Assembly (NCBI GenBank): GCA_014378705.1
Contig: JACMND010000120.1
Location: 1 to 32,526, forward strand
Direction: 5' to 3'
Source: Pedobacter sp.
GTDB taxonomy: Bacteria > Bacteroidota > Bacteroidia > Sphingobacteriales > Sphingobacteriaceae
DNA length: 32,526 nt
Both the position numbers and the translations under genes were made by a program. The notes below the pieces were generated by a model. It worked only from the letters and a program-made list of their open reading frames with translations. It had not been told where the DNA came from and did no database searches. Below are positions 1-32,526 of the stretch, piece by piece. How positions within the stretch are numbered: the first letter of the stretch is position 1; every line of letters begins with the position of its first letter.

Positions 1-549
1 TACTGCAATTAACATGTGGATAGTAACAACCCATGCCAACAAATTTGTACTAACAACAATAGATCCCAGCCAACCTTGAAATCCTACTAAAAACAAATTG
101 AACAGGCTTAAAAGAAATATTTTTTTTCTTGAACGGATGTACGTTAACGAAGCTATTAGACAAGCAATAAGTAAAAGACCATAGACAGCGCCAACAAGCC
201 TGTTAGCATATTCGATCCAGGTTTTAGCTGCATTAAATTCTTCGGGTTCTAAAATGCTGACGTCGTCTCTTATTTCGTTAGCAAACAATTTAAAACCTAA
301 GGCATCCAGTATATTGGCAAACTTTTGATTTTTTGTTATCCTCCCTTGCACATACTGCTCTTTGTAATTGGCCGGCAATTGCGCTACATTCGTTGGTGGA
401 ATATACTGGTTAAAACATTTAGGCCAATCAGGACATCCCATCCCTGAGCCGGAACTTCTAACAATTCCTCCTGCAAGAATTAAAGTAAAAAGAGTAATTA
501 TAGATATTAGATTAATCTTAAGAAATTTCTTTTCGCTTGCGGGAAACAT
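1..549 (-). CDS. ctaA: Heme A synthase CtaA/Cox15, N-terminal part (cut by window edge)
   Basis: Reading the minus strand from ATG 549-547 gives 183 open codons running off the left edge. The protein is the N-terminal half of a CtaA/Cox15 heme A synthase, a membrane enzyme that oxidises the C8 methyl of heme O to give heme A for aa3 oxidases. Visible features are a first membrane helix (about 12-30), the Arg-Ser-Ser-Gly-Ser-Gly-Met motif at 31-37, two Cys (39, 45) in the first external loop, a second helix starting with Glu113-Tyr-Ala-Asn116-Arg117, and His178 near the cut end. Canonical CtaA has His where Asn116 stands (E-x-x-H-R); the Asn form is, as I recall, common in Bacteroidota. An in-frame TGA upstream makes this ATG the first usable start. 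It lies 73 nt after coxA, which fits its role in oxidase biogenesis. Confidence 0.88.
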   Translation of the reverse strand, partial: MFPASEKKFLKINLISIITLFTLILAGGIVRSSGSGMGCPDWPKCFNQYIPPTNVAQLPANYKEQYVQGRITKNQKFANILDALGFKLFANEIRDDVSILEPEEFNAAKTWIEYANRLVGAVYGLLLIACLIASLTYIRSRKKIFLLSLFNLFLVGFQGWLGSIVVSTNLLAWVVTIHMLIAV

Positions 550-612
550 TTTAAATTTAATTCCTAATCTTCCTGATTTTATGCCTTTTCAATCAATGCC
601 CAATTGAAGGTT

Positions 613-637
613 ACACAAGAGCTTAAACCTCTTGTGT
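613..637. other. Perfect 9-bp hairpin over the coxA stop codon
   Basis: Bases 613-621 (ACACAAGAG) and 629-637 (CTCTTGTGT) are perfect reverse complements with a 7-nt loop that contains the coxA TAA. On the transcribed minus strand the stem is followed by AACCTTC, not a U-run, so it does not look like a classic intrinsic terminator. It could be an RNA processing or stability element that lowers ctaA expression relative to coxA. The inverted repeat is directly visible; its role is inference. Confidence 0.6.
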
Positions 638-2518
638 GGCCTTAACTTCTGGGCGATTATTTTTAACCCAGGTTTCCTGAATTTTTTCTGCTTCCGGATT
701 TCCTTCGAAATCATGGGGAAGGTTTGAACTCATCGTTTCTGAGAAAGGAGTTGTCTGCGGAATAAAATCTTCATCATGACCTGGTTTGCTATAATCATAA
801 GGCCAACGATAAACCGTAGGTATTTCACCAGGCCAGTTACCATGAATTCCTTTTACAGGAGTGGTCCACTCCATTGTATTTGATTGCCATGGGTTTTGAG
901 AAGCTTTTTTTCCATAAAAAATTGAATAGAAAAAATTCCAAAGGAAAGCTACTTGAGCCAAGGCAGACATAATAGCAGCCCAGGTTATAAATATATTTAC
1001 GGTTAGCCATTCTTTCATGAATTCAAATTCTGTGAAAGCATAATAACGACGCGGGACTCCATCTAATCCCATAAAGTGCATGGGAAAGAAAACCAGGTAG
1101 GCACCAACGAATGTAAACCAGAAGTGAATATATCCTAATTTCTCGTCCATTAAACGCCCAAACATTTTAGGAAACCAATGATACACACCGCAGAGCATTC
1201 CAAAAATAGCGGCGGATCCCATAACCAAGTGGAAGTGGGCAACCACAAAATAGGTATCATGCAAATTTATGTCTAAAGCTGCATTTCCCAGGAATATTCC
1301 TGTTAAGCCTCCTGAAATAAAAAACGAAACCAAACCGATCGCAAAAAGCATAGCTGGTGTAAAACGAATGTTGCCACGCCACAATGTTGCCAGGTAATTA
1401 AAAGTTTTAACAGCTGATGGTACAGCGATGATAAGCGTAGTGATCATAAACACCCCACCCAAAAAAGGATTCATCCCAGTAACGAACATGTGGTGGCCCC
1501 ATACTACAAAAGAAAGAACGGTGATTCCGATTAAAGAATAAACCATTGCATGATAACCAAAAATGGGCTTACGAGAGTTCGTAGCAATCACTTCGGAGGT
1601 GATACCCAAAGCGGGCATTAATACAATATAAACTTCCGGGTGACCCAAGAACCAAAAAAGGTGCTGCCACAATATCGGACTTCCTCCCTGATTTGGCAAT
1701 ACCTGACCTGCAATAACGATGTCCGAGAGGTAAAAACTGGTTCCAAAACTACGATCGAATATCAATAGTACAACGGCTGAAACTAAAACCGGGAAAGACA
1801 AAACTCCAACAATAGCCGTTAAGAAAAAAGCCCATATTGTTAAAGGCATTTTCCACATGTCCATTCCCTTTGTACGCATGTTTAAAACAGTGCTGATGTA
1901 GTTCAAAGCACCAATTAAGGAGGACGCCACAAAAATAGTCATACTGACGAGCCATAAAGTCATTCCGATCCCTGAACCGGGGATAGCTTTGGGCAAGGCG
2001 GATAATGGTGGATAAACTGTCCATCCTGCACTTGCCGGACCTGTTACAGTAAAAAAGGAGGCCATCATAACCATACATGCTGTAAAGAAGAACCAGTATG
2101 ATAACATGTTAAGAAATGGCGAGGCCATATCTCTTGCTCCTAGTTGTAAAGGAATTAGCAGGTTACTAAAAGTACCGCTCAATCCGGCCGTAAGAACAAA
2201 AAACACCATCATGGTACCATGAATGGTAACTAATGCCAAGTAAAATTCAGGTTTAATTCTACCCCCTTCAGCCCATTTTCCTAGAAATGTTTCCAATAAA
2301 GGAAAACTTTTATCAGGCCAGCCCAACTGCAACCGAAATAAAACAGATAACATCATCGCTATCACCGCCATGATAATCCCGGTAATCAGGAATTGCTTGG
2401 CGATCATTTTATGATCCTGGCTAAAAATGTATTTCGTTATAAAAGATTCTTTATGATGACCATGACCCTGATCGTGGGTATGTAATACGGCTGTGTTCTG
2501 TAAAGTTGTGCTTGCCAT
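623..2518 (-). CDS. coxA: Cytochrome c oxidase subunit I (aa3 type)
   Basis: This 631-aa heme-copper oxidase catalytic subunit reduces O2 to water and pumps protons in the cytoplasmic membrane. Ligands are all visible: low-spin heme a His100 and His430, heme a3 His428, and CuB His293, His342 and His343, with Tyr297 placed for the His-Tyr cross-link. Proton-path residues of the A1 type are present: Asp130 and Asn137 (D channel), Glu295 in the Gly-His-Pro-Glu-Val-Tyr motif, and Lys371 (K channel). His420-Asp421 form the usual subunit I side of the Mg site. About 12 membrane helices are apparent. The His-rich N-terminus (residues 13-22) is an extension before the first helix. The ATG lies 3 nt after the coxB stop, so the two are co-transcribed. 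No subunit III or IV gene is visible; they may lie beyond the left edge. Confidence 0.97.
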   Translation of the reverse strand: MASTTLQNTAVLHTHDQGHGHHKESFITKYIFSQDHKMIAKQFLITGIIMAVIAMMLSVLFRLQLGWPDKSFPLLETFLGKWAEGGRIKPEFYLALVTIHGTMMVFFVLTAGLSGTFSNLLIPLQLGARDMASPFLNMLSYWFFFTACMVMMASFFTVTGPASAGWTVYPPLSALPKAIPGSGIGMTLWLVSMTIFVASSLIGALNYISTVLNMRTKGMDMWKMPLTIWAFFLTAIVGVLSFPVLVSAVVLLIFDRSFGTSFYLSDIVIAGQVLPNQGGSPILWQHLFWFLGHPEVYIVLMPALGITSEVIATNSRKPIFGYHAMVYSLIGITVLSFVVWGHHMFVTGMNPFLGGVFMITTLIIAVPSAVKTFNYLATLWRGNIRFTPAMLFAIGLVSFFISGGLTGIFLGNAALDINLHDTYFVVAHFHLVMGSAAIFGMLCGVYHWFPKMFGRLMDEKLGYIHFWFTFVGAYLVFFPMHFMGLDGVPRRYYAFTEFEFMKEWLTVNIFITWAAIMSALAQVAFLWNFFYSIFYGKKASQNPWQSNTMEWTTPVKGIHGNWPGEIPTVYRWPYDYSKPGHDEDFIPQTTPFSETMSSNLPHDFEGNPEAEKIQETWVKNNRPEVKATQEV

Positions 2519-2521
2519 AAT

Positions 2522-3829
2522 TTAATTTCTAGTATTTGTATTTAAAGCCATTTTATTTTTAATAGCGCCTTCTTTCTCTGCTGCCATTTGCAATTCCTTT
2601 TTAACATCATCGTTATACATTAAAGCTTGCTTAGCTAACCATGCAACATACTCAGCGTCACTTACTACTGTTATTTTGTTTTGCATGTTGTAATGGCCTG
2701 CACCGCAAATTTTTGCACAAAGGAGTATAAAATCAAACTTGGGATCGTTGCGTTTCACACGCATTTCGGCAGTTGTGTATTTTGGGGTAAACTGGAAAAA
2801 CGTAGGCATCCCGGGAACGGCGTTCATCTGAACCCTAAATTCAGGAATGTAAAAACTATGAAGTACATCTTTAGAACCGATCATAACCCTTACCGCCCTG
2901 TTAACAGGAATTACAATTTCACCAGCCAGTTTATCATCCCAACTGTTTCTATCTTTAAAATCAATGCCTAAACTATTAATTGGCGTAATAAGCTTATAGT
3001 TGCTAATGCCCACTTTATTATCGGTGCCTGAATAACGAATGTTCCATTTAAACTGTTCGCCTCTTGCTTCAATTAAAACAGCGCTCTTTTGTTCTGCTTC
3101 CGGTGGGTTTGTGATACTTCTCCAGGTAAAAAATCCCAGTAAAACCAATACGGTTAAAACAATTGCAGGGGCAATAGTCCAGATGCGCTCGATTGAATTA
3201 TTGTGCGGATAAAAATAAGCCTTACGTTCAACAGAGCCTCTGTACTTAAAAGAAAATCCAAATAGGATGATATGGGTTAAAATGAAAACAATAGTTGTAA
3301 TTATTGTTGTGATGTAAAACATGAGATCGATGCGTTCTCCATGTACTGACGAAGATTCGGTTATGCTCATTTTCCCCTGAACATCATATGACCAATAAAC
3401 TCCGTAAAGGCCCGCAACAAGAGCGATGGCAAACATGACTCCCTGAACTTTTCGGTAGTCAAAAGCTATTTTTTTACCTTGCATCTCTCTACTAACTTCA
3501 TAAACTTTTAACGTTTTACCTATGATCGCCAGAAAAACGCAGAACATGAAGAAAAGAAGAACGTAAAATATTGCAGATTTGTAAGTATCGCTATGATCAA
3601 CCGTTGGCGCAACAACTACGTAAGCATTTTTTGTGGTATCAACCGCCGTACTGATCAACGTTTTTTCCTGTACAACTGCGGTCGCAACTACAGCTATACT
3701 GTCAGCTTTAGCGGGTCTGGCGGTAGAATCAGTAGTTTGGGCAGTTGCAGGTAAAATGTGTCCTGAAAGAATACTAACTATTATAAGGACAAACCACAGT
3801 TTAAAATTAATTTTTTTAGTCAAACCCAT
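2522..3829 (-). CDS. coxB: Cytochrome c oxidase subunit II, CuA-bearing
   Basis: Subunit II accepts electrons at the binuclear CuA centre and passes them to heme a. Starting at ATG 3829 gives 435 aa with an export-signal-like N-terminus; a longer reading to 3892 is possible but would overlap actF, and the signal sequence follows ATG 3829 directly. There are about four further hydrophobic segments, more than the usual two. The CuA ligands are visible: His324, then Cys371, Cys375, His379 and Met382. The conserved aromatic entry motif (Gly-Glu-Gln-Phe-Lys-Trp) is present. Lys373 sits between the two Cys, where many homologues carry the Glu that helps bind Mg. There is no CxxCH near the C-terminus, so this is an aa3-type and not a cytochrome-c-fused caa3-type subunit. 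Confidence 0.95.
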   Translation of the reverse strand: MGLTKKINFKLWFVLIIVSILSGHILPATAQTTDSTARPAKADSIAVVATAVVQEKTLISTAVDTTKNAYVVVAPTVDHSDTYKSAIFYVLLFFMFCVFLAIIGKTLKVYEVSREMQGKKIAFDYRKVQGVMFAIALVAGLYGVYWSYDVQGKMSITESSSVHGERIDLMFYITTIITTIVFILTHIILFGFSFKYRGSVERKAYFYPHNNSIERIWTIAPAIVLTVLVLLGFFTWRSITNPPEAEQKSAVLIEARGEQFKWNIRYSGTDNKVGISNYKLITPINSLGIDFKDRNSWDDKLAGEIVIPVNRAVRVMIGSKDVLHSFYIPEFRVQMNAVPGMPTFFQFTPKYTTAEMRVKRNDPKFDFILLCAKICGAGHYNMQNKITVVSDAEYVAWLAKQALMYNDDVKKELQMAAEKEGAIKNKMALNTNTRN

Positions 3830-3863
3830 TTTATTATAATAATCTATCTTAATTATTTCACAG

Positions 3864-5084
3864 TTAAATCTGGTGATGTAAACTTTCATCAAGAAAAGGA
3901 TGATGTACCGGAACCAGAGATCTTTTGCTTAAAGAATTTAACATTACAAATGTAAATACTCCTACAAAACCAATTGTAATACCAATTTCAATTAATCCAA
4001 ATCCGCGATTTTCAGCGACTGTACCTGGCATAATCATCATATAGTAGTCAAGCCAATGGCCAACCAGTAACATTATACAAACGAACATGAGTGTATTCAT
4101 TTGTCGTTTGGAGTCTCTGGTCATTAAAATAAGTATCGGAGCAACAAAATTTATCGCAATATTGACCCAAAACCATGGTAAATACTCCGGTTCAAAGCGT
4201 TTGTAGAAGTAAACCGTTTCTTCCGGAATATTTGCATACCAGATTAATATAAACTGTGCAAACCATACATATGTCCAGAATATAGAAAATGCAAATATGA
4301 ACTTGCCAAGGTCATGCAGATGGTTTTCATTAATCCAGCTAAGATTTCCAGATTTTTTTAGCAAAATTACCGTTAAAGTAATCGCACATAAGCCAGAAAC
4401 CCACATAGCCGCAAAGTTATACCATCCGAACATTGTTGAAAACCAATGAGCTTCTAAAGACATGATTACATCAAAAGACCAGATTGGGGTTGTGAAACCA
4501 AAAACAATCAGAAATATAACAGACCATTTAATACTCTTATTGTAGGATGTTAGTCCACCTTCCATATCCTCATTTTCTGAATACCGGGTTAACATCAAAG
4601 CGAAAATACTGTAACTGGCCAGAAAAATAACCAACCGGGTTAGGAAAAAGGGAATATTTAAGTATCCTGATTTGCCTGCTATCAGGGCATCGTAATTTTG
4701 ACTGTTCGGATCTGTTAATCCTTCTTCTGTCCAGTGATGGTATAAATTATGCGTTAATAAACCTGCGGTACAAACAATAATTAATGTAATGGCAGCTATT
4801 GGTAATACTCTTGCGAATGCTTGCGGAATACGTAGCAAACCGGCGGACCAACCTGCCTGAGCAACGAATTGTAAGGCTAGAAAAAATGCACCGGCAGCAC
4901 AAACACTTGTAAAGTAGTAAGCCATTAAAAGCAAATTGGCGAAAGTCCGTTCAGCATGATCCGTAAAAAAGCCGAATAAAATAGCCAGGATCCCAATTAC
5001 GATAGCAATTAAACTCCAGGTTTTTGGTTTACCCGTAAAGGCAAATTGTTCAGTAAAATTATGGTTGTGGTTTTGATTTCCCAT
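3864..5084 (-). CDS. actF: Alternative complex III subunit ActF (NrfD/PsrC-like membrane subunit)
   Basis: With the ATG at 5084 this is a 406-aa integral membrane protein with about ten hydrophobic helices, related to ActC and the NrfD/PsrC family. In the alternative complex III it packs beside ActC. It contains the characteristic stretch Trp-Ser-Phe-Asp-Val-Ile-Met-Ser-Leu-Glu followed by His-Trp-Phe-Ser. The open frame extends to 5147, but that would overlap actE; ATG 5084 leaves a 17-nt gap and places the His/Asn-rich N-terminus directly before the first helix. It is the last act gene, 34 nt before coxB, consistent with a complex III-oxidase partnership. Confidence 0.93.
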   Translation of the reverse strand: MGNQNHNHNFTEQFAFTGKPKTWSLIAIVIGILAILFGFFTDHAERTFANLLLMAYYFTSVCAAGAFFLALQFVAQAGWSAGLLRIPQAFARVLPIAAITLIIVCTAGLLTHNLYHHWTEEGLTDPNSQNYDALIAGKSGYLNIPFFLTRLVIFLASYSIFALMLTRYSENEDMEGGLTSYNKSIKWSVIFLIVFGFTTPIWSFDVIMSLEAHWFSTMFGWYNFAAMWVSGLCAITLTVILLKKSGNLSWINENHLHDLGKFIFAFSIFWTYVWFAQFILIWYANIPEETVYFYKRFEPEYLPWFWVNIAINFVAPILILMTRDSKRQMNTLMFVCIMLLVGHWLDYYMMIMPGTVAENRGFGLIEIGITIGFVGVFTFVMLNSLSKRSLVPVHHPFLDESLHHQI

Positions 5085-5101
5085 CTGGATTTTGCAATTG
5101 A

Positions 5102-5686
5102 CTACTTTAATTTCTGTAATTCGTGAACGTACATAACAATTTTCCAACGTTCTTCTGGAGTAATCTGATATTTATGAGCTCCCATTAAGTTTACGCCGTA
5201 AGTGATGGTATGGAAAATTTTTCCATCAGTAAGATCACTCATATTACCCCCTCTGGAAGATTTTCCGGTACCATATGCCGGCGGTGCTGGAAATTTTTCC
5301 AATTTTACGATAGAGCCATCGCCTCTACCCTCATAACCATGGCAATGGGAGCACATGTTTACATACAAGGTTTTTCCTTCCTGAAGAGTTGCAATAGTTA
5401 GGGGTAGCGGATTTTTTAAACCCTCACTTGCTTCCAGGTATCCTTCCGGAGTATTTGGATACTCATCAACCCTGTCAAAACCTACAGGTGTTGTGTTAGG
5501 AGGAGGAACCTGAGCTGTCTGACCATTTTTAAAATTCTTATTCGGTTGATCTGGATTAAAAGCTTTTGCCTCATACATATTTGGTGCATACTCCCACCCT
5601 GGGCTACGTTTATCACCACATGAAGAAACAACAAGTATGGTGATGCCTATAAAAAGAATGAAATAAAGTAACCGCAACTTATTCAT
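5102..5686 (-). CDS. actE: Alternative complex III subunit ActE, monoheme c lipoprotein
   Basis: A 194-aa protein with a lipoprotein signal: a hydrophobic helix (about 6-20) followed by Val-Val-Ser-Ser-Cys23, so Cys23 is probably lipidated and the protein anchored on the periplasmic side. A single heme c site Cys-Ser-His-Cys-His lies at 112-116, with Met168 a plausible sixth ligand, giving a class I cytochrome c fold in the C-terminal half. ActE relays electrons in the alternative complex III, towards the oxidase. The start overlaps the actD stop by 8 nt, which suggests translational coupling. Confidence 0.93.
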   Translation of the reverse strand: MNKLRLLYFILFIGITILVVSSCGDKRSPGWEYAPNMYEAKAFNPDQPNKNFKNGQTAQVPPPNTTPVGFDRVDEYPNTPEGYLEASEGLKNPLPLTIATLQEGKTLYVNMCSHCHGYEGRGDGSIVKLEKFPAPPAYGTGKSSRGGNMSDLTDGKIFHTITYGVNLMGAHKYQITPEERWKIVMYVHELQKLK

Positions 5687-6215
5687 AACTTAAAAATTTC
5701 CTTTCATTGTGCTTTATTTCAATAGCACCTGCTTCTTTTAAAATGTTATCTATTTTATCCGGATATGGATTTGCTTCTGCATCTATTGCCACAACGAAGC
5801 GATCATTTGTCGCCCGTAGATCCATAACCCTTGGAGCACGTCCTGGGAATAGATGGTTAACAAAAAAGTAGGTTCCCACCATTCCAAATGCACATAATAA
5901 AACGGTTACTTCAAACATAACGGGAATAAAGTCCGGGAAAGCGAATGCGGGTTTACCGCCAATATTCATCGGCCAGTCTTGTACAAGCATGTAATACATC
6001 ATAGAAAAAGCTAAGACAGTTCCAAGTGCACCAAAGCAAAAAGCGACGATAGGCAATCTTGATCGTTTAATTCCTAGTTTATCTTCTATTCCGTGAATGG
6101 GCATGGGAGTAAAAACATCATATATGCTTACGTTCCCTTCCTGAAGTTTATCAATTCCGTGCATCAGATCATCCGGATCAGCAAAATGACCTAATATATA
6201 TTTAATATCACTCAT
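5679..6215 (-). CDS. actD: Alternative complex III subunit ActD (DUF3341)
   Basis: A 178-aa protein with a soluble N-terminal part (1-52), two membrane helices (about 54-77 and 96-119) and a soluble C-terminal part. This matches ActD (DUF3341), a cofactor-free structural subunit of the alternative complex III. The N-terminus begins with the typical Ile-Leu-Gly-His-Phe-Ala-Asp-Pro pattern. It sits 2 nt after actC and overlaps actE by 8 nt. Identification rests on length, topology and position in a complete act operon. Confidence 0.93.
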   Translation of the reverse strand: MSDIKYILGHFADPDDLMHGIDKLQEGNVSIYDVFTPMPIHGIEDKLGIKRSRLPIVAFCFGALGTVLAFSMMYYMLVQDWPMNIGGKPAFAFPDFIPVMFEVTVLLCAFGMVGTYFFVNHLFPGRAPRVMDLRATNDRFVVAIDAEANPYPDKIDNILKEAGAIEIKHNERKFLSYE

Positions 6216-6217
6216 GA

Positions 6218-7690
6218 TTAAAGTTTTGCATATTCGTTTTCTTGTACATGATCGTACTTATTAAGCGATTCTTTATAAAACTCAGCCTGTTCTTTATTGA
6301 CAGCGTTCTCTTTTATCAGCTTTTGTTTTGCCTGGTCACTTGAGCTTTTCAGCAATAGTTTTACTTCAGCCATCGCAATTGCAGGAAGCACCCTCAGAAA
6401 CAATAAAAATAATGTGAAGAATACTCCAATGGAACCGATAAATATACATACGTCAATTACGCTTGGATAAAACATTACCCAGCTCGAAGGAAGGTAATCT
6501 CTATGTAAAGAAGTAACGATAATCACAAAACGTTCAAACCACATACCGATGTTCACCACAATGGATAGAATCCAGGAGAGGGCTACACTCGTCCGAATCT
6601 TTTTAAACCAGAACAATTGTGGAGATATAACATTACAGGTCATCATCGTCCAGTAAGCCCACCAATAGGGTCCGCTTACGCGATTTAAAAAAGCATATTG
6701 CTCATATTCTGCACCAGAATACCAGGCAATAAAGAGTTCTGTTAAATAAGCAACTCCAACTATTGAACCAGTTAAGATGATGATCTTATTCATGGATTCA
6801 ATGTGGAACATGGTAATGTAATTCTCAAAGTTCATCACCTTACGGGTGATTAATAACAAGGTTTGCACCATGGCGAAACCTGAAAAAATGGCTCCGGCAA
6901 CAAAATAAGGAGGAAATATCGTTGTATGCCATCCTGGAACTACCGAGGTTGCAAAGTCCATGGATACAATCGTATGTACAGAAAGTACCAGCGGTGTAGA
7001 AATACCTGCTAATACAAGGCTGACTATTTCAAAACGCTGCCATGTTTTTACAGATCCGTTCCAACCAAAAGATAAAACAGAATAAATACGACGTCTTAAA
7101 CCGGTTGCACGATCACGGATAGTAGCAATATCCGGCAATAAACCGGTATACCAGAAAACTAAAGAGACTGAGAAATATGTTGAGATCGCGAAAACATCCC
7201 ATACCAATGGAGAATTAAAGTTTACCCACAATGAACCAAATTGGTTTGGCAGAGGCAACGCCCAGTAGGCCAGCCATGGACGACCCATGTGGGCTACAAT
7301 ATAAGTGGCCGCACAAATTACCGCAAAGATAGTCATCGCTTCTGCGGATCGGTTTATGGAATTTCTCCAGTTTTGTCTGAAAAGCAGTAATACTGCGGAA
7401 ATTAATGTTCCGGCATGGCCTATACCTACCCACCAAACAAAGCCGGTAATATCCCAGGCCCACCCAACCGTTTTGTTTAAACCCCAGGTTCCAATACCAA
7501 ACCAGAAGGTATAACTAACGGACACAAGCCATAACAAAGCGCCAAGAGCGGCGATAGTAAAACCTATCCACCAGGCTTTATTTGGTTTATTTTCTACAGG
7601 AACCAGAATATCTTCGGTCACCTTCGCGTACGTAATGTTACGCCCGGTAACTAATGGTTCTCTAAGTATAGATTCGTGATGAGATGACAT
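6218..7690 (-). CDS. actC: Alternative complex III subunit ActC (NrfD-like, quinol side)
   Basis: A 490-aa polytopic NrfD-family membrane protein with about ten hydrophobic helices. ActC forms the main menaquinol oxidation site of the alternative complex III, next to the iron-sulfur subunit ActB. Typical conserved stretches are visible: Trp-Trp-Val-Gly-Ile-Gly-His-Ala-Gly-Thr in an early helix, Ala-His-Met-Gly-Arg-Pro-Trp, and Val-Ser-Met-Asp-Phe-Ala with nearby His residues. The last about 55 residues are charged and probably cytoplasmic. The ATG at 7690 lies 33 nt after actB and the stop is 2 nt before actD. Confidence 0.96.
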   Translation of the reverse strand: MSSHHESILREPLVTGRNITYAKVTEDILVPVENKPNKAWWIGFTIAALGALLWLVSVSYTFWFGIGTWGLNKTVGWAWDITGFVWWVGIGHAGTLISAVLLLFRQNWRNSINRSAEAMTIFAVICAATYIVAHMGRPWLAYWALPLPNQFGSLWVNFNSPLVWDVFAISTYFSVSLVFWYTGLLPDIATIRDRATGLRRRIYSVLSFGWNGSVKTWQRFEIVSLVLAGISTPLVLSVHTIVSMDFATSVVPGWHTTIFPPYFVAGAIFSGFAMVQTLLLITRKVMNFENYITMFHIESMNKIIILTGSIVGVAYLTELFIAWYSGAEYEQYAFLNRVSGPYWWAYWTMMTCNVISPQLFWFKKIRTSVALSWILSIVVNIGMWFERFVIIVTSLHRDYLPSSWVMFYPSVIDVCIFIGSIGVFFTLFLLFLRVLPAIAMAEVKLLLKSSSDQAKQKLIKENAVNKEQAEFYKESLNKYDHVQENEYAKL

Positions 7691-7723
7691 ATTCTTATAA
7701 ATTTCTACCCGTTATAATATTAT

Positions 7724-10700
7724 TTAAGCCTCTGCAATATTTCTAATTTTTGTCTGATATCCAACTCCCGGTAATGTGTTGATCTCTTCTAAAACATAAT
7801 ACGTACGCTCGCTGGTCAATGCTTTTGATACCGCCGACTTGGGATCGTTACTATCCCCAAATATAATCGCGTTGGTTGGGCACGTTTGCTGGCAGGCGGT
7901 TAGTATTTCGCCATCTTTAATGGTTCTCCGCTCCAATTTTGCCTTCAATTTTCCGCCTTGTATACGCTGTATACACATAGAGCATTTTTCCATTACTCCT
8001 CTTGAACGCGGAGTTACATCTGGATTTAGAACCAACTGAGTAAATTCATTGTTCAAATAATTATCAAAACGGGAATCGTTCCAGTAATTAAACCAGTTAA
8101 AACGCCGTACTTTATACGGACAATTGTTAGCACAATATCGGGTGCCGATGCACCGGTTATATGCCATATGGTTTAAACCCTCTGAAGAATGCATGGTTGC
8201 GATAACCGGGCAAACTGTTTCACAAGGCGCATGCTCACAATGCTGACAAAGCATTGGCTGATGAATAACAGTAACGTTATCCAGGTTTTCCAGCTGCTTA
8301 ATCTCGTTTTCTTCAGTTACTTTTTCAGCGCCTTCGTTATAAGTATAATAACGATCAATACGAATCCAGTGCATTTCTCGGCGGCGGCGAACTTCATCGC
8401 GACCTACTACCGGAATGTTATTTTCGGCACTACAAGCAACAATACAGGCACCGCAACCCGTACACGCGTTCAGGTCAATGGCCATAACCCAGTTATGACC
8501 GGGATGTTCGTAGCGGTCCCATAAATCATAAGTTTTAGCATGACCTTTACCCGTACCGGAATAGGGATCTTTGAGGTAATCCTTTAAGGTAGCTTCCCTG
8601 ATAATGTTACGTCCCTCAATAGTATGATGCGTTTGTGTTTGAGCAAGTTCATATGTTCCGCCAACTTTGCTGATAGTCGCTGCGGATGTAAACTGAAAAG
8701 TTCCATTTTCAAAACTTAAGAAAGGATAAGCGTTCTTACCAACTTCATTACCGGCTTTACCAACTTTGGTACGGCCATAACCGAGTGCAATTGAAACTGT
8801 GCCTGCAGCTTGGCCTGGCTGAATTAATACCGGTAAAGTAAGACTGTATCTACCCGTTTTAACTTCTGCGAGATCCGTTTCTCCAATACCCAGCTTTTCA
8901 GCAAATTTTGGTGCAATCGCGATGTAGTTGTCCCAGGTAACTTTAGAAACCGGATCAGGCAATTCTTGTAACCAGGGATTGTTAGCGTGCTTTCCATCAC
9001 CAACCGCGACATTTTCATAGAGAATAAGCTCAATGGCGTTTTCACCATCTTTGGCAAGTGCATTACTTTGATTATTAATTGTTTGAAAAACCGCACTCAA
9101 GTTTTGTGTAAAGGAGAATGCCCCTGAAGGCTTCTCTCCAAAATAAATCGAACCGCTTTGAAGCAACTGCTTCCAGGTAGAATTAGCTTGTGGCAAAACA
9201 TTGATATTCCAGTTATTCTGAATATATTGGTAATAATCCTTAACCGGATTCTCAGACCATCCCAGAAAACCTTCTTCCGCATACCTGGTATCGTTTATGG
9301 GATTAATTGTAGGTTGCAAAATTGTATAAAAGCCTTCTACCGGGTTCGCATCGCCCCAGGATTCAAGATAATGATGTGTGGGTGCTACTATCTGGCATAA
9401 ACCAGCAGTTTCGTCCATTCTATCGGCAAAAGAAACACGGAGTTTAACTTTAGCTAAAGCATCCGAAAACTCCTTGGCATTGATAAAATCGTAGCCAGGA
9501 TTCGCATTCATAAAGAAAACCGCATCAACTTCTCCCCGTTTCATTTCGTTAACGCAGGAAACAAACTCCGCATCATTACCTAGGTACTGAAATGAAGCGT
9601 TTGCCAGATCAATGGTTGTACCATAGCTTCCTAAAAGAGAGTTGATGGCGTTTACAAGAATTTGAGTTGATACATCGTTTGAGCCACAAACTACCAGGCA
9701 CCTGCCCTTTGCCGCTAAAAGTTCTTTGGCAATTAAAGTAATAGCTTTATTGGCATTTGGATTATTCGCAAGTGGTTTGCTCACATTAGCTCCGCCTAAA
9801 GCAGCGTAAAGATTCATTAAAGCAATACCTTGTTCTGATGGCTTTATTAAGATTCTTGTATCAGCATTGGTTCCTGTCATGGTCATTCCAGCTTCAAGCT
9901 GGATGTGCCTTGACATTTTCTTGTTTTTTAAAGCTGCGTTGTTCCGGTTAGATGCATACTGACGACTATATTCGATCGGCGATATCCAGGTACCTAAGAA
10001 ATCAGCGCCAAAACTTACAATTAGTTCGGCCCTGTCAAAACGGTATCCCGGAATAACGGCCACACCAAAACTGTTTTCATTGGCTTTAATAATGCCTGTG
10101 TAAGAAATAGCATCAACCTGAACATGCTTTGTATTTGGAAATTGAGCAATAAAATCACCGATAACAGCCTTTGTTGATGGGCTGTTGATGGTAGATGATA
10201 TGATCTTAATTTTTTTACCGTTTGCTTTAATTTTATTCAGTTCACCTTTAACGTATTGATCAAGCTGCGGCCAGGTAGTGGAATTTCCATTATAAACAGG
10301 GCCCTTTAATTTCGAAACATCGTAAAGATCTAAAACTGAAGCTTGTCCCTGGGCAGACATCTTACCTTTGCTTAAAACGCAGCTAGGGTTACCTTCAATT
10401 TTAATGGGACGCCCCTCACGGGTTTTAACCAAAATACTATGGCCGTTATAACTTGAGGAGTAGAAATTCGGAATTCCAGGAACCACTTCTTCAGGTTTAA
10501 CTAAATAAGGAATGGCTTTATGGATGGGGCTTTTATTACATGCAGCTAAAGTTACAGCACCTAGACCGAAACCAAGAGTTTTTAAAAAATCACGCCGTGG
10601 TGCGATGGTGCTTAAACCCGCTTCGTTTAAAACTTCTTCAATAGGAAGAGGTTCAGAGAATTCACCTTTGTTTTTCTCGGTAAATTCTTTGGTTTTTTTT

Positions 10701-10741
10701 AGTTCTTCTAAACCTTTCCAATATTTTTTATTGCTATCCAT
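7724..10741 (-). CDS. actB: Alternative complex III subunit ActB, fused molybdopterin-like and Fe-S protein
   Basis: A 1005-aa fusion. Residues about 49-68 hold a twin-arginine signal (Arg49-Arg50-Asp-Phe-Leu-Lys, then a hydrophobic stretch) ending in Leu-Ala-Ala-Cys68, which also resembles a lipobox. Next comes a long domain of the molybdopterin oxidoreductase fold; in characterised ActB proteins this domain holds no molybdenum cofactor. The C-terminal quarter is a ferredoxin-like module with four cysteine groups: CxxCxxCxxxC near 757, CxxCxxxxCxxxCP near 832, Cx5CxxxCP near 865, and CxxC near 918 completed by CxxxCP near 950. This matches the family pattern of three [4Fe-4S] and one [3Fe-4S] cluster. 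It conveys electrons from quinol at ActC to the hemes of ActA. Confidence 0.96.
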   Translation of the reverse strand: MDSNKKYWKGLEELKKTKEFTEKNKGEFSEPLPIEEVLNEAGLSTIAPRRDFLKTLGFGLGAVTLAACNKSPIHKAIPYLVKPEEVVPGIPNFYSSSYNGHSILVKTREGRPIKIEGNPSCVLSKGKMSAQGQASVLDLYDVSKLKGPVYNGNSTTWPQLDQYVKGELNKIKANGKKIKIISSTINSPSTKAVIGDFIAQFPNTKHVQVDAISYTGIIKANENSFGVAVIPGYRFDRAELIVSFGADFLGTWISPIEYSRQYASNRNNAALKNKKMSRHIQLEAGMTMTGTNADTRILIKPSEQGIALMNLYAALGGANVSKPLANNPNANKAITLIAKELLAAKGRCLVVCGSNDVSTQILVNAINSLLGSYGTTIDLANASFQYLGNDAEFVSCVNEMKRGEVDAVFFMNANPGYDFINAKEFSDALAKVKLRVSFADRMDETAGLCQIVAPTHHYLESWGDANPVEGFYTILQPTINPINDTRYAEEGFLGWSENPVKDYYQYIQNNWNINVLPQANSTWKQLLQSGSIYFGEKPSGAFSFTQNLSAVFQTINNQSNALAKDGENAIELILYENVAVGDGKHANNPWLQELPDPVSKVTWDNYIAIAPKFAEKLGIGETDLAEVKTGRYSLTLPVLIQPGQAAGTVSIALGYGRTKVGKAGNEVGKNAYPFLSFENGTFQFTSAATISKVGGTYELAQTQTHHTIEGRNIIREATLKDYLKDPYSGTGKGHAKTYDLWDRYEHPGHNWVMAIDLNACTGCGACIVACSAENNIPVVGRDEVRRRREMHWIRIDRYYTYNEGAEKVTEENEIKQLENLDNVTVIHQPMLCQHCEHAPCETVCPVIATMHSSEGLNHMAYNRCIGTRYCANNCPYKVRRFNWFNYWNDSRFDNYLNNEFTQLVLNPDVTPRSRGVMEKCSMCIQRIQGGKLKAKLERRTIKDGEILTACQQTCPTNAIIFGDSNDPKSAVSKALTSERTYYVLEEINTLPGVGYQTKIRNIAEA

Positions 10742-10776
10742 TTAAGCTAATAACTGTATATATAAGTTTCAAATAA

Positions 10777-12066
10777 TTAATAGTGACATTTACCGCACTC
10801 CAAGCCTCCCAACACTGCAGCAGTCACTTTTTCACCCTTTTTTAATTGATTATGTGCGGCCAGAAGTTGATCATAATACGCATTGTCTTTATGATTAACT
10901 TCTGTTTCTCTATGACAGTTGATACACCACTTCATTGTTAAAGGAGAATATTGATATACTTCTTGCATGGTTTGAATTGGACCATGACATTTTTGGCACT
11001 CAATCCCTGCAACACGGACATGCTGCGAATGATTGAAATAGGCAAAATCTGGGAGGTTGTGTATCCGTATCCATTCAATAGGTTTCTGGTTATTTCCATA
11101 GACTTTAGTTTCTGGATTGTAATCGAGGGCAGTATAGATTTTCAAAATCTCAGGAGAAATCTCACCATTATATTTTTCAGTTGCCTGAACATAATTATGG
11201 CAGTTCATGCAAACATTTGCTGAGGGTATAGATGCGTTTTTAGATTTGTAGGCACCAGAATGGCAGTATTGGCAATCTACTTTATTAACGCCGGCGTGTA
11301 ACTGATGCGAAAATTTAATAGGCTGGACAGGTTGATATCCTGTATGAACACCAGTTTCCCACATCCCTTTCCAGCCTGCTGATCCCAATAAGATCACGGA
11401 AAGTAAGACTAAAAAGAAAATAAATTTTTTATTTTTACTTAGCATTTTTAGACCCGCTAACCGGTCTTTCTTTATTTCTTCCTCTTCTTCAACTTCAACA
11501 CCTTTTTTACGGAGCATAACCCGCTCTAAAGTGTTAATTACACGATTTAAAACCAGTATGACCAGGAACGCGATTACAATAACGGCGATCAGACCGATCA
11601 GCATAAAATTGCTAACTCCACCATCGCCTGATCCACCTACTGCGGTTCCATCTGCTCCAACTGCCGCCCCTGCAGCAGCTACAGGCGGCTTGTCACCTTC
11701 TGCTTTAACGTAAGCGTAAATGTTTTTAACATCATCATCAGATAACTCCGTAAAGGCGGTCATCATGGTGGGCTTGTACTTATCATACAATACTTTTGCT
11801 TCTGGATCACCACTGGCGATCATTGCAGGAGCATTCTTGGTCCATTTTAAAAGCCAGGCTTCTGTATGACGTTCAGAAACACCTTTAAGCGCCGGACCGA
11901 GGACCTGTTTATTAATTGCATGGCAGGCTGTACACTTCTGCTTAAATATGGCCGCACCTGCTCCGACATCCTGTGCAAAGCTTACGCTTGATGAGAAAAT
12001 ACCAAAATATGCCGTAAATAGTAGTAGCGGTAGTATACTTTTAAAAAATAATGAGATGCTTCTCAT
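10777..12066 (-). CDS. actA: Alternative complex III subunit ActA, multiheme cytochrome c with extra N-terminal heme domain
   Basis: From ATG 12066 this is 429 aa with a cleavable signal (1-31, ending Ser-Phe-Ala). Six CxxCH sites are visible, at 45-49, 265-269, 286-290, 357-361, 381-385 and 424-428; the last ends one residue before the C-terminus. The first lies in a separate class I cytochrome c domain (about 35-125), joined by an Ala/Gly-rich linker to a membrane helix (152-174), an acidic cytoplasmic loop (175-212), a second helix (213-231) and then the five-heme periplasmic domain. The pentaheme part is the standard ActA module that takes electrons from ActB. The front domain may shuttle electrons to the CuA site of CoxB, which has no cytochrome of its own (inference). 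The frame opens at 12099, but the signal peptide fits ATG 12066. First gene of the operon. Confidence 0.95.
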   Translation of the reverse strand: MRSISLFFKSILPLLLFTAYFGIFSSSVSFAQDVGAGAAIFKQKCTACHAINKQVLGPALKGVSERHTEAWLLKWTKNAPAMIASGDPEAKVLYDKYKPTMMTAFTELSDDDVKNIYAYVKAEGDKPPVAAAGAAVGADGTAVGGSGDGGVSNFMLIGLIAVIVIAFLVILVLNRVINTLERVMLRKKGVEVEEEEEIKKDRLAGLKMLSKNKKFIFFLVLLSVILLGSAGWKGMWETGVHTGYQPVQPIKFSHQLHAGVNKVDCQYCHSGAYKSKNASIPSANVCMNCHNYVQATEKYNGEISPEILKIYTALDYNPETKVYGNNQKPIEWIRIHNLPDFAYFNHSQHVRVAGIECQKCHGPIQTMQEVYQYSPLTMKWCINCHRETEVNHKDNAYYDQLLAAHNQLKKGEKVTAAVLGGLECGKCHY

Positions 12067-12145
12067 ATTGAAAATAATTCTAAAATCACAGTTGATCAAT
12101 CTTAAGTTGGCATGAACGATTCATTTTCCAACATTTTTCAGTTGA

Positions 12146-12153
12146 CAAAAGTA
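12146..12153 (-). promoter_or_regulatory. Candidate Bacteroidota -7 element for the act-cox operon
   Basis: On the minus strand this reads TACTTTTG, an exact match to the Bacteroidota -7 consensus TAnnTTTG. It would start transcription near 12141 and give a leader of about 75 nt before actA. I see no good -33 TTG at the expected distance, so this is only a partial promoter match. The rest of the 246-nt gap 12067-12312 is AT-rich, with no other feature I can name. Confidence 0.4.
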
Positions 12154-12312
12154 TACTTTATTCAAACAACGATTACGTTATGATCATCTATATTACTAAT
12201 TTATAACCGTTCTAAATAATTATTAAAACCATGCCTACTATATTTTTGAGAGGTTTTTAGTGTCGACGTTGGATTAAAATAGTGTGAAATACAATTGTTT
12301 TATTTTGAAATA

Positions 12313-13293
12313 TCATTGGTTTAACACCCATGCAAAAATTAGGGGTGCCACAATAGTAGCATCGGATTCTACAATAAATTTTGGAGTATGAATATCCAAC
12401 TTTCCCCATGTTATTTTTTCGTTCGGCACAGCTCCCGAGTAAGAACCAAAAGAAGTAGTTGAATCTGAAATCTGGCAGAAATAGGTCCAAAAAGGGATGT
12501 TTGGCATTTCCATATCCTGATAAAGCATGGGTACCACACATATTGGAAAATCACCCGCTATCCCACCGCCGATCTGAAAAAATCCGATTCCTTTACCGGA
12601 TGAATTATTTATATACCAGTTTGCAAGCCAGCCCATATAATCAATTCCACCTTTTACCGTAGAAGACTTTAGCTCACCTTTCATAACATACGAAGCAAAA
12701 ATATTGCCCATTGTTGAATCTTCCCACCCTGGAACGACGATGGGAAGGTTTTTTTGAGCGGCGGCAAGCATCCAGGAATTCTTTGGATCAATTTCATAAT
12801 ACTGCTCAAGATCACCGCTTAGAAGCATTTGGTACATAAATTCATGCGGGAAAAAGCTTTTACCACTATCATTGGCATCTTTCCATATTTTATAAATATG
12901 TTTTTGAAGTCTCCTGAAAGCTTCTTCTTCTGGAATACAAGTATCCGTAACGCGATTGTAGTGGTTTTCTAACAAATCCCATTCATCCTGAGGACTGAGA
13001 TCGCGGTAATTGGGCACCCTTTTATAATGGGAGTGTGCAACCAGGTTCATAATATCCTCTTCCAGATTAGCCCCGGTACATGATATGATCGCAACCTTAT
13101 CCTGCCGGATCATTTCGGCCAACGAAATTCCAAGTTCTGCCGTACTCATGGCACCGGCTAAGGTGATCATCATCTTTCCGCCTTCGTCTAAATGCGATTC
13201 ATAACCCTTTGCGGCATCAACAATAGCTGCGGCGTTGAAATGCAAATAATTTTTTTCAATAAATTGGGATATGGGCCCGCGTTGAGTACTCAT
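12313..13293 (-). CDS. Deoxyhypusine-synthase-like protein
   Basis: From ATG 13293 this is 326 aa. It matches the deoxyhypusine synthase fold: Leu-Ala-Gly-Ala-Met-Ser near the N-terminus, then Ser-Cys-Thr-Gly-Ala-Asn-Leu-Glu-Glu-Asp, a Gly-rich segment with Gly-Gly-Gly-Ile-Ala-Gly-Asp, and Trp-Gly-Lys298. In the eukaryotic enzyme the lysine at this position forms the covalent imine with the aminobutyl group from spermidine, so the catalytic residue appears intact. Bacteria have no eIF5A, so the substrate is unknown; some bacterial relatives make homospermidine. The reading frame extends to 13359, but the extra residues are Phe/Pro/Lys-rich and unlike the family, and a -7 promoter core lies within them. 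It is separated from the act operon by 246 nt. Confidence 0.85.
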   Translation of the reverse strand: MSTQRGPISQFIEKNYLHFNAAAIVDAAKGYESHLDEGGKMMITLAGAMSTAELGISLAEMIRQDKVAIISCTGANLEEDIMNLVAHSHYKRVPNYRDLSPQDEWDLLENHYNRVTDTCIPEEEAFRRLQKHIYKIWKDANDSGKSFFPHEFMYQMLLSGDLEQYYEIDPKNSWMLAAAQKNLPIVVPGWEDSTMGNIFASYVMKGELKSSTVKGGIDYMGWLANWYINNSSGKGIGFFQIGGGIAGDFPICVVPMLYQDMEMPNIPFWTYFCQISDSTTSFGSYSGAVPNEKITWGKLDIHTPKFIVESDATIVAPLIFAWVLNQ

Positions 13294-13315
13294 TTGATCT
13301 ATAATTTTAGAAGGC

Positions 13316-13323
13316 CAAAAGTA
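13316..13323 (-). promoter_or_regulatory. Candidate -7 element upstream of the deoxyhypusine-synthase-like gene
   Basis: The minus strand reads TACTTTTG, matching TAnnTTTG and identical to the element proposed for actA. The expected start near 13311 leaves a leader of about 18 nt before ATG 13293, which supports that start over the longer frame. No clear -33 TTG is seen at normal spacing. Confidence 0.4.
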
Positions 13324-13435
13324 GGTATTTGGTTTTGATGGGTTAAAAAAAAAATGCAAGAAAAGCCTTGTTGGAATATTTTACGAACATTTCATGAGAT
13401 AGGAATCTGGTGTATAAAATGCTATCCAACGCAGG

Positions 13436-13613
13436 TCTTATTTTGATGGAATTAATTTCACTCCGAAAGGTTTGGATTATATAATTAATTACCCTCTTAT
13501 CACTAAAGAACTGATGGAGCAGGGTTAAAGCAAAAAGACATAGCAAAATTATGGGTGGAAGTTTTGTGAGTTTGTTAAAGGCGAATGTGCGACAAACGCA
13601 ACATTCACAATAG
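13436..13613 (+). pseudogene. Remnant of an M19 membrane dipeptidase, C-terminal end, frameshifted
   Basis: This stretch of the otherwise gene-free gap 13294-13664 reads on the plus strand as pieces of the C-terminus of a peptidase M19 (renal dipeptidase family) protein. Frame one (13436-13528) gives Ser-Tyr-Phe-Asp-Gly-Ile, then Thr-Pro-Lys-Gly-Leu-Asp and Pro-Leu-Ile-Thr-Lys-Glu-Leu-Met-Glu-Gln-Gly before a stop. A second frame (from 13522) continues Gly-Leu-Lys-Gln-Lys-Asp-Ile-Ala-Lys. A third (from 13545) gives Lys-Ile-Met-Gly-Gly-Ser-Phe-Val, and ends at TAG 13611-13613. Together they follow the family order S-D-F-D-G, T-P-x-G-L, L-T-x-x-L, G-x-x-x-x-D-I and K-I-x-G-x-N-F-L-R-V. At least two frameshifts are needed, the metal-binding N-terminal part is missing, and no start exists, so it cannot make enzyme. 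The rest of the gap shows nothing I can name. Confidence 0.65.
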
Positions 13614-13664
13614 ATATAGATTGGCTAAAAGGCGTGAGTTACCGGTTCCGAAGTAATTAAACTA

Positions 13665-14780
13665 TCAGTTTCCTTTTACTATTTTTTCAGCCAAAGAAGG
13701 ACTATGCTTTCTCTTTCCCCAAATAGCGCCCATGTGCCTGGTTGGAATTTCATCCCCGATAAGTTTACCCCAGGGTTTTAGGTCTTCAACACGGTCAAAT
13801 ATTATTTTCATTACCGCAATCGTTGGAATGGAAAGGAACATTCCGGATAATCCCCATAAAGCACCTCCCAATAAAACTACAAGGATAGAAACTAAGGCGT
13901 TAATCTGGACTTTTGACGACACGATGCGTGGAACAAGGATGTTGTTATCTATAAATTGTATGAGGGCATAGGCACCTACAATACCTAATTGCGTGGTATA
14001 TCCGTCTTCGGTAACTGTCGCCATAAGTACCGGCAAAATAATGGCTACAATGCCACCAACGTATGGCAGCATATTCAGCAAAGCCCCAATTACACCAAGC
14101 AGGATCGCATATTCAACACCCAGTATAAGTAGAGCTGTTGTATTTAGGGCAGCCACAATGATGGCTTCAATCAGGAGCCCGATAATATAGCTTTGAATGG
14201 CTGACTTAGTTTGGCCCAATACAGCTTTTACCTTCTTTGAATTTTCCTCTGCAAAAACCTCAAACAAAAAATTAACAATAAGGGGTTTATAAAAAAGAAA
14301 CAAAAAAATGTAAACCGGTAATAAAAGCAAGATGCCCACTATTCCCAATACACTACCTAAGGTACGGCCAACAAGGGCCTTGTTGCTATCAACACCTTCA
14401 TTTAAAAGTTGAATTTGTTTTTGTATGGTGAGGCCAAAATTGCTTTGTAGCCATTGCTGAAGTTCTACTAATAATGCACTGAACTTTTCTTTTAATACAG
14501 GGAGCGTTTCTCCCAATTTAATTATTTGCGATGAAAGGAAGTAAAATATTGCCGACATAAATACCAGTGCGATAATTAATGTAAGCATAATGGCCAGTAC
14601 CTTGGGTATTTTTAAATGGGTGAACCGTACGTACAGCGGGTTTAGTAATATGGAAATGATTAAGGCAAATGCGATAGGAATTAAAATATCCTGAAGATTT
14701 AAAAGTATGTAAGTAAAAAGTATCAGCCCAAAAAGGATAACCGTACTTTTTAAATAAAAAGGGTATTGCTTAATTTCCAT
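13665..14780 (-). CDS. AI-2E family transporter (PerM/UPF0118-like)
   Basis: From ATG 14780 this is a 371-aa membrane protein of the AI-2E/PerM superfamily. Visible are paired N-terminal helices (about 10-50), a third helix near 62-85, an amphipathic soluble segment (about 88-140), and a C-terminal block of helices with the characteristic Ile-Gly-Ala-Leu-Leu-Asn-Met-Leu-Pro-Tyr-Val-Gly-Gly and Ile-Gln-Phe-Ile-Asp-Asn-Asn-Ile-Leu-Val-Pro-Arg-Ile-Val. Members have been linked to quorum signal export or Na+/H+ exchange, so the substrate cannot be read from sequence. An in-frame TTG two codons upstream is less likely than the ATG. It stands alone, with the dipeptidase remnant behind it and the methyltransferase stop 131 nt upstream. 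Confidence 0.88.
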   Translation of the reverse strand: MEIKQYPFYLKSTVILFGLILFTYILLNLQDILIPIAFALIISILLNPLYVRFTHLKIPKVLAIMLTLIIALVFMSAIFYFLSSQIIKLGETLPVLKEKFSALLVELQQWLQSNFGLTIQKQIQLLNEGVDSNKALVGRTLGSVLGIVGILLLLPVYIFLFLFYKPLIVNFLFEVFAEENSKKVKAVLGQTKSAIQSYIIGLLIEAIIVAALNTTALLILGVEYAILLGVIGALLNMLPYVGGIVAIILPVLMATVTEDGYTTQLGIVGAYALIQFIDNNILVPRIVSSKVQINALVSILVVLLGGALWGLSGMFLSIPTIAVMKIIFDRVEDLKPWGKLIGDEIPTRHMGAIWGKRKHSPSLAEKIVKGN

Positions 14781-14911
14781 ATTCAATTATAGCTTACTTT
14801 AAATAAGCGCTTTAACAGCATAAGCACTAAACATGTTTTAATTTTTTGTGAAGCTTAAATCAAATTTGGGCTATACAATTATTTGATTACATGATTCCTA
14901 CCCCACTTAAC

Positions 14912-15697
14912 CTAAAACCTGATTTTAAAATCTTCCTTTACCTGCCCTTCCTTAATAAAGACCAGCCCGATCCAAAAAAGATCAATCGTAACGGAAACCT
15001 GCGGATGATCCTTGATTTCTTTCCAGGCTTCTTTCATTCCTTTGCTCCAGTAGATATCATCAAAGATCAGTATGCCATTTGCGTTTAATTTGGGCAGGCA
15101 CCAGTTAAAATAATTGAGCGTCGCGTCCTTCCTGTGATTGCCATCTATGAAAATGAAATCTAAAGAATCAGCCTGGTTAATAATTTCCGGCAAAACGGTA
15201 TCAAAATTACCAACCAGCAGTTGTGTGTTAACTATACCGAGTTGGTTTAAATTTTCGGCAGCGATTCTGGAGGTTTGCGGACAGCCTTCTACACTGATTA
15301 CTTTAGCTGTAGGTGCCGCTTTAGCAAGGTAGGCAGTGGTAATCCCAAGACAAGTTCCAAGCTCAATGATTACTCCGGGCGAAAAGTGTTTGGCTAGCCG
15401 GTAAAGCAATTGAGCAAGTTTTGAAGATTTAAGAGCGTACCGGGCAATTAGTGAAACCTGCTTTTTTTTATGGTTGTTAAACGCAGAACCTGCACCAAGA
15501 TCGGTTACTTCTATAACCCTTTTATCTTTAAGCAATACCGCTCTCAACTCTTCAATTTTCAGGTAATCTGTTTTGGCATGAAAATCGTAAATAACTTTGT
15601 CTACAAGCTGATAAACGAACGGGGAATGAACACCATGGCGGGTTTTAGCTGTTGTCCAATGTTTCAGGTAATCAATTACCATTTGTATATTTAACAT
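14912..15697 (-). CDS. Class I SAM-dependent methyltransferase, O-methyltransferase-like
   Basis: A 261-aa Rossmann-fold methyltransferase. The SAM-binding motif I is Ile-Ile-Glu112-Leu-Gly-Thr-Cys-Leu-Gly, followed by an acidic ribose-contacting residue (Val-Glu137-Gly). Motifs Phe-Ile-Phe-Ile-Asp-Gly-Asn-His (about 176-183) and Ile-Phe-Asp-Asp-Ile-Tyr-Trp (about 208-214) resemble the metal-dependent catechol-type O-methyltransferases. The N-terminal about 100 residues, with His-Gly-Val-His-Ser-Pro-Phe at 21-27, form an extra helical region found in Bacteroidota homologues. The methyl acceptor cannot be predicted. Its start is only 22 nt from the start of the divergent SirB1-like gene. Confidence 0.85.
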   Translation of the reverse strand: MLNIQMVIDYLKHWTTAKTRHGVHSPFVYQLVDKVIYDFHAKTDYLKIEELRAVLLKDKRVIEVTDLGAGSAFNNHKKKQVSLIARYALKSSKLAQLLYRLAKHFSPGVIIELGTCLGITTAYLAKAAPTAKVISVEGCPQTSRIAAENLNQLGIVNTQLLVGNFDTVLPEIINQADSLDFIFIDGNHRKDATLNYFNWCLPKLNANGILIFDDIYWSKGMKEAWKEIKDHPQVSVTIDLFWIGLVFIKEGQVKEDFKIRF

Positions 15698-15719
15698 ACC
15701 CGTAAAATTAGATAAAGGA

Positions 15720-16607
15720 TTGAAAAGAGAAATTATTACAAAGAATTCCGCTGAAGTAATAGAAATTGAATCGCTGATTCGGTTACTGGATGACCCGGAT
15801 AATGAAATATCAAATCATGTAGAACATAAACTGCTTTCGTATGGAAACGAAGTGGTTGGATATTTAGAAAATGCCTGGGAACAATCCTTTGATAGCATTT
15901 TGCAGGAAAGAATTGAAAATCTAATACATAAAATACAATTTCAAAATGTAAAAACAGAGCTTCAGTTATGGCACTTAGGCGGGTCTTTTGATCTGCTACA
16001 GGGAATGCTGATTATTAACAAAATTCAGTATCCAGATTTGGACGATCTTAAAGTCATAAATCAAATTGAAGATATTAAACGTGATATATGGCTGCAAATG
16101 ATTTATGAAATGAGCGCCATTGAAAAGATAAAACTCATAAACCACGTCTTGTATTCAGATTATGGCTTTACAGGAAATACAATAAACCATCAGGATCCGA
16201 ACAATTCATTTCTCAGCCATGTGCTGGAAACCAAAAAAGGAAACCAGATCAGTTTGGCAATAATTTACTCCATCATTGCACAAAAACTGGATATTCCGGT
16301 TTACGGCGTTAACCTTCCGCAACATTTTATATTGTCTTATGTTGACGAGGGACAGGAAAATGATTATCAAAACGGGATCCTTTTTTATATCAACGCCTTT
16401 AATAAGGGTTTCATATTTGGCCGGCGTGATGTAGACTCATTTTTAAAGCAATTGAAAATAACACCCGACAAACAATTTTATGAGCCTTGCAGTAACAATG
16501 ACATTATTCAACGGGTACTTCGTAACCTGATCAGTTCATACGATAAGCAGTCATCGGTTGAAAAAGTAACCGAACTGGAAGAGCTGCTTGATATATTTCA
16601 TGCATAA
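15720..16607 (+). CDS. SirB1/transglutaminase-core-2 family protein
   Basis: A 295-aa protein with a helical N-terminal half (HEAT-like start Leu-Leu-Asp-Asp-Pro-Asp) and a C-terminal transglutaminase-like fold of the SirB1 type. The family signature reads Gly-Asn-Gln-Ile-Ser-Leu-Ala-Ile-Ile-Tyr, then Val-Tyr-Gly-Val-Asn-Leu-Pro-Gln-His-Phe-Ile-Leu and Ile-Asn-Ala-Phe-Asn-Lys-Gly. A Ser stands where active transglutaminases have Cys, as is usual for SirB1, so peptidase or crosslinking activity is unlikely; function is unknown. The start is TTG at 15720, directly preceded by AAAGGA. No ATG lies nearby and an in-frame TAA is upstream, so TTG is the best choice, though it is not certain. It runs towards prfB, with only 16 nt between the two stops. 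Confidence 0.82.
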   Translation: MKREIITKNSAEVIEIESLIRLLDDPDNEISNHVEHKLLSYGNEVVGYLENAWEQSFDSILQERIENLIHKIQFQNVKTELQLWHLGGSFDLLQGMLIINKIQYPDLDDLKVINQIEDIKRDIWLQMIYEMSAIEKIKLINHVLYSDYGFTGNTINHQDPNNSFLSHVLETKKGNQISLAIIYSIIAQKLDIPVYGVNLPQHFILSYVDEGQENDYQNGILFYINAFNKGFIFGRRDVDSFLKQLKITPDKQFYEPCSNNDIIQRVLRNLISSYDKQSSVEKVTELEELLDIFHA

Positions 16608-16623
16608 ATTATTTATACAATTC

Positions 16624-17701
16624 CTAAAACTCCATCATATACGCTTTTAAAAACTCGTTTAAATCTCCATCCAAAACAGCCTGAGCGCTTGATGTTTCAT
16701 GTCCGGTACGAAGATCTTTAACTAGTTTATATGGGTGCAAAACATAGTTTCTAATCTGCGAACCCCACTCAATCTTCTTTTTATTACCTTCAATAATCGC
16801 CGAGCTCTCCCTACGTTTTCGAAGCTCAATTTCATAAAGTTGTGATTTCAAAAGACGGATTGCATTCTCTTTATTCTGTAACTGTGATCTTGATTCCTGG
16901 TTTTTGATAATGATCCCGGAAGGTTTATGGTATAACCGAACTGCAGTTTCTACCTTATTTACATTTTGCCCACCAGCTCCTCCCGAACGGAAGGTCTCAA
17001 ATTCTATTTCAGCCGGGTTAACATCAATCAATATCGTATCATCAACCAAAGGATAAACATATACAGACGCAAAAGAAGTGTGGCGCTTGGCATTGGCATC
17101 AAACGGAGAAATCCGGACCAGCCGGTGAACCCCGTTTTCACCTTGTAAATATCCGTAAGCAAATTCGCCTTCAAACTGAATGGTAACCGTCTTAACACCC
17201 GCCACCTCACCTTCCTGCATATCCTGCTCCGAGACTTTAAAACCATTTTTCTCGCCCCACATAATGTACATCCGCATCAGCATAGATGCCCAATCGCAAC
17301 TTTCTGTACCACCTGCTCCCGCCGTAATCTGCAAAACCGCGTTTAGCTGATCTTCTTCAGAGCTTAGCATATTTTTAAACTCCAATTCCTCAACTTTTAA
17401 TACAGCAAGTTCATATTGTTCCCGTAACTCCTCTTCCGAAGCTTGTGCAGCGGCAAAAAACTCGTGCATCACAGCGGCATCTTCTACCGCCGCTTCTGCC
17501 TTTTTATATCCCTCAGTCCAAATCTTTTTTAACTGAATAGAATGAAGTACTTTCTCAGCATCTTTCGGGAAGTCCCAAAAACCCGGTTCTACAGTAATGG
17601 CCTCTTCTTTTTTTAGCTCTTCAAGTTTAAGGTCGACGTCAAAGATGCCTCCTCAGCGACGTTACTCTGTCCCTTAAATCCTGAATTTGTTCTTTTGTCA
17701 T
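16624..17701 (-). CDS. prfB: Peptide chain release factor 2, made by programmed +1 frameshift
   Basis: RF2 reads UAA and UGA stop codons and releases the finished peptide. The gene starts at ATG 17701, reads 20 codons to CTT, then meets an in-frame TGA (17641-17639). Skipping T17641 continues in the +1 frame from GAC at 17640 to the stop at 16624, giving 358 aa, a normal RF2 length. Without the shift the downstream frame opens only from an internal GTG at 17472 and would lack about 76 residues. The stop-recognition tripeptide Ser-Pro-Phe is at about 198-200 and the catalytic Gly-Gly-Gln at about 243-245 in Gly-Ala-Gly-Gly-Gln-Asn-Val-Asn-Lys. The SPF tripeptide separates it from RF1. Production is autoregulated: low RF2 leaves the UGA unread and favours the shift. 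Confidence 0.96.
17638..17653 (-). promoter_or_regulatory. RF2 programmed +1 frameshift site
   Basis: On the minus strand the bases read AGGAGG, CAT, CTT, TGA, C. This is the classic RF2 recoding element: an internal Shine-Dalgarno-like AGGAGG placed three bases before the slippery CTT, followed by UGA in the weak UGA-C context. Order and spacing match the well-studied E. coli prfB site (AGGGGG TAT CTT TGA C). Confidence 0.96.
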
Positions 17702-17850
17702 TCGGCAAAAATATAAAAATAAGCTACTTAAAAGCAGGTAAAATTAATGGATCATAAAAACAATTGAGGTTCGGTTATCTCAATTTTGATACGATCTATG
17801 GAGAAAATCAAAGAATTTTTGAAGCAAGCTTCGATGCTATTATTTAAGGA

Positions 17851-17912
17851 TAGTCCCGCTATACGCTTAAGCCTCCAAAAAAATTGTTGGCTATCGCTCC
17901 TATCGGGTTTAC
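17851..17912 (+). repeat. Dispersed hairpin repeat, copy 1
   Basis: Starts TAGTCCCGCTATACG, has AAGCC and GGCT as inner inverted arms, and ends CTATCGGGTTTAC. The same outline, in inverse orientation, occurs at 27772-27839: TAGTCCCGCTATCCG, AAGCC, GGCTT, CTATCAGGTTTAC. Only the loop between the arms differs strongly. A short extra palindrome, CGGGTTTACAACCCG, overlaps the right end (17904-17918). It lies in the 244-nt gap 17702-17945 between prfB and a small unknown gene; the rest of that gap shows nothing recognisable. Confidence 0.7.
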
Positions 17913-17945
17913 AACCCGCAGGTATTTTGCTTTTAATAATGGATA

Positions 17946-18446
17946 TTATTTCTTGAAAAAACCACCCAATATATCTCCAATGCCGCCTACGCTTTGCTGA
18001 TTGTTTCCTGTTTTGTTAAACAATCCCATAACGTCATTCAGGTCAAATTTTCCATCAGGGCCACTAAATTGCTTTAACATACTTTGCAAATCAAATCCTT
18101 TATCATTCGGATCATTGGTACGCTTCACAAATTTGCTGATTAACCCGGGTATAATGCTGGCCGCAGCGCCGCTAGCTGCTGCGCCACCCAAACCCATGCC
18201 ACCAAGTTTTCCGGCAAAAACATTTTTTATCTGGTCAACAATTGAATTTCCGGAAGATTGATCTCCTTGAAAAAGCTGGGCGATCTCACTATAATTGCCT
18301 GATGAGGTTTTTTCTTGAAGTACCTCAGAAATTGAACTTGATGCGGCGCTGATTGCGTCTTCATTATGCTCATTTGGAATTGCAGGGTTATTAACGATGG
18401 TTTCCTGAGTTTCCTCACGAACCAGATTATCTAAATTTTTTAACAT
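17946..18446 (-). CDS. Unknown small protein with Gly/Ala-rich centre
   Basis: A 166-aa protein that I do not recognise with confidence. The N-terminal 50 residues are acidic and polar. Residues about 69-80 (Ile-Val-Asp-Gln-Ile-Lys-Asn-Val-Phe-Ala-Gly-Lys) resemble an amphipathic helix. A Gly/Ala-rich run (about 81-103) follows, then Phe-Asp-Leu-Gln-Ser-Met-Leu-Lys-Gln-Phe and an Asp-rich loop before a second helix, and the end is Gly-Gly-Phe-Phe-Lys-Lys. The pattern loosely recalls DUF937/YidB-like proteins, but this is a weak impression. There is no signal peptide and no clear membrane helix. It stands 83 nt after the start of its neighbour, the degenerate M16 gene's stop, and ends next to the dispersed repeat. 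Confidence 0.7.
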   Translation of the reverse strand: MLKNLDNLVREETQETIVNNPAIPNEHNEDAISAASSSISEVLQEKTSSGNYSEIAQLFQGDQSSGNSIVDQIKNVFAGKLGGMGLGGAAASGAAASIIPGLISKFVKRTNDPNDKGFDLQSMLKQFSGPDGKFDLNDVMGLFNKTGNNQQSVGGIGDILGGFFKK

Positions 18447-18529
18447 GCCTTTATGCGTTTAATTCTATTTAGTTAAAAACCTTAAACCTTTAAATTAGTT
18501 CTCAAAAATTTATAAAATGGCCAATAAAA

Positions 18530-19936
18530 TTAATATCCGTCAGCTTTAATCTCCTTAACAGTTACCGGCCCGTACTTCTCAGCTATTCTTTTTATCTCGG
18601 AGGCTTTACCAATTAATACAAGTTGTAAATTTTTGTCGGGGAAGTATTTAAGTATAATGTCTTTTGCTTTCGCGGATGTTAAGCCATCAACATTATTTTG
18701 AAAATTATTGATAAAAGACTCATCAAATCCATACCAAAACATTTCCGTAAGCAATCCGGCCAACTGAGTGGCGGTTTCAAAATCAGGTGGAAACTGACCT
18801 TTCACATAATTTTTAGCCGAAGTTAAGGTCTCCTCATCTATTCCTTTCGCGTGTAAACGATTCAAAACTTGTAATGCCTTATCTATGGTTGGCTCTGTGG
18901 TTTTTGTAGCTGTAAAAGTAGATACCGAGAATGTTCCGGCATTTTTAAGCGGACTAAAATAACTGTTCGCACCATATGTAAGGCCAGAATTTACCCGAAG
19001 TTCATCATTTAGCCATGAAGTAAAGCGACCACCTAAAACAGTATTAACCACTTCAATAGCCACAAAATCGGGGTTATCGCGTCGTATCCCGGGGCCGCCG
19101 ATTAAAAGCGTGGTTTCGCGGGCATCTTCCTTATTAATTAATAAAACACGCCCTGTTTTAATAGTTGCTATTGGTTCACCAGCAAGATTTTTTTGAGGTT
19201 CTACAGATTTTTCCCATTTACTGAAAATTTTGCTCAACTTATCCTTCATACTCTTAGATTCAAAATCGCCAACAACTGCAAGGGCTGACCCGGCTGGTGA
19301 GTAATTAATCTTGTAAAAGGTTTTTAAATCGCTAACTGAAAATTTAGCCACTGATGCCGGGCTTCCGCTTGAAGAATAACCATATACATGATCCCCATAT
19401 AAAAAATGATCCCAATAAAAGCCCAATACAGAACGCGGGCTTTCTTTAATCCTGTCAAGAGTAGCCAGAGAACGCTTTTTTTCTTTTTCAAATTCAGCCG
19501 CATCAAATACCGGATCAGCCAATACCTCCTTAATTATGGGAAGCACTATATCCTGATCTTTGCTGGCAAACTTTGCGGTTAAAGAGGCAGATTCTTTACT
19601 TGCATATGTATTTATTCGTGCGCCAATAAAGTCAAGCTCCGACTCAATTTTCGCTTTTGTATAACTTTTAGTCCCAAACTGTAAAGCAGTGGCGGTAATT
19701 GAGGCTAGTCCTGATTTTTGTCCGTTGTAAATTGCGCCGGCGGGAATGATTGCAGAAACACTGATTGTTGGTACTTCATGCTGCTCCATCAGGTAAACGA
19801 TTAAACCATTCGGCAAAGAAAATTTCTCATAGACCGGCACCTTAAACGATCCTGATTGTGCCTGGCTAAAACTCATATCACCCGAAACTAATATCAGAAT
19901 GGTTGCGCTTAGTATATATTTAATTGTCTTGCTCAT
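18530..19936 (-). CDS. M16-family peptidase homologue, degenerate (non-catalytic) partner
   Basis: From ATG 19936 this is 468 aa with a signal peptide (about 1-27, ending Phe-Ser-Gln-Ala-Gln). It has the two-lobe M16 fold seen in insulinase/mitochondrial processing peptidase relatives: Phe-Ser-Leu-Pro-Asn-Gly-Leu near the N-terminus, a lobe joint with Gly-Asp-Phe, and the C-terminal Leu-Arg-Val-Asn-Ser-Gly-Leu-Thr-Tyr-Gly. The zinc motif HxxEH is absent; Ala-Ser-Ile-Thr-Ala-Thr-Ala stands in its place. It is therefore expected to be the inactive half of a heterodimer whose active half is encoded 4 nt upstream. The longer open frame (to 19954) would overlap the upstream gene; the signal peptide favours ATG 19936. 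Confidence 0.88.
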   Translation of the reverse strand: MSKTIKYILSATILILVSGDMSFSQAQSGSFKVPVYEKFSLPNGLIVYLMEQHEVPTISVSAIIPAGAIYNGQKSGLASITATALQFGTKSYTKAKIESELDFIGARINTYASKESASLTAKFASKDQDIVLPIIKEVLADPVFDAAEFEKEKKRSLATLDRIKESPRSVLGFYWDHFLYGDHVYGYSSSGSPASVAKFSVSDLKTFYKINYSPAGSALAVVGDFESKSMKDKLSKIFSKWEKSVEPQKNLAGEPIATIKTGRVLLINKEDARETTLLIGGPGIRRDNPDFVAIEVVNTVLGGRFTSWLNDELRVNSGLTYGANSYFSPLKNAGTFSVSTFTATKTTEPTIDKALQVLNRLHAKGIDEETLTSAKNYVKGQFPPDFETATQLAGLLTEMFWYGFDESFINNFQNNVDGLTSAKAKDIILKYFPDKNLQLVLIGKASEIKRIAEKYGPVTVKEIKADGY

Positions 19937-19940
19937 AAAG

Positions 19941-21254
19941 TTATTCCTCCACATTAGCTTTTAAAATACCAACTGTGCGATTTGACTTTTTAAAATATTC
20001 ATTTACAACTTTTTTTACATCCTCCGTACTTACTTTTTCATATTCTGCGGGCGCATTAAACATTTTTTTATAATCGCCGAAGAAAAGTTCATACGTACCT
20101 ATATTGTTTGATTTTCCATTTATGGTTTCAATCTTATTATAAAATTCCATCAATTTTTGGTTTTTAACTTTTTGAAGTTCCTGACTGGTTATACCTTCTT
20201 TTTTTATTTTTTCAATCTCCATATAAATCGCGTTTTCCAAATCTGACTCTTTTACGCCTTTAGCCGCAATACCATAAATTTGAAATAAATTGGGGTCAAA
20301 GCTTTCAGAAAAATCTGAGAAAACTGAAGTAGCCAACTGCTTCTTATCAACCAAAGCCGAGTACAACCTGGAAGTATTTCCGGATGTAAGTACAGAATTC
20401 AGGATATCTAACGCGTAAAAGTCTTTGCTTTTCGTATCCGGCGTGTGATATCCGATTAAAATATACGGAGTAGCAACTTCCTTTTGAACTAAAATCCTGC
20501 GTTCCCCAATTTGTGGCGGCTCTACAAGATGAACAACATTAGGTTGTTTTTGAGCTGGGATTGGTTCCAGATATTTTTGCGCCATACGCTTTACTTCATC
20601 TAATTTTACGTTACCCGAAATAACAACTACTGCATTATTTGGCGCATAATAGGTTCTAAAGTATTCTTCCAGATCTTCCTTTGTCCAATTTTTAATGTCA
20701 GTTTCGTAGCCAATTACAGTCCAGTGGTACGGATGTTCCTGAAACGCTGTTGCGTTTACGGCATCTCCAAGCAAATTCCACGGAGAATTTTCAAGGCCGG
20801 TGCTCCGTTCTGAAAGCACAACACCCCGTTCGCTTTCTACCATTTTAGGATCAATGCTCAAACTAGAAATCCGATCAGCCTCCAGGTCAAATATTGTTTC
20901 CATTGCTGTTACAGGAAACCAGTTGGTATAAACCGTAACATTTTGGGTCGTATAAGCGTTATTGGCTCCTCCGTTAAACTCCATGGTGCGGTCAAACATT
21001 TTGGGGCCGAATTTTTTAGCGCCATTAAACATCATGTGTTCAAAAAAATGGGAAAGTCCGGTAATTCCGGGATGCTCATTTCTGGATCCTACCTTGTAAA
21101 AAAGGTACATATTTGCGTTGGGTATTGAATTGTCTTCAATCACCAGGAACTTCATCCCGTTTTTAAGGGTAAAAGTTTTTACATCCTCCGCCTTCATTTG
21201 TGCGTAAAGCGAGCTACTTAGGCACGTTAGTAAAAAACACAATAATCGTTTCAT
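19941..21254 (-). CDS. M16-family zinc peptidase, catalytic partner
   Basis: A 437-aa exported M16 peptidase with a signal peptide ending Leu-Tyr-Ala at residue 18. The inverted zinc motif His69-Phe-Phe-Glu72-His73 is intact, and a Glu cluster at 140-149 (Val-Glu-Ser-Glu-Arg-Gly-Val-Val-Leu-Ser-Glu) provides the third ligand in this family. The C-terminal lobe is present, so length is normal for a half-size M16B protein. It is followed after 4 nt by the degenerate homologue, and the two probably assemble as a clam-shell heterodimer in the periplasm that degrades small peptides. The 100-nt gap to divergent pgi is very AT-rich, with no clear TAnnTTTG element on either strand. Confidence 0.92.
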   Translation of the reverse strand: MKRLLCFLLTCLSSSLYAQMKAEDVKTFTLKNGMKFLVIEDNSIPNANMYLFYKVGSRNEHPGITGLSHFFEHMMFNGAKKFGPKMFDRTMEFNGGANNAYTTQNVTVYTNWFPVTAMETIFDLEADRISSLSIDPKMVESERGVVLSERSTGLENSPWNLLGDAVNATAFQEHPYHWTVIGYETDIKNWTKEDLEEYFRTYYAPNNAVVVISGNVKLDEVKRMAQKYLEPIPAQKQPNVVHLVEPPQIGERRILVQKEVATPYILIGYHTPDTKSKDFYALDILNSVLTSGNTSRLYSALVDKKQLATSVFSDFSESFDPNLFQIYGIAAKGVKESDLENAIYMEIEKIKKEGITSQELQKVKNQKLMEFYNKIETINGKSNNIGTYELFFGDYKKMFNAPAEYEKVSTEDVKKVVNEYFKKSNRTVGILKANVEE

Positions 21255-21354
21255 TATGAAAATAACACTTTAATAAATTTAAACTAATTCAAATTAAGAG
21301 ATTAAAAATTAATTTTAAACGATTTTTCAAGCCTTTACAGTAATAAATAAGAAT

Positions 21355-23001
21355 ATGCTTCCTAAAATAAATTTTGATCAAACAGAATCTTTTAAAAAAT
21401 TACAAGAACATTATTTTAAGGTTAAAAATTTGGCCATTTCTGATCTGTTTTCAGAAGATTTAAGAAGGTTTGAAAACTTCTCTATCCGCTTTGAGGATAT
21501 TTTGTTTGATTATTCTAAAAACCTGGCTACGCAACAAACACATGATCTTTTAATAGAACTGGCTAAAGAATGCAACCTGAAAGCTGCGATAGAATGCATG
21601 TTTACAGGTGCAACAATAAACGAAACCGAGGGTCGTGCTGTTTTGCATACAGCTCTTCGAAATCCTGATAAACAGGGATTAGAAATAAAAGACCGTGATA
21701 TTTTACCTGACATCCATCAGGTTTTAAATCAAATGGAAAAATTTTCTGAGCAGGTAATCAGTGGCCTTTGGAAAGGAGGAACTGGAAAAGCGATACAGCA
21801 TATTGTTAACATAGGCATCGGCGGCTCTGATCTGGGACCTGTTATGGTTACAGAAGCCTTAAAAGCGTATTCCAATCATCTTCAATTGCATTTTGTATCT
21901 AACATTGACGCTACCCATATTGCGGAAGTTTTTAAAAAAATAGATCCTGAAACAACGCTTTTCATGATCGCCTCAAAAACTTTTACCACCCAAGAAACGA
22001 TGGCAAATGCCTACTCAGCCAGGGAATGGTACTTAAACAATGGAGGATCTAAAGAGAATGTGGCAAAACATTTTGCAGCCATTTCTACCAATGAAAAAGC
22101 CGTGCGTGAATTTGGTATCGACCCTAAAAATATGTTTGTGTTTTGGGATTGGGTTGGAGGCCGCTATTCTTTATGGAGTGGAATAGGTTTAAGCATTTGC
22201 TGCTCTATCGGTTATAAAAATTTTAAAGAGCTTTTATCAGGTGCTAACGCGATGGATAAGCACTTCCGCGAAAGCGAATTTAACCAAAACATTCCGGTAA
22301 TATTAGCCTTGCTTGGAATTTGGTATAATAACTTTTTTGGTGCCGAAACCCAGGCAATATTGCCATACGATCAGTATATGCATCGTTTCGCGGCTTATTT
22401 TCAACAGGGCGATATGGAAAGCAGCGGCAAATCTATTAACCGGAGCGGCCAAAAAATAAGCTACCAAACCGGTCCGGTAATTTGGGGCGAGCCGGGTACA
22501 AACGGCCAGCATGCGTTTTATCAATTGATCCATCAGGGAACAAAATTAATTCCCTGTGATTTTATTGCTCCGGCTCAAAGCCAAAATCCTTTGGGTGAGC
22601 ACCACGCTATTTTACTGTCTAACTTCTTTGCACAAACAGAGGCTTTAATGAACGGTAAATCTTTACAGGAGGCGAAATCTGAACTTAAGACTTCCGGGAA
22701 AACCGAAGAGGAAACTGAAAAACTGGCACCTTTTAGAGTATTTGAAGGCAACCGGCCAACCAACTCTTTTCTTGTCAAAAAAATTACCCCACATGTTTTA
22801 GGTTCGCTTATCGCGATGTATGAGCACAAAATCTTTGTTCAGGGCGTGATATGGAATATTTTTAGTTTTGATCAGTGGGGCGTAGAACTTGGTAAACAAT
22901 TAGCGGGACAGATTTTACCGGAGCTGAAAAATGAGGATTTAGTTTCAGGTCATGACAGCTCTACTAACGGGCTGATTAATCAATATAAAAACTGGCGGTA
23001 A
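21355..23001 (+). CDS. pgi: Glucose-6-phosphate isomerase
   Basis: A 548-aa phosphoglucose isomerase that interconverts glucose-6-phosphate and fructose-6-phosphate in glycolysis and gluconeogenesis. Family signatures are clear: Gly-Ile-Gly-Gly-Ser-Asp-Leu-Gly-Pro (phosphate binding), Val-Gly-Gly-Arg-Tyr-Ser-Leu-Trp-Ser, the catalytic Glu in Met-Glu-Ser-Ser-Gly-Lys near residue 355, Gly-Glu-Pro-Gly-Thr-Asn-Gly-Gln-His, and the C-terminal [10 protein letters not shown]. Length fits the long bacterial/eukaryotic type. It is a lone plus-strand gene, divergent from the M16 pair and convergent with the cyclotransferase gene. Confidence 0.97.
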
Positions 23002-23030
23002 GTTTTTCACGCAAAGCAGAAAAGAAATAC

Positions 23031-23073
23031 GCAAAGATCGCAAAGCACAATTTTTAAACTCTGCGATCTTTGC
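23031..23073. terminator. Convergent-gene hairpin between pgi and the cyclotransferase gene
   Basis: Bases 23031-23042 (GCAAAGATCGCA) and 23062-23073 (TGCGATCTTTGC) form a perfect 12-bp inverted repeat with a 19-nt loop. The unit GCAAAG occurs three times in the left flank and arm (about 23010-23046). T-rich DNA follows on the plus strand. It could act as a bidirectional terminator for the convergent genes. The GCAAAG-type sequence also looks like the short interspersed repeats I recall from Pedobacter and Flavobacterium genomes. Confidence 0.55.
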
Positions 23074-23114
23074 TAAGTTAACTTTTCACTTTTTGAGTAA
23101 AAACTTGATTGATC

Positions 23115-24188
23115 TTAATTCTTGCTTTTCAATTGGATCTCAAACAACTTCGCCCATCTTTTTCCGGTTACAAAAAGTCTTTTGCCTTTTGCATCCCAGG
23201 CGATTCCATTTAGCACATCGGTGCCCGGATAGTTGTAAATAGCCGGCAACAGATCACTCATGTCAATTTCGCCGGTTACCTGTCCATTTTTTGGATTGAT
23301 GATGACAATCCGATTGGTTAAATAAACGTTCGCGTAAATCATCCCATCAATAAACTCTAGTTCGTTCAGCGAATCTACCGGCCCTTTCTGATCATAAACT
23401 TCAATGTATCCTTCTTCCTGATAACTATCCCGGTTCAAAAAATAGATCAGGTTCGTACCATCAGACTTATAAAGCCTTTTATTATCAGAACATAATCCCC
23501 ACCCTTCAGGGCTGTTTTGATAGGGGAATTCTGAAAGTTCTTTAAAAGAATTTTTATCGAATACTACGCCGATTTTGGCTTGCCATGTTAACAGAACAAT
23601 TTTGTCATCAACCACTGTTAACCCTTCCGCAAAGAAAGTTTTAGCGAAATCCACTTTCTGTACAACTTTACCAGTTGCCGGTTGTACCCTTCTTAAACTT
23701 GAGTAGCCCGTCTCCGGGCTATTTCCACCATCACTTTCATAAAAATAACCGTTGTCAAACTCAAGACCTTGCGTGTATGATGACGTATCGTGATCAAAAG
23801 TTTTTAAAATCTGGTAAGAAAATTTTTTAGGAATTAGGCTGGATTTAAGTATAATGTTGGTGTTAATTTCTTCCAATTTTCCTTTCCGGTAAATCCTGGC
23901 AGTGATCAGACGATTCCCTAAAGACAAATTTTTAGTTTCAATAACCGCCTCAGAGGTATCCTTTTTAATTAGCAATCGAGTGCTGTCTGCGTAGTAAATA
24001 ATAGAGTCCGCATTGTTGACTGCAAGTTTTAATTGCAAGGCAAGTGGGTCTCCGAGATTAACCGATGTTCCAGCTTCTGGTTTTATCCAATAATTTTCGG
24101 ATACCTGGGCATTATTGCTATTCTCAGAACTGCAATGAATGCAAATCAAAGAGACTACAAAACCAAGAAATCCTAATTTAAATCGCAT
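23115..24188 (-). CDS. Glutaminyl-peptide cyclotransferase (plant/bacterial beta-propeller type), probable lipoprotein
   Basis: A 357-aa exported protein. Residues 1-19 are a signal with Cys16 and Cys19 at its end, so it may be lipidated, though neither fits the lipobox well. Residues about 20-115 form an Ig-like N-terminal part. From about 120 on is the five-bladed propeller domain of the glutamine cyclotransferase family: Thr-Gln-Gly-Leu-Glu, Tyr-Glu-Ser-Asp-Gly, Phe-Phe-Ala-Glu-Gly-Leu, Gly-Trp-Gly-Leu-Cys, Asn-Glu-Leu-Glu-Phe, and Leu-Asn-Gly-Ile-Ala at the end. Such enzymes convert N-terminal Gln of exported proteins to pyroglutamate. It starts 35 nt after yraN and is likely the last gene of a dnaG-yraN transcript. 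Confidence 0.88.
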   Translation of the reverse strand: MRFKLGFLGFVVSLICIHCSSENSNNAQVSENYWIKPEAGTSVNLGDPLALQLKLAVNNADSIIYYADSTRLLIKKDTSEAVIETKNLSLGNRLITARIYRKGKLEEINTNIILKSSLIPKKFSYQILKTFDHDTSSYTQGLEFDNGYFYESDGGNSPETGYSSLRRVQPATGKVVQKVDFAKTFFAEGLTVVDDKIVLLTWQAKIGVVFDKNSFKELSEFPYQNSPEGWGLCSDNKRLYKSDGTNLIYFLNRDSYQEEGYIEVYDQKGPVDSLNELEFIDGMIYANVYLTNRIVIINPKNGQVTGEIDMSDLLPAIYNYPGTDVLNGIAWDAKGKRLFVTGKRWAKLFEIQLKSKN

Positions 24189-24223
24189 TTAATTTGAGTA
24201 AGAAGTTAGATGAGCGGTTAAAC

Positions 24224-24583
24224 TTATGGCCAGAATGCATCTTCAATATGATTTAATACATGTTCGCCCTGTTTGTTAAATAAGATGGAAATCACATCAA
24301 AACGCACTTCGCCCTGATGTTCCATTAAAAAAATATATTCGTCAGCAGCGTAAGCCATCTGACTTTGTTTTGGCATCATTACAAAATCTTCCGGATTACC
24401 AAAGCTATCGCTACTTCGTGTTTTAACTTCTACAAAAATAATCTGCTTGTTGATGTAGGCAATGATATCAATTTCGGCTTTGCCAAATGTCCAGTTTAAA
24501 TCCAATATTTCATAACCGGCCTTCTCCAAATATGCTTTTGCAAGTTGCTCGCCTTTATCCCCGAAGGATCGATTTTGCGCCAT
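24224..24583 (-). CDS. yraN: YraN family protein (UPF0102, endonuclease-like fold)
   Basis: From ATG 24583 this is 119 aa, the usual length. It shows the UPF0102 pattern Gly-Asp-Lys-Gly-Glu-Gln-Leu-Ala near the start, Asn-Trp-Thr-Phe-Gly-Lys-Ala-Glu-Ile-Asp-Ile-Ile-Ala, and Ile-Ile-Phe-Val-Glu-Val-Lys-Thr-Arg. The E-I-D and E-V-K residues match the PD-(D/E)xK nuclease-like core. The role is not well established; related proteins resemble Holliday-junction resolvases. An earlier in-frame start at 24595 adds only four residues and is less typical. It lies 57 nt after dnaG. Confidence 0.92.
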   Translation of the reverse strand: MAQNRSFGDKGEQLAKAYLEKAGYEILDLNWTFGKAEIDIIAYINKQIIFVEVKTRSSDSFGNPEDFVMMPKQSQMAYAADEYIFLMEHQGEVRFDVISILFNKQGEHVLNHIEDAFWP

Positions 24584-24640
24584 GATTTTTAACACATTCT
24601 ATACCTGACAAAATAAAAATAAAGGAAGTTAAAGCTAAAA

Positions 24641-26557
24641 TTATTTTATGATCACCGATCCAAGAAATTGCGAAATCCCTTTTTCTACTTCCTTTACCTG
24701 CAAATATCTTCGCATTAGAATGGCCTGATTATCCTGATCGTTTTCTGATTGTATCTCATCCCGAATGTTTTTTAAGATGTGATCTACTTTACGTTTTTTA
24801 AGATGAAATATTCCTCCTAAAATAGTCCCGCGGAGATTATCCTTTTCACCTTTGACATGTATTTTACGCTTGGCAAACCAGTTTTCACTAAGCATATACG
24901 GTGATGAAACCAGTGAAATTGCCAGATCGGCAATCTGACGGTTAGCGTGTGTAATAAAATCCTGAACAGAAGGAAGATCACCTTCTTCAAGCTTCTTCAT
25001 ATATTCCTGAATGATCATATCGCATTCTGCATTATCAAACTTAACATCTGATAAGTTTGAGATTACGTAAGGTGCGATGTAGGTATCTGTAATACCATCC
25101 CAATGAACCAGCTCGTGTCCGTAATTTAAAAGCAGGCGAACGATTTCTTTTTCCTGATTTTCGTCGCTGTCAATTCCTTTTTCAGTTTCAAAAAATTCGG
25201 GTGGTGCCAATGTCTCTTCCGGTAGACGAGCTGAAAAATTTTCCTTTTTCGCATTTCCCATCCGCATTTTGTTAAGCTCAGAAATCAGCGACCGCTCTTC
25301 AATCTGCAAAATGGAACTGCACTCCCTTATAAAAACTGAAGCCTTAATGCTATCCGGTATTTTGGCGATGCTTTCTACCACTTCACGGATCATCCCCGCT
25401 TTTTTAATTGGGTCTGAACCCGCATCTTTTAAGAGAATGGATGTTTTAAATAGGATAAAATCTTTTTTGCTCTCCTCGATGTAAGTCTTAAACGCAGCGC
25501 TCCCAAATTTCTGGACATACGAGTCCGGGTCATGCCCGTCGGCAAACAGAACTACTTTTACATCCAACCCTTCTTCAAGGATCATATCCAAACCACGTAA
25601 CGAAGCCTTGATCCCAGCCTCATCCCCATCGTACAGAATGGTAATGTTTTTACTGAACCGCCCAATTAAACGGATCTGTTCTACGGTCAATGAAGTTCCG
25701 GAAGAAGCCACTACGTTTTCAATCCCGGCCTGGTTAACAGACAAAACATCCGCGTACCCTTCTACCAGGTAGCAATTATCCGCATCCCGAATGGCTTTTT
25801 TAGCGAAGAATAATCCGTAAAGAACATTTGATTTATGGTAAATGTCACTTTCTGGCGAGTTTACATATTTGGGTGTGGCTTTGTCGGTTTTTAAAGTACG
25901 CCCACCAAAACCAATTACCCGGCCGGTAAAACTATGGATCGGGAACATCACCCGGCCCCGGAAACGGTCGTAAACTTTTTCGTTATCTTTTCGGATAATC
26001 AACCCGGTTTCCTCCAAAAACTGGCTATTGTATCCTTCGGAAATTGCTTTTTGATACATCGCATCCCAGCTATCCGGAGAATAGCCGAGTTCGAATTTCT
26101 TTATGATATCTTCTCTGAAACCTCGCTCACGAAAGTAACTTAAACCAATGTTTTGGCCTTCATTGGTTTCCAGCATTTGCTGATGGAAAAATTTAGCAGC
26201 CCAGGCAGAAACGATATATAAGCTTTCGCGGAGGTTATTAACTGCCTGCTCTTCGGGCGTATTTTCGACCTCGGCAATTTCAATGTTGTATTTATTCGCC
26301 AAAAACCGCAGCGCATCAGGGTATGCGGCTTTTTCATGATCCATAATGAATCGCACCGCATCGCCGCCTTTACCGCAGCCAAAACATTTGAAAATACCTT
26401 TGGTAACCGAAACATTAAAGGATGGTGTTTTTTCATTATGGAAAGGGCACAGGCCAATCAGGCTGGTTCCCCGCCTTTTCAGGTTTACAAAATCACCAAC
26501 CACCTCTTCAATCCGGGCAGCTTCTAAAATTTTATCAACGGTTTCCTGTGGGATCAA
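24641..26557 (-). CDS. dnaG: DNA primase
   Basis: A 638-aa bacterial primase that lays RNA primers at the replication fork. The N-terminal zinc-binding domain uses Cys37, His40, Cys58 and Cys61 (Cys-Pro-Phe-His and Cys-Phe-Gly-Cys). The TOPRIM core has the catalytic Glu in Leu-Val-Glu-Gly-Tyr-Ala-Asp near 266 and the metal-binding Asp-Gly-Asp in Leu-Tyr-Asp-Gly-Asp-Glu-Ala-Gly near 308. The C-terminal helicase-binding region (from about 430) is divergent, as expected. It appears to lead a small operon with yraN and the cyclotransferase gene. The 157-nt upstream gap (26558-26714) shows no clear promoter core. Confidence 0.97.
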   Translation of the reverse strand: MIPQETVDKILEAARIEEVVGDFVNLKRRGTSLIGLCPFHNEKTPSFNVSVTKGIFKCFGCGKGGDAVRFIMDHEKAAYPDALRFLANKYNIEIAEVENTPEEQAVNNLRESLYIVSAWAAKFFHQQMLETNEGQNIGLSYFRERGFREDIIKKFELGYSPDSWDAMYQKAISEGYNSQFLEETGLIIRKDNEKVYDRFRGRVMFPIHSFTGRVIGFGGRTLKTDKATPKYVNSPESDIYHKSNVLYGLFFAKKAIRDADNCYLVEGYADVLSVNQAGIENVVASSGTSLTVEQIRLIGRFSKNITILYDGDEAGIKASLRGLDMILEEGLDVKVVLFADGHDPDSYVQKFGSAAFKTYIEESKKDFILFKTSILLKDAGSDPIKKAGMIREVVESIAKIPDSIKASVFIRECSSILQIEERSLISELNKMRMGNAKKENFSARLPEETLAPPEFFETEKGIDSDENQEKEIVRLLLNYGHELVHWDGITDTYIAPYVISNLSDVKFDNAECDMIIQEYMKKLEEGDLPSVQDFITHANRQIADLAISLVSSPYMLSENWFAKRKIHVKGEKDNLRGTILGGIFHLKKRKVDHILKNIRDEIQSENDQDNQAILMRRYLQVKEVEKGISQFLGSVIIK

Positions 26558-26714
26558 ACTGTAACGGGTTTTCGGATGCTAAAATACTGCTTTGTGGAAG
26601 AATAGGAGAAAGGTGAAGATTTATCTTTTTCGTGATTTTTAAATATGACGTGCAATAAATGGCAATTCGATATCGCTTTTGAACGCTTATAGTTATCGTC
26701 GCAATATATCGTAT

Positions 26715-27659
26715 CTACTTCCCCAATTTATATCCCTTATGCAAAATTAAAAAACTGGCTTTCTCTTCACGTTTAAAGGGTATATCCCAATCTCCCTGGT
26801 AAGTTATTTTAGTTGGAAGTAAGGTTTGTTCATCTCCAACATAGCTCAGCTCAATGTTCATCTGCACATCAAATTCAAACGCCAGGTTGTCGTATTTCAT
26901 ATCCACATACCTTCCGAGGATTTGCAAATTTCGCATATCAAAAATAGTGATCAGCTCTTTAATCATCAGCCCATCTTTGGTATAGTTGGATAAACTGGGT
27001 TTCATGCTCACTTTAAACCGGTACACCGGGATTGAATCAAGATAAGTAGCCCTGTAAAAAGAGTAGTCATAATACTGCCGCATATTGGCGGTAAAAATTT
27101 CGGTTTTTTTGCTGATAAACGGAATTCCTTTTACCGGCCGCCCCGGACTAAAAATCAAAGTTTTTAATTTGTCTTTATAAGATTCATTACTGCCGCCCTG
27201 CCCGTCGGAAACTGACCCTGAAGGTGTAAAATCAGAGTTGTAAGCGTTCATAAAAATGTAATCAAACATTTCTACGGTGTACAAACTATATTTTCCGTTG
27301 CGTTTATAAACCTTGCCACTGTCTTGTTTAGCCAGAAACTGCATTTTGTACGGTCCGTTGTTGTTGTGAAATATTTTGCGGTAGATTTTGCCGGCAACCT
27401 TGTTTTTCTTATCATATGTAAAAACCCTGTTCTCTGCCGTAAAAGAATATTTTTTCATTTCGCGGAAAGCCTGGTAAAAGCTGGTGTCACGCAAAATTTC
27501 GTCGATAAAAGTCTGATTTGTTAAACGTGTTGACGTAATATTTACGGCAGAATCAATGTGTATTGTTCGTATTGTATCCGGGTTAAAGCGTGGAATCTGC
27601 TGAGAAAAGCCTGCAAGGGTGATTAAAATAAAGACCAGGGCTAAGAGTATTTTTTTCAT
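26715..27659 (-). CDS. Unknown exported protein
   Basis: From ATG 27659 this is 314 aa with a clear signal peptide: Met-Lys-Lys-Ile, a hydrophobic run, then Ala-Gly-Phe-Ser-Gln-Gln. The mature part is rich in Tyr, Phe and Lys and predicted to be mostly beta strand, with a Gly/Ser-rich loop near 154-163 (Ser-Val-Ser-Asp-Gly-Gln-Gly-Gly). There are no cysteines, catalytic motifs or membrane helices that I can identify. It resembles the many uncharacterised periplasmic proteins of Bacteroidota, perhaps lipid- or surface-associated. The frame opens at 27683, but the signal peptide fits ATG 27659. It stands alone, 55 nt from the last M20-side repeat region and upstream of dnaG. Confidence 0.78.
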   Translation of the reverse strand: MKKILLALVFILITLAGFSQQIPRFNPDTIRTIHIDSAVNITSTRLTNQTFIDEILRDTSFYQAFREMKKYSFTAENRVFTYDKKNKVAGKIYRKIFHNNNGPYKMQFLAKQDSGKVYKRNGKYSLYTVEMFDYIFMNAYNSDFTPSGSVSDGQGGSNESYKDKLKTLIFSPGRPVKGIPFISKKTEIFTANMRQYYDYSFYRATYLDSIPVYRFKVSMKPSLSNYTKDGLMIKELITIFDMRNLQILGRYVDMKYDNLAFEFDVQMNIELSYVGDEQTLLPTKITYQGDWDIPFKREEKASFLILHKGYKLGK

Positions 27660-27771
27660 TAAAGGGATTTGAGTACTGAGCATTGAAAGATTGTTAATTG
27701 CAAAAACGCGGATTTGAGATAAATTATGCTACATCCACGAACATTTATGGAAGCGAATAGCAGGAGTTAAG

Positions 27772-27839
27772 TAAACCTGATAGCAGTGGAAAGCCATCCC
27801 GGTTTTTACCGGGTGGCTTGCAACGGATAGCGGGACTAC
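27772..27839 (-). repeat. Dispersed hairpin repeat, copy 2
   Basis: Read on the minus strand it starts TAGTCCCGCTATCCG, has a long stem (AAGCCACCCGGT against ACCGGGATGGCTT, one bulged A), and ends GCTATCAGGTTTAC. It shares both ends and the inner AAGCC/GGCT arms with the copy at 17851-17912, in the opposite orientation. It occupies the gap 27660-27943 between the unknown exported protein and the M20 gene; the rest of the gap is AT-rich with no gene. Confidence 0.75.
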
Positions 27840-27943
27840 CAATAAGCGGGTCACCAAACCTTGCTTTTCTAAAAACTTATTAATTAATATTAAAGGCTTT
27901 CTTTTTCTGAACCTATAAAATTTTAACTCTTAAACCGTGTCAA

Positions 27944-29128
27944 TCAATTTCCCAACTGCTTTATAGCGATGTATGCCATTAAACCGGTGCTTACCTCGAG
28001 AGATTTTTCGTCTACATCAAATGTTGGGGTATGCACAGAAGAAGTAATGCCCCGTTCTTCGTTACGGGTTCCCAACCGGTAAAAACAGGCATCGGCAACC
28101 TGGGAGTAGTACGCGAAATCTTCGGCAGCCATCCAGATATCCAGATCTTCTACATTTTCTTTGCCCAGATAGCCCTCTGCATAAGCCCGGACTTTCGCAG
28201 TTAGTTTCTCTTCGTTCACTAAAAAAGGATATCCCACCACAATGTTAAAATCACAGCTGCCACCCATCGCTTCGGCAATTCCTTCGGCCATTTTTTTCAT
28301 TTTCTGGTGGGCCTGTTTACGCCAGTTTTCATCCATCGTACGAAAAGTTCCTTCCAATTTCACCTCATTCGGAATAACGTTGGTCGCTCCGTTGGCGATC
28401 ACTTTTCCAAATGAAAGTACCGATGGAAACTTGGGATCGGCCACACGGCTAACAATTTGCTGCAATGCGATAATAATGTGCGAAGTGATTACAACCGGAT
28501 CAATATTTTGATGAGGCTGGGCGCCATGCCCCCCTTTACCATGCACCGTAACGTAAATTTCATCAGTGGAAGCCATGTATTTGCCTGAACGAAAACCAAC
28601 CTTGCCACAATCAATTAAAGGCATTACATGCTGCCCGATAACAGCGTCAGGCTTTGGATTTTCAAGTACGCCTTCTTTAATCATCAGGCTGGCGCCACCG
28701 GGCAATTTTTCTTCTGCGGGTTGAAATATAAATTTGATTGTGCCCGCAAACTCATCTTTTAATTGAGCCAAGATCCTGGCTGTTCCCAATAAAGAAGACG
28801 TATGCACATCATGGCCGCAGGCGTGCATCACACCGGGGTTTTTTGAGATGTATGCTACCTTATTTAATTCTGTAATCGGCAATGCATCCATATCTGCCCG
28901 CAAAGCCACAACCAAATCTGAATGTTTTGTTCCACTTAGCAAGCCAACGATACCTGTGTTGGCCATTTTTTGATACGGGATACTTAACTTATCAAGTTCA
29001 GCAGCCACAAAAGCAGAAGTTTGAAATTCCTTATAAGACAATTCCGGGTTTTGATGCAGGTGCCTCCGGTTTGATATTACTTCATCGCGAATCTCAGCGG
29101 CAAGTATTTGAATTTTATCTTTCAGCAT
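27944..29128 (-). CDS. M20 family amidohydrolase (N-acyl amino acid / IAA-amino acid hydrolase type)
   Basis: A 394-aa two-domain metallopeptidase of the M20D type that removes acyl groups from N-acyl amino acids; the exact substrate cannot be deduced. Metal ligands and catalytic residues are visible: Ala-Asp-Met-Asp-Ala-Leu-Pro, His-Ala-Cys-Gly-His-Asp-Val-His, Phe-Gln-Pro-Ala-Glu-Glu and Ser-Ser-Val-His-Thr-Pro near the C-terminus. The dimerisation domain begins at Gly-Lys-Gly-Gly-His-Gly-Ala-Gln-Pro-His. There is no signal peptide, so it is cytoplasmic. Its ATG follows the stop of the SPOR gene with no gap, which implies co-translation with that gene and secA. Confidence 0.93.
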   Translation of the reverse strand: MLKDKIQILAAEIRDEVISNRRHLHQNPELSYKEFQTSAFVAAELDKLSIPYQKMANTGIVGLLSGTKHSDLVVALRADMDALPITELNKVAYISKNPGVMHACGHDVHTSSLLGTARILAQLKDEFAGTIKFIFQPAEEKLPGGASLMIKEGVLENPKPDAVIGQHVMPLIDCGKVGFRSGKYMASTDEIYVTVHGKGGHGAQPHQNIDPVVITSHIIIALQQIVSRVADPKFPSVLSFGKVIANGATNVIPNEVKLEGTFRTMDENWRKQAHQKMKKMAEGIAEAMGGSCDFNIVVGYPFLVNEEKLTAKVRAYAEGYLGKENVEDLDIWMAAEDFAYYSQVADACFYRLGTRNEERGITSSVHTPTFDVDEKSLEVSTGLMAYIAIKQLGN

Positions 29129-29524
29129 TTATCGCGGGTTTATCCGTTCAGAAAAAATAAACAGCGTTTGGTAATGACGCTTTAACCTGCTGATCATTTT
29201 TTCAGCTTCAATCCGGCTACGAAAATCACCAACCCGAACCCTGTAATTGGGTTGATTGTAACTTACATAACTTGTAACGCGGGGATATAAAGCTTTAAAT
29301 TTTGACTGCACGATGTAGGCGTCTTTACGATCGGGACCGGAAAAAACCTGTACCCTAAAACCCGTGGTTTTAACGGCAACTTTACTTAAAGCCAACCGAC
29401 GGGCGATTAGACTATCAATCTGCGGGTCTTTTATTACTTCTACCTTACCGGGTTGCTGGCTATAAGCTTCGGTCGCAAATAAAAAACTTATATATGCCAG
29501 TGCGGTAAAAAAAACAGGTTTCAT
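29129..29524 (-). CDS. Small exported SPOR-domain protein
   Basis: A 131-aa protein with a signal peptide (about 1-23, ending Ala-Tyr-Ser-Gln) and a C-terminal SPOR domain (about 55-128) of the repeated pattern Phe-Arg-Val-Gln-Val-Phe-Ser-Gly and Tyr-Arg-Val-Arg-Val-Gly-Asp-Phe. SPOR domains bind denuded peptidoglycan glycans, usually at division sites, so it probably acts in the periplasm on the cell wall. The rest is too short for an enzyme. It sits 3 nt after secA and directly abuts the M20 gene. Confidence 0.88.
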   Translation of the reverse strand: MKPVFFTALAYISFLFATEAYSQQPGKVEVIKDPQIDSLIARRLALSKVAVKTTGFRVQVFSGPDRKDAYIVQSKFKALYPRVTSYVSYNQPNYRVRVGDFRSRIEAEKMISRLKRHYQTLFIFSERINPR

Positions 29525-29527
29525 CGC

Positions 29528-32526
29528 TTAAGCTATTCCGATACCATGACAGTTCTTATACTTTTTACCACTTCCGCAAGGACAAGCGTCATTTCGGCCG
29601 ATCTTATTTTCTACACGAATGGGTTGTGTTTTTTGCAGTTCGCGGGTATCATCAACCTGCATGCCGTTTGAAGAATGAGCCAGTTCAGGTTTTGAAATCT
29701 TTAATTTGCTGAGATCCTGTTTCGGTCTGGGCCTTGCTTCACGAACTTCATTGGGTTGCTGCTGCGGGATGTTTCCCTTGAAAAGGAAACTGACAATGTC
29801 TTTATTCACGGTGGCCAGCATTTGCTTAAACAAGCTAAAAGCTTCCATTTTATAAACTACCAAGGGATCTTTCTGCTCGTAAACCGCATTTTGTACAGAC
29901 TGTTTTAACTCATCCATCTCTCGAAGATGTTCTTTCCATGACTCGTCAATCAAGGCAAGCACAACTGATTTCTCGAATGATTTAAATACTTCATGACCTT
30001 TGGTTTCAACCGCCTTTTTTAAATTGGTAGCAACCTGAACTGAGCGTATCCCGTCGGAGAAAGGAACCACAATATTTTCAACGTATTCTCCCCGTTCTTT
30101 TAAAACATCCTGCAAAACTGGAAGGGTTTGCTTAGCGATGCCTTCTGATTTTCTGTGATAAAATTCGTTTACCGTTTCAAAAACTTTGTCTGATAAATTA
30201 TTAATGGTTGTTTCTGAAAATAGCTTTTGATCAATTTCAGGATCGACTGAAAAGATGCGGATAATCTCCAACTGAAAACCCTCAAAGTTATTCTCCTCCT
30301 TGTATTCAATTACAATATCTTCAACCACATCATATATGGTGTTGTTCAGATCAAGGTCAAGGCGTTCCCCGAATAAAGCATTACGGCGTTTAGCATAAAT
30401 AACCGACCGCTGCGAGTTCATCACATCATCGTACTCCAGTAAACGCTTACGGATACCGAAGTTATTCTCCTCCACTTTTCGCTGGGCACGTTCAATGGAT
30501 TTGGTAATCATAGAATGCTGAATCACCTCCCCTTCTTCAATTCCCATCCGGACCATAATGTTAGAGATCCGCTCTGAACCGAATAAACGCATCAGGTCAT
30601 CTTCCAAAGAAACAAAAAACTGGGTAGAACCCGGATCACCCTGGCGACCAGAACGGCCACGTAACTGACGGTCAACCCGGCGTGATTCATGCCTTTCGGT
30701 ACCCACAATGGCTAAACCACCGGCATCCACAACGCCCTGTCCTAATTTTATATCCGTACCACGTCCGGCCATGTTGGTGGCAATGGTTACTGTACCGGCC
30801 TGGCCTGCTTCGGCAACGATATCCGCTTCCTTTTGGTGAAGTTTGGCGTTTAGAACATTGTGCCTGATGCCACGGAGTTTCAGCATCCGGCTTAACAGTT
30901 CAGAAATCTCCACGGAAGTGGTACCAACCAAAACCGGCCTTTTCGCTTCTGTTAACTTAGTAATTTCATCCGCAACAGCATTATATTTCTCCCGAACCGT
31001 ACGATAAACCATGTCTTCCTGATCTTTCCGGCTATTGGAAACATTGGTAGGGATTTCAACCACATCCAGTTTATAGATCTGCCAAAGTTCCCCGGCTTCA
31101 GTAGTTGCCGTGCCCGTCATACCGCAAAGTTTGTGGTACATCCTAAAATAATTCTGAAGGGTTATGGTGGCATATGTTTGGGTGGCGTCCTCAACTTTTA
31201 CATTTTCTTTCGCTTCAATCGCCTGGTGCAGTCCATCTGAGTAACGACGGCCTTCCATGATACGGCCGGTCTGCTCGTCAACAATTTTTACTTTTCCTTC
31301 GTCAATAATGTATTCCGTATCTTTTTCAAAAAGGGTGTATGCTTTTAAAAGCTGATTAACCGAATGGATGCGTTCAGATTTAATGGAGAAATCACGCATC
31401 AGCTCGTCCTTTTTGGTAATCTTTTCTTCATTGGGAAGAGATGATTTTTCCAGCTCCGCGATTTCAGTTCCCACATCCGGCATTACAAAGAAGTTTTGGT
31501 CTTCGCCCGATGCCGTAATTAGTTCAATACCTTTTTCGGTTAACTCAACCTGATTGTTCTTTTCATCGATCACAAAAAACAATTCAGAATCTACCTTAGG
31601 CATTTCCTTGTTCTGATCCTGCATGTAATGATTCTCTGATTTGGTGAGGATCTGTTTCATGCCTGACTCACTCAAGAATTTGATCAACGCTTTATTTTTG
31701 GGTAATCCCCGATGCGCCCGAAGTAAAGCCAGGCCTCCGTCCTCACTTCCTTTGTTGCCGTTGGCGATTTGTTTTTTCGCTTCGTTTAAAACAATATTTA
31801 CAAAGTTTTTCTGGTGGGTTACCAGGCGTTCGATTCGTGGTTTAAGGTCGTAAAATTCATGTTCATCACCGCGTGGTATTGGACCGGAAATAATCAGGGG
31901 AGTTCTGGCATCGTCAATTAAAACCGAATCTACTTCATCAACCATCGCGAAATGAAGCTTCCGCTGAACCAGGCTTTCGGGTGCCTGCGTCATGTTGTCA
32001 CGCAGGTAATCAAAGCCGAATTCATTATTGGTCCCAAAAGTTATGTCGGCCAGGTAAGCGTTCCTGCGTTCATCAGAATTAGGCTGGTGTTTATCAATAC
32101 AATCCACACTCAAACCATGAAACTCGAACAATGGCCCGTTCCATTCGGAGTCACGGCGGGCCAGATAATCGTTTACGGTAACAATGTGAACGCCATTTCC
32201 CGCTAAAGCATTCAGATAGGCAGGCAACGTGCCGACCAGTGTTTTTCCTTCACCTGTAGCCATCTCAGCGATCTTTCCGTCGTGCAAAACCACGCCACCA
32301 ATTAACTGAACATCATAATGGATCATGTTCCAGGTAACTTCCGTTCCGGCCGCTAACCAGGTATTGTGGTGTATGGCATTATCGCCCTTGATAACCACAT
32401 TTGGTTTTCGGGCTGCCAGCTCACGATCAAACAGTGTTGCGCTAACTTCTATGGTTTTATTTTCGGTGAAACGGCGAGCCGTATCTTTCATCACCGCAAA
32501 GGCTTCAGGTAATATTTCTTTCAAAA
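29528..32526 (-). CDS. secA: Preprotein translocase ATPase SecA, N-terminus cut by window edge
   Basis: 999 codons are visible including the stop; the start lies beyond the right edge, since the first visible codons are mid-protein. SecA drives protein export through SecYEG by ATP hydrolysis. Visible are the Walker A motif Met-Ala-Thr-Gly-Glu-Gly-Lys-Thr, the DEAD-like [14 protein letters not shown], the second nucleotide-binding fold with Ala-Gly-Arg-Gly-Thr-Asp and [10 protein letters not shown], and the C-terminal zinc-binding [13 protein letters not shown]. A long insertion of more than 100 residues in the substrate-binding region (about 235-360 of the visible part) is the form known from Bacteroidota. 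It leads the SPOR-M20 operon. Confidence 0.97.

Follow-up and report, generated by a model that had tools for sequence, protein, structure and literature searches.

The two short inverted elements in the window (the whole 32,526-nt stretch of Pedobacter DNA analysed here) are copies of Flavo-1, and on balance we consider Flavo-1 to be a dispersed palindromic DNA repeat of Bacteroidota with exchangeable tips rather than a trans-acting small RNA. The elements match the Flavo-1 model, recur as a repeat, are present in some species and absent from others, share one core geometry and, at one locus, exchange their tips under nearly constant arms. New here is that at this locus (“kdp-side”) conservation is higher in the arms than in the neighbouring codons, whereas the tip switches among several palindromes without tree signal.

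Flavo-1 copies in the window and its genome

A scan with the Rfam covariance models identified both window elements as copies of RF01705 (Flavo-1 RNA) that are inverted to each other (Table 1). The first-pass annotation had described two inverted elements with defined ends and different loops, and both are present as described; the strands that match Rfam are, however, the reverse of those it had assigned (plus for the element at 17851, minus for that at 27772). Copy 2 lies above the gathering score of RF01705 (42 bits). Copy 1 falls just below it and is counted as Flavo-1 through its E-value (1.2e-7 in 201 bases, 4.5e-7 in the genome-wide search) and its similarity to copy 2, not through the curated cut-off. 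The two copies align with scores of 53.5 (global) and 39 (local), which none of 2,975 random window stretches reached (maxima of 23 and 28, respectively), so that their similarity is far above the chance level that the annotation had named as fatal to its proposal. The 81-nt stretch around copy 2 folds with −29.5 kcal/mol (z −3.3), and 0 of 200 shuffled sequences were equally stable.

Table 1. Flavo-1 copies and their putative outer arms in the window
Feature	Position	Strand	Basis
Flavo-1 copy 1, type I ends, weak inner hairpin	17848..17914	-	cmscan 40.3 bits
Probable outer right arm of copy 1, CTTGCTTC	17820..17847	-	beyond Rfam model; read from sequence
Possible outer left arm of copy 1, AAAAGCAA	17915..17937	-	read from sequence
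Flavo-1 copy 2, type I ends, inner hairpin CCCGGTTTTTACCGGG	27769..27841	+	cmscan 46.1 bits
Possible outer left arm of copy 2, GAAGCGAATAGC	27749..27768	+	read from sequence
Probable outer right arm of copy 2, CTTGCTTTTC	27842..27869	+	read from sequence

Two further features lie close to copy 1. An open frame of about 52 codons starting with ATGGAGAAAATC (17798–17956, plus strand, found by eye) covers the region of the element and is probably there by chance. On the minus strand, a release factor gene with PCRF and RF-1 domains (16624–17701) starts about 150 nt downstream of copy 1; its 5′ part leads to CTT TGA C, after which the reading goes on in the +1 frame, which we take to be the programmed frameshift known from prfB.

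In the window's genome (3.3 Mb in 209 contigs), the Flavo-1 model has at least 72 matches at E ≤ 1, at least 57 at E ≤ 0.001 and at least 27 above the curated cut-off; these are lower bounds because only 150 of the 726 first-look candidates were scored. The genome-wide search with the consensus ends that the annotation had proposed also returned further copies, the end motif TAGTCCCGCTATNCG (up to one mismatch) occurring 12 times and its reversed control not at all. A lack of further copies in the genome, the other outcome that the annotation had regarded as fatal, is thus contradicted by the 57 or more matches at E ≤ 0.001. Its claim that the elements lie outside genes holds as well, as 71 of the 72 matches (E ≤ 1) overlap no gene called by a codon-usage gene caller. 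Three close inverted pairs were found (C7, C33 and C141).

By placement, 45 of the 72 matches are in gaps between tandem genes (32 sense, 13 antisense), nine lie between divergent and six between convergent genes, 11 have no gene call on one side and one overlaps a call. The excess of sense over antisense copies is significant (binomial p 0.007), and the sense copies sit behind stop codons, at a median of 57.5 nt from the upstream stop compared to 158.5 nt to the next start (28 of 32 are nearer to the stop). This bias speaks against a DNA repeat, as an RNA element would show it. The bias is not general: neither 31 copies in G014, a genome of the same genus (10 sense, 11 antisense, 7 convergent, 3 divergent), nor 25 copies in G258 (9 in sense and 5 in antisense, 6 between divergent and 2 between convergent genes, and 3 that overlap a plain open frame) show it clearly. 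The G014 copies were picked by the core pattern within fetched stretches, and genes were called by codon usage in the window's genome and in G014 and as plain longest open frames in G258.

A position on the sense strand behind stops, together with TTTT in the outer right arm of type I elements, is also what ordinary intrinsic terminators that are alike by chance or convergence would offer. We nevertheless hold this explanation to be very improbable: scans of the two window copies found no G+C-rich stem directly followed by a T-run on the main stem and one small other stem-loop per copy, the similarity of the copies is far beyond chance, and nine of the 72 copies are located between divergent genes.

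Core ladder, folding strand and outer arms

The core was aligned for 119 of 128 copies from three genomes, which could be placed without gaps (nine were omitted for poor arm match). It consists of Watson–Crick steps of two base pairs that alternate with 3 × 3 loops closed by G.A pairs, the middle positions of the loops being free. Four of the closing pairs are A.G or G.A in almost all of the 119 copies (12:63 in 96%, 15:60 in 93%, 17:58 in 90% and 20:55 in 91%), and at the fifth, 22:53, 57% of the copies have A.G and 22% have C.A. The stem covariation test suggested by the first-pass annotation gave a strong result. The ten arm pairs are 93.0% Watson–Crick, whereas 500 shuffles, which do not correct for relatedness among the copies, averaged 60.5% and never exceeded 63.5%; 324 cells show changes on both sides compared to at most 124 in the shuffles. 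Shifting one side by a single column reduces the Watson–Crick fraction to 28–33%.

Strong covariation and conserved non-Watson–Crick positions would be expected if Flavo-1 were a real structured RNA, either an element of untranslated regions or a small RNA, that is under selection at the RNA level while its copies are spread by a repeat mechanism; the G.A ladder would then bind a protein and the tip would be free to vary. This explanation is also favoured by the folding strand. By RNA energies, the more stable fold belongs to the Flavo-1 strand in 60 and to the complement in 11 of the 72 copies of the window's genome, and to the Flavo-1 strand in 20 and the complement in 5 of the 25 copies of G258; the difference is not clear in G014 (16 compared to 13 of 31 copies). 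A better folding Flavo-1 strand in most sets is a point against the DNA-repeat reading, as is the sense bias. By DNA energies, the Flavo-1 strand is the better folding one in all three sets. In a paired comparison, the inner hairpin alone shows no strand preference in the copies of the window's genome and of G014, which speaks against RNA-level selection, whereas it does in G258. Furthermore, G.T (22) and A.C (24) are equally rare among the 1,190 cells. This lack of a G.U excess fits the decay of DNA copies, because a selected RNA helix should prefer G.U. The mixed orientation of the copies in G014 and G258 likewise argues against the RNA explanation.

Outside the core, two types of ends can be distinguished. 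Type I, to which both window copies belong, has TAAACC(C/T)GAT..GC(G/A)GGACTA-like ends, and type II has ends starting with GCGTTA or GCGTGAGGG and a right flank of AACGCCCAA or ACGCCCAA. A TGCTTTTC-like right arm (up to one mismatch) follows 29 of 38 type-I-like copies but is found in only 1.9% of shuffled flanks. An AAAAGC-like left arm is present in 19 of the 38, which supports it weakly because 18% of the shuffled flanks have it too. The flanking letters therefore suggest that type I elements reach about 120 nt and extend beyond the Rfam model, with a well supported right and a weakly supported left arm. In G014, the fetched stretches contain 18 pairs of terminal inverted repeats (TAACCTGAGTTCGATT, up to four mismatches) that belong to 17 elements and are spaced 153–231 bp. 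With up to two mismatches, this 16-mer occurs 52 times in G014, five times in G000 and seven times in G020 (reversed controls: 2, 1 and 1). Given the differing type ends and a terminal repeat that is largely confined to G014, the outer arms differ between lineages, whereas the core is common.

The G014 repeats (18 pairs at 153–231 bp; 52 occurrences compared to 2 in the control) are what would be seen if Flavo-1 were a MITE whose terminal inverted repeats are recognised by a DDE transposase acting in trans. This origin appears quite unlikely to us, as the terminal repeat is largely limited to G014 and the outer ends vary between lineages. The 18 pairs have AT-rich flanks and, by eye, no consistent target-site duplication. 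No transposase-like gene was seen by eye between the terminal repeats in the G014 stretches L141–L180, and the stretches read, which cover part of the 52 places in a genome that is 68% complete, contain no autonomous partner. The one wide pair seen (3.2 kb, C2) encloses open frames that do not look transposase-like by eye, and its first repeat has a nearer partner.

Presence and absence between species and exchange of tips

Within a sample of the phylum, 38 of 247 genomes contain Flavo-1 at E ≤ 0.001 under stricter filters, in line with the occurrence in Bacteroidetes given for RF01705, while 0 of 14 control genomes have a copy above the cut-off. The exact type I pattern has three matches in a public genome collection, all in Pedobacter records, which bears out the link to Pedobacter that the first-pass annotation had made. 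Copy numbers differ widely within the window's genus, from 0 (G012) and 1 (G001, G015) to at least 94 in G014, where every scored candidate matched, and such a range is a further point against the RNA explanation. Window copy 2 is itself a case of presence and absence: none of 20 relatives, G014 included, has Flavo-1 above the cut-off near the orthologous place (within about 4 kb), and the gap that holds the copy measures 334–434 nt compared to 68–225 nt in 23 genomes in which both neighbouring genes are side by side.

The gap between der and era was compared in 30 species of a Flavobacterium-like genus, whose name was derived from the literature and the element content. Flavo-1 is present above the cut-off in 18 of these species and absent from 12. 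Seventeen of the 18 carriers have a copy opposite to the orientation of der, 145–283 nt from the der end, and in G369 the copy is reversed relative to the other 17. On the der tree, presence and absence require eight changes (mean of shuffled labels 9.4). For the 22 species with gaps below 460 nt (12 with and 10 without the element), five changes are needed compared to a mean of 7.6 for shuffled labels, 14 of 300 shuffles giving five or fewer. The range from 0 to at least 94 copies within one genus and the 18 to 12 split at this gap identify Flavo-1 as a dispersed repeat that is gained and lost; part of the pattern at der–era may be old insertion and loss, as 17 of the 18 carriers have a copy in the same orientation. 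By eye, a different hairpin (GTTTCAAGTTTCAGG/CCTGAAACTTGAAAC) occupies the place in several of the species that lack Flavo-1, and such arms enclose Flavo-1 in G360 and G396. A nucleotide-exact empty site was looked for at der–era and no clean junction was found, because other hairpins occupy the place and the intergenic sequence is too diverged; a separate 18-kb stretch examined for an empty site turned out to be a variable region.

In three species, an inverted pair of Flavo-1 copies brackets about 650 nt between era and der (G402, L229; G078, L231; G393, L236). In G402 the bracketed stretch holds an open frame of 197 amino acids that looks CHAP-like by eye. A foreign gene flanked by two Flavo-1 copies is reminiscent of a composite element.

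At the kdp-side locus, the element lies between a kdpC-like and a porin-like gene (named by eye from the protein starts) and is kept at this position in 17 of 17 species compared, which were chosen for a good match to G258 and not at random; G360 was left out because its contigs end in the element. Across 15 of these species, without G302 (arms of another type) and G258 (insertion in the right arm), the arms are 98.3% identical over 38 positions compared to 89.3% for the first 150 coding nucleotides downstream, although the arm identity could not come out much lower because the pattern by which the arms were picked tolerates few mismatches. Fifteen of the 17 species retain a free loop position that is typical of this locus, the T in AGTAG. 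Six palindromes, of which two resemble each other, occur as the inner hairpin: CTTTTTTCTTTAAAAAG in three species, CTGGCTTCTTTAGCCAG in five (one with a base change), GTGCCGGGGTTCGGCAC in five, GTGCGGGGGTTCCGCAC in one, GTGTCTCGTTAAAGAAACGAGACAC in two and the CCGCCGCGG type in one. These tips change at least ten times on the der tree of the 17 species (nine times with the two alike merged), and shuffled tip labels give a mean of 10.2 changes with 185 of 300 shuffles at or below the observed number, so that the tips have no tree signal; the sisters G304 and G082 have different tips.

The tip classes of this locus recur at other loci of G258. The CTGG tip has the same T.G mispair in five kdp-side species and in the G258 copies 677463 and 1458028, whereas the G258 copies 3664060 and 4139892 are without it, and the common mispair speaks for copying of tips rather than correction of palindromes. 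Within the fetched stretches of the window's genome, three of four matches to the palindrome TCCTGAGCGNAGNGAAGGA are in Flavo-1 tips; the G014 and G258 stretches have none. The quantification of tip exchange under constant arms refers to the kdp-side locus only.

Other palindromes occur in and around these elements. In G313, a further palindrome, TCCCGAAGCTTCGGGA, lies within the right arm of the kdp-side copy. Perfect short palindromes of this kind, for example TCCCGAAGCTTCGGGA and TCCCGATAGCTATCGGGA, appear to be inserted at places where related species lack them, in one case within an arm of Flavo-1 itself (L193 in G313, L208 in G302, and the der–era stretches of G430, G390, G350 and G353), and apparently constitute another mobile palindrome family. 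Upstream of Flavo-1 in L193–L207 lies a second hairpin, CCTAACAGGTTTTGGAAACCTGTTAGG or CCTACAAGGTTTTAAAAACCTTGCAGG, in which the species likewise differ through paired changes.

Arms that are conserved beyond coding DNA indicate selection at the kdp-side locus, which a purely selfish repeat would not predict. Chiefly for this reason the structured-RNA explanation, with the sense bias and folding strand of the window's genome also on its side, stays the main rival, even if we judge it rather unlikely. It is in agreement with the listing of Flavo-1 among RNA motifs, in a table of Weinberg 2010 (PMC2864571). Guerin 2021 (PMC9723704), by contrast, describes Flavo-1 matches in F. psychrophilum that are sense or antisense to transcribed regions, with many outside them, and gives no clue to a function. 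A review (PMC9029176) treats Flavo-1 together with the most abundant small RNAs and gives no function for it. The remark of the first-pass annotation that it knew of no functional description stands as far as function is concerned, but the family had already been catalogued as the RNA motif RF01705. The searches of open-access literature made for this analysis returned no paper that presents Flavo-1 as a repeat whose tips can be exchanged.

As a DNA repeat, Flavo-1 would work like REP or ERIC elements. Each copy has three layers, namely outer arms that vary from lineage to lineage, a conserved core and a tip hairpin that is exchangeable as a unit. The arms may be recognised or used as a folded strand, and while this strand is exposed, short-tract gene conversion or template switching might carry tips from one copy to another, perhaps once the hairpin has been cleaved in the manner of SbcCD. 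New loci could be colonised with the help of a trans-acting enzyme or by the same hairpin-to-hairpin recombination, presumably not by RAYT. Where a copy comes to lie in an untranslated region, its RNA hairpin may be put to local use. We propose tentatively that the exchange is active, with the arms and the G.A ladder being recognised and kept and the tip being replaced as a cassette at a rate high enough to erase the phylogenetic signal; the cassettes would possibly come from other copies or from other palindrome families. If true, active exchange could also account for nested hairpins and for how the element spreads. We know of no description of hairpin-templated recombination or mobility of this kind for REP-type repeats.

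Should Flavo-1 be a DNA repeat whose tips can be swapped, then those who count “Flavo-1 sRNA genes” are counting repeats, and covariation in such families is by itself no proof of RNA function. Bacteroidota would then offer a dispersed repeat on which to study the spread of palindromes, and the exchange of their parts, in the absence of a dedicated RAYT.

Mobilisation and comparison with known systems

Against the DNA-repeat reading, the data searched yielded no mobiliser, no clear target-site duplication and no exact empty site. The first-pass annotation had regarded the elements as a REP-like or non-autonomous mobile family and proposed a search for a RAYT gene. Of this, a family of dispersed intergenic multi-copy palindromes with inverted pairs, covariation and presence/absence differences is supported; the link to RAYT is not. 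No match to Y1_Tnp (PF01797) was found in the window's genome or in the Flavo-1-rich genomes G190, G138, G254 and G270. Across the 247 genomes, Y1 genes are present in 30 of 38 genomes with Flavo-1 and in 145 of the 209 others (Fisher p 0.33). Where 14 or more copies were scored, 15 of 20 genomes have Y1, compared to 160 of the 227 others (p 0.80).

Mobilisation of a REP element by RAYT, a Y1/HUH transposase, would account for short intergenic hairpins with inverted pairs, and GTAG is found on the complementary strand at one end of 8 of 38 type-I-like copies. Among 20 Y1 loci in genomes with Flavo-1, a single one (G206, L253:1708–1850) has Flavo-1 beside the gene, a sub-threshold match of 36.4 bits just upstream, and two have a copy above the cut-off at 1–2 kb from the gene, so that no cognate Y1 transposase flanked by the element was found. 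By eye, the gene is surrounded by other short palindromes at many of the 20 loci. Together with the lack of a PF01797 match in the window's genome and the lack of association, these loci largely refute RAYT as the mobiliser, and we give this explanation hardly any credence. In the stretches L242–L261, many Y1 genes of the Flavobacterium group are flanked by palindromes of their own, for example GCTCCGCTGGAGC, ATTCCGTCAGGAAT and CCCACGGTTTCAACCGTGGG. Searches of phages, plasmids and viruses with one Flavo-1 copy of the Flavobacterium group and of viral contigs with one exact consensus pattern, a strict form of matching, returned no match.

Among known systems, RF01705 shares sequence, structure and phylum with the window elements. 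It is, however, catalogued as a small RNA of 76 positions, whereas the elements described here are a dispersed repeat with conserved flanks and exchangeable tips that measures about 120 nt in type I and 153–231 bp between the terminal inverted repeats of G014. Like REP and BIME elements, Flavo-1 consists of short intergenic palindromes in many copies, with inverted pairs and a preferred, mismatched folding strand. A survey of REP elements describes GTAG and CGTC superfamilies (PMC3733652), and a Bacteroidetes subclass of Y1/RAYT transposases is described as having atypical flanking structures (PMC6006769). Unlike REP and BIME elements with RAYT, Flavo-1 occurs in a genome in which no RAYT was detected and has no regular GTAG tag, and the Y1 genes of related bacteria are surrounded by palindromes other than Flavo-1.

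ERIC is an imperfect intergenic palindrome of about 120 nt, for which we know of no transposase. Flavo-1 resembles it in length, imperfection, intergenic location and the lack of a known transposase and differs in sequence and phylum; to our knowledge, tip exchange of the Flavo-1 kind has not been described for ERIC. With integron attC sites, Flavo-1 shares a folded single strand, conserved arms and a variable terminal structure, but by eye it does not have the RYYYAAC...GTTRRRY boxes in that order. A matching geometry is known for (TGGAA)n satellite hairpins, in which steps of two base pairs alternate with GNA/GNA loops closed by G.A pairs; Flavo-1 would be the heteropolymeric counterpart and has, in addition, a distinct tip.
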